A stretch of DNA of 39,939 nt, from positions 1-39,939 of the forward strand of contig JACPMZ010000011.1 in NCBI GenBank assembly GCA_016185705.1, given 5' to 3'. Position 1 is the first letter of the stretch; each line of letters opens with the position of its first letter. Origin of the DNA: Candidatus Woesearchaeota archaeon (GTDB lineage: Archaea > Nanobdellota > Nanobdellia > Woesearchaeales > UBA10216). This document shows positions 1-39,939 of this stretch, piece after piece. A program made the position numbers and the translations under genes. The notes under the pieces were generated by a model. It ran no database searches and was not told the DNA's origin. It saw only the letters and a program-made list of their open reading frames with translations.

Positions 1-137
1 AATGTCAAGTTGTGTGTCCTGCAATCCTGAGCTTGCCGATGCCTGCTTGGCTGATTTTTTTCTCCCCCCTTATTTTTTAAGGGGGGGAGAAAAAAATCAG
101 AGCAGTGTGCGACAGTTTTGCCACTTAACTTGAAATT
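1..137 (+). repeat. MITE-like repeat, copy A, with central hairpin
   Basis: This copy matches 39495-39631 over 137 bp with five mismatches, all in a patch just right of the hairpin. The ends form an imperfect terminal inverted repeat: AATGTCAAGTT on the left and, read in reverse complement, AATTTCAAGTT on the right. The centre (51-100) is a long hairpin with arms CTGATTTTTTTCTCCCCCC and its complement around an A/T-rich loop. The element has no ORF of its own, so it looks like a non-autonomous mobile element. The window starts exactly at its left edge, which suggests the assembly ended inside a repeat. It lies just upstream of the L1 promoter. Confidence 0.8.
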
Positions 138-154
138 ACCCGCAAATAATTAAC

Positions 155-214
155 TTTATAAACCTCTCTGTTTTTCCTTTGCGTATTCCCGTATTGACTA
201 CTTCGGTAGGAGGG
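155..214 (+). promoter_or_regulatory. L1 operon promoter and ribosome binding site
   Basis: A TATA box TTTATAAA lies at 155-162, which places transcription start near 185. A Shine-Dalgarno sequence GGAGGG at 209-214 sits four bases before the L1 ATG at 219. The operon therefore has a short leader of about 35 nt. No second hairpin or L1-binding mimic is obvious in it. Confidence 0.7.
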
Positions 215-218
215 CAGC

Positions 219-866
219 ATGGACAATTCAAAGGTTGTTGAAACACTGAAGCAGGTTCGCAACAGGCAGCGCAATTTTTCTCAGGCAGTTGATTTGGTTG
301 TAAATTTGAAGGACTTGGATTTTAAGAAGCCTGAGCATCAGGTTGATTTCTTCATTACTTTCCAGAACAATCCCGGCAAGCCGGCTAAGGTTGCTGCTTT
401 GGTTGCGCAGGAGCTCGCTGCTGAAGCCAAGGATGTCTGCGACACTGTTGTTTTAATGGATGACTTTGACCGGTATGCTAAGGACAAGAAGGCTTTGAAG
501 AAGCTTGCAAGGGAGCATGCTTATTTTATCGGGCAGGCAAACATTATGCCCAGGGTGGCCACTGTTTTCGGGCGCATACTTGGCCCAAGGGGCAAGATGC
601 CTAATCCCAAGGCCGGCTGCATAGTTCCTCCCAAATCCGGCCTGAAGCCGCTTTACAATAAGCTGCAAAAAACCGTTCATGTTACGGCAAAGACTGCTCC
701 TGTTGTCCAGTGCAGATTGGGCAACGAAAAAATGTCTGACGAAGAGCTCTCCCAGAATTTTAAGGCGGTGTACGACCAGCTTGTTGCTTCCCTTCCAAAC
801 GGCGAGGCCAATGTGAAGGGCGTTTACCTTAAGCTGACTATGGGCAGGCCGGTGAGGGTAAAATGA
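219..866 (+). CDS. rpl1: Large ribosomal subunit protein L1
   Basis: This is uL1, the rRNA-binding protein of the mobile L1 stalk next to the E site. The 215-residue length is normal for archaeal L1. The family core is visible, including the segment around residues 108-130 with RVATVFGRILGPRGKMPNP, a hallmark of uL1. The start is fixed by GGAGGG at 209-214. The last codons overlap the L10 start by four bases (ATGA), so the two are translationally coupled. L11, the usual upstream neighbour, is not present in the window. In several archaea and bacteria L1 represses its own operon, but no binding site is evident here. Confidence 0.97.
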   Translation: MDNSKVVETLKQVRNRQRNFSQAVDLVVNLKDLDFKKPEHQVDFFITFQNNPGKPAKVAALVAQELAAEAKDVCDTVVLMDDFDRYAKDKKALKKLAREHAYFIGQANIMPRVATVFGRILGPRGKMPNPKAGCIVPPKSGLKPLYNKLQKTVHVTAKTAPVVQCRLGNEKMSDEELSQNFKAVYDQLVASLPNGEANVKGVYLKLTMGRPVRVK

Positions 867-2092
867 CTTACCAGGCCAAAGCAGCGCAGTACAAGAAGGA
901 CACTGTCGCGTTATTATCCGGGCAGCTAAAGGAATACCCTGTTGTTGGCTTGGTTAATGTTGAGAACCTGCCTGCCAGGCAGCTTCAGGTTTTAAGGTCC
1001 AAGCTGAGGAAGGATGCATTGATTACAATGAGCAAGAAGGTTTTGATAAAGAGGGCTATGGATTCTGTTGAGGACAAGAAGGATTTTGAAAAGCTCTCTG
1101 AATACGTTACAGGCATGCCTGCCTTAATTCTTACGCAAAAAGACCCTTTCAGGATTTCCACATTGATCAGGGCATCAAAATCCAAAGCTCCTGCCAAGCC
1201 CGGCCAGATTGCGCCTTACGATTTGGTTATTCCTGCCGGTCCTACCCAGTTCACTCCCGGCCCAATTATCAGCGAGCTTGGCGCGTTTGGCTTGAAGACT
1301 GGTGTTGAGGGCGGCAAAGTCGCAATAAAATCGCCTGCCACCATTGTCAGGAAAGGCGAAGTCATTAGCGCAAAGGCCTGCGACTTATTGGCAAAGTTCA
1401 GCATTGAGCCGATGGAAATCGGGCTTGACCTTGTTGCAGCTTACGAAAACGGCCTTGTTTTCGGAAAGGAAGTGTTGTCAATAGACTCTGCGGAATATGT
1501 TAACATGGTGAAAGCTGCTGCAGCAGAATCGTTGGGATTGGCAATTGAAATCGGCTACCCAACCGCTGAAAATATTGAGCGTCTTATATCTGTCGCCTAC
1601 AACACCTGCAAAAATTTTGCTTTGCAGCAAAACATTTTGTCAGACATTGTAATTGAAAGATACATAGGTCAGGCGGAGAGGGCAGCAAATGCAATTGCAA
1701 AAGCCGCAAACATCCCTGAGGCAGCCGCCAAAACTGAAGAAGCAGTAAGCAAACCGCAGCAGGCTGCTGAAATAGCTGAAGAACAACTCCGGAAATCACG
1801 GCCTGCAGCCCCGCAGCCAGCAGCTCCGGAAACTCAGGCAGAATCCGGGAAGGCAGAGCCGGAGGTTAAGCCGCAGAAGCAGGAAGGGCAGCCATCTGCC
1901 GCACAGATTAATCCAGAAAAGCCGGATGGAAAACAGGAAGCTGAAAAAGATGCATTAGCCCGGGCAGAGCAGCTTAGCGCGGATTTTAGGAAAGAAATAG
2001 CTGCTGAGAAGGAAAGGCGGGACAAACTTGACCAAAATCAGGCGGAAGTCTTGGCAAATGAGCTGAAGAAGAAAGGCACGCTCAGGCAATAA
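863..2092 (+). CDS. rpl10: Large ribosomal subunit protein L10 (P0), extended tail
   Basis: This is uL10/P0, the base of the ribosomal stalk that carries L12 dimers and recruits translational GTPases. Residues 1-100 form the rRNA-binding domain. Residues 100-210 hold the archaeal/eukaryotic insertion domain (PAGPTQFTPGPIISELG and PATIVRKGEVISAKACDLL). The following helices are the L12-binding spine. At 409 residues it is longer than typical archaeal P0. The final ~115 residues are a low-complexity Ala/Gln/Glu/Lys/Pro tail ending in KKKGTLRQ, without the terminal GLxxLFG-type motif usual for archaeal stalk proteins. It is coupled to L1 by an ATGA overlap. Confidence 0.95.
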   Translation: MTYQAKAAQYKKDTVALLSGQLKEYPVVGLVNVENLPARQLQVLRSKLRKDALITMSKKVLIKRAMDSVEDKKDFEKLSEYVTGMPALILTQKDPFRISTLIRASKSKAPAKPGQIAPYDLVIPAGPTQFTPGPIISELGAFGLKTGVEGGKVAIKSPATIVRKGEVISAKACDLLAKFSIEPMEIGLDLVAAYENGLVFGKEVLSIDSAEYVNMVKAAAAESLGLAIEIGYPTAENIERLISVAYNTCKNFALQQNILSDIVIERYIGQAERAANAIAKAANIPEAAAKTEEAVSKPQQAAEIAEEQLRKSRPAAPQPAAPETQAESGKAEPEVKPQKQEGQPSAAQINPEKPDGKQEAEKDALARAEQLSADFRKEIAAEKERRDKLDQNQAEVLANELKKKGTLRQ

Positions 2093-2093
2093 G

Positions 2094-2219
2094 TTTTATA
2101 TAGGAGCGGTTTTTCACAAATAACAATAAAAAATTTGGAATCCAGGCAATTAAGGAGCGGCTGGAAGATATTTGGGCATCATACTTCAACATAAAAGCTG
2201 ATCAAGGAGGAAAAACAAA
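2094..2219 (+). promoter_or_regulatory. L12 promoter and long 5' leader
   Basis: A TATA box TTTTATATA at 2094-2102 begins just after the L10 stop codon. Transcription should start near 2125-2130, giving a leader of about 90-95 nt. It ends with an AAGGAGG Shine-Dalgarno site about seven bases before the L12 ATG. L12 is needed in several copies per ribosome, so a promoter separate from L1-L10 makes sense. Confidence 0.65.
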
Positions 2220-2537
2220 ATGGAATACGTTTATGCTGCAATGCTTTTGCATAAGGCCGGACAGAAGGTGGAGGAAGGTTCTTTGACCAAAGTTTTGGAT
2301 GCTGCTGGCGTGAAGGCAGATCCGGCTCGTGCCAAAGCTCTGGTTGCTGCGCTTGAAGGAGTAAATATCGACGAAGCGATTAAGAGCGCTGCTCAGATGC
2401 AGGTTGCTGCTGCTCCTGCCGCTGCTGCTCCTGCGGACGACTCTGCAAAGAAAGCAGAGGAAGCCAGGCAGAAGGAGGAAGACTCCAAGAAAGGCGAACA
2501 GCAGGCAGCCGCAGGTCTTTCAGCTCTGTTTGGCTGA
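2220..2537 (+). CDS. rpl12: Large ribosomal subunit protein L12 (P1)
   Basis: This is the acidic stalk protein aP1, which dimerises on L10 and contacts EF-2 and other GTPases. Residues 1-58 form the helical dimerisation domain (starts [15 protein letters not shown]). An Ala/Pro hinge (residues ~60-75) follows, then a charged stretch and the conserved C-terminal tail [10 protein letters not shown]. At 105 residues it has the normal length. It follows L10 but has its own TATA box and a strong AAGGAGG ribosome binding site. It keeps the terminal LFG motif that the neighbouring L10 lacks. Confidence 0.97.
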
Positions 2538-2545
2538 GTCGTGCT

Positions 2546-2567
2546 GTTTTTCGGGTCTTTTTGTTTT
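2546..2567 (+). terminator. T-rich terminator after L12
   Basis: Three closely spaced T tracts (2547-2551, 2558-2562, 2564-2567) begin about nine bases after the L12 stop. Archaeal RNA polymerase commonly terminates at such runs without a stem-loop. Confidence 0.5.
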
Positions 2568-2570
2568 AGC

Positions 2571-2712
2571 GTTTCGAAGCAGCAGTAGCAGTTGCCGTTG
2601 CGGCGAAAAACAAGGCGCTCTGCTGCTGCAATTTACCATATAACGCTGAAATCCCGCAGATAAAAGCGCAAATCCTAAACCTTTAATAATCCGAACTTCT
2701 TTATTTTTATCT
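2571..2712. other. Intergenic, GCAGCAG inverted repeats and a promoter
   Basis: No gene is visible. GCAGCAG near 2580 is mirrored by CTGCTGC near 2622-2630, so the RNA could fold into a loose hairpin. A similar CTGCTACTGCTGC segment occurs near 39415. The right end carries an A/T-rich TATA-like stretch (about 2682-2690) at the right distance for a leaderless start at 2713. Confidence 0.35.
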
Positions 2713-3585
2713 ATGTCTGATAAGGCAGAGCTGCTTAGGTATGCTGGCAAATTGCGTTCTGAAATATCTAAGCTTAGGCATGAAATCGGCAGTGTCAGTT
2801 TCAGCAGGCGTTCCCTGTACACTAAGCTGGATGAGCTGAAGAAGCCGTTTTACTCTCTCATTGACAAAATCAGGGAGCTCAGAAGCAAAAGGGATGAGCA
2901 CACTTCTGCTGTCAGGGCTTTGAAAGGCGAGCGCGAAGCTGCTTCCTCCGAGGCAAAGGCAGCAGTTACCGATTTGCACAAGTTTGCAGAGGAAAAGGAC
3001 AAAATGTCCAGGAAGCTTGGCGTCAGGAAGTCTGCTTCCTCCCTTGCAGAGGAAATTAACAGGCTTGAATTTAGGATTGAGACAGGCGCCATTCCTTTTG
3101 AGGAGGAAAAGCGGCTTACAAAGATTATTAAGGAAAAGAAAGCTGAGCTTAAGAAGGCAGAGCAGCTGTCAGATGTTGTCAGGCATCTCAAATCTTCTTC
3201 CCATAAGCTCCTGATTTCCAAGTCAGAATCCGACCAGGCTCATCAGCAGCTGCGCCTGCACGCTTCTGTCAGCCAGAAGCTGCATAGCGAGATGCTTGCT
3301 CACGCTAAAAAAGCTGATGAACTGAAGCAGCAGATTAAGCCGGTTGAGGCAGAGCTTACTGCCCTGAAGCAGAAAAATTCTGAGCTGAAAAAGCAGCTTG
3401 ACCAAAAAGCTGCAGAGTTAAACTCGCTGCAGGCAGAGCTTGACCGCATTAACGCAGAGGAAGAGCGCCTCCGGAAGCTTGAGGAGCAAAAGCAGCTTGA
3501 GGCAAAGGAGCAGGAGCTTACTGAGAAAATCAGGTCAGGCAAGAAGCTGACGATGGACGACCTGATTAAGCTGCAGAAGTCCTGA
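2713..3585 (+). CDS. Archaeal coiled-coil protein (COG1340-like)
   Basis: The 290-residue protein is almost entirely predicted coiled coil, rich in Lys, Glu, Leu and Ala. Residues ~115-140 contain EINRLEFRIETGAIPFEEEK, which resembles the conserved centre of the archaeal coiled-coil family COG1340, whose function is not settled. There is no signal peptide or membrane segment, so it is cytoplasmic. A TATA-like element about 27 bases upstream suggests a leaderless mRNA. It ends 26 bases before the convergent HisG homologue. The family call rests on recognition of the central motif and the overall architecture. Confidence 0.75.
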   Translation: MSDKAELLRYAGKLRSEISKLRHEIGSVSFSRRSLYTKLDELKKPFYSLIDKIRELRSKRDEHTSAVRALKGEREAASSEAKAAVTDLHKFAEEKDKMSRKLGVRKSASSLAEEINRLEFRIETGAIPFEEEKRLTKIIKEKKAELKKAEQLSDVVRHLKSSSHKLLISKSESDQAHQQLRLHASVSQKLHSEMLAHAKKADELKQQIKPVEAELTALKQKNSELKKQLDQKAAELNSLQAELDRINAEEERLRKLEEQKQLEAKEQELTEKIRSGKKLTMDDLIKLQKS

Positions 3586-3611
3586 ATTATGATTTTCCTC
3601 AGCGGCATGTT

Positions 3612-4628
3612 TCATGTCTGCCCGTTTCCATTATTCAGAATTACTTGATTTGGTGAACTCTGCACAATGTCTGATGCTCCTAATCCAATTAAAGAACGTG
3701 CCAATTCCGGATAACGTTTTCTTGGAACGATTGCTTCCACTGCTGCAAAGCGCTGGCCATTCAAGCCCTCACCCCACGAAACTGTCTGCATTTTCCCATC
3801 CGAGTGACTTTGCCCGATGTATTTTATGACCCCGTCATAATAATCTGAACGGACATTGAACTTTATCAAATACCTGTTGCGTGCGAAGTCAGCGCCTTGT
3901 ACCATGGCGAAAATTTCCTCTGCCTTTTTCCGCTTCCACCCATCACATGAAGAGTTCAGGTACAGTCCAATATGAGATTGCATAATAGTGTGTATCTCAT
4001 GAGCTCCCAGACTCTTAATAGTCCGTCCGGTTCGCACAGTGTCTACTACAGCTACATCCTCCTTATCCTTATCCAAAAAGTGCTCTGTGCCCCCATGTGA
4101 ATATATGACCTGCACGGCAGGGTTTTCTCCGGTGTTAACGCTATGCATGCGTATAACTGGTTGCCTATTGCCGTAAAGCCGCCGGTAAGTGTCATCCTGC
4201 CTGATCTCTTTAGCGGTAGGGACTTCATACTCGGTGAACACCTTGAGGGCTCTGCCTTTATTGTCCATGAGCATATCGTCCAAGTTATTATGGCCAGAGC
4301 CGTTAAGCGCTATTAGTGAGAGCCGCGTCACGCCATATTCAAATTCGCCAATTAGCGTGAAGGAACTCCCGCTGGATGTCCCGTTCTCCATGCAGTCACG
4401 GCCAGCGAATAACACATCAACATATTCCTCTGCCAGCTGAAGTGGAGAGTTTTTTGCTTTTACAAGCCTTGGTTCAATACCATCATCGTTGTCAAAGCGC
4501 AGCAATTTCTTATCCTCTCCTCCCGGCTCGTAACCGCGAATAGTATAACCAGCATCACGCAACAGGTCGTGCAGGCACACTCGGCTCCTGTTGTTTAGGC
4601 TGCCTATCGGCAAGCCAAGTTTAATCAT
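3612..4628 (-). CDS. hisG: ATP phosphoribosyltransferase homologue (HisG, long form)
   Basis: HisG joins ATP and PRPP in the first step of histidine synthesis. The N-terminus KLGLPIGSLN matches the HisG start (usual form ALPKGRL). Residues ~70-80 (EYVDVLFAGRDCMEN) match the DLGITGxD region. DTVRTGRTIKSLGAHEI is the PRPP-binding motif. The C-terminal ~75 residues (AVEAIVPRKRYPELARSLI, GASDIV) match the regulatory domain of long-form HisG. At 338 residues it is longer than usual. No other his gene lies in the window, so a role outside histidine synthesis is possible. I start at ATG 4628 rather than 4634 because the TATA box is centred 27 bases upstream of it. Confidence 0.78.
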   Translation of the reverse strand: MIKLGLPIGSLNNRSRVCLHDLLRDAGYTIRGYEPGGEDKKLLRFDNDDGIEPRLVKAKNSPLQLAEEYVDVLFAGRDCMENGTSSGSSFTLIGEFEYGVTRLSLIALNGSGHNNLDDMLMDNKGRALKVFTEYEVPTAKEIRQDDTYRRLYGNRQPVIRMHSVNTGENPAVQVIYSHGGTEHFLDKDKEDVAVVDTVRTGRTIKSLGAHEIHTIMQSHIGLYLNSSCDGWKRKKAEEIFAMVQGADFARNRYLIKFNVRSDYYDGVIKYIGQSHSDGKMQTVSWGEGLNGQRFAAVEAIVPRKRYPELARSLIGLGASDIVQSSPNQVILNNGNGQT

Positions 4629-4703
4629 CCCCATAACAGCAGCAAACTTTATATATTATATTAACTTTAAGTAAAAAATATTACAAAAAATTGAGAAAAT
4701 GTT
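4629..4703. promoter_or_regulatory. Divergent promoter between hisG-like and ACT genes
   Basis: This 75-bp, strongly A/T-rich spacer serves both divergent genes. A TATA sequence at 4651-4660 fits a leaderless hisG-like mRNA. A weaker AAATATTA at about 4676-4682 fits a leaderless start at 4704. The shared spacer raises the possibility of joint regulation. Confidence 0.5.
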
Positions 4704-5357
4704 ATGCCCACTGTCGCCCATCTTGCAAAAAAGCTTCTGAGCGAGCGCATGCTCCTTGATGAGTATGTGCGGGAGGGGATAATCAATTACGTGGCGCTTG
4801 CTGAGCAGTTGAAGCCCCGCATAGACGAGGAACTTAGCCGGGATACAAAGCCGGCAACGATAGCCATGGCGCTTCGCAGAATTACTCAGGAATTGCACCG
4901 CAGGCATGACACCATGCCAAGCTTTAGGGGTGCGGAGCTGATGATGAAGGGTGGTTTATGTGATATCGCGGCCTACAAATCCTCCAGCCTTTTCCCAAAG
5001 CTCAAAAAGATTAATGACATGGCTGATTTTAACAGGCGGGAAACGCTGAATATGGTGCACGGCGATTTTGATGTATCTATTATTATTGATGAGAAATTCA
5101 GGGAGAGAACTCTGGCTGTTCTTGAGGGTGAAAAAATACTTGCTGTTGAAGAAGGTCTCGTGGCTATTACTGTGCGGTTTGGCAAGGAGAAACTTCACAC
5201 GCCTGGTGTTACGTACTCTCTGCTTCGGCAGCTTGTTCTTCTTAATATTAACCTCATTGAGATTGTCTCATCGCTTATTGAGATAACTTTTATCATCAGC
5301 AAGAAGGATGCCGTAAAGGGCTACAATGCGCTTCAGGGATTTCTTGATACGCACTGA
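4704..5357 (+). CDS. ACT-domain regulatory protein
   Basis: I do not know a named family for the whole protein. The N-terminal ~70 residues are helical and may form a DNA-binding or dimerisation unit (KPATIAMALRRITQELHRR). The C-terminal half looks like aspartokinase-type ACT domains: the final segment (YSLLRQLVLLNINLIEIVSS followed by EITFIISKKDAVKGYNAL) has the helix-strand pattern of a ligand-binding ACT repeat. No kinase domain is present. Its divergent neighbour is a HisG homologue that carries its own regulatory domain. A role as an amino-acid-responsive regulator is inference. Confidence 0.6.
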   Translation: MPTVAHLAKKLLSERMLLDEYVREGIINYVALAEQLKPRIDEELSRDTKPATIAMALRRITQELHRRHDTMPSFRGAELMMKGGLCDIAAYKSSSLFPKLKKINDMADFNRRETLNMVHGDFDVSIIIDEKFRERTLAVLEGEKILAVEEGLVAITVRFGKEKLHTPGVTYSLLRQLVLLNINLIEIVSSLIEITFIISKKDAVKGYNALQGFLDTH

Positions 5358-5454
5358 ATGTGATTGCCTGTAATGCTGCATCAAACACTGCTGCTAAGCA
5401 ACCCTGATTTAATATTCAAGCCCCGCTTGCTGTAACTTGCAAATAAAAAATACA

Positions 5455-5589
5455 TTTATATACTACTTATAATCCCGTTTCCCCACCTGTGATTTATGAG
5501 GGCTAAGGCCTGAATGAGGTATTTTCTGCCTCTTAAGTGTCACGGTGCGTTCGGTTTGGCATAAACTAAGAATAAACGGAGTGGTTGGC
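5455..5589 (+). promoter_or_regulatory. L7Ae operon promoter and structured leader
   Basis: A TATA box TTTATATA at 5455-5462 predicts transcription start near 5485, so the leader is about 105 nt. It contains GAGG (5498-5501), a short loop and CCTGA (5509-5513), bracketed by ACCT (5485-5488) and AGGT (5517-5520). That arrangement loosely resembles a kink-turn, the RNA motif bound by L7Ae. A GGAGTGG Shine-Dalgarno-like site at 5578-5584 precedes ATG 5590 and supports that start over upstream alternatives. The kink-turn call is tentative. Confidence 0.5.
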
Positions 5590-5919
5590 ATGGCTGATGA
5601 CTTAAGTGAGAAGGCGTTGCAGGCAGTTGAGCACGCCAGAAGTACTGGTAAGATTAAGAAAGGAACTAATGAGGTTACGAAGAGCATTGAGCGCGGCACT
5701 GCAAAGCTTGTGGTTATAGCTAAGGATGTGAGCCCTCCTGAGATTTTGATGCATCTTCCGCTGCTGTCTAAGGAGAAGAATATTCCTTTGGTTGAGGTTG
5801 CCAGGAAGGAGGAGCTTGGCGCAGCCGCCGGGCTTGCTGTGGGCACTTCCGCGGTTTGTATCGTTCAGGAAGGCGATGCCAAAAACCTGATTAAGGAAAT
5901 TGTGGAGGCTTCGAAATAA
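5590..5919 (+). CDS. rpl7ae: Ribosomal protein L7Ae
   Basis: L7Ae binds kink-turns in 23S rRNA, box C/D and H/ACA guide RNAs and RNase P RNA. The 109-residue protein shows the RNA-binding motif [19 protein letters not shown] near residues 25-43, then [18 protein letters not shown], both typical. The in-frame reading extends 15 codons upstream, but MADDLSEK at 5590 has the ribosome binding site and the usual N-terminus. It opens an operon with S28e, L24e and Ndk, an arrangement widely conserved in archaea. The stop codon shares one base with the S28e start. Confidence 0.96.
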
Positions 5920-6197
5920 TGGCGTTTAAGAAGATGTTTGCCAAAGGGCAGCCTGAACAAAAGCAGGAGAAAGGTGAGGTTATCTTTACTTCTGCTGTTC
6001 CTGCGCGCGTTGAGGAGATTCTTGGGCGCACTGGGACAAGGGGCGAAGCTATCCTGGTGAGGTGCAAGATTCTTGAGGGCCGCGACCAGACCAAAGTTTT
6101 GCGGAGGAACGTTAAGGGACCTGTTGACATTGGCGATATTTTGATGCTCAGGGAAACTGAGATTGAGGCTCGTGCTTTGACTGAGAGGCGCAAATGA
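5919..6197 (+). CDS. rps28e: Small ribosomal subunit protein S28e
   Basis: eS28 lies near the mRNA exit channel of the small subunit. The signature is clear: [17 protein letters not shown], then [19 protein letters not shown] and [13 protein letters not shown]. At 92 residues it has about 20 extra residues at the N-terminus compared with compact S28e proteins. The start overlaps the L7Ae stop by one base and the stop overlaps the L24e start by four (ATGA). Confidence 0.96.
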
Positions 6198-6388
6198 AAT
6201 GCGGTTTTTGCGGCTATGACATTCCGCTCGGGACTGGAAAGATTTTTGTAAGGAATACGGGCAGGGCTGTCAATTTTTGCTCAAACAAGTGTGAGAAAAA
6301 CATGCTTAAGCTTGGCCGCCTTCCGCGCAAGCTGAAATGGACTGTTGCTTCCCGCACATGGAGGGAAAAGAGGAGGTCGAAAAAATGA
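6194..6388 (+). CDS. rpl24e: Large ribosomal subunit protein L24e
   Basis: This 64-residue zinc-ribbon protein (eL24) has two cysteine pairs, CGFC at residues 3-6 and CSNKC at 29-33, and the basic tail WREKRRSKK. It binds the large subunit near the inter-subunit bridges. It overlaps S28e and Ndk by four bases each, so translation of the cluster is coupled. Confidence 0.96.
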
Positions 6389-6876
6389 TTGAGAGAACTT
6401 TGGTTGTTATAAAGCCGGATGGGGTTGAGCGCAGCTTGTCAGGAAAAATTTTGACAAGGTTTGAGGACGCTGGTCTGAAAATCGTTGGTTTGAAGATGGT
6501 TTGGGTTGACAGGAAGATGGCTCTGCGCCATTACACTGAGGATTTGGCTAAGCGCCGCGGTGAGCACGTCAGAAGGGTAATGGTGGATTACATTTCTACA
6601 GGGCCTGTTGTTGCTGCGGTGATTGAGGGCGTAAATGCAGTGGAGGTTGTGCGCAAAATCACTGGCGATACTGAGCCGAGGGCTGCTGCTCCCGGCACAA
6701 TCAGGGGCGACTTCACCCATGTAAGCTTTAAGTACGCTGACAGCAGGAAAGCGCCTGTCAAAAATGTTATCCACGCATCATCTGATGCAGCTGATGCCAA
6801 GCGCGAGATTGCGCTCTGGTTTAGCGGAAAGGAGCTCTATCAGTATAAATCTGTGCATGACGCGCATTTGCAGTGA
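6385..6876 (+). CDS. ndk: Nucleoside diphosphate kinase
   Basis: Ndk transfers the gamma phosphate of ATP to nucleoside diphosphates through a phospho-histidine. [16 protein letters not shown] is the standard N-terminus, and NVIHASSD contains the active-site His. The start at 6385 overlaps the L24e stop (ATGA); an upstream in-frame extension lies inside L24e and is not needed. At 164 residues it carries an insertion between GTIRGDF and the active-site loop ([15 protein letters not shown]), a variation seen in some archaeal Ndk proteins. It sits between ribosomal genes and adenylate kinase in one operon. Confidence 0.95.
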
Positions 6877-7427
6877 TGTCTATGAATGTTGTCTTGCTGG
6901 GGCCGCCGGGTGTTGGGAAGGGAACAGCTGCTGCAAGGCTCGCTGAGCGTTTCCATCTGCCCCACATATCCACCGGGGATGTTTTCAGAAAGCACATTGC
7001 CGAGAAGACTGCTCTTGGCGTAAAGGCCAGGGATTATGTTGATTCAGGCATTTTGGTTCCGGATGATTTGGTTACTGACATGGTCAGGCCCGAGCTGGTG
7101 AAGGCAGGGAGCGGATTCATTCTTGACGGCTATCCCCGCACCCTTGCTCAGGCGAAGGCGCTGAAGGATTTTGCCAGGATTGATTTTGTCCTGAACCTGT
7201 CAGCTCCCATTAAGACCGTTGTTGAGCGCATTAAGGGCAGGGGTGCAGGAAGGGCTGACGATAATCCTGAAATAATCATGCAGCGAATAAGGGAGTATGA
7301 GGAAAAGACCAGTCCGCTTATTGACCTTTACCGGAATGAGGGCATGCTTTTCGATATTGATTCAACTCAGGATGTTGAGGGTGTTGTGCAGCAGTGCATA
7401 GCTGTTCTGGAGGAAAAAAATGGCTGA
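6876..7427 (+). CDS. adk: Adenylate kinase, bacterial/eukaryotic type, short LID
   Basis: Adk interconverts ATP and AMP with two ADP. The P-loop GPPGVGKGT is near the N-terminus, followed by STGDVFR and the AMP-site motif GFILDGYPRT. The region that usually holds the LID domain is reduced to a short RIKGRGAGRADDN stretch, so this is the short form. Many archaea instead use the AdkA family, so this gene probably has a bacterial-like origin. At 183 residues it is otherwise complete. ATG 6876 overlaps the Ndk stop (TGATG); a GTG three bases upstream is a less likely start. The stop lies inside the EF-2 start region with an 8-base overlap. Confidence 0.93.
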   Translation: MSMNVVLLGPPGVGKGTAAARLAERFHLPHISTGDVFRKHIAEKTALGVKARDYVDSGILVPDDLVTDMVRPELVKAGSGFILDGYPRTLAQAKALKDFARIDFVLNLSAPIKTVVERIKGRGAGRADDNPEIIMQRIREYEEKTSPLIDLYRNEGMLFDIDSTQDVEGVVQQCIAVLEEKNG

Positions 7428-9615
7428 GAAGATGGTAGACAGGGTTATGCGCGCTATGAGGAATCCTGTCCAAATCAGGAATATGTGCACGTCTGCCCAT
7501 ATTGATCACGGCAAGACCACTTTTTCAGATTCCCTGATTGCCGGAGCAGGCATGATGTCTGAGGAGCTTGCTGGCAGGGCTTTGCAGCTTGATTTCCATG
7601 CTGATGAGCAGGCTCGCGGCATAACTATTGACGCAGCAAATGTTTCCATGGTGCACACCTATGATGGCGGCGAATACCTGATTAATCTTATTGACACGCC
7701 CGGCCACATTGATTTTGGCGGAGATGTTACAAGGGCTATGCGCGCCATTGACGGCACTGTTTTGCTGGTGGATTCTGTTGAGGGTGTTATGCCTCAGACT
7801 GAAACTGTTCTGCGGCAGGCTTTGAGGGAGCGCGTCAGGCCTGTATTGTTCATTAACAAAGTTGACCGGCTCATCAAGGAGCTTAAGCTTTCTCCTGAGC
7901 AGATGCAGGAGCGCCTGCTGAAAGTAATAATGCACGTCAACCGGCTTATTGGCATGATTGCTGAGCCGGAGTACAAGCAGAAGTGGCAGGTTGATGTGAA
8001 CGCAGGCAGCGTTGCGTTTGGGAGCGCTTTTCACAAGTGGGCATTGTCCTTTCCGTTCATGAAAGCGTCAAAAATTACGTTCAGTGATGTGATTGAGGCA
8101 TATAAATCAGGCGATGAGGAGCAGATTAAGCAGCTTTCCAAGAAAGCGCCGCTTCACCGCATAATTCTCAACATGGTTATCAGGCACCTTCCCAACCCGG
8201 TTGAGGCGCAGGCCTATAGGGTTCCAAAGATATGGCACGGCGACCTTGACAGCGAAGTGGGCAAGTCGCTGGTGTCTGCTTATCCGAATGGGCCTGTTGC
8301 GTTTGTATGCACCAAAATTGTTTATGACAAGCATGCAGGCGAGGTTGCTGCCGGCCGCCTGTTCTCAGGAACTTTGCGGAGCGGCGAGAATGTTTACCTG
8401 ATTATGGGCAAGAAGGAGATGCGCGTGCAGCAGATATCAATTTACAACGGTGCCAAGCGTGAGGCCGTTGACAGCGTTCCTGCCGGTAATATTGTCGGAA
8501 TTGTCGGGATGAAAGGCATTTTTTCCGGCGAAACTGTTTCCAGCAGCCCTGACATGGAGCCGTTTGAGGAGATAAAGCACATATTTGAGCCTGTTGTCAC
8601 CAAGGCCATTGAAGCAAAAAATCCGAGTGATTTGCCCAAGCTTGTTGAAGTTTTGCGCCAGGTCAACAAGGAGGACCCTACTATTGTCATACAGATTAAT
8701 GAGGAGACTGGCGAGCACCTGATGTCTGGCATGGGCGAGCTTCACCTGGAAATTATTGAGAACAGGATTAAGACAGAAAAAAATGTTGAAGTGCAGACCT
8801 CTCCGCCTATCGTTGTTTACCGCGAAACGATTACCAAGCCCAGCCAGGAAGTTGAGGGCAAATCGCCGAATAAGCACAACAAGTTTTATTTCAAGGTTGC
8901 TCCGATAGAAAGCGCATATTACGACTTGCTGAAAAAAGGCGATATTCCTTCCGTTAGGTTCAAGAAGAAGGAAACAGAATACTGGCAGAAGCTCGAAGCA
9001 GCCGGCATGGAAAGCAAGGTTTCCAGAAAAGTCCGCGCAGTATTTGAAGGCAACATGCTTTTTGACATGACCCGCGGCATTGTCCACATCGGCGAAGTAA
9101 TTGATATGGTTCTGGATGCCTTCCAGGACGTTATGACTTACGGCCCCATTGCCCGGGAGCCGTGCACTAAAGTGGCAGTTTACCTGATGGACACCAAGCT
9201 TCATGAGGATGCAATTCACCGCGGCCCTGCGCAGGTGCTGCCTGCTGTGAGGGATTCGTTAAGGGGGGCTATGCTTCAGGCAGGCCCTGTAATTTTTGAG
9301 CCTGTTCAGGTGCTGCAGTTTGAAGTTCCGGCCGGCCACATGGGCAATCTGTCCAAGCTCATCCAGAACCGCCGCGGCCAGCTTTTGGACATGCAGCAGG
9401 AAGAGACCCATGCAACAGTCAAAGCCAAGCTCCCAGTAGGCGAGATGTTCGGGCTGACAAGCGATTTGCGCTCAGCAACAGAGGGCAGAGGCCATTTTTA
9501 TGTTGTCGACCAGATGTTTGAAAAGCTGCCGGTGGAAATGCAGCCCAAGCTGGCCGGGCAGATAAGGCAGCGCAAGGGATTGAAGCTTGTTGACGGAGTT
9601 GCGATGTCAGCGTAA
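7420..9615 (+). CDS. fusA: Elongation factor 2
   Basis: EF-2 is the GTPase that drives ribosome translocation. It shows G1 AHIDHGKTT, the switch region DEQARGITI, G3 DTPGH and G4 NKVD. Domain IV carries LHEDAIHRGPAQVLPAVR, the archaeal loop containing the His converted to diphthamide. At 731 residues it has full archaeal length. It is the last gene of the L7Ae-to-EF-2 operon, overlapping adk by eight bases. A short Dph2 homologue, from the family that modifies this His, is encoded at 13957. A separate promoter for S7 begins directly after its stop. Confidence 0.97.
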   Translation: MAEKMVDRVMRAMRNPVQIRNMCTSAHIDHGKTTFSDSLIAGAGMMSEELAGRALQLDFHADEQARGITIDAANVSMVHTYDGGEYLINLIDTPGHIDFGGDVTRAMRAIDGTVLLVDSVEGVMPQTETVLRQALRERVRPVLFINKVDRLIKELKLSPEQMQERLLKVIMHVNRLIGMIAEPEYKQKWQVDVNAGSVAFGSAFHKWALSFPFMKASKITFSDVIEAYKSGDEEQIKQLSKKAPLHRIILNMVIRHLPNPVEAQAYRVPKIWHGDLDSEVGKSLVSAYPNGPVAFVCTKIVYDKHAGEVAAGRLFSGTLRSGENVYLIMGKKEMRVQQISIYNGAKREAVDSVPAGNIVGIVGMKGIFSGETVSSSPDMEPFEEIKHIFEPVVTKAIEAKNPSDLPKLVEVLRQVNKEDPTIVIQINEETGEHLMSGMGELHLEIIENRIKTEKNVEVQTSPPIVVYRETITKPSQEVEGKSPNKHNKFYFKVAPIESAYYDLLKKGDIPSVRFKKKETEYWQKLEAAGMESKVSRKVRAVFEGNMLFDMTRGIVHIGEVIDMVLDAFQDVMTYGPIAREPCTKVAVYLMDTKLHEDAIHRGPAQVLPAVRDSLRGAMLQAGPVIFEPVQVLQFEVPAGHMGNLSKLIQNRRGQLLDMQQEETHATVKAKLPVGEMFGLTSDLRSATEGRGHFYVVDQMFEKLPVEMQPKLAGQIRQRKGLKLVDGVAMSA

Positions 9616-9617
9616 GG

Positions 9618-9777
9618 TTTATATAGCAGGCGCAGTGGTTTTTTAACGATTGCTGCTGATAAAATGCAGGCGTAAGCCACTTACCTTTCCCGGCGCTTCT
9701 TTTTTCCCTCCCTTTAAAATTTAGGGGAGGGAAAAAAGAAGCGCAGAAAAATTAGACGAGAAGGGTGAGAAAAGGTG
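9618..9777 (+). promoter_or_regulatory. S7 promoter and hairpin-bearing leader
   Basis: TTTATATA at 9618-9625 predicts transcription start near 9650 and a leader of about 130 nt. The leader would contain the 20-bp-stem hairpin at 9693-9744. GGGTGAG at about 9763-9769 serves ATG 9778 as ribosome binding site. No closer TATA box is visible after the hairpin. The hairpin could alternatively end EF-2 transcription. Confidence 0.5.
9693..9744. repeat. C/T-rich long hairpin element, S7 leader copy
   Basis: The left arm GCGCTTCTTTTTTCCCTCCC (9693-9712) pairs perfectly over 20 bp with 9725-9744 around a 12-base A/T loop. The arm is closely related to those at 18889-18938 and 24941-25016 and resembles the core hairpin of the repeat at 1-137. 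The family is intergenic in all copies. Confidence 0.85.
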
Positions 9778-10392
9778 ATGCATTACTACAAAATGAACGA
9801 AATCAAAACTTTTGGCAAATGGAGCACGGCAGACATTAAAGTCAGGGATCCGGGGCTGGTGGATTTTATTGCTTTGAAGCCTGTTTTTGTTCCCAGGACT
9901 GGCGCGCGCTACGCCCAGCAGAGATTTTACAAGTCAAAGATTTCTATTGTTGAGCGTCTTATCAACAAGCTCATGGTTTGCGGCCATAAGGGCAAAAAGC
10001 ATAGGATTACGTCCTATCCGATGTCCGGCAAGGCGCTGCAGAGCTACGCAATAGTGCAAAATGCTCTTTCCTTAATTGAGTCAAAGACAAAAAACAACCC
10101 TGTTGAAGTTCTGGTCAGGGCTGTTGAGAATGCTGCGCCGCGCGAGGAGATTGTAAGCATTGAGTACGGCGGTGCGCGCTATCCGAAAGCAGTTGAGTGC
10201 GCGCCTCAGCGCAGGATAGACGTCGCCCTGCGCTATATGGTGCAGGGAGCTTACGGCAAATCCTTCAATTCCAAGCGTAATATTATTGAAACCCTGGCTG
10301 AGGAAATCATCAACGCTTCCAAATCAAGCGCCGGTTCCAACGCTATTTCAAGAAAGCTTGAGATTGAAAGGCAGGCGGATACGAGCAGGTAA
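9778..10392 (+). CDS. rps7: Small ribosomal subunit protein S7
   Basis: uS7 nucleates assembly of the 30S head. The family is recognised from KSKISIVERLINKLMVCG, NPVEVLVRAVENAAPREE and RRIDVALRYMVQGAYGKSF. At 204 residues it is a normal archaeal S7. I chose ATG 9778 (MHYYKMNEIK) because GGGTGA lies nine bases upstream; a GTG at 9775 and an ATG at 9793 are alternatives. S7 often follows EF-2 or S12 in archaea, but here it is separated from EF-2 by its own promoter and a hairpin. Confidence 0.96.
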   Translation: MHYYKMNEIKTFGKWSTADIKVRDPGLVDFIALKPVFVPRTGARYAQQRFYKSKISIVERLINKLMVCGHKGKKHRITSYPMSGKALQSYAIVQNALSLIESKTKNNPVEVLVRAVENAAPREEIVSIEYGGARYPKAVECAPQRRIDVALRYMVQGAYGKSFNSKRNIIETLAEEIINASKSSAGSNAISRKLEIERQADTSR

Positions 10393-10418
10393 AAACAGGC
10401 ATGCATTTGGAGGGCGTT

Positions 10419-10472
10419 ATGCGCCATTTTTCATTTGACGGTTTTAAAGGCGCGGTAACAAAGGTACGATAA
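10419..10472 (+). CDS. Possible 17-residue basic micro-ORF after S7
   Basis: ATG 10419 is preceded by GGAGGG at 10409-10414, a good Shine-Dalgarno at normal spacing. The 17-codon frame encodes MRHFSFDGFKGAVTKVR. It lies 27 bases after the S7 stop and could be cotranslated with it. The size and single example make chance plausible. The start region also forms a small GGCG/CGCC hairpin. I see nothing else between this ORF and the convergent toxin gene at 10510. Confidence 0.25.
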   Translation: MRHFSFDGFKGAVTKVR

Positions 10473-10509
10473 ATCTGGGCTGGGAATCTGTCGGAACAAA
10501 ACTAAAAAA

Positions 10510-10848
10510 TTACCTTCTTTTTATTAAGTCTCCAACTTTGTCAACAACCTTGTCAAAAACTTTATTTTCAATCTTTGCAAACGGCCTGATTACAAGTTCT
10601 TTCTCAATCTGCAGGATTTTATCAGCTCTTACCCTGCTTTTAATTGGCAAATTTCCACTTGTCAAATCTTTGTTGCCTATCTGAACGCTATATTCGCTTT
10701 CCTTCAATTTTGAAGTAACAGCACAAACCACAATGTCCGGATTAGAGTTGTTGTAGCTGTTGTTTGAAACCACTAAAGCAGGCCTGACCTTGCTTTGCCT
10801 AAGGTTAGAAAAAGGCAGCTTTACCCAGACTAAATCCTGCTGGTTCAT
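10510..10848 (-). CDS. MazF/PemK-type toxin (module 1)
   Basis: This 112-residue protein matches the MazF/PemK ribonuclease fold. The N-terminal DLVWVKLPF is followed by KVRPALVVSNN and DIVVCAVTSK, the strand pattern and Arg-Pro motif of the family. Such toxins cut mRNA at short motifs. I start at ATG 10848, which overlaps the antitoxin stop (ATGA) and has GAGGG nearby, rather than at an upstream in-frame codon inside the antitoxin. It forms a two-gene operon with the AbrB-type antitoxin. Confidence 0.85.
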   Translation of the reverse strand: MNQQDLVWVKLPFSNLRQSKVRPALVVSNNSYNNSNPDIVVCAVTSKLKESEYSVQIGNKDLTSGNLPIKSRVRADKILQIEKELVIRPFAKIENKVFDKVVDKVGDLIKRR

Positions 10849-11126
10849 GCTTTGCCCTCTTTGTAGGCCTTGTCCCAAATATCATCCTCTTTGCTCCACG
10901 CTCTTTTCAGGGATTCTCTTGAGAGAGATCTCCAGAACTTGTCTTCTTCCTGGATGCTTTCCAATACATCAGACTCCTTTTTTAGCAGCAGTTCTTTGCT
11001 CCTCTCTATCAGGACCAGTGTTGAGCCTTTTGAAATTTCAAAATCCTTCCTTACTTCTTCAGGTATCACAATCTGTCCGCGTTCATTCACAATTACAGTT
11101 CTTATTCTTTTGTTCATATCATTCAT
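10845..11126 (-). CDS. AbrB/MazE-type antitoxin (module 1)
   Basis: The 93-residue protein begins with a swapped-hairpin AbrB DNA-binding domain (RTVIVNERGQIVIPEEVRK). A Glu/Lys-rich tail follows that should wrap the toxin, ending in WSKEDDIWDKAYKEGKA. ATG 11126 is preferred because a TATA-like TTTTATATT lies about 26 bases upstream, giving a leaderless mRNA; longer in-frame readings would cross that promoter. It overlaps the MazF start by four bases. Autorepression through the AbrB domain is likely from the family. Confidence 0.85.
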   Translation of the reverse strand: MNDMNKRIRTVIVNERGQIVIPEEVRKDFEISKGSTLVLIERSKELLLKKESDVLESIQEEDKFWRSLSRESLKRAWSKEDDIWDKAYKEGKA

Positions 11127-11183
11127 AGTAATATGATTGGTATGAATTAATATAAAAAGTTTTTGCTTTTTTAAACCCATTTT

Positions 11184-11342
11184 TTAGTGCGCTGGCGGGG
11201 TATGTTCCAATGCTTTCATGATTTGCTTTACAGAATCAGTTTTTTCATATGAGGGGTGGATATGGCTATCAATTGTCGAAATTGCATTACCAAGTAATCG
11301 GTCTATTGTAACCTGATAATCTGGTTGTGGCAGAGGAGGAGC
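11184..11342 (-). pseudogene. Possible gene remnant
   Basis: The spacer between the first toxin module and the permease has one open frame of 52 codons without a usual start codon. Its peptide (QVTIDRLLGNAISTIDSHI, then SVKQIMKALEHTPPAH) looks protein-like, with alternating hydrophobic and charged residues. I do not recognise the family. It may be the tail of a decayed gene or chance. Confidence 0.25.
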
Positions 11343-11372
11343 TTACGAAAAGAAGGAAGGATGAATTTTAGG

Positions 11373-13313
11373 TTAAACGTACGGCGTCTCTCCTGTGTAT
11401 TTTATTCCGAATACGTATATTTTGTTCCACAGGAGCCCTTTTTCCTTTTTTACCTTTACCGCGAACCCTGCTTTTCTGAAGAGCCTTTCTATTGATTCGC
11501 CATCTGAGAGCCATTCCACGTTCGGCAGCATGTGGAAGTAGTCTGTGTTTTCAACGAAGATTAGCTTTCCGCCTGCAGGCATTATCGCATAAAGCTCTTT
11601 GAGCACTTTGCTTATGTCCTGCACATAGCCAATCAGCCCTACTGATACCACTGCGTCTGCATATCCCACCGAGGGATGTATCCTGTAAAGCTGCTGCGGG
11701 TCGTGGATTACCTGGACTTTCCCGTAGTTCCACTCGTCTGACTGCCATTCTTTTGCCTCTATTCTTTTCTGCGTTATTTTTGTGTAGTTTTTTGAGAAGT
11801 GCACCGCATAAACCCTGCCGCGTGAGCCGACTTCTTCAATGAGCTTTAGGGTGAGTGTTCCCACTCCGCAGCCGTACTCCAGTATTGTCCTGCCTTTGAT
11901 ATCGTCGAGGAAATGTATTATTTTTTTTCTGGTTGAGCCGCCGCTGCCTGTTATTTTTTGCATAATGAAAGTTGCGTATGCAAACACGTCGCTGAATCCG
12001 GTTATGGCTTTCGGGTCGTAATAGAATTCCACCAGCAGGAAAAGGGGTATGCTTAATGCTATGAGGCTCAGGCTTGTCTGCAAGCTTAGCCCTGCTCCCG
12101 CTGATGTCATGAGCCAGGCCGCTATTATTATGATAAAAAATATGATTGCAATGAACGGCCCTGTGTTGATGAACGGCACTTTGAATTCCCTTGCTTTGTC
12201 AGGCATTTTCTTTCTCAGCACAAACACTGCGAGAAGCATTGATATGTAAAGCACAGCTGCCATTGGAATCAGTAATTCCAGCAGCGCAATGTAATTGGCA
12301 AACCCCAGGATTAATAGCAGTATCAGCGTCACTGTCTGGAATATTATGGCATTGGCTGGTGTTTTGAATCTGCTGCTCAGGTTTTGAAACCTTGCCAGGA
12401 ACAGTTTGTCCCTCGCAAGCGCAAGCAGCAGTCTTGGCGTTGAAAAGACTGTTGCAGCCGCTGTGCCTATCAATGCGAGAAATATGCCTGCCTGCACTAT
12501 TATTTTTCCTGTTTCACCGTAAAGTATGTTTGCAATGTGGCTGAGCGGCGACGCGTAGAGCTGCAGTTCCTGCCACGGGATAATGCCTAATGTCACTGTT
12601 ATCAGGAGCAGTCCTAATATTCCGATTATCAGCGATGCGTGCATCAGCGCTTTTGGTATCACCTTTGTCGGGTTGCGTGTTTCTTCTGCTAAATACGTTG
12701 CCGCTTCCCAGCCAAAGTATGCTTCAGCCATAAAAAACAGCGTGATGAATATTGAGCTGAAGTGGTGTGTGAAGAAAGGCTGGAAGTATGCAGGATTGAT
12801 TATTGTGACTCCTTTTGCAATTATTAGAACCGGTATTCCTATCATTATCGCGCCCAGCAGAAGAAGCAGGTATGAGCTTGCCTGCACCCCAAGGTATGCC
12901 ACCATATTCAGCGCTATTATCAGCCCGACGCTTAAGAGAAAGCTTTGCAGAAAGCTCAGCCCGATGTTCAGGGAGTTTACTGCAGCTATTATCACGACCA
13001 CTGTTGATATGCTGCCAAACAGCCACGCTGCCCATGCTATTATGAACGAGAAAAACCTGCCGTAGGCCTGCTTGCTGAATTCGTACGCCCCCCCTGCTTT
13101 CGGAAAAGTTGCGCAAAGCTCTCCGAAGCACGCTGCGATGTACAGTGCTATTATGCTCAGTATTATCCACGCCGCTATCAGGAGATTGCCGGAGTATTGC
13201 GCTACTATCGGCGTTCCGAAGTAAAGCGTTGTTCCCATTATGGCTCCGATGGACAGCGCCAGAATTGTCCAGTAGCCATAACCTCTTTTCAGTTCGTCAG
13301 GCATATCACTCAC
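11373..13313 (-). CDS. APC amino-acid permease fused to SAM methyltransferase
   Basis: One uninterrupted 646-codon frame joins two unrelated domains. Residues ~10-430 are an APC-superfamily permease of about twelve membrane helices: the first helix holds GYWTILALSIGAIMGTTLY, and GELCATFPKAGGAYEF follows helix 2. Residues ~460-640 form a class I methyltransferase: ILEYGCGVGTLTLKL is motif I, and YADAVVSVGLIGYV and GGKLIFVENT fill later motifs. The methyltransferase should be cytoplasmic. GTG 13313 overlaps the second toxin's stop (GTGA) and has GGA seven bases upstream; ATG 13304 is an alternative. Substrates of both halves are unknown. Confidence 0.88.
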   Translation of the reverse strand: MSDMPDELKRGYGYWTILALSIGAIMGTTLYFGTPIVAQYSGNLLIAAWIILSIIALYIAACFGELCATFPKAGGAYEFSKQAYGRFFSFIIAWAAWLFGSISTVVVIIAAVNSLNIGLSFLQSFLLSVGLIIALNMVAYLGVQASSYLLLLLGAIMIGIPVLIIAKGVTIINPAYFQPFFTHHFSSIFITLFFMAEAYFGWEAATYLAEETRNPTKVIPKALMHASLIIGILGLLLITVTLGIIPWQELQLYASPLSHIANILYGETGKIIVQAGIFLALIGTAAATVFSTPRLLLALARDKLFLARFQNLSSRFKTPANAIIFQTVTLILLLILGFANYIALLELLIPMAAVLYISMLLAVFVLRKKMPDKAREFKVPFINTGPFIAIIFFIIIIAAWLMTSAGAGLSLQTSLSLIALSIPLFLLVEFYYDPKAITGFSDVFAYATFIMQKITGSGGSTRKKIIHFLDDIKGRTILEYGCGVGTLTLKLIEEVGSRGRVYAVHFSKNYTKITQKRIEAKEWQSDEWNYGKVQVIHDPQQLYRIHPSVGYADAVVSVGLIGYVQDISKVLKELYAIMPAGGKLIFVENTDYFHMLPNVEWLSDGESIERLFRKAGFAVKVKKEKGLLWNKIYVFGIKYTGETPYV

Positions 13314-13615
13314 ATAGTAATCCTTTTTGTTAATTCAGCCAGCACTATCCGCTTTTTTTGGCTGGATAATGAGAATAATTTCCTCTTGACCATTGCCTCA
13401 GATATAGTAAAAATATAATTTAATTTTATTACGCTGTCCTTTACAGCACCCTCTGCTTTGGTGATTGCAATTCCTTTCATATTTGCGTTGCTTGTTATGC
13501 CTGCTACAACGACGTTGCTAAACTCCTCGAATAATACCAGCGCTGGCCTTGTTTTTACATCAAAAGTGTCCACGAATTGCATCTGGGTTAGGATAACGTC
13601 GCCAAACTTATACAT
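13310..13615 (-). CDS. MazF/PemK-type toxin (module 2)
   Basis: The 101-residue protein has the MazF layout: YKFGDVILTQMQFVD, the KTRPALVLFEE strand-Arg-Pro motif, and a core strand VVVAGITSNA. It differs in sequence from the module-1 toxin. ATG 13615 overlaps the antitoxin end by eight bases and has a GGGAG site just upstream. The stop codon overlaps the start of the permease-methyltransferase, so the three genes are likely cotranscribed and translationally coupled. Confidence 0.82.
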   Translation of the reverse strand: MYKFGDVILTQMQFVDTFDVKTRPALVLFEEFSNVVVAGITSNANMKGIAITKAEGAVKDSVIKLNYIFTISEAMVKRKLFSLSSQKKRIVLAELTKRITM

Positions 13616-13835
13616 GCTCCCACGCCTCATCCTCTTTGTTGTCCCACAGCTCCTTCATTTTTGGCTGCTGAATTTTGTGCAGGAACTCATCATACTGGTT
13701 GTTTTCTTTTATCCTTGCAAAAATTTTGCACATGCGGCTAAGCAGCTCATTGTATGACTGCCTCGGATACTCCTTTGCCTGCTTAAGCTCCTTAATGACG
13801 CTTTTCTGCAGCTGTATTGTTGATACGCTTGTCAT
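13608..13835 (-). CDS. Antitoxin of MazF module 2, RHH-like
   Basis: The 75-residue protein starts MTSVSTIQLQKSVIKELKQ, a strand-helix pattern consistent with a ribbon-helix-helix DNA-binding domain. It ends in an acidic/aromatic tail MKELWDNKEDEAWEHV, suited to binding the toxin. AGGTGAT a few bases before the ATG is its ribosome binding site, and TATA-rich sequence lies upstream. It overlaps its toxin by eight bases. The antitoxin role is inferred mainly from size, architecture and position. Confidence 0.75.
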   Translation of the reverse strand: MTSVSTIQLQKSVIKELKQAKEYPRQSYNELLSRMCKIFARIKENNQYDEFLHKIQQPKMKELWDNKEDEAWEHV

Positions 13836-13956
13836 ATAATCACCTATATGCTTATTATATATTAACTATATAATAACTATATATAAAGCTTTTGGTTTGT
13901 TCTGATTTTCCGGGTTCTGGCAAAGGCTTATAAAAGCTGCTGCGTTAGCTTTGTCT

Positions 13957-14643
13957 ATGAAGCTCCACTTTGTTGAGGCGCATGCCAACATCCGCATTAA
14001 GCTGCCGAAAAAAGTTCTGGGCAGTTTGCCTGAAAATATCGCTGTTGCAACTGATGTTCAGTTCATCAGCAGTTTGAAGTCAATCCAAAATCAGCTGGAA
14101 AAGGCAGGCAAAAAGGTTTCTGTTTTGAAGGGCGCGCATGCGAAGCATCTTTCGCAGGTTCTCGGCTGCAGCCACATCAAGCTTGATTATCCCGGTTTCA
14201 CTCAGGCGTTTCTGTACGTTGGCGATGGCTTGTTCCACCCCAAAGCGCTGCTGCTTGGCTCTGAGAAGGATGTTTTCATCTATAACCCTTTTTCCAAGGA
14301 GTTCAGAAAGCTGCCGCATTCTGAAGTTGCCGAAATTAAAAAGCATGAGAAAGTTTCGCTGACTAAATTTTTGCATGCAGGGAATGTTGCCGTTCTTTTG
14401 GCTGTCAAGCCCGGCCAGCTGAGTGTGCAGGCTCATCTTAACCAGATTTATTCGCTTGAGAAGAAGTTTCCTGGCAAAAAGTTCTATTACTTTGCGTTTG
14501 ACACCCTGGATTTTTCCCAGCTGGAGAATTTTCCTTTTGTTGATGTGTTCGTCAACACTGCATGCACGCGCCTTATTGACGACTATGGCAAGTTCCCGAA
14601 GCCGATGGTCAACATTGATGCTGTTATGAAGCTACAGTCTTAA
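13957..14643 (+). CDS. dph2: Short Dph2-like diphthamide synthesis protein
   Basis: Dph2 starts diphthamide synthesis on EF-2 with a [4Fe-4S] cluster held by three Cys, one from each of three domains. Here the second domain (QVLGCSHIKLD, AFLYVGDGLFHPKALLL) and third (NTACTRLIDDYGKFPKPMV) are clear and keep their Cys. The protein begins where full-length Dph2 has its inter-domain VEA strand, so the whole first domain and its Cys are missing. A TATA box at 13928-13935, about 25 bases before ATG 13957, supports this start rather than a damaged 5' end. The protein is 228 residues, against about 320-340 in full-length members. Confidence 0.8.
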   Translation: MKLHFVEAHANIRIKLPKKVLGSLPENIAVATDVQFISSLKSIQNQLEKAGKKVSVLKGAHAKHLSQVLGCSHIKLDYPGFTQAFLYVGDGLFHPKALLLGSEKDVFIYNPFSKEFRKLPHSEVAEIKKHEKVSLTKFLHAGNVAVLLAVKPGQLSVQAHLNQIYSLEKKFPGKKFYYFAFDTLDFSQLENFPFVDVFVNTACTRLIDDYGKFPKPMVNIDAVMKLQS

Positions 14644-14988
14644 CCTGCTTTTCACAATTCCCATGTCGATTTTGAGCCCGCCAACATCGTTTTTGAGCCC
14701 GCTAACATCGTTCTTAAGAACGTCTGCGTCCATTCTTAAATGCCCTATGTCTTTATCCATGTGCCCTATTTTCCTCTCAACACCTCGCAGACTACCGTTC
14801 ATTTCCATAAACATGCGATAGAATGCGCCTGCCCCGAATATTGCGCCAACATACGGCAGGACTTGCTGCCATACAGGCGTATTTATTATGCCAAGCAGCT
14901 TCAGAACTACCCACAGTATTATCAGCCCCAGCCCTGTCCAAAATAAGATGATATTGATTAAATCAGGGTATTTTTCTTTTTCGCTCAT
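14632..14988 (-). CDS. Small membrane protein with coiled-coil tail
   Basis: The 118-residue protein begins MSEKEKYPDLIN. It has one or two membrane helices at residues ~10-65 (INIILFWTGLGLIILWVVL and a second segment), then a heptad-like repeat in which LKNDV/LKIDM units recur (VLKNDVSGLKNDVGGLKID). I do not recognise a family. Its 3' end overlaps the convergent dph2 by 12 bases. The frame stays open upstream of ATG 14988 to about 15155 without a standard start, so the true N-terminus may be longer. Confidence 0.6.
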   Translation of the reverse strand: MSEKEKYPDLINIILFWTGLGLIILWVVLKLLGIINTPVWQQVLPYVGAIFGAGAFYRMFMEMNGSLRGVERKIGHMDKDIGHLRMDADVLKNDVSGLKNDVGGLKIDMGIVKSRLRL

Positions 14989-15191
14989 AAAATGTTTAAT
15001 GTGCAAGCTCCTTAATAAACCTTTGCCCGTTTTTTCCGGAAGCTTTTCGGAGATTCCGGAAATTCCTGCAACTTTCTCGGAAAATTTTACAATTGCTTTA
15101 AAAACTGTCTGGAGGTTTTCCGGAAAGTCCGCAAGAATTCCGTCAAAATTGGGATAATGGAAAAATTATAAAGCTGTAAAAAAGTTTACGT
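14989..15191. other. Spacer with repeated TTCCGGAA palindromes
   Basis: Three perfect TTCCGGAA palindromes lie at 15034-15041, 15054-15061 and 15118-15125, with further CGGA-containing near-matches between them. A TATA-like TTATAATTT lies near 15163-15172 on the minus strand. The minus strand is open in frame with the small membrane protein downstream. The repeats could therefore be operator sites or part of a coding sequence without a standard start codon. Confidence 0.4.
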
Positions 15192-16094
15192 CTAAGTCAA
15201 AGAAATAGTTCCTTTGCTGAACATGTTTGCTCCTATGCTTCTTCCCAAAACAGCTGCCTGCTGCGATAAAAAGCTCGCAAGACTGAGTGGCTTTTTTGTT
15301 TTGTACTCCACTAACCTTACTTCTTCAACGCCTGTAAGCTTCTTGATTGCTTCGCTCGCTGTTGCGATGTTGCCGAGCTCGTCCACCAGTCCCAGTTTTA
15401 GCGCCTGCTCGCCGCTGTATATTCGTCCTGTCGCAATTTCATCTGCCACTGCAAAGTCCAGATTTCTGTCTTTTCTTACGCTTTCTGCAAAGTAGCTGCC
15501 TGTTGCCTTCACCATTTCCTGCAGCAGCAGCTCTTCTTTCTCGGTAAGTTTTCTGAACGGGCTTCCTGTGTCCTTGTATTCTCCTGATACCAGGCGTTCA
15601 TATCCCACGCCGTATTTCTGCATCAGCCCTGAAAATTCCAGGTATGTAGCAGTTGCGCCCACGCTTCCTGTTATTGACAGCGGGCTTGCAATTATCGCGT
15701 CTGATGAGCTTGCTGCCCAGTATGCTCCTGATGTTCCTATGTCCCGTATCAAGGCAACGACTGGCTTGTTTGCCTGCTGTATGGCTGTTGCTACTTCCTC
15801 GCTTGCGACTGCGCTTCCTCCGGGAGAGTTGATGTCAAGCAGTATTGCCTTTATCCTGCTGTTTTGCTCGGCTTTTTTTATGTTTGCAACAATTATCTCT
15901 GATGATACTGTTTCTGTTCCAAAGAATGATTCGCCCTGGTTCGTTATTACGCCGTTAATCCTGATGTGCGCAGTATTGCCGCCGAAAGAAGTTCCTGCAA
16001 ACGCAGATATAGTTGTGATGAGCATTAAGAAAAGAATGCCGGCTGCTGCCAATCCGAGTATCCACCACTTTGCGCTGCTCTTGTCCTTTGCCAT
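15192..16094 (-). CDS. sppA: SppA-like signal peptide peptidase
   Basis: SppA is a membrane-anchored serine protease that degrades cleaved signal peptides. Residues ~10-32 form the membrane anchor. INSPGGSAVASEEVA and GTSGAYWAASSSDAIIAS hold the family motif and catalytic Ser. SGEYKDTGSPFRKLTEKE holds the catalytic Lys. At 300 residues it is the short form. ATG 16094 lies about 27 bases after a TATTTAAA box, so it is probably leaderless; the upstream in-frame ATG is less well placed. It accompanies several exported proteins in this window. Confidence 0.92.
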   Translation of the reverse strand: MAKDKSSAKWWILGLAAAGILFLMLITTISAFAGTSFGGNTAHIRINGVITNQGESFFGTETVSSEIIVANIKKAEQNSRIKAILLDINSPGGSAVASEEVATAIQQANKPVVALIRDIGTSGAYWAASSSDAIIASPLSITGSVGATATYLEFSGLMQKYGVGYERLVSGEYKDTGSPFRKLTEKEELLLQEMVKATGSYFAESVRKDRNLDFAVADEIATGRIYSGEQALKLGLVDELGNIATASEAIKKLTGVEEVRLVEYKTKKPLSLASFLSQQAAVLGRSIGANMFSKGTISLT

Positions 16095-16168
16095 TATTTT
16101 GCACATAAAAAGGGAGTTTAAATATTCTTTGGTTGTGTAAAGTCGGCAGGATAAATCGCGTCACAATA

Positions 16169-16199
16169 GGCGCATGCGCCCCTCACCCGGCTTCGCCGG
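16169..16199. other. Two short GC-rich hairpins between sppA and aIF1A
   Basis: GGCGCATGCGCC (16169-16180) is a perfect 12-bp palindrome, and CCGGC-TTC-GCCGG (16187-16199) forms a tight hairpin. Neither is followed by a T run. They lie in the divergent spacer upstream of the aIF1A TATA box, so they may be operators or repeat debris. Confidence 0.4.
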
Positions 16200-16242
16200 C
16201 AAACAGCAAACTTTATATACGCTCGCCGAAGTTTAATCGGGT

Positions 16243-16587
16243 ATGGGGCTGAAGAAAGCGCAGGAGGAGCAGCAGCAGGCTTATGAGGCTGAGATCAGGC
16301 ATACTAAATTGCCGCGAGGCAGGCAGGTTTTTGGTGTTGTTGACCAGCGTGTTGGCGGCACCAGAATGAAAGTGCGCTGTTTGGATAATAAGCTGCGCCT
16401 GTGCAGGATTCCCGGCAGGTTTAAGCGAAGGCTGTGGGTGAGGGAAGGAGATACTGTCTTGGTTGAGCCGTGGGAGCTTGGCGGCGATGCGAAGGGCGAT
16501 GTTCTTTACAAGTACACCCGCGCCCAGTATCAGTGGCTTAAGATGAAGGGCTATCTTAAGGATGTTCGTGAGTTTGAGGAGTTTTGA
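16243..16587 (+). CDS. eif1A: Translation initiation factor 1A
   Basis: aIF1A binds the ribosomal A site during initiation. The 114-residue protein is an OB-fold of the expected kind: MKVRCLDNKLRLCRIPGRFK, then REGDTVLVEPWEL. A basic/Gln-rich N-terminal tail precedes it and a helical C-terminus (AQYQWLKMKGYLKDV) follows. TTTATATA at 16212-16219, 27 bases before ATG, indicates a leaderless mRNA. T tracts after the stop act as terminator. Confidence 0.95.
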   Translation: MGLKKAQEEQQQAYEAEIRHTKLPRGRQVFGVVDQRVGGTRMKVRCLDNKLRLCRIPGRFKRRLWVREGDTVLVEPWELGGDAKGDVLYKYTRAQYQWLKMKGYLKDVREFEEF

Positions 16588-16594
16588 GTTGCTG

Positions 16595-16635
16595 TTTTTT
16601 TCGCTCAATTGCGGCGTTTCTTTTTCTGTTTTTTT
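16595..16635 (+). terminator. T-tract terminator after aIF1A
   Basis: T runs at 16595-16601, 16621-16625 and 16629-16635 follow the stop codon without a long stem, the usual form of archaeal terminators. Confidence 0.55.
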
Positions 16636-16701
16636 GCTGGGTTTTGCAGTGCGGCAAAGCAGTGCGGATGATGGCGGTTGCGGACTGAGTTAAGCAAAAT
16701 C

Positions 16702-16739
16702 TTTATATGTGCAGAGTTTCTGTATTGCTCTGAGGTGAT
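16702..16739 (+). promoter_or_regulatory. Promoter and strong SD of the CGTCGC micro-ORF
   Basis: TTTATAT at 16702-16708 is a TATA box; transcription should start near 16731. GAGGTGAT at 16732-16739 is a near-ideal Shine-Dalgarno match, five bases before ATG 16745. The pair supports real expression of the very short frame that follows. Confidence 0.6.
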
Positions 16740-16744
16740 TGAAA

Positions 16745-16798
16745 ATGTGCGGCACTTGCGGATGTACTCCTGCTGAAGGCGATGATTCCGGCGGCTAA
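16745..16798 (+). CDS. 17-residue Cys-rich microprotein (CxxCxC motif)
   Basis: The frame encodes MCGTCGCTPAEGDDSGG. Three Cys lie in the first seven residues, in the pattern CxxCxC. That pattern resembles the N-terminal CxxCGC nickel site of HypB proteins and other small metal-binding peptides. The tail is acidic and Gly-rich. Coding support comes from a TATA box at 16702-16708 and GAGGTGAT five bases before the ATG. No long gene overlaps it, so the signals have no other obvious purpose. It sits between aIF1A and a membrane protein. A role in metal binding or delivery is inference. Confidence 0.6.
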   Translation: MCGTCGCTPAEGDDSGG

Positions 16799-16874
16799 TC
16801 GTCTCCGGCAGCGGATGAATGATTACTACTTTAAAATAAAAAAATTTATATAGTTTTGCTTGTTTTGTGTTGTC

Positions 16875-17297
16875 ATGTCTGAGCGTCCATTTTTGGCTTT
16901 GCTTGTTGTCATCACTGCTTTTGGTGCTGTTTGGCTTGCATTGGTCAGGCCGATTGCTCTCACTGAAGTTGTTCTTGCCGGCTTGCTGGGCCTTCTTGGC
17001 GTTGCTGCGCTTGTTCATTTTAGAAGTGCCAGGTCCGGAGTTTTGATGCCGCTGTACTTTGTGGCTGCCTTGGTGTATGCGGTTTATGTTTATTTGAATA
17101 CCGCGCTTGGTTATATACTTGCGTCCATTGTAGTTCTGAGTGTTGTTGGGCTGATTTTGGGCTTTGGTTCCAGGGCTGTGAGCAGGGCTGCTGTTCCGAA
17201 AACTGCACAGGCTGGAAGGGTTGCCTCCATGCCATCGCCGAAAAGGGCTGTCAGGAAAAAATCTTCCGGGAAGAGCGCTGCCAAAAGGAAGAAATAG
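16875..17297 (+). CDS. Four-helix membrane protein with basic tail
   Basis: The 140-residue protein has about four hydrophobic segments between residues 5 and 100 (FLALLVVITAFGAVWLALV, EVVLAGLLGLLGVAALV and two more). It ends in a strongly basic tail KRAVRKKSSGKSAAKRKK that probably stays in the cytoplasm. I do not recognise a family. ATG 16875 is 27 bases after a TTTATATAG box, so it is likely leaderless; an upstream in-frame start lies before that position and is rejected. Confidence 0.65.
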   Translation: MSERPFLALLVVITAFGAVWLALVRPIALTEVVLAGLLGLLGVAALVHFRSARSGVLMPLYFVAALVYAVYVYLNTALGYILASIVVLSVVGLILGFGSRAVSRAAVPKTAQAGRVASMPSPKRAVRKKSSGKSAAKRKK

Positions 17298-17305
17298 CGA
17301 TGGTT

Positions 17306-17776
17306 TTAGTCATCTGGCTTGCCGGATTTCTCTGATTTTTTGCCTGCGTGGCGGATGAATTTGTCCTGCAAATACGCTGTTATTATCAATGCTGCTCCGA
17401 CAGTGAGCGCTGCATCAGCGATGTTGAAGGTTGCTATGTATGGCGTTGCGATGTAGTCAATCACTGCTCCGTGCAGGATTCTGTCTGTTAAATTGCTTGC
17501 TGCTCCGCCGAGTATCAGTGCTGCTGCCGCTTGCTCTGTTTTATTTGCGATTTTTTTATGGTAAATTATAATCAAGGCAGCTACTGCTGCACTGGCTGCT
17601 GCGAATAATAAATTGCTGCCTTGCAGGAGTCCGAACGCTATTCCGGTGTTGTGCACTGCTTTTATGCTAAGGTAGTTTGGTATTAATTTTATCTCGCTGC
17701 TTGCGAAGAATTTGATTAGCTGGTCTGTTAATATGATTGCTGCTGCTGTTGTGTAGAACTTTTTGGAGGTTACCAT
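17306..17776 (-). CDS. lspA: Lipoprotein signal peptidase (type II)
   Basis: LspA is an aspartyl protease that cleaves signal peptides of lipid-modified proteins. The family blocks are present in order: DQLIKFF near residue 18, NTGIAFGLLQG, LGGAASNLTDRILHG with one catalytic Asp, and FNIADAALTVGAA with the other. Four membrane helices fit the 156-residue length. LspA is a bacterial enzyme rarely reported from archaea, so lateral transfer is likely. The start overlaps the previous gene's stop by seven bases, making it the last gene of a three-gene operon. No clear lipobox protein is visible in the window. Confidence 0.9.
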   Translation of the reverse strand: MVTSKKFYTTAAAIILTDQLIKFFASSEIKLIPNYLSIKAVHNTGIAFGLLQGSNLLFAAASAAVAALIIIYHKKIANKTEQAAAALILGGAASNLTDRILHGAVIDYIATPYIATFNIADAALTVGAALIITAYLQDKFIRHAGKKSEKSGKPDD

Positions 17777-18105
17777 CCCCTTTTGTTCTCTTCGCCGTAT
17801 GCTATCCGCTCAAGGTTTGCCAGCCGCTGGTTGATGCTGTCCAAAGATGCTCTGATGGCATCCAGCTTTGCTGATACTAATTCCAAGTCGCGGTTCGGGC
17901 CGAAGCTTGGCTGGGAGAACTGCTGCGGATACATCGGTCTGGCGCCTTCAAATGTGTCTATTCTCGGCTCGCTCTGCGGTCTCGGCATTTCCGGAGCCCT
18001 GAGTCCGAACTCCGCTCCGGGCAAATCGCTTTTCGGCATTGCCAGCTCGTCATTCAATCCAAGTTCATCTTTGTGCCAGAATTTGAGTTTTCCGAGCATG
18101 CTCAT
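17770..18105 (-). CDS. Small Pro-rich coiled-coil protein
   Basis: The 111-residue protein starts MSMLGKLKFWHKDELG. It has a Pro/Gln-rich middle (PEMPRPQSEPRI, MYPQQFSQPSFGP) and ends in a short coiled coil (LVSAKLDAIRASLDSINQRL, then NLERIAYG). It has no membrane segment or signal peptide. I know no characterised family. It lies between a membrane protein and lspA, with one base and minus seven bases of spacing, so the three are cotranscribed. It may be a cytoplasmic adaptor for the membrane partners, but that is only context. Confidence 0.6.
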   Translation of the reverse strand: MSMLGKLKFWHKDELGLNDELAMPKSDLPGAEFGLRAPEMPRPQSEPRIDTFEGARPMYPQQFSQPSFGPNRDLELVSAKLDAIRASLDSINQRLANLERIAYGEENKRGW

Positions 18106-18106
18106 T

Positions 18107-18781
18107 TTAGTATAGGTTCTGCGCCTTCTTTAATAAGCTTTCTTTTTTCTCAGGGACTTCTTTGACGACCTCTTTGGATTTGTCTGCTGCTTTTCCCAGC
18201 AGCTTGCTGATGGTCTTCATTGGAATCCATTTAAGCGCTGTAAATGTGGCTGTTTCCTCAAATACCTGAATGTTGCCTTTTTTGTACTGCGTTGCGAAGA
18301 ACAGAGGATCGCCAAGGGTTTCCTTTACGATTATGGAGAATTCCTGCGCCCGCTCATCTGGTGTTCCTGATTCAAGCAGCTCTTCGTCAATGCCGAGCTG
18401 CTTTATCCTGCTTTCCTGCGTTATTGATTGGTTAAACAGCACCACTTTGAAGTATTCGTCGCTGAATTCTCCGCTTTTTAGCCCCTCAATCGCGCTGTTC
18501 ACCTGTTCCTCGTCAGCTGTTGTGGTTTTGCTGCCCTCAACTATTATGCCTGTTACTATTTTGTCTTCGTCAATCAGCATCATCAGGTTTTTTTCTGTGT
18601 TGAGACGCTGCTGTATATCCTCGTAATCGCCGACAACCATGAATGCAAACGCGCCAAGCAGCACTGTTCCAATTGCCAGCGCCAGGACAAGCACTTTCAG
18701 CAGGCTTTTGACAATTCTGTATACCACTATTACAGCGAGCAGTGCCATTACGCCTGCCGCGATTAAAAAATAGTCAACCAT
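18107..18781 (-). CDS. Membrane protein of the lspA operon
   Basis: The 224-residue protein begins with two hydrophobic helices (residues ~3-21 and ~28-52: DYFLIAAGVMALLAVIVVY, LVLALAIGTVLLGAFAFMV). A soluble domain of ~170 residues follows, with a Lys/Glu-rich end (KSKEVVKEVPEKKESLLKKA). I do not recognise it. Of three nearby ATG codons (18799, 18787, 18781), the last lies ~27 bases after the ATTTAAAT box centred near 18808. That matches the leaderless spacing of neighbouring genes. It is the first gene of an operon ending in lspA. Confidence 0.6.
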   Translation of the reverse strand: MVDYFLIAAGVMALLAVIVVYRIVKSLLKVLVLALAIGTVLLGAFAFMVVGDYEDIQQRLNTEKNLMMLIDEDKIVTGIIVEGSKTTTADEEQVNSAIEGLKSGEFSDEYFKVVLFNQSITQESRIKQLGIDEELLESGTPDERAQEFSIIVKETLGDPLFFATQYKKGNIQVFEETATFTALKWIPMKTISKLLGKAADKSKEVVKEVPEKKESLLKKAQNLY

Positions 18782-18888
18782 GCCCATAAATTGCGGCATT
18801 GGTTATTTAAATGTTGCGTTGGCCAGCTCCTTAAGTATCCGCCCCGACCGTATTTGATGATGCCCCTTTCCCCTTACACCTCAACCTC

Positions 18889-18938
18889 CGCTGCTTTTTT
18901 CCCTCCCCTGAATATTTAAGGGAGGGAAAAAAGCAGCG
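18889..18938. repeat. C/T-rich long hairpin element
   Basis: The arm CGCTGCTTTTTTCCCTCCC (18889-18907) pairs perfectly over 19 bp with 18920-18938 around a 12-base loop containing ATATTTAA. It lies between two minus-strand genes. The rest of this ~200-bp spacer (18782-18981) shows no gene. Confidence 0.85.
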
Positions 18939-18981
18939 CAATAAAAATAGGGCATTGCATGCTTGGAAACCGGACTTAACG

Positions 18982-20112
18982 CTATTTCCCAAATAATATT
19001 CTGAATATGCTTGCGCATTCATGCCCTTTTGCTTTCTTCAGGAATCCGCAGCTTAATTTTGTGCATTGGTTGTTCTCTGATGTTTCGTCCTGTCCGCATT
19101 CCGCGCATACATGGTTTACAGCTGCCTGGTGCTGTTCGCATTCAAGTTCTGCGCATGTTCCATTAAAGATGTATTCGTCATTTCCGCATGCCAGCTGCCG
19201 GCATTCGTGCTCTGCTGCTGCTTCGTTGTATGCGCAGTTCAGCGATGCGCATTTGTTGTCAGCGCACTCTTCGCTTTCTGCGCAGTCATTGTTCCCGCAG
19301 CATTCGTAATCTGCGCAGGCGTGGTTTGCCGTGTACTGGCACGCTCCGCAGCTTAACGGAATGCATAAGTTGTCCTCGCATGCCTCGTTGGGAGCGCATT
19401 CGCTGTTAGAAGCGCACGTTGGAAGGTCTGTGCATTCCACTGAGTCGTAAAAATTGTACTTCTGGTTGTCGCACTGCTGGTATTGAACTGTGAACCTTTC
19501 GATGTCCTTGGTTGTGTTCCACATCAGGGTGAAGCGGTTGCTTCCAACACGCTTTGCCCTGCTCATTGCAATCTGCCTGAACTCCGGGCTGAGTATTTGC
19601 GGGCCGTGCGTAAGCTCCTTGCCGTCTGATGTTTTGATTTCGTAGTCCAGAAGAAACGGCTTTTCAAACCTGAATTCGTTCTGCTTGTCATATCGCAGGC
19701 TGTATGCCGTGAACCTTCCGTAGAAGGTGTCATTGCGCTTGTAGCACGCATTTATTGAAATGTTTATCAGCTTGCAGCTGAAAACAAAGGCAGGGCAGTT
19801 GAGCGAGTAGCTGCTTTTCCCTACCCGTACGCTCTGTCTGGAAGCTTTCGGGGAAATGAACACTGCTTCCTCTGACCTGAATGTTTTCCGATTGTTTTCA
19901 TCTCTCCACTCCCCTTCAACTTCAGCCCAGTTTGTGCCAATCCTTGCATATACGCCTTCTTTTTCGTCAAGGTTTCTGATAACGAACTCTCCTGTGTCGC
20001 GGCAGCTGGTTTCCACAGCCGCTATTCCCAGCTGGGAGCCCGCGTCAGGCAGAAATGCCACCAGCGCGGTTATTGCAACGATAATAATCGCTGCGGCCTC
20101 TTTTTTTATCAT
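18982..20112 (-). CDS. Exported Cys-rich protein with EGF-like spacing
   Basis: The 376-residue protein has an N-terminal hydrophobic signal or anchor (AAAIIIVAITALVAFLPDAG). A beta-rich domain of ~200 residues follows. From residue ~228 to the end, Cys repeat in units such as CASNSECAPNEACEDNLC, CCGNNDCAESEECADNKC and CAYNEAAAEHEC, reminiscent of EGF-like or granulin-like disulfide modules. It should be extracellular and disulfide-bonded. A TATA box about 26 bases upstream of ATG 20112 suggests a leaderless mRNA. The family is unknown to me. Two other Cys-rich exported proteins and a CcdA/thioredoxin pair are nearby. Confidence 0.7.
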   Translation of the reverse strand: MIKKEAAAIIIVAITALVAFLPDAGSQLGIAAVETSCRDTGEFVIRNLDEKEGVYARIGTNWAEVEGEWRDENNRKTFRSEEAVFISPKASRQSVRVGKSSYSLNCPAFVFSCKLINISINACYKRNDTFYGRFTAYSLRYDKQNEFRFEKPFLLDYEIKTSDGKELTHGPQILSPEFRQIAMSRAKRVGSNRFTLMWNTTKDIERFTVQYQQCDNQKYNFYDSVECTDLPTCASNSECAPNEACEDNLCIPLSCGACQYTANHACADYECCGNNDCAESEECADNKCASLNCAYNEAAAEHECRQLACGNDEYIFNGTCAELECEQHQAAVNHVCAECGQDETSENNQCTKLSCGFLKKAKGHECASIFRILFGK

Positions 20113-20159
20113 GCTCTGTGCTTTGGTTTCTCATCTTAAATACCTTTGCATGCTGCGGC

Positions 20160-20278
20160 GATTTCAATTTAAGTGGGAAAGTATCAGCGGCGGGAATAGT
20201 TGCAATAGTTTTGTATTCGTAGCAGTAGCCGCTACTGCCACAGCTAATTATCGTAACACACATTACTTGACATTACCC
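20160..20278 (-). repeat. MITE-like repeat, copy C, reversed and with another core
   Basis: The left end ATTTCAATTTAAGTGGGAAA matches the reverse complement of the right end of copy A (AATTTCAAGTTAAGTGGCAA). The right end AACACACATTACTTGACATT matches the reverse complement of its left end. The terminal inverted repeat therefore includes GGTAATGTCAAGT. The interior differs: instead of the poly-C hairpin it has GCAGTAGC-C-GCTACTGC (about 20223-20239). It lies in the divergent spacer between two exported-protein genes. Confidence 0.65.
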
Positions 20279-20326
20279 AATTTCCGATACATTTAAATAC
20301 TCAGCCCACCAGTTTAGTATACTGGT

Positions 20327-22783
20327 ATGGTAAAGGATGTAAGCGAGTACGGCTTCGTAATAGTTGCTCTTGCAGCCACTTTGGTTACTGCTTTCGTTGT
20401 TCACGGCATTCTTGCCTCTGCTCAGGGCGATGACGTTGGTGTGCTTGAAGGCGCTGAGGAAATTCTGGTAGAGGAGCGTGCAGGCATTACGCCTGACAGC
20501 CCTTTGTATGTTTTTGACAAAATTGTTGATAATGTGCAGCTTGCTAGTTCACGCGGCGAGGATAAGGCCAGAAAGGCGTTGGAGATTAAGGAGGAGCGGC
20601 TGGCTGAGGCTTCTGTCATGGTTGATGGTTCTAAGTCTGGCAAAGCCGGGGAGGCGTTGCTGCTTGCTGCTGGCGCTGCAAAGATTGCGCAGGCAGAGAT
20701 TGCCCCTGACCTGGAGAATGAGGCTAATGAGAATGTCAGGCGTGCCGCCCGCTTATTGACTGATATTAAGGATAAGCTGCCCGGCGAGGGCTGGGAGGAT
20801 GTTGAAGCTTCCCTTAATGCGCAGCTTGATGAGGAGGAGAAGACCAGGATTGCTGTTATTGTTGCCAAATCCCGGCTCAGCTACTGCGATGCTCTGGCTA
20901 AGCAGGATTTTGCTCTGCTTAAAAGCGATGAGCGGTGCGACATTGGGAAAAGCCCTGAGTGGCTCCGTTCAAAGGTTGAGGGCCCAATGAGCGAGCGCGA
21001 GGAGAATGCCCGCCGCTTAATATTTGACGTCGTAAGTAGCTGCGTTGTTGACCCGAAGCAGTGCGACTGCAGCAAGATTCCTGTCGGAAAGCACGCTGCC
21101 AGCTGCGAGGTTAACAGGGCGCTCGCTATAAGGTGCGAGTATGAAGCAGATAATGATGCGTGCAGGCAGCTTGATGGCGCCGAAGACGAGTTTCTGGATA
21201 TTCTGGACGAAGGCCGCAAATCATCAATAAGGGAGCTGCTTCGCGAGAAAGAGGAGGAATTCTTTGACAGGTTTAAGCCGCCTGAGTGCGCTGAAGCTGA
21301 GACTTTTGAGGAATGCTTTGATATCATGAAGGGAATTTACGGGCTGCCTCCGTTCTGCGAGGGGCTTAGCGACGCTGAGTGCCAGGAGAAAATAAGAACA
21401 ATGGGTCCTGAGGAGATGGAAGCCCAGATGCCTCCTGAGTGCAGGGATGCAGGCGTTGCATCTCCGAAGGAGTGCGGCAGGCTTATGATGGACAAGTACG
21501 GCAAGCCGCCTGAGTGCGCTGATTTGGATGTTGATGAGTGCATTGATTTGATGATGAAGAACGGCCCCCAGCATGTCGGCGGCCGTGGCATGCCTCCTGA
21601 GTGCGTGGCAGCAGGCGTTGCCTCTCCGCGTGAATGCTTTGACATCATGACAGCCAAGTTTGGAGTTCCTCCTTTCTGCGAGGGCTTGAGCGATGATGAG
21701 TGCTTTGAGGAAGCTATGAAGCACGGCCCTTCCCAAGGTCCTGGTCCTGAGGGGCCGGGTGCTGAGGGTTTCAGCCCGCCACAATGCCGCGAGGCAGGAG
21801 TTTCCGGCAAGGAGTGTGCTGCCCGCATGCTTGAATTGTTTGGAAAACCTCCTGAGTGCGATGAGCTGAGCACAGAGGAATGCATTGAAAAGGTCATGCG
21901 TGCCCCTCCTGATGTTTCCCGGGCATGCATCGGCTTAAGCCCGCAGGAGTGCCGTGATAAAATTCAGAGCGAGTTTGGAGCTCCGGGCTGCGAGGGATTG
22001 GGGCATGAGGACTGCATTGATGAGCAGCAGCGCCGCGGCGTGCCTGGAGGATTGCCTGTAGAATGCGCTGGCCTCGGGCATGACGAATGTCAGCGCATTA
22101 TGATGGAAAGGTTTGGCCCGCCTGAATGCAAGGGCCTGTCCAGAGAACAATGTGAAGATGTTATGGCTGAGAAGCGCGGCAATGATATAAGAGGATTTGA
22201 TGTTGATTGTGAAGGCATTTCGCGCAGCGAGTGCGAGTCCAGGATGTTTTCCCGCTTCGCCCCGCCTGAATGCGAAGGCCTTCCTCCGGATGAATGCAGG
22301 AGAATTATGTCTGAATCCCGCGGCCCTTCAGGTGAGCCGGGCCGTGGCGGTTTCATTCCCCATGATGAAGAAATTCGGGGCGGCATGCCCGGTGTTCCTG
22401 AATGCGAGGGGCTTTCAAAGGAGGAATGCATGGAACTGATGAGGGATCGCTTTGCGCCTGTTGGCGGCATGCCTGATGAACAGCATGGTGCTGGACGCGA
22501 TTTCAATGGCGGCGTTCCTCCTGGCCGCGTTCCAGGAGATATTCGCATTCCTGAAGGTGCTCCCGGAGAGTTCCGTGACTACCCGCAGCGTGTTCCGGAG
22601 GACTTCCGTGACCCCGGCAGCTTTGTGCCTGAAGGCAGGGAGCAGCCTGAAGAATTCCATGACAGTTCTGGAGAGTTTGCTGAAGAGCCAGACAGCCACG
22701 GCGGCGAATTCGGGGATGCTGAAAAAGCTTTGGAGGACATAACAGGGGGCTTAATAGCTGTTATTGAGTGGCTTAAGAAATAG
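20327..22783 (+). CDS. Exported repeat protein: DUF5667-like head, 15 Cys repeats
   Basis: The 818-residue protein starts with a signal/anchor (GFVIVALAATLVTAFVVHGI). Residues ~45-130 resemble DUF5667 (AGITPDSPLYVFDKIVDNVQ, then helices with Lys/Glu/Ala). From residue ~317 to ~710 there are about fifteen units of the form PPxC-x-(G)-L/V-S-x-x-E-C followed by a helix with Met and FG, each with two Cys. Long and short units partly alternate. The remaining C-terminus is Gly/Pro/Glu-rich and ends in a short hydrophobic helix. It is probably a surface protein with one disulfide per unit. Function is unknown. ATG 20327 follows a CATTTAAATA box by about 32 bases. Confidence 0.75.
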   Translation: MVKDVSEYGFVIVALAATLVTAFVVHGILASAQGDDVGVLEGAEEILVEERAGITPDSPLYVFDKIVDNVQLASSRGEDKARKALEIKEERLAEASVMVDGSKSGKAGEALLLAAGAAKIAQAEIAPDLENEANENVRRAARLLTDIKDKLPGEGWEDVEASLNAQLDEEEKTRIAVIVAKSRLSYCDALAKQDFALLKSDERCDIGKSPEWLRSKVEGPMSEREENARRLIFDVVSSCVVDPKQCDCSKIPVGKHAASCEVNRALAIRCEYEADNDACRQLDGAEDEFLDILDEGRKSSIRELLREKEEEFFDRFKPPECAEAETFEECFDIMKGIYGLPPFCEGLSDAECQEKIRTMGPEEMEAQMPPECRDAGVASPKECGRLMMDKYGKPPECADLDVDECIDLMMKNGPQHVGGRGMPPECVAAGVASPRECFDIMTAKFGVPPFCEGLSDDECFEEAMKHGPSQGPGPEGPGAEGFSPPQCREAGVSGKECAARMLELFGKPPECDELSTEECIEKVMRAPPDVSRACIGLSPQECRDKIQSEFGAPGCEGLGHEDCIDEQQRRGVPGGLPVECAGLGHDECQRIMMERFGPPECKGLSREQCEDVMAEKRGNDIRGFDVDCEGISRSECESRMFSRFAPPECEGLPPDECRRIMSESRGPSGEPGRGGFIPHDEEIRGGMPGVPECEGLSKEECMELMRDRFAPVGGMPDEQHGAGRDFNGGVPPGRVPGDIRIPEGAPGEFRDYPQRVPEDFRDPGSFVPEGREQPEEFHDSSGEFAEEPDSHGGEFGDAEKALEDITGGLIAVIEWLKK
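21275..22460 (+). repeat. Coding tandem Cys repeats (15 units)
   Basis: This part of the 818-residue protein encodes fifteen degenerate units of roughly 22-35 residues, for example PPFCEGLSDAEC and PPFCEGLSDDEC. Two nearly identical unit pairs (AGVASPKEC/AGVASPREC followed by PPFCEGLSD) point to past duplication of a two-unit block. Unit boundaries are approximate. Confidence 0.7.
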
Positions 22784-23167
22784 CTATTTGGATTCTATCA
22801 GCGTTGCGTTTATCGTGCCGTCCTGCCCTGGCCGCGATGTTACCTTTACTTTTCCCAGCTCTGTATCAAGCACCGCGCCTTTTGTAATGATATTCGCCCT
22901 TGCATAGTGCCTGTTTGACGGGTTTTGTGATACGGTTTTTATTGGTGTTTTGGTGAACTTCTTGGATTTTGGATCATAGACATTTGCGATGTTGCTGACA
23001 AGAACGCGTATTTTGTGATGCGCTGAGCGAACTCTGTCAGCTCTCAGCTTGACATCTCCCAGCTTGGTCAGGGTGGGCCTGCTTCCTCTCTCATAAAGCT
23101 TTTTTTTCCTGTGAAGCTGCCTCATGCCTCCGGAAACCTTTCTGCGGTCTTTTGACTGCGCTATCAT
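22784..23167 (-). CDS. rps8e: Small ribosomal subunit protein S8e
   Basis: eS8 binds 16S rRNA. The family is clear from SGGMRQLHRKKKLYERGSRP, then HHKIRVLVSNIANVYD and NRHYARANIITKGAVLDTE. At 127 residues it is the compact archaeal form. ATG 23167 lies 26 bases after a TTATAA-type TATA box, which rules out the in-frame extension of 23 codons upstream. It converges with the Cys-repeat gene end to end. Confidence 0.95.
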   Translation of the reverse strand: MIAQSKDRRKVSGGMRQLHRKKKLYERGSRPTLTKLGDVKLRADRVRSAHHKIRVLVSNIANVYDPKSKKFTKTPIKTVSQNPSNRHYARANIITKGAVLDTELGKVKVTSRPGQDGTINATLIESK

Positions 23168-23347
23168 GCAGTTTGGCAGGAAGCAGGGATTTATAATTGT
23201 TTTGGCTGTGTGAAGTACACTTTCCAGTGTCCGCAAAATCAGGCGCTCTGGCAGAAGCAGGGCTGGTTGCCATTGGAAAGTTTACTTTGCAATTCCATTA
23301 ACTTTATAAACTTCAGCAGACCATTATCTGCTATCGGGGATGGACTA

Positions 23348-23569
23348 ATGGAAGCAAGGCCTTTGGATGCATTGAACGCTGCTCGCAACAAGCGCGTTAT
23401 TGTTGAATCAAAAAACAGCAGGCAGTACATTGGAGTGCTGAAGGCGTTTGACATTCACGTTAATGTTGTTCTTGATAACGCTGAAGAGCGCAGCAATGGA
23501 GAGGTTGTACGGAAGCTCGGCACTGTTTTTCTCAGGGGCGATACGATTGTTTTAATCAGCCCTGAGTAA
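23348..23569 (+). CDS. LSm/Sm-like RNA-binding protein
   Basis: The 73-residue protein shows Sm1 (RPLDALNAARNKRVIVESKN, IGVLKAFDIHVNVVLDNAEE) and Sm2 (KLGTVFLRGDTIVLISPE). Archaeal LSm proteins form heptameric rings on U-rich RNA. GGGGA lies just before the start region, and the TATA box (23303-23310) is about 42 bases upstream, so a short leader is present. ATG 23348 gives the canonical N-terminus; longer in-frame readings cross the promoter. L37e follows, the conserved archaeal pairing. Confidence 0.95.
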   Translation: MEARPLDALNAARNKRVIVESKNSRQYIGVLKAFDIHVNVVLDNAEERSNGEVVRKLGTVFLRGDTIVLISPE

Positions 23570-23603
23570 AATTTTTATATGCGCTGCAGCGTGGCTGGTC
23601 AGA

Positions 23604-23774
23604 ATGGTTAAGGGAACTCATTCAATGGGCAAGAAGTCCGGCAAGAAGAACATGATTTATTGCCGCCGCTGCGGCAAGCGGACTCTTAACACTTCCAACA
23701 GGGCGTGCAGCAGCTGCGGTTTCGGCAGGACAAAAAGGATGCGTTCCTACAGCTGGATGAAGGCGCGGAAATAA
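23604..23774 (+). CDS. rpl37e: Large ribosomal subunit protein L37e
   Basis: This 56-residue protein is eL37. MVKGTHSMGKKSGKKN is followed by a zinc ribbon CRRC (residues 20-23) and CSSC (35-38), then GFGRTKRMRSYSW, the family's signature end. A TTTTATAT box at 23573-23580 lies ~27 bases upstream of the ATG, so it can be transcribed on its own without a leader as well as behind LSm. It ends one base before the convergent dcd stop. Confidence 0.95.
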   Translation: MVKGTHSMGKKSGKKNMIYCRRCGKRTLNTSNRACSSCGFGRTKRMRSYSWMKARK

Positions 23775-23775
23775 T

Positions 23776-24348
23776 TTAATGATACTCCTCAAAATTCCTG
23801 TAAAACTGGCTTTGCTTCGGGCCGCTGTCTCCCTGGTATTTGCTGCCGAGCTTTTTGCTGCCGTACGGCACGTCAACTTCTGTGGTGAGCCGCATGAATG
23901 ATATCTGGCCTATTTTCATGCCCGGGAAAAGCTTTATTGGAAGCGGGGAGACGTTGCTTAGCTCCAGCGTCAGGGTTCCTTCGTACCCTGCGTCTATGTA
24001 GCCCGCGGTTGAGTGTATCAGCAGCCCGAGTCTGCCAAGCGAGCTTTTGCCCTCTATGCGCCCGGCTATGTCTGGCGGCATCCTTATTCTTTCCACTGTG
24101 CTGCCAAGAACGAATTCGCTCGGGTGCAGTATAAACGGGTCTCCATCGCTTACAATGACTTCGTTCATTAAGTCTTTTTGCTTTTCCCGCACGTCTATCA
24201 CAGCATGCTGCACTTTGTTGAACAGCAGGAATTTGCTGTCAAGGTGCACGTCAACGCTGTTTGGCTGCACGCATTCAGGATGGTATGGCTTCAGGATTAT
24301 TGTGCCTTTGGCTATCTCTTCCCTTATGCTTCTATCGCTCAGAATCAT
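23776..24348 (-). CDS. dcd: dCTP deaminase
   Basis: Dcd deaminates dCTP to dUTP, or in bifunctional members directly to dUMP, for dTTP synthesis. MILSDRSIREEIAKGTIIL is the typical start. The trimer and active-site blocks are NSVDVHLDSKFL, GRIEGKSSLGRLGLLIHSTA and GYIDAGYEGTLTLELSN with the catalytic Glu. The 190-residue length is normal. ATG 24348 lies inside the 3' end of the upstream kinase gene (17-base overlap), so the two are translationally coupled. Whether it is mono- or bifunctional cannot be told here. ThyX and thymidylate kinase are encoded further on. Confidence 0.93.
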   Translation of the reverse strand: MILSDRSIREEIAKGTIILKPYHPECVQPNSVDVHLDSKFLLFNKVQHAVIDVREKQKDLMNEVIVSDGDPFILHPSEFVLGSTVERIRMPPDIAGRIEGKSSLGRLGLLIHSTAGYIDAGYEGTLTLELSNVSPLPIKLFPGMKIGQISFMRLTTEVDVPYGSKKLGSKYQGDSGPKQSQFYRNFEEYH

Positions 24349-24883
24349 ACCTTTCCAGCGTAGTTTCGATTTTTTTATAAAATTTGCTGTAGCTGTTGCC
24401 AGTGTGCCATATTTTTGCGTCCGCCTTCCGCATAACTGCTGCGAGCTGCTGCCCGAACCCGCGTCCGTGCAGTTCCCTGCGTTCATGCTCTGCAAATTCT
24501 TTCAGCGTTTTGTGGTCGCGCCTGCTCATGCGCTTCTTTGCCCGTTCAAACCTTGTTTTCACTGGCGCATCAACTGCTATCAGAACAAAATTTTTCATCC
24601 TTCGCAGCTCTTCAACCTCACCAAGGTTTCTTATTGAGTCAACCACTGCATTTTTGCCTTTGATTTTTCGCTTCACAATCCTTGCAAGGTAGCCGCGTCC
24701 ATGTTTCTTCCGGTAATAATTGCCTGCTTCAATGAGGTTTCCGCGGGTGTGCTCAATTTTGCGCCTGCTCATGAGCTTTCTCAGCTCGTCAGAAAGCGAA
24801 TAGTATTTGTACCCTTTTTTTACAAGGTATTTTGCCGCGGTGCTTTTGCCGGATGCGTATGTGCCTGTTAATCCTATAATCAT
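24332..24883 (-). CDS. P-loop nucleotide kinase, UPF0200/CoaE-like
   Basis: The 183-residue protein has the P-loop GTYASGKST at residues 7-15, then SLSDELRKLMSRR and a VVDSIRNLGEVEELRRMKNF segment. The latter resembles archaeal UPF0200 and dephospho-CoA-kinase-fold proteins, some of which phosphorylate nucleotides. A basic LID-like segment KTRFERAKKRMSRRDHKTL follows. It is coupled by overlap to dCTP deaminase, which favours a deoxynucleotide kinase over a CoA enzyme. The TATTTAAA box about 26 bases upstream implies a leaderless mRNA. Confidence 0.7.
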   Translation of the reverse strand: MIIGLTGTYASGKSTAAKYLVKKGYKYYSLSDELRKLMSRRKIEHTRGNLIEAGNYYRKKHGRGYLARIVKRKIKGKNAVVDSIRNLGEVEELRRMKNFVLIAVDAPVKTRFERAKKRMSRRDHKTLKEFAEHERRELHGRGFGQQLAAVMRKADAKIWHTGNSYSKFYKKIETTLERYDSER

Positions 24884-24940
24884 GGCTGTCTGCTGTTTTG
24901 CTTTTTTAAATAGTTTGTGAATTGCAGCCAGACTGTAAGC

Positions 24941-25016
24941 CGCGCTGCTTCGCTCACCGTGGCTTTTTCTTTTACCCCCATAGTTTTAAGGGAGGGGTAA
25001 AGGGAAAAGCAGCGCG
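24941..25016. repeat. C/T-rich hairpin element, imperfect copy
   Basis: The arms GCTTTTTCTTTTACCCC (24962-24978) and 24994-25010 pair with two mismatches around a 15-base loop containing TTTTAAGG. In addition CGCGCTGCTT (24941-24950) pairs exactly with 25007-25016, so the left arm carries a ~12-base insertion. It belongs to the same family as 9693-9744 and 18889-18938 and lies in the divergent spacer between the kinase and ccdA promoters. Confidence 0.7.
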
Positions 25017-25079
25017 AAAGGGTGAGTGGCTGTTTTATTAAAACAAAACTATTTAAACCACGGCATCCTTTGTGCTTTT

Positions 25080-25811
25080 ATGGCGCGGCAGTGGAGCATT
25101 TTTTTGAACAGCGTGTTTTTCGTGCTGGGTTTCAGCTTAGTTTTTTCCTTGGTCGGCGTGCTGCTGCAGAGTGTTTTGCTTCGCAGCTCTTTTGCGGTTC
25201 AGCAGTGGCTTGGCTATGCGGGCGGCGCTGTGATTATTGTGTTCGGCATTTATCTGCTTGGGCTGATTAAGATTCCTTTTTTGGAGCGGGAGCATAAGTT
25301 AAAAGTAAGCAGGCAGTTCAGATTCAGCTATATTACGTCGTTTGTTTTCGGCGCGGCTTTTGCTGTTGGCTGGACTCCCTGCGTTGGCGCTGTTCTTGGC
25401 GGGATTCTGACGCTGGCTGTTGTTCATCCTGCGTCTGCTTTTGGCCTGCTGCTTTCCTACTCTGTTGGTCTTGGAGTGCCTTTTCTTTTGGTTGGGGTCT
25501 TCACCCAGAGGGCCTCTGGACTTATCACGAAGTTTGGTCCTAAGCTGAAGTACGTCAATTACGTGTTCGGCGTTTTTCTGATTCTGCTTGGCATTCTTGT
25601 GTTCACCAATAATCTGAGCAGGGTTGCTTCCTTTTCTTTTTTGACAGACTGGCTGCTTGCCATTGATGCAGTTACAGGAGGTTCCAGCTCGCTTAATTAC
25701 GGCATTGCTTTTGTCGCAGGTCTTGGCTCGTTCCTCAGCCCGTGCGTCATGCCGCTTATTCCCGGATTTTTGACTTACCTTGCTTCAACGGCTATAAATG
25801 GCAAAGAATAA
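25080..25811 (+). CDS. ccdA: CcdA/DsbD-type thiol transporter, apparently permuted
   Basis: CcdA passes electrons across the membrane through two Cys. Here the protein begins at what is normally helix 2 (VFFVLGFSLVFSLVGVLL), followed by VIIVFGIYLLGLIKIPFLER, GWTPCVGAVLGGIL with one active Cys, YSVGLGVPFLLVGVF and the usual last helix. Only then, at residues ~205-235, comes GLGSFLSPCVMPLIPGFLTY, which is normally helix 1 with the other active Cys. ATG 25080 is 26-27 bases after a TATTTAAA box, and no PCV helix lies upstream. It overlaps the thioredoxin gene by 14 bases. 243 residues. Confidence 0.85.
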   Translation: MARQWSIFLNSVFFVLGFSLVFSLVGVLLQSVLLRSSFAVQQWLGYAGGAVIIVFGIYLLGLIKIPFLEREHKLKVSRQFRFSYITSFVFGAAFAVGWTPCVGAVLGGILTLAVVHPASAFGLLLSYSVGLGVPFLLVGVFTQRASGLITKFGPKLKYVNYVFGVFLILLGILVFTNNLSRVASFSFLTDWLLAIDAVTGGSSSLNYGIAFVAGLGSFLSPCVMPLIPGFLTYLASTAINGKE

Positions 25812-26955
25812 ACTTGTTGCACTGATAATTGTAGTTGTCATAGTTGCAGGGCTGATTTATTATCTTGAAAGCCGGAAAGTCAGGCCTGCTGATTCTGATG
25901 ATGCCGGGCTGATAATTAGCAGCGATAATGGCAGCGGCGCTTCAGCTACCTCCAATGTTTTTTTGCCGCAGCAGAAATATGTTCCGCAGAAAGATGCTGT
26001 AAAATCAGCGCTTTATCCGGCTGCTCCTGAACTGGCAGGGATTTCCGGCTACATCAATGCCCAACCTTTCACTCTTGAGCAGCTTCGCGGAAAGGTTGTT
26101 TTGCTGGATTTCTGGACTTATTCGTGCATTAACTGCATCCGGACGCAGCCCTACCTTAATGCATGGCATAAAGCATATGCAGACGATGGCCTGGTCATTG
26201 TTGGCGTGCATACCCCTGAGTTTGAGTTTGAAAAGGATTATGGCAATGTTCAGAAAGCAGTTGGAAGTGCCGGCCTCAAGTATCCGGTAGTTCAGGACAA
26301 CAATTATGCCACATGGACTGCTTACAGAAACAGGTGGTGGCCGAGAAAATTCCTTATTGACATTGACGGCTATATTCGCTACGACCACATCGGCGAGGGC
26401 GCTTACGACGAAACCGAAGATAAGATTAAGGAGCTGCTTATGGAGCGCGCAGAAACGCTTAAGGCGCAGTTTGACATGGGCAAAAGCAGCGAGCTTGCAG
26501 GTTTTGTTGACGCTGACTTCCTCAGCAGCGGCCCTGAGACTCCTGAGATATATTTTGGCTACAAATTCACCCGCGGAAATTTTGGGAGCAAAGAATCATT
26601 TGCGCCAGAGCAGCTTAATGCTTATGCCCAGCCAGAGGATGTGATTCCTAACAAAGCGTATCTGGTTGGCAGATGGCTTAACAAAGCAGACTATTCGGAA
26701 TTAGCTGAAGCAACAGGAACAGTTTTGCTGAATTTCACAGCAACGAAAGTCAACATTGTTGCCAGTTCTGACCCTGCTTCCAATTTAACGCTGAAGCTGG
26801 ACGGCCGGAGAATAGCTCCAAACTACATTGGCGAAACAGAAGTTGGCGAAGAACGATTGTACAACATTGTTTCATTGGTCTTCAAGGAAACTCATCTCCT
26901 GGAAATAGAAGTTTCTCAGCCCGGCTTCAGGATTTACACTTTTACGTTTGGGTGA
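25798..26955 (+). CDS. DipZ/TlpA-type membrane-anchored thioredoxin
   Basis: The 385-residue protein has an N-terminal signal anchor (KLVALIIVVVIVAGLIYYLE) and a linker. A thioredoxin domain follows (residues ~80-220) with WTYSCINCIRTQPYLNAW, where CINC is the redox pair, and PRKFLIDIDGYIRYDHIGEG. The C-terminal ~150 residues are beta-rich and match the extra domain of DipZ-type proteins. In bacteria DipZ fuses CcdA to this thioredoxin; here they are separate overlapping genes. CcdA should keep this extracytoplasmic thioredoxin reduced, which could serve the Cys-rich exported proteins nearby. Confidence 0.88.
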   Translation: MAKNKLVALIIVVVIVAGLIYYLESRKVRPADSDDAGLIISSDNGSGASATSNVFLPQQKYVPQKDAVKSALYPAAPELAGISGYINAQPFTLEQLRGKVVLLDFWTYSCINCIRTQPYLNAWHKAYADDGLVIVGVHTPEFEFEKDYGNVQKAVGSAGLKYPVVQDNNYATWTAYRNRWWPRKFLIDIDGYIRYDHIGEGAYDETEDKIKELLMERAETLKAQFDMGKSSELAGFVDADFLSSGPETPEIYFGYKFTRGNFGSKESFAPEQLNAYAQPEDVIPNKAYLVGRWLNKADYSELAEATGTVLLNFTATKVNIVASSDPASNLTLKLDGRRIAPNYIGETEVGEERLYNIVSLVFKETHLLEIEVSQPGFRIYTFTFG

Positions 26956-27031
26956 TGCGGCTTCCCGGTTTCACCCTTCCCGTCAGGTCAAGGAAGGCCA
27001 AATTGGAAAACAGGAAGTGCAGCAGGCATTG

Positions 27032-27046
27032 GCAATGCGGCATTGC
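27032..27046. other. Short palindrome in the spacer after the thioredoxin gene
   Basis: GCAATGC-G-GCATTGC is a perfect inverted repeat, 77-91 bases after the thioredoxin stop. No T run follows. It might help end transcription or be chance. Confidence 0.3.
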
Positions 27047-27069
27047 AATAGTCAAAAACCAAAACATTT

Positions 27070-27128
27070 ATATATAAACTTAACTTTATACATATAAACT
27101 AAAATGGACATATATAAACTTAACTTTA
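27070..27128 (+). promoter_or_regulatory. Direct repeats flanking the MNT start (likely operator)
   Basis: The 19-mer ATATATAAACTTAACTTTA occurs at 27070-27088 and exactly again at 27110-27128, 40 bp apart, with a partial copy CATATAAACTA between. The first copy overlaps the TATA box. The second covers the first codons of the MNT gene (ATG 27104). Repeats on one face of the helix around a promoter suggest binding by the gene's own HTH domain. Confidence 0.6.
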
Positions 27129-27643
27129 CAGTCCTTGAACTTGAGATGTTTTCTTTTTTAAGCGTCAAAGCCGGGGAGAAGCTCAGCCAAAGGGAAATAG
27201 CTCATGCCCTTAATGTTTCCCCTACGGCCATCGCCAATGCAGTAAAAAATCTGGCTGTAAAGAACCTCATAAAAGCTGAAAGGACAAAAACAATTAATTT
27301 TATCTCATTTAACAGGGATAATCCAAAAGCAATAGAGCTGAAAAGGGTTGAAAACCTCAGGCAAATATACATCTCGGGCTTTTCTGACTTTCTTGAGGAA
27401 AAGCTTGCAGGTGCAACCATCATCCTGTTCGGCTCTTATGCGAGAGGAGAGGACACAAAAGCATCAGACATAGACATTGCAGTTATCGGAAGGGCAGATA
27501 AACTGCTTGACCTTAACGCATTTGAAAAAGCACTGAGCAGGCAAATAAATGTAAATTTCTACAATTCATGGAAAGACATGCATAAGCATCTGAGGAGCAA
27601 TGTCTTAAGCGGCATAACACTTCATGGCGGCGTTGAATTATGA
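27104..27643 (+). CDS. HTH-MNT nucleotidyltransferase (antitoxin-like)
   Basis: Residues ~10-65 form a winged-helix/MarR-like HTH (REIAHALNVSPTAIANAVKN). Residues ~100-179 are a minimal nucleotidyltransferase with GSYARGEDTKASDIDIAVIG, the GSxxxG...DxD motif. MNT proteins pair with HEPN toxins; in studied MntA-HepT systems MNT adenylylates the toxin. The stop overlaps the start of a HEPN gene (ATGA). The fused HTH suggests autoregulation at the duplicated 19-mer over its promoter. 179 residues. Confidence 0.88.
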   Translation: MDIYKLNFTVLELEMFSFLSVKAGEKLSQREIAHALNVSPTAIANAVKNLAVKNLIKAERTKTINFISFNRDNPKAIELKRVENLRQIYISGFSDFLEEKLAGATIILFGSYARGEDTKASDIDIAVIGRADKLLDLNAFEKALSRQINVNFYNSWKDMHKHLRSNVLSGITLHGGVEL

Positions 27644-28073
27644 AGATTGTAAAACTGTTTGAAGAGTTCATTAATGAAGGCATTGTCAGAAAAATGTCTC
27701 CGGACAAGCAGAGGGCGGAAAGCCTTTTGCTTGAATCCAAAAAAAATTAAGCTTATTGCAGAAAACAATAAAAAACATGGGCGTGGATGACGAGAATGCA
27801 AATGATTATGTTGAGTACTGCTACAACATTATAATGTTCCTTGTAAGAGCAAAAATGCTGCAGCAGGGATATGCAAGCTCAGGACAGGGAGCTCATGAGG
27901 CAGAGGTTGCTTTTGCAAGGAATATGGGTTTTGGCGAATCTGAACTTCAGCTTTTAGACCAGTTGAGATATTTTAGGAACGGAATCCTTTACTATGGCAA
28001 GCGGTTTGACGAGGGCTATGCAAAAAAGATTGTGGAATTTACTGAGAAGGTATGCAGCAAGCAAAAAATATGA
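27640..28073 (+). pseudogene. HEPN-domain protein, one-base frameshift
   Basis: The frame starts MKIVKLFEEFINEGIVRKM and stops after 36 codons at 27749, just after an A8 run (27739-27746). Adding one A restores a continuous frame through LSLLQKTIKNMGVDDENAND to the stop at 28073, about 144 residues in all. The second part contains LLDQLRYFRNGILYYGKRFD, which fits the HEPN RN-x4-H/Y active-site region. The break could be a homopolymer sequencing error, slippage-controlled expression or a true mutation. It overlaps the MNT stop (ATGA), the standard toxin-antitoxin order. Confidence 0.7.
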
Positions 28074-28343
28074 CTGAATGCGCGGTTAGCAGTAGACCAT
28101 CAATGCTCGCCATCTCCGCCTCTCAGAAGTCTTTTGGCAACGAGAGCCCTTTTGTCTCTGACACTTTATTTGTGACAAAGTAAAGCGCGTATTTTTCTCC
28201 AATCTGTGCAGGAGCAGCCCAAAAAAAACAGGAAAACCTGCGGAAAGCCCGCATGATAATGCTCTTCGGGGTTGTATGAGCTTGTCAATAAAAAGCAGCT
28301 ACTGGAAGCAAAGGCAGCTCGCAGGCAGGACTGTGCGGATTCA
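28074..28343. other. Spacer between HEPN and NikR genes
   Basis: No recognised gene. The minus strand has a 43-codon ATG frame at 28123-28254 whose end reads IGEKYALYFVTNKVSETKGL. It looks protein-like but has no clear promoter or ribosome binding site and may be a gene remnant. A T/A-rich run near 28221-28228 interrupts related frames. Confidence 0.3.
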
Positions 28344-28724
28344 TTAAGAAACAATCAGCTTGGCAAAATCAATCTTCTTGTTCGTCTGGAAGGCATCTGT
28401 CAGCTCCCGTATCTTCTCAGCGTCTCCGCCTACTACGAATATTTCCAGGCATTTGTCGTTGTCCAGCTGGTTGTGGATGTGCGTCTTTATTATGCGCTGG
28501 TGCCTGTGCCTTATTTCCGATGCCTGCTCTGTGTGCAGGTCGTCATGCATTACGAGCAGCACGCCGTCTATCAGCCCTCGCAGCTTGCTCTTGTCTTTTG
28601 TTTCTGCCATTAGCGAGCGCAGCCCGGCTCTGAGCACTTCGCTTCTTCCTGCGTATCCTTCTTCTTTAAGCGCATCTATTTCTTTCAGAATTTTTTCGCT
28701 GAGGGATATACTTATTACTGCCAT
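28344..28724 (-). CDS. nikR: NikR-type metal-responsive regulator
   Basis: NikR is a ribbon-helix-helix repressor whose ACT-like domain binds Ni(II). Residues 1-40 (MAVISISLSEKILKEIDALK, GRSEVLRAGLRSL) are the RHH domain. The C-terminal domain has RHRHQ, THIHNQLDNDKCLEIFVVGG and the Cys expected at the high-affinity Ni site (His, His-x-His, Cys). 126 residues. ATG 28724 is ~27 bases after an ATTTATAAAG box; an upstream in-frame start is rejected on that basis. It is divergent from a ZIP transporter across 94 bp. No nickel enzyme is seen in the window. Confidence 0.88.
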   Translation of the reverse strand: MAVISISLSEKILKEIDALKEEGYAGRSEVLRAGLRSLMAETKDKSKLRGLIDGVLLVMHDDLHTEQASEIRHRHQRIIKTHIHNQLDNDKCLEIFVVGGDAEKIRELTDAFQTNKKIDFAKLIVS

Positions 28725-28818
28725 GGGAACAGGTTTTAATAACTTCTTTATAAATCTTGCCATAAAATTTAATAATAAAATAGGAATATTTTAATATAAG
28801 CTGTTTCACTTTCAGGGC
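28725..28818. promoter_or_regulatory. Divergent promoter between nikR and the ZIP transporter
   Basis: This 94-bp A/T-rich spacer holds a minus-strand TATA box (about 28746-28755) for nikR and a plus-strand TTTAATATA (about 28790-28798) for the transporter, both placed for leaderless mRNAs. No standard NikR GTATGA operator is seen. A NikR site, if present, must be of another type. Confidence 0.5.
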
Positions 28819-29562
28819 ATGAGCTTATGGCTTTACACGTTGGCAAGCGTTTCCTTAGTCAGCTTGATTTCTTTTATTGGCGTTCTGACGCTTAGCTTTA
28901 GGGACGAGCAAATAAGGAAGATTCTGCTTTACCTTGTCAGCTTTTCTGCTGGCGCTTTGTTCGGCGATGCTTTTATCCATTTGCTTCCTGAGATTGTTGA
29001 GGAAACCGGTTTTGGATTAAGCATATCTGTCTATCTGATGGCAGGCATCATAACGTTTTTTGTGCTGGAGAAGATTATTGACTGGCACCACTATCATGGC
29101 TCAGAACGCCACCATCTCCATCCTTTTGCCGTAACCAATCTTGTTGGCGACGGCTTTCACAACTTTATTGACGGCCTGATTATAGGCGCAGCTTATCTGG
29201 TAAGCATTCCGGTTGGCATCGCTACTACTCTTGCTGTTATTTTCCACGAGATTCCGCAGGAGATTGGCGACTTTGGAGTGCTGCTGCACGGCGGCTTTAC
29301 TAAGGCAAAGGCGCTCTTCTTCAATTTCATTACTGCCCTGATGGCTGTTGTCGGCGCAGTGATTGCTTTAACTATCGGCGCCTATGTTGAAGGCATTACA
29401 GCAATCCTTATTCCGTTTGCTGCTGGCGGCTTCATTTACGTTGCCGGCTCTGACCTCATTCCTGAGCTGCACAAAGTCCGCCGCATTCGCCAGTCTGCGA
29501 TGCAGCTTGTTGCAATCCTGCTGGGAATACTTGTGATGATGGCTTTGGTATTGCTGGAATAA
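28819..29562 (+). CDS. ZIP-family divalent metal transporter
   Basis: ZIP proteins bring Zn, Fe or related metals into the cytoplasm. The 247-residue protein has about eight helices. The binuclear metal site is visible in NLVGDGFHNFIDGLIIGAAY (helix 4) and VIFHEIPQEIGDFGVLLHGG (helix 5). A His-rich cytoplasmic loop DWHHYHGSERHHLHP lies between helices 3 and 4. It is divergent from a NikR-like regulator, which may control it. Metal specificity cannot be read from sequence alone. Confidence 0.9.
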   Translation: MSLWLYTLASVSLVSLISFIGVLTLSFRDEQIRKILLYLVSFSAGALFGDAFIHLLPEIVEETGFGLSISVYLMAGIITFFVLEKIIDWHHYHGSERHHLHPFAVTNLVGDGFHNFIDGLIIGAAYLVSIPVGIATTLAVIFHEIPQEIGDFGVLLHGGFTKAKALFFNFITALMAVVGAVIALTIGAYVEGITAILIPFAAGGFIYVAGSDLIPELHKVRRIRQSAMQLVAILLGILVMMALVLLE

Positions 29563-29629
29563 ACGCTGCCTGATTACTGAACATCAACCCACCAAAAACA
29601 ATAAATACATTGCCTCCAGCGCAGATTCA

Positions 29630-31282
29630 ATGCCAGATGAGTTCACATCAGAGGAGAAAAAGATTCTTTCCCCCTATTTCACCAACCTCGACAGGCCAGT
29701 GTACGCCTTTACAGGCCGCGTTCCCGAGGAGGTCGTTGCAGTGCTTTTTTCAAAATACAGCAGGAGTAAATTGAGCCTGAGAAAAAATTTTCTTGCGCTT
29801 GTCAGGGATCCGGATTCCGGCTTTCAGGAACTGCTTGATGCATCCGGAAGCGGCGGAGAGGGGGGCTTTGCAGCTGCGCTGGAGAAAGCTCGCGACTTCT
29901 TCCACCGCATTCTTGTCGGCTACGGCGATGATTCTGTCGGCGAGCTTGGCATTGCGCACATTGCTGTTGAGGACTGCTCAAACATTGCGACTAAGCGTCT
30001 GGAGGATGCCCGCCTTGCTTCGCCTCTTGAGAAATCCACAAGGTACGTTATTTATGATAAAAACATGTTTTATCGCCCTGCAGCCATTATGGCTTCCGAA
30101 TTTGCTGATGAGTACGTCAGGGTTAATGAGCTGCTTCTCAATGCTTACGATGAGCAGATTGAGCCGGTGATTGCTTACGTCAAGAGCCAGTGGCCTGTTG
30201 ATGGGTTTGAGGTGTTTGACGGCAAAAAGTTTTCTGAGCTGGCTGATGAGTCTGCCAGGCAGCGCGCATTGAAAGCTTACGAGCCTGCTGTTCGTGCAAA
30301 GGCCCTGGACATTCTGCGCTATTGCATGCCTGCATCCACCTTAACTAATGTCGGCATTACTGCCAATGGCCGCGGCTTTGAGTACCTTATCAGCAAGCTG
30401 ATGTCTGATGAGCTGCAGGAAGTAAGGAACATAGGCCAGCAGATGCATGCTGAGCTGTCAAAAGTCATTCCAAGCCTGGTAAAGCGCGCCATGCCGAATC
30501 AGTTCATGGCAGAAACAAGAAAGGGAATGCGGCAGCTTGCTTCAACAATTTTTGCCAATGAATCGCCGCAGAATATGGCTGCAGTGACGCTGATTGACTA
30601 CGACAGGGATGCTGAAAGCAAGGTGGTCAGCGCTGCTCTGTACGGCTTTTCAAATTTAAGCATGCAGCAGGTCAGAAGCAAAGTGCAGTCAATGTCTGCT
30701 GAGGAAAAAAGAAAAGTTCTCGAAGAATATATGGGCAGGCGCACAAACAGGCGTGAGAAGCCGATGCGCGCTGCCGAAACTGCTTACTACACTTTTGACA
30801 TTCTTTCTGACTACGGCGCTTACCGCGATTTGCAGCGCCACAGAATGCTCACCCAGATTGCGCAGCCGCTTACTGTTGCTCATGGCTATGATACGCCGCG
30901 TGAGCTTGCTGAGCTTGGCTTTGAGGAAAAGTTTCACAGCTGCATGCGCGCTGCTGCTGATTTGTTCTACAAAATGTATCCAAAGTTTCCAAATGAAGCA
31001 CAGTACATTGTTCCTTTTGCCTACAAAATCCGCTATGTTTTCTGCCTTAATCTGCGGGAAGCTTTCCACCTTATAGAATTGCGAAGCATGCCGCAGGGGC
31101 ATCCAAGCTATCGCTCAATTGTGCAGCGAATGTTTTATAAAATCAAAAGCGTGCATCCTGCATTCGCTGAGTACATGCATTATGTCCATCTTGACGAGCG
31201 CGATGCCCTGGGCAGATTGAAGGGCGAGCTGAGAACGCAGGAGAAGCTTGCAAAGCTCGGCGGGAAGGAGATAAACGTATAG
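29630..31282 (+). CDS. thyX: ThyX-like protein with two fused ThyX domains
   Basis: ThyX makes dTMP from dUMP using folate and FAD. The 550-residue protein is about twice normal length. The first half has GYGDDSVGELGIAHIAVEDC and DARLASPLEKSTRYV where ThyX has its RHRxxSxxxxSxRY motif, so its RHR is replaced. The second half has AYRDLQRHRMLTQIAQPLTV with an intact RHR, and NLREAFHLIELRSMPQGHPS, the family's end motif. It may fold as a pseudo-dimer with one working type of site. A TATA box ~26 bases before ATG indicates a leaderless mRNA. Confidence 0.85.
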   Translation: MPDEFTSEEKKILSPYFTNLDRPVYAFTGRVPEEVVAVLFSKYSRSKLSLRKNFLALVRDPDSGFQELLDASGSGGEGGFAAALEKARDFFHRILVGYGDDSVGELGIAHIAVEDCSNIATKRLEDARLASPLEKSTRYVIYDKNMFYRPAAIMASEFADEYVRVNELLLNAYDEQIEPVIAYVKSQWPVDGFEVFDGKKFSELADESARQRALKAYEPAVRAKALDILRYCMPASTLTNVGITANGRGFEYLISKLMSDELQEVRNIGQQMHAELSKVIPSLVKRAMPNQFMAETRKGMRQLASTIFANESPQNMAAVTLIDYDRDAESKVVSAALYGFSNLSMQQVRSKVQSMSAEEKRKVLEEYMGRRTNRREKPMRAAETAYYTFDILSDYGAYRDLQRHRMLTQIAQPLTVAHGYDTPRELAELGFEEKFHSCMRAAADLFYKMYPKFPNEAQYIVPFAYKIRYVFCLNLREAFHLIELRSMPQGHPSYRSIVQRMFYKIKSVHPAFAEYMHYVHLDERDALGRLKGELRTQEKLAKLGGKEINV

Positions 31283-31284
31283 CA

Positions 31285-31501
31285 CGTTCCTCCCATTAAT
31301 ATAGGAACGCCCAAATAGTGTAAACGCTTATCTATGTGGGGAGTATATTCGATTGTCGGCAGAATTATTTATCAGGGGGTCGGCTCGGGGATTATGAGTT
31401 AACTGCATTATAGCGGAAGACACAAGTAATTATACAAAATAGTTGTGTCTTCCTGATATAGCGACTGACGGCATTGTGCAAAACTAATGTCAGTCGCTAT
31501 A
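31285..31501. other. Three tandem hairpins between thyX and relB
   Basis: Hairpin 1 is CGTTCCT (31285-31291) with 31303-31309. Hairpin 2 is GGAAGACACAA (31415-31425) with 31443-31453, a perfect 11-bp stem and 17-base loop. Hairpin 3 is TATAGCGACTGAC (31457-31469) with 31489-31501, a perfect 13-bp stem and 19-base loop. Both larger loops share an ATT-x-T-x-CAAAA pattern, and TATAGCG occurs before both hairpins 2 and 3. The first may end thyX transcription. The others may be a structured RNA or element end. I see no gene in the spacer. Confidence 0.6.
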
Positions 31502-31554
31502 GATTAAAAAATTTTATGGTAAAATATTTAAAGAAGAGTCCCTTAATGGTAGCT

Positions 31555-31704
31555 ATGGAGACTATAACTATCTCAAAAACAGAATACGAAACCCTAAAAA
31601 AGAAAGCCGAATTAGATGAAGGCTTACTAATAAAATTAGTCAGAGGTTTAGAAGATATTAAAGAAGGAAGAATAAAACCATGGAAAAGCAAGTTCACAAA
31701 TTAA
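31555..31704 (+). CDS. RelB-like antitoxin
   Basis: The 49-residue protein METITISKTEYETLKKKAEL...EDIKEGRIKPWK matches short archaeal antitoxins that accompany RelE. ATG 31555 is ~27 bases after ATATTTAA, so a leaderless mRNA fits; longer in-frame readings enter the hairpin region. Unlike the usual operon, the presumed toxin is on the opposite strand and converges with an 11-base overlap. Base composition is more A/T-rich than in neighbouring genes, consistent with transfer. Confidence 0.7.
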   Translation: METITISKTEYETLKKKAELDEGLLIKLVRGLEDIKEGRIKPWKSKFTN

Positions 31705-32005
31705 GCTTCTTTCTGATTTCCTCTTTATAATAAGGCATCAACAATTTTATTTTATCGATTGCTTTCTGCTGGTCTTTTTTCCCGCTTATTGCAACAACAA
31801 ATACAACAACATACTCCTCATAAATCAAATAGTAAACACGATAATTTTTTGCTTTTTTTTCTCTGAAAAATTTATAGCCCAACGGTTTGCCGGCGTAGGG
31901 ATTTTCCTGTAACTGCCTGAGTTCATTGTCAATCATTATTTGAATAGAAGTATCAAGTTTTTCAAAACTTTTATCAAATTCTTCTGTCGTGAATATTTTA
32001 TACAT
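31694..32005 (-). CDS. RelE-like toxin, convergent with its antitoxin
   Basis: The 103-residue protein has the RelE/ParE layout: YKIFTTEEFDKSFEKLD, LRQLQENPYAGKPLGYKFF, KNYRVYYLIYEEYVVVFV and VAISGKKDQQKAID. RelE toxins cleave mRNA in the ribosome. ATG 32005 lies ~26 bases after a TATATAAA box, so it has its own promoter. It converges on the RelB-like gene, so expression of the two is not coupled in the usual way. Base composition is A/T-rich. Confidence 0.82.
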   Translation of the reverse strand: MYKIFTTEEFDKSFEKLDTSIQIMIDNELRQLQENPYAGKPLGYKFFREKKAKNYRVYYLIYEEYVVVFVVAISGKKDQQKAIDKIKLLMPYYKEEIRKKLNL

Positions 32006-32156
32006 AAACTGGAACACCATCCAATAATATATAAATCTTGTTCCTTCCCGCCCTCGCTTCTTTTCCGTGATGTATCAATTCGCTCTTTTGATAGGCGGCG
32101 ATTAGGATTGCCGTCTTATACAAACCTTTTTAACTTGAAAGGCACGCATATTTCTT

Positions 32157-32879
32157 ATGAAGTCAAAGTTTGTCATTGTTGACGGCCTTGATGGCTCAGG
32201 CAAGGGCACGATTGTTGATGGCTTGGTTGAGTGGGCTGAGCGCAAGGCGTTGAAGGTGCTTGACGTCCGCAGTTACTGCCGTGAAAATAACAATTTTCCT
32301 TCTGCTGACGAGATAAGCGCTGCTGACGTTGTTGTTTCCTGTGAGCCGTCTTACTGTTATGTTGGCAAGGCTATCAGGGAGGAGCTTGTTCGTTCTTCCG
32401 ATGCTCAGTACAGCGCCTGGACGCTTGCTCAGGCTTTTTCCCTTGACCGCGAAATGCTTTACAGGCGCGTTATTATTCCTGCTGTGAAAGCTGGAAAATT
32501 TGTTGTTCAGGAACGGGGCGTTGCCAGTTCGCTTGTTTATCAGCCGGTTCAGGAGCATATACAGATTAGCGAGCTGATGAAACTGCCCGGCAATAAACTG
32601 GCTATTCAGAACGCTCCTTCCCTGCTGCTTATTGCCAGGGTTAGCGCTGAGACTGTTGTTAAGCGGCTCGGGCTGCGGCAGAAGAATGACAATTCTATTT
32701 TTGACAACATTGCTTTCCAGCGCAAGCTTGAGGACAGATACGCTTCCGAATGGCTTAGGCAGTTGTTTGAGCAGCACGGCTCAAAAGTGGAGTACATTGA
32801 CACCAACGAGCCGAAATCAGAGGAAGACACCAGGCGGGAAGCTATTGCAGTCATTGAGAAGTTTGTGGGTGAAAGCTGA
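32157..32879 (+). CDS. tmk: Thymidylate kinase
   Basis: Tmk phosphorylates dTMP to dTDP. The P-loop GLDGSGKGT is at residues 10-18, VSCEPSYCYVGKAIREEL follows, then VQERGVASSLVYQ in the position of the DR(Y/F) motif and RLGLRQKNDNSIFDN in the LID region. The acidic residue of DR is Glu here. At 240 residues it is slightly longer than average. A CTTTTTAAC TATA-like box lies ~27 bases before ATG 32157. With Dcd and ThyX it completes steps toward dTTP. Confidence 0.85.
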   Translation: MKSKFVIVDGLDGSGKGTIVDGLVEWAERKALKVLDVRSYCRENNNFPSADEISAADVVVSCEPSYCYVGKAIREELVRSSDAQYSAWTLAQAFSLDREMLYRRVIIPAVKAGKFVVQERGVASSLVYQPVQEHIQISELMKLPGNKLAIQNAPSLLLIARVSAETVVKRLGLRQKNDNSIFDNIAFQRKLEDRYASEWLRQLFEQHGSKVEYIDTNEPKSEEDTRREAIAVIEKFVGES

Positions 32880-32995
32880 TGGAATTCGCCGCAGCCGCGC
32901 TTATTGCCCGCATTCAGCCATGAATTGGCAGTTCCAAAGCCATGCCCATTTTGCTGGACAGGATTGTTGGAGAGAAGCAATCCGGGCGTGGTTTC

Positions 32996-33505
32996 TTATT
33001 TTCTCAGATTGACATCCTGCGGATTCTGCATAAAGTCAGTCACGTTGGACATTGTGTGCGATATTTCTTTGCCGCTTTCTGCTGACAGTCTGATGTTTAT
33101 TACTTTGAATGTGTTTGTGATGAATGTTATGTTCCACGCTGCTTCTTCGCTGAGATTTTGAAGCACAAGTATTGTGCGCTGCGCCTGCTCGTTTTTGTAG
33201 TGCTTATTGAGGGTGGCTGTTGCCAGTTCCACTGCTTCGTCATCCCTTATCTGCACTTCAAATATTTTCAGTTTTGGCAGCAGGCTTTCAGGGCTGAACG
33301 GCTCTTCTGTTCCGTGCCGGCTGTGCTCTGTAAAGGTCGTTATTTTGTGTGCTGGCGGGTTGTAGTAGCTTATGCGCCATTCTTTTTGCTGGCTTTCGCT
33401 GAACATGGCAAATGCGCTGGTTAAGTACGCTTCAGGATTTACTTCTTTCCACCGCAGAAAAGGGGCAGCAGATTCTATTTGTCTTATTGTTTCAGTTGCA
33501 TCCAT
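32996..33505 (-). CDS. Hypothetical protein
   Basis: I do not recognise the family. The 169-residue protein has no signal peptide or membrane helix. It shows mixed strands and helices (EAYLTSAFAMFSESQQKEWR, KIFEVQIRDDEAVELATATL, TILVLQNLSEEAAWNITFIT). A TATA box about 26 bases upstream of ATG 33505 gives a leaderless mRNA. It follows tmk convergently and precedes the giant surface gene on the same strand. Confidence 0.6.
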   Translation of the reverse strand: MDATETIRQIESAAPFLRWKEVNPEAYLTSAFAMFSESQQKEWRISYYNPPAHKITTFTEHSRHGTEEPFSPESLLPKLKIFEVQIRDDEAVELATATLNKHYKNEQAQRTILVLQNLSEEAAWNITFITNTFKVINIRLSAESGKEISHTMSNVTDFMQNPQDVNLRK

Positions 33506-33575
33506 TAATATTTGCTTATCCAGCCGGATTATAAAAAGTTTTGTGGCAGGATGGAGCCGCGCGGATTAGTTCGCA

Positions 33576-36500
33576 TTACTTTTTCTTCTGCGACCTTCTT
33601 TTCTTTTCTTCCAGAATAATGGCTGCTATGACTACTACCGCTGTGAGAGCAGCGTATATTGCCCATTTGGGCATTGTTGGCTGGCCTGCTTGCTGCTCGT
33701 CAGCTGCTGTTTGCCGTTCCCGGATTGCTTCTCCTGTTATTTCTTTGGGCGCTGTTTCTTGAACCGCTGCTTTTTGCTTCGCCGCCACAACAAAGTAACT
33801 TAGGCCTGGGGAAGCAGCTTGGTAGTATGCGTTTTCTGCATCGCTGCTTAAGTGGGTGGTTGCCAGCTCATCCCACTTTGATGTGTAGCGGTAAAGGGAT
33901 ATGTCTGCTGCCTGGAAATTGTTTTCTGTCAGCCAGCTTAGAGGAACTCTGAATTCAATCGTGGACGACAGCACTTTGTCGTTGTCTATTTTGTCATGCT
34001 CTATTTGCAGGTGCTGGAATACCTTTACGCCTGTTGGTGCTGGCACGTCGTCCGGCAGTTTTTTGATGTTGCCTACTGTTACTTCTGCATTTTTTATTTC
34101 TTCTGAAACAGCAAAGCTTACCAATGACACCACTATTTCCTCTGAGTCTAAGCTCAGCAGTTTGCGGTCTTCTGCGGCTATTAAGTCCCATACCCGTGTT
34201 ACCTTGCTTATGTAGTTGGAGGCATTCTTCGCAGCGCCGCCGCCTCCCCCTCCGCCTCCGCCGCCTCCTGAGGAGGTGCTGCTGGATGAGCTGCTGCTGC
34301 TTGAGCTTCTGGGCTCGTACACTGAGAATCCAAGCCCCTGCGCCACTGCTATGCTGCATTCTGCTGATGTTGAGTCGTAGGTGCAGGTTACAAGGTTTGA
34401 ATCGTCAACCCTGTAGCAGTTGCTTACGTTGTCGTCGTCGCAGTGCCAGAGCTGGTTCTGCTGCGATGAGGTCGGGATTTTTATCTTGATGTTCTTGCAT
34501 CCCAGTTCCTGCGATATTTCGTTCCATTTGTCTGTGTTCATTCCGCATGCCTTGCTCGTGGAGTTGTACACAAATGCGCCTGACATGTTTACGTTGAATG
34601 CCTTTGTTACTGTGCAGTTTTCAAATGTGATTCCGCAGCTGTTGGCTGTGTCGTTCAGCATTATGTCTATATTCGCGGTTTGGGACTGGTTCAGCTGCTT
34701 TCCGTAAGTGAAGCTTTCATTCGTTATGTTAAGGACCGGTATGCTCATGGTTATGGCTGCATCCAGAACTGGCTTGAATATGTATGTCTTGAAAGCTGTT
34801 GCTGTTGTGAAGTTTGTGCATTTGCTCACCAGGCAGTTTCCGCACAGGTCGCACATCTGGTATTTGAAGAAGTATGTGGTGTTTTTGTCAAGCGAGTACT
34901 TTAGGTTATTTGAGTCAAGGTCTGCGTCGTGCCACAGCTTGTGGTCGTTGTCTGTGAGCGTGTCAAGCAGCCCGATGTCTTTGACTGTTTCGTTCAGTTC
35001 AGTGCATTTTGAGCTGAGGTTGTAAAACAGCAGCGTGCCGTTTGCCGGCTCGTTTGAGTCAAATGATATGTGTGCTGAGTCAAGCAGCGCGTCTACGCTC
35101 TGCCACTTTACTGTGGGCGCACTTTTGTCTGCGGTATCGCATGTCAGCGCAAACCCGCATCCTATGTACGGGTCGTATTTGCAGCTGAAGTCATTGCAGT
35201 CAGTTAATCCGTTGCCGTCGTTGTCTTTGCCGTCGTTGCACTGCACGCCTGTCTCAAACGGCACATATCCCAGTTTGATGTATTTCTGGCAGTCAGGGTC
35301 GTTCTCTGCATTCAGTCCGTCTCCGTCAAAGTCCTGTCCTGTTGCTGCGCAGTTCTCAAACTTAAAGTCTATGCTTCCTGGCGTGTAGTATTCAGGCCCT
35401 GCCGCGTCTATTGTTGTGTTGCTGCCGTTGTGGGTTGCAACGTAAATCCTTACAGGCACTTTTGGGCTGCCGATGTCTGTTTTCTTGATAAGCATTATGT
35501 CTATTCCGCCTATTCCGCCTTCGCTTACGCTGCACGCATCCTGCATTGTCTGCAGCTGTGCGCTAAACGCTGTCCAGTTTCCTGATATGCATTTGTATGC
35601 TGTGGTTGTGTCAAATGTTGCGTTGTAGTGCTCATAAATTGTTGCGTTGCTTGCGTTGTTGTTTGCCGAGCGTATGAATTTGTATTCAAAGCCCTTGATT
35701 GAGGCGTCGTTATCTGCCAGGCAGCCGTTCGTGGTGTTTTCGTCAGTGTCAAGGTAGCGGTAGTATTTTCCCGATGCATTGTACCTTCCGGGCGTTCCTA
35801 TGAATGATTTGTAGCAGCCCGTGAAGTTTGTCATGTTCTTGACTCCTATGCCTATGTCAACTGATTCAGGCGAGTCGTGTATGCCGAATCCGACTATGTC
35901 CAGCCACTGGTATTCCACGTCATCAGATGGGTCTATTCCCAGTATGACTGGCGGGGAATCTATGTTTATTCCGGCTGAGTTCTGCTGCTCAAACGCTGAG
36001 TCGCACCACCCTGTTGTCGGGAAGTCTGCGTCCTTGCCTGGCGCCGGGTGGTAGTAGCAGATGCTTGTGCTTGCAAGCGGCGTGCCTGATGGGCCTTGCT
36101 GGTTGTTGCAGTTTGTCTGGTCGTTGTCGTGCTGTATGCAGAGGTAAGGGTCAACGCTTGCCAGCCCTGCGCCTGCAAGCGCTCCTGCTCCGCCGAATCC
36201 GCATGACGGGCTCTGGGCGCATGCAGGGTCTGCGCAGTCATACAGCCCGTTTCCGTCCTCATCTCCCGGGAAAAAGCATATTTCCACGCCGGATGCTGAT
36301 GTGTTGCTGCAGTAGTAGTAGCTGCTGTCCCACGTGCATCCTCCAACGCTTACGTTTGCCGCGCTTGCCAGGCATTCTGTTTCTGTGCTGCAGCCCATGC
36401 AGTTGACATCGCAGTTTTTTTGCAGTGCAAGCGCTGCCGGGTCGCACCATCCGTCTGTTCTTGAGTCAAAGCTTCCGTTTCCGTCCAAATCGTATAGCTG

Positions 36501-37988
36501 CGGGTCTGATGTCCATGTGCATGTTGCCGCGCTGCCTGCGCAGCTTGCATTGTTTATGCATCCGTAGCAGTTCTGCGAGCAGTCTGCGTATCCGAACGAC
36601 ACTGCTCCTGACGGCTCGCACCAGCCCAGTCCGTTGATTGCGTTGCTGTCTTCATAGAATTGGCAGTAGCCGACTGAGGAGTTTTGGCAAGCAACTTTTG
36701 CAGCATCAATAGCGCTGGCTCCTGTTCCCCAGCTTGTGCCGTCTGGTTTGTATTCGCATGCCCAGCAGCTGTCTGCGCATTCTTCCTTGCTCGTGTCCCC
36801 GAACGATGGCTCGCACCAGCTGGCTGTTGTTGTTTGTGTCTGGCCGTACTGGTTCTCATAAGAGTATGTTTCTGTGTGCCATTTTCCGCCTGTGGCTTCG
36901 CAGCTTGTTTTTGTGGAGCAGTCAAATATGCTCCCAAATCCTGTTCCTGAGCCGCCGAACACTGAGTTGAATACGACTTTGCACGCGCTTCCTGTCCACT
37001 CGCATGGCATGAATGCGGAAGTTGAAAGATTGGTGCAGTCGTTTTCTGTTGGCGCTGCATCGCAGGTTGTGAATGCCGGCGGCGGCACTTCTGCTGCTGT
37101 CTTGCTGTTGTTTGCGAGGCATGCTGTCCCGTTCCATGAGCACAATGGCGATGTGTGCGGCTGGTTATCGCACAGCGTCTGGTTGTTCATCACGCTGCAG
37201 TTGAGCCCGACGTCGTATGAGAATCCTGAGGTGGGGTCGCATGTGCCTGAATTTGCGTTGTAATTGCAGACTGTTATGTTGCCGCAGGCAAGCCCGTTGC
37301 TTTCAAATTTGTAGCACTGAACATAGTTGCCTCCGCTGAATTCGCCTCCGCCTTCTGCTCCGCCGCTTCCCCCGCTTACTTCATTGCACAGCTCAAGCCA
37401 GTAGTCCCAGTAGCAGTGTGCGCCTGCTGAGGAAGCGTCGTAGCATGCGCTTTCGTTCTGGTGCTGCGCGCATCCTGTTGTCGGAGTTGCAGCAAGTATG
37501 TTTGAGCCGTTGGGGTTGTAGCGGTAGCTGATGTACAGATGTGTGTCATTCACAGAGTCAATTTTGAATGCGGCAAAGGTTTCGTTTATGGTTTTTACAG
37601 CCACGCCGTCGCCCACGCTGAATATCGGGAATGTGCTGTCAACATAGAATGCCTCTCCAAACGTGGTTGAGCCGCCTGACGCAGGCACTTTGTAGGTTTT
37701 GTTCAGGTCGATGTTTGGGCCAAGCCCCTCAAGTTTGCCTGTGGTTGTGTTGAAGAAGCCGTTTGAGGATGAGCTTGAAAAATCCAGCTGAATGCCTGAC
37801 CTGTTGTCCCATTGGATGTCTCCTTGAGTATCGCTTGTTGTTCCGGTTGAGAAATTGAAATACTGCTGCCCGAGGATTGCTATGCCGTCGCCTGTTATTA
37901 CGTGTGCGTGCGGCAGCTGCGCCAGGGCAGAGGCAGCAAATGCCAGAATAATCAATCCGGAAATTAATGCAAACTTGACGCTTCCCAA
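33576..37988 (-). CDS. 1470-residue Cys-rich surface protein, PGF-pre-PGF-like end
   Basis: The protein begins with a signal peptide (KFALISGLIILAFAASALAQ). Residues ~150-650 are rich in Cys units such as CADSCWACEYKPDG, CSQNCYGCINNASC and CDVNCMGCSTETEC. Asp-rich GDEDGNGLYDCADPAC, NDGKDNDGNGLTDCNDFSC and DFDGDGLNAENDPDC look like calcium-binding thrombospondin-3-type loops. A Ser8/Gly11 linker leads to a domain ending SPGLSYFVVAAKQK, as in PGF-pre-PGF proteins, and a C-terminal helix with a basic end. The start is TTG 37988 with AGGGGTG five bases upstream. It is probably a surface-layer or adhesion protein; its role is not known. Confidence 0.8.
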   Translation of the reverse strand: MGSVKFALISGLIILAFAASALAQLPHAHVITGDGIAILGQQYFNFSTGTTSDTQGDIQWDNRSGIQLDFSSSSSNGFFNTTTGKLEGLGPNIDLNKTYKVPASGGSTTFGEAFYVDSTFPIFSVGDGVAVKTINETFAAFKIDSVNDTHLYISYRYNPNGSNILAATPTTGCAQHQNESACYDASSAGAHCYWDYWLELCNEVSGGSGGAEGGGEFSGGNYVQCYKFESNGLACGNITVCNYNANSGTCDPTSGFSYDVGLNCSVMNNQTLCDNQPHTSPLCSWNGTACLANNSKTAAEVPPPAFTTCDAAPTENDCTNLSTSAFMPCEWTGSACKVVFNSVFGGSGTGFGSIFDCSTKTSCEATGGKWHTETYSYENQYGQTQTTTASWCEPSFGDTSKEECADSCWACEYKPDGTSWGTGASAIDAAKVACQNSSVGYCQFYEDSNAINGLGWCEPSGAVSFGYADCSQNCYGCINNASCAGSAATCTWTSDPQLYDLDGNGSFDSRTDGWCDPAALALQKNCDVNCMGCSTETECLASAANVSVGGCTWDSSYYYCSNTSASGVEICFFPGDEDGNGLYDCADPACAQSPSCGFGGAGALAGAGLASVDPYLCIQHDNDQTNCNNQQGPSGTPLASTSICYYHPAPGKDADFPTTGWCDSAFEQQNSAGINIDSPPVILGIDPSDDVEYQWLDIVGFGIHDSPESVDIGIGVKNMTNFTGCYKSFIGTPGRYNASGKYYRYLDTDENTTNGCLADNDASIKGFEYKFIRSANNNASNATIYEHYNATFDTTTAYKCISGNWTAFSAQLQTMQDACSVSEGGIGGIDIMLIKKTDIGSPKVPVRIYVATHNGSNTTIDAAGPEYYTPGSIDFKFENCAATGQDFDGDGLNAENDPDCQKYIKLGYVPFETGVQCNDGKDNDGNGLTDCNDFSCKYDPYIGCGFALTCDTADKSAPTVKWQSVDALLDSAHISFDSNEPANGTLLFYNLSSKCTELNETVKDIGLLDTLTDNDHKLWHDADLDSNNLKYSLDKNTTYFFKYQMCDLCGNCLVSKCTNFTTATAFKTYIFKPVLDAAITMSIPVLNITNESFTYGKQLNQSQTANIDIMLNDTANSCGITFENCTVTKAFNVNMSGAFVYNSTSKACGMNTDKWNEISQELGCKNIKIKIPTSSQQNQLWHCDDDNVSNCYRVDDSNLVTCTYDSTSAECSIAVAQGLGFSVYEPRSSSSSSSSSSTSSGGGGGGGGGGGAAKNASNYISKVTRVWDLIAAEDRKLLSLDSEEIVVSLVSFAVSEEIKNAEVTVGNIKKLPDDVPAPTGVKVFQHLQIEHDKIDNDKVLSSTIEFRVPLSWLTENNFQAADISLYRYTSKWDELATTHLSSDAENAYYQAASPGLSYFVVAAKQKAAVQETAPKEITGEAIRERQTAADEQQAGQPTMPKWAIYAALTAVVVIAAIILEEKKRRSQKKK

Positions 37989-38119
37989 TTAAACACCCCT
38001 TTTCCTGCACTAACCCTATTCACTGCTGTGCAATTATTTAACTGGAAGTATAAATATCTTTCTGTTCACCCGCCCTTTTTTGCGCAAGCAATAAAAACGC
38101 AGGCAAATTCCATGCTCTG

Positions 38120-38872
38120 ATGAGGGCTGAAAAGGAGATTGTGGAGCTGTGGCTTAACAGGAAAGGTTTCTTTACGATTAAGGATGTAAATGCCGGAAGC
38201 CGCGTCATTGATTTTCTTGCCATTAAGCAGGATGCGAATCCGAAGATTGCCCATGTTGAGGTTGCCTGCTTTGTTTCCGGGGATGCAAAACCATCTGATC
38301 TGGTTAAGAAGTTTGACAGCAGCGCTGTCGTAAGGAAGATAAGGCAGACCATCAGGGAGCACACCGGGCATGAGAGCGATTATGAGAAGTTCCTGATTAC
38401 AACTTCACAAATTAAGCTGCAGGGCGTGAATGTTATCGGATTTGACCAGGTGCTTTTTGAGTTCGTGAACATGCTCGACAGGCAGTATTACAGCAACAGT
38501 GTTACGAGAACGCTGCAGCTTGTCAAGTTTGTTCTGATGTCAAACCCATCCTACATAGCAAGACTGCTCGGCAGGGAGACTGATTACAAGGCCTTTACTG
38601 CTTCCGGCCGCGAACAGTTTATCAGGGCGTTGTTTGAGCAGGATGTTGCGAAGAAGATTTTCAGCAAAAAAATCAATGAGCCGGTGATGATTGAGCTGCT
38701 GAAAAGCTCCACCTTAAAAAATCCTGAAAATCTTGCTGCTGCGCTTGACCAGGTTCTTACGAAGCGGACAGCCACGAAGTTTCTGAACACTTTGATGAAG
38801 CAGAAAGGGATTAAGTCTGCTATCAAACCGCAAATAAAGGACAAGACGCTGCAGCAGTTTGTTGAGGTTTAG
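38120..38872 (+). CDS. Hypothetical protein, possibly nuclease-fold N-terminus
   Basis: The N-terminal ~60 residues (RAEKEIVELWLNRKGFFTIK, SRVIDFLAIK, IAHVEVACFVSG) have the strand order of a restriction-endonuclease-like fold, with Glu at the start, Asp in VIDF and Glu in VEVAC. The catalytic Lys of ExK is Ala. If the fold is right, the site is degenerate. The remaining 190 residues are helical without a recognised motif. A TATA-like AATAAAAAC ~27 bases upstream suggests a leaderless mRNA. Divergent from the giant surface gene. Confidence 0.55.
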   Translation: MRAEKEIVELWLNRKGFFTIKDVNAGSRVIDFLAIKQDANPKIAHVEVACFVSGDAKPSDLVKKFDSSAVVRKIRQTIREHTGHESDYEKFLITTSQIKLQGVNVIGFDQVLFEFVNMLDRQYYSNSVTRTLQLVKFVLMSNPSYIARLLGRETDYKAFTASGREQFIRALFEQDVAKKIFSKKINEPVMIELLKSSTLKNPENLAAALDQVLTKRTATKFLNTLMKQKGIKSAIKPQIKDKTLQQFVEV

Positions 38873-39276
38873 CTGCCATACTTGTCACGGAGCATGCTGC
38901 CAAGCATATTTTCAATGCCTTCCCAGTCCGGGTTTATGCTGTCCTCAGCTTTATAAGCATCTGCAATCTCCGAAACTACACCATGTATGTCCAGCTTCTG
39001 TCTGTCAATATCAACCTCAACCGCAAAAGCCTTGGCGCAGTGGATTTGCTGCTCCAGTCCCCCTACCGCGCGGCTGTTCTCTGAATGAAAGGAGATGACG
39101 CGGGTTGATATTATCATTCTGCGGGGATTGCTTTCAGACTCAAACAAACCAAAAATGAAGTAATTCTTTTCCAGCTTAGGCGTTATATCCGCTTTCAGAT
39201 ATGGCTCTACCCCTATGATTGGATTAAGCATGCCGTGCTTATACTCCATCAATAATAACGGACTGCTGTTTTGCAC
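38869..39276 (-). CDS. Hypothetical protein
   Basis: The 135-residue protein shows no membrane segment and no motif I recognise (EKNYFIFGLFESESNPRRM, then SFHSENSRAVGGLEQQIH). The start is taken as GTG 39276 because a TATTTAAA box is centred about 26 bases upstream, giving a leaderless GTG-start mRNA. ATG 39249 is an alternative. It overlaps the convergent neighbour by four bases. Confidence 0.5.
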   Translation of the reverse strand: MQNSSPLLLMEYKHGMLNPIIGVEPYLKADITPKLEKNYFIFGLFESESNPRRMIISTRVISFHSENSRAVGGLEQQIHCAKAFAVEVDIDRQKLDIHGVVSEIADAYKAEDSINPDWEGIENMLGSMLRDKYGS

Positions 39277-39494
39277 TTGGCTGTTATGCGGGCAGCTTAT
39301 TTAAAATTGTTTCGTTGTGTCCGTGCGGTTCACTCTGCGGGTGGCAGCTTTTTGGCTTTTTGTAGTGGAGGCAGTTGGCGAAGATGCAGCAGCTTAGCGC
39401 CGTTACAGCTGTTACCGCTGCTACTGCTGCTGAATATGCGCTGCTTAAATGTTTTAGCAGCACCCGAAAACTTAACAACACGCTTTCGCGCGGT
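39277..39494. other. Spacer with loose inverted repeats, no gene seen
   Basis: I see no supported gene. The segment near 39388-39445 has GCAGCAG and CTGCTACTGCTGCTG in inverted order around GTTACAGCTGTTAC, similar to the spacer after L12 and to the core of the repeat at 20160. It may be old repeat debris. A promoter for the minus-strand gene lies at 39298-39305. Confidence 0.35.
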
Positions 39495-39631
39495 AATGTC
39501 AAGTTGTGTGTCCTGCAATCCTGAGCTTGCCGATGCCTGCTTGGCTGATTTTTTTCTCCCCCCTTATTTTTTAAGGGGGGGAGAAAAAAATCAGGGAAGG
39601 ATGCGACGGTTTTGCCACTTAACTTGAAATT
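39495..39631 (+). repeat. MITE-like repeat, copy B
   Basis: This copy is the same length and orientation as copy A (1-137), about 96% identical, with the hairpin at 39545-39594 identical. Its left flank keeps GGT before AATGTCAAGTT, completing the inverted repeat. Its right end stops at GAAATT and runs directly into a PIN-domain coding frame, where copy A continues with ACCC. Confidence 0.85.
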
Positions 39632-39939
39632 GACACCAATTTTTTGATGATTCCCACCCAGTTTAAGGTGGACATATTTGCTGAGATAGCAAGGATTTTT
39701 GACAGTTATGAGCTGTTTGCTGTTGCTGAAACCGCGGCTGAGTTGGAAAATATTATTGGCAGTGGCACCGCTAAAGGAAAGGATAAGTCTGCTGCCAAAG
39801 TGGCGCTTCAGCTGCTGAAAAAGTACAGGGTTAAAATGGTTGATAATAGAAAAGTATTTAAAAGTGCTGATGAGGCCATTCTGGATATTGTTGACAGAAA
39901 TAGTGCTGTTGCCACGCAGGACATTCATTTGAAGCGGAA
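39632..39939 (+). pseudogene. FCF1-like PIN-domain protein, 5' end cut by repeat, runs off window
   Basis: The frame reads DTNFLMIPTQFKVDIFAEIA, then KGKDKSAAKVALQLLKKYRV, SADEAILDIVDRNSAVATQD. This is the FCF1/UTP24-like archaeal PIN family, RNases linked to rRNA processing. The first Asp of DTN is catalytic and is normally residue ~6-8 after a start Met. Here the codons before it (CTT GAA ATT) belong to the repeat and a stop lies just upstream. The first ATG in frame (39647) would exclude the Asp. Either the gene is disrupted or it uses an unusual start. About 102 codons are visible; the C-terminus lies beyond the window. Confidence 0.75.

Follow-up and report, generated by a model that had tools for sequence, protein, structure and literature searches.

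A conserved 17-residue microprotein of Woesearchaeota with a putative metal site of the HypB N-terminal type

The closest described relative of the site discussed here is the N-terminal CXXCGC motif of HypB (E. coli; NCBIfam HypB_prefix_1/2), in which Cys2, Cys5 and Cys7 together with the N-terminal amine bind Ni with a sub-picomolar Kd (PMC7055735). Free HypB peptides of 7-10 residues (CTTCGCG, MCTTCGCGEG) bind Cu, with a Ka of about 1-2 x 10^6 M-1, and gave no Zn or Ni isotherm under the conditions of that study (PMC6848105). Our microprotein shares M-C-x-x-C-G-C at the extreme N-terminus, with a free amine beside Cys2, but it has no GTPase domain, ends after 11-27 residues and occurs in family genomes without HypB and hydrogenase. 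Metallothioneins and phytochelatins are likewise small thiolate ligands, rich in Cys and tied to metal exporters and metalloregulators; however, they carry many Cys rather than three, and phytochelatin, unlike the microprotein, is not a ribosomal product. Two 21-aa members of the family had no Pfam match, metallothionein included, such very short queries having little power. The C(P)XCG zinc-finger micro-proteins of Haloferax volcanii are also archaeal, small, often missed by annotation and built on metal Cys motifs, but these contain the C(P)XCG motif twice within up to 70 aa (PMC11241148), whereas a single CxxCxC with three Cys in 11-27 aa falls short of two motifs and four Cys and leaves little room for a fold. 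Finally, CruR (DUF2946) is a copper-responsive uORF with a Cys motif in copper operons, but it has about 145 aa, and neither its RAPP arrest motif nor its place at the head of a downstream operon was found for the microprotein (PMC9426467).

The window, by which we mean the whole analysed stretch of 39,939 nucleotides from a Candidatus Woesearchaeota archaeon (G000), contains the frame MCGTCGCTPAEGDDSGG on the plus strand at 16745..16798 (DNA ATGTGCGGCACTTGCGGATGTACTCCTGCTGAAGGCGATGATTCCGGCGGCTAA): an ATG, 16 further codons and TAA, hence 17 aa, with three Cys in one CxxCxC within the core MCGTCGC (16745-16765, plus strand). A Shine-Dalgarno sequence, GAGGTGAT (16732..16739, plus), stands five bases 5' of the ATG, and an in-frame TGA inside it (16736-16738) shuts the frame on its 5' side; the TATA-box-like TTTATA (16702..16707, plus) lies 43 nt 5' of the ATG, and several relatives have similar elements 40-58 nt from theirs. 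The original prediction had described the codon count, stop, TATA box and Shine-Dalgarno spacing of this frame correctly. The DNA pattern for MCxxCxC occurs once in the window against 0.07 occurrences expected. Upstream is the translation initiation factor aIF1A (16243..16587, plus; PF01176, E 1.4e-18) and downstream a hydrophobic protein of about 140 aa with a Lys-rich tail (16875..17297, plus), which has no Pfam match; both are syntenic in G002, a genome of the same genus, where the latter is about 50% identical. Downstream of the microprotein stop and ahead of the next ATG (16875), within a block conserved in G002, sits the TATA element TTTATATA (16845..16852, plus), a predicted promoter that splits the microprotein and the next gene into two transcription units. 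None of the metal or thiol genes of our neighbour set falls within 5 kb of the window microprotein, the nearest being CcdA-like (25026-25808) and ZIP-like (28795-29559) genes 8 and 12 kb downstream. The same stretch encodes a 376-aa protein (18985-20112), syntenic in G002, whose second half is rich in Cys, and an 818-aa, probably exported protein with many two-Cys repeat units of the pattern PPEC-x-GL ... EC (20327-22783).

Conservation was first searched with ATGTGYGGNNNNTGYGGNTGY alone, demanding no Shine-Dalgarno sequence, in 59 relatives and with reverse-pattern controls. MCGxCGC frames were found in nine genomes, at one place each, with no control matches, and all nine belong to the window's own family of 19 genomes. 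GAGGTG stands 12-13 nt 5' of the ATG in 9/9, and the stop follows after 13-21 codons; the same string precedes a permissible start in only 9 of 244 ORFs of at least 100 aa (4%) in sampled stretches of G000. The anticipated conservation of both Cys and Shine-Dalgarno sequence was thus borne out. In G002 the frame occupies the same locus, between aIF1A (85% identical in protein sequence) and the same membrane protein, with all Cys kept; in G001 there is no frame in the 258 nt after aIF1A, where the contig ends, and none elsewhere by pattern. The same-locus comparison in close relatives proposed beforehand gave the frame in the first of these and, within the short stretch available, no frame in the second.

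Between G000 and G002 the seven core codons show five third-position changes and none at positions 1-2, so that MCGTCGC has five synonymous and zero amino-acid differences, while 24 of 39 four-fold sites in aIF1A differ. If positions 1-2 drifted at the aIF1A four-fold rate, the chance of finding the twelve core positions outside the ATG fixed would be about 1e-5. The tails, TPAEGDDSGG and GKESDEGGQ, differ in sequence and are both acidic and glycine-rich. Such a pattern indicates purifying selection on M-C-x-x-C-G-C, and, as judged from sequence, the frame is a real gene of 17 residues belonging to a conserved family in Woesearchaeota. A CxxCxC microprotein that stands alone, behind a promoter of its own and a strong Shine-Dalgarno sequence, is in this respect supported by the window and by its relatives. 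In the literature searched we found no account of the family, and as far as tested the family has not been described before.

Its distribution is patchy (9/19 in the family, few outside), and the ten family genomes without the frame include some that are 95-97% complete. An order-wide search of 353 genomes for a Shine-Dalgarno sequence followed by MCxxCxC recovered MCSTCGCKKKK (G063), MCSSCGCSEAKPKGKKKK (G139), MCSSCGCRDSKDKSPSKAKPKKK (G140) and MCATCGCREKKKKKTKKKKTTKKKKKK (G352); G376 is also counted among relatives beyond the family, and MCGTCGCQTKKKKKKGK comes from one genome of the class. Forms of the type MC[SA]xCGC are found elsewhere in the order, in one relative in the class and in one member of the Omnitrophota. 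With the strict pattern applied to 84,980 named genomes, the matches listed were mostly HypB, with the motif fused to the GTPase; the others listed were Bacillaceae proteins of 40-45 aa, Woesearchaeota microproteins and one Omnitrophota bacterium (MCGSCGCRPKAKGKKKAKKSKKK, L064). The Bacillaceae proteins (MCGWCGCGG...), which we take to be YjcZ-like, share the MCGxCGC start and Shine-Dalgarno sequence, but their hydrophobic, transmembrane-like C-terminal half marks them as a different family. Matches in G132 and G034 (44 and 39 aa) were taken as chance for their odd composition. A match in Aenigmatarchaeota (L066) was left out, since the contig end cuts the frame and a 5' extension is in phase (MMCNCACDNAKKSGRCGKMCGTCGCRAK...); possibly it is part of a longer protein rich in Cys, and at L244, also Aenigmatarchaeota, the Cys-rich frame beginning with MMCNCACDNAKKSGRCGKMCGTCGCRAK and cut by the contig end is metallothionein-like. 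Other Omnitrophota matches are 36-aa nine-Cys proteins of a different family, conserved at L250, L251 and L252 as MCKVCGCTPCKCGKKIVNGKCEGCGKEFDKCTCKKK behind GGAGGTG. The strict pattern had no match in viral contigs, and viral cargo was rejected.

Copies at loci other than that of the window mostly have metal and thiol genes around them: CopA, ZIP, HMA, VIT1, Fur, ArsR, glutaredoxin, thioredoxin reductase and CcdA. In genus g10 the surrounding region contains ZIP, a YHS P-type ATPase, a PCYCGC protein, a DsbD-like protein, FUR, a thioredoxin-reductase-like protein and GDH, the exact position of the microprotein varying among species; in G012 FUR is 82 bp away, and 9 nt separate the microprotein from the thioredoxin-reductase-like gene on its upstream side. 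In f50 the microprotein of two genera lies between a MarR-like protein and an HMA protein, the latter about 400 nt downstream. In G014 the order is microprotein, Lgt and VIT1, and G352 has rubrerythrin nearby. Lgt (prolipoprotein diacylglyceryl transferase) stands directly 3' of a Cys microprotein at L154 and L213, in two different families. As background, 18 metal/thiol query proteins gave one match in 263,776 bases of other stretches of the single genome G000; the queries were drawn from microprotein loci, which makes the enrichment partly circular. Positives that are independent, resting on queries from other loci, are contig C7 of G000 (GDH), G242 (glutaredoxin, thioredoxin reductase) and G262 (GDH, Lgt), with G376 and G012 added by way of the 36% pair. 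The predicted gene context points to copper, zinc and thiol homeostasis.

The same genomes encode other tiny Cys peptides. Relaxing the family search to a Shine-Dalgarno sequence plus MCxxC gave 20 matches and no controls. A second type, MC[GT][TM]CAKHKK[PK]K (MCGTCAKHKKPK), has exactly 12 residues with two Cys and a His and occurs in seven genomes (G003, G008, G009, G011, G012, G014 and, in two copies, G017), with a run-on version in G013 and no controls in 353 genomes; in genus g10 a CcdA gene adjoins it. Its loci L190, L191, L194, L196, L197, L203, L207 and L208 have a GAGGTG Shine-Dalgarno sequence and a TTTAAA box at -40 to -46. Contig C7 of G000 (L224:9066-12701) carries, in order, GDH, an ArsR-like regulator, MAKDKTCGCGSGKKEKDCCGSG, MCGTCGDGGGA and glutaredoxin, the two tiny Cys-rich frames having 22 and 11 aa, and a CopA-type ATPase (YHS, HMA) on the opposite strand; ArsR, glutaredoxin and CopA were named here from sequence, without a Pfam scan. 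G242 (L212:1463-1534) has the tandem frames MGDGDCC* and MCGGCC*, of 7 and 6 codons and each behind GGAGGTG, with glutaredoxin and thioredoxin reductase near them, and in G262 MCGCCKKKKDEG is followed by Lgt and GDH. We suggest, tentatively, that some Woesearchaeota may base their buffering of thiols and soft metals on peptides that are encoded by genes and have 6-27 residues (MCGTCGC..., MCGTCAKHKKPK, MCGTCGDGGGA, MCGCCKKKKDEG, MGDGDCC/MCGGCC), a ribosomal counterpart of glutathione and phytochelatin that would work with the glutaredoxin, thioredoxin reductase, CopA and ArsR encoded nearby.

For the window itself, the best explanation, to which we give a probability of roughly 0.55, is that a real gene encodes a 17-residue microprotein, which would serve as a miniature metallothionein or metallochaperone; this product would probably be a very small buffer for soft metals of the copper type or for thiols, built on a HypB N-terminal-type metal site. 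By analogy with HypB, the peptide would repeat the geometry of that site and leave the tail free and variable in charge, three thiolates, perhaps with the N-terminal amine, holding one soft metal ion. In this context the bound ion would most likely be Cu(I) or Zn(II), with Ni(II) possible; this preference is tentative, since the HypB peptides gave no Zn or Ni isotherm (PMC6848105). With CopA/ZIP transporters and glutaredoxin/thioredoxin reductase as neighbours, a strongly translated peptide could buffer the metal, hand it over or work as a dithiol. Counting against this explanation are the position of the window copy, whose neighbours are aIF1A and a membrane protein and not metal genes, the patchy distribution within the family and the partly circular neighbour enrichment.

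With HypB above cut-off and [NiFe]-hydrogenase absent from G000 and the family carriers, a Cu(I)/Zn buffer or chaperone is favoured, and a thiol-redox peptide becomes its main rival. The peptide would then be a ribosomally made CxxC dithiol and not a metal ligand, a small redox carrier or substrate of glutaredoxin or thioredoxin reductase standing in for glutathione. We consider this unlikely, although several features suit it: the closely spaced thioredoxin-reductase-like gene of G012 has counterparts near the microprotein in G376 and G242, glutaredoxin adjoins the paralogues in G000 C7 and G242, CcdA adjoins the 12-aa peptides in g10, and, as the two-Cys and His version (MCGTCAKHKKPK) is kept, three Cys are not always needed. 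However, the third Cys, identical to that of HypB, and the CopA/ZIP/HMA/ArsR context point to metal, and it further counts against a redox role that we know of no gene-encoded low-molecular-weight thiol of such a kind.

A regulatory uORF or leader peptide, in which the downstream gene is controlled as the Cys codons are translated, or by a nascent chain that binds metal as in CruR, would also account for a short, Cys-rich frame behind a strong Shine-Dalgarno sequence, with HMA or CcdA genes 60-400 nt away at some loci. We reject it as improbable, since the downstream gene differs among genomes instead of being conserved, in the window the next gene has a separate TATA box after the microprotein stop, there is no Rfam match, the fold energy is ordinary (z = -1.09), and amino acids are kept beyond the Cys codons alone.

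A little less probable again is a detached HypB N-terminus bringing nickel to [NiFe]-hydrogenase. The likeness itself is sound: MCGTCGC is the same core as in dozens of HypB N-termini and matches the N-terminal CXXCGC of HypB (TIGR00073), though the G3E GTPase domain is missing from a frame that stops after 17 codons, and HypB_prefix_2 (NCBIfam NF053668) weakly matched two family members at 19.8 and 16.5 bits, below its curated cut-off of 35, with E = 7.8e-4 for a 21-aa member. The original prediction was right about this resemblance, but the nickel role that it tied to HypB biology fares poorly. No HypB above cut-off was found in G000 or in any family genome carrying the frame, and a PF00374 search found no [NiFe]-hydrogenase in G000, G002 or any family carrier, which makes nickel delivery to hydrogenase unlikely. 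The family's hydrogenases are in G005, G007 and G009, all without an MCGxCGC frame. NiFe-hydrogenase-family proteins do accompany the frame in the order-level carriers G139, G140 and G352; for the window's family, where HypB and PF00374 do not track the microprotein, this role is largely refuted. A chance open frame behind a GAGGTG string is very improbable, for although 17 codons are few and the 323 kb sampled would be expected to contain 1.7 GAGGTG-led short frames with at least two Cys, conservation, synteny, synonymous-only substitution and the absence of control matches refute it.

The microprotein is too short for annotation programs and is unseen by standard gene callers; Prodigal by default passes over genes shorter than 90 nt. 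In the GMSC catalogue the minimum was 30 nt (PMC11364881), so that some members may be present, unlabelled, in smORF catalogues. If translated, the microprotein would rank with the smallest stand-alone proteins that are conserved, being shorter than common gene callers accept by default, and a free peptide would contain the whole of a HypB-type metal site. In that case the microprotein would also show how archaea with small genomes handle copper-type metals and their thiol redox state.
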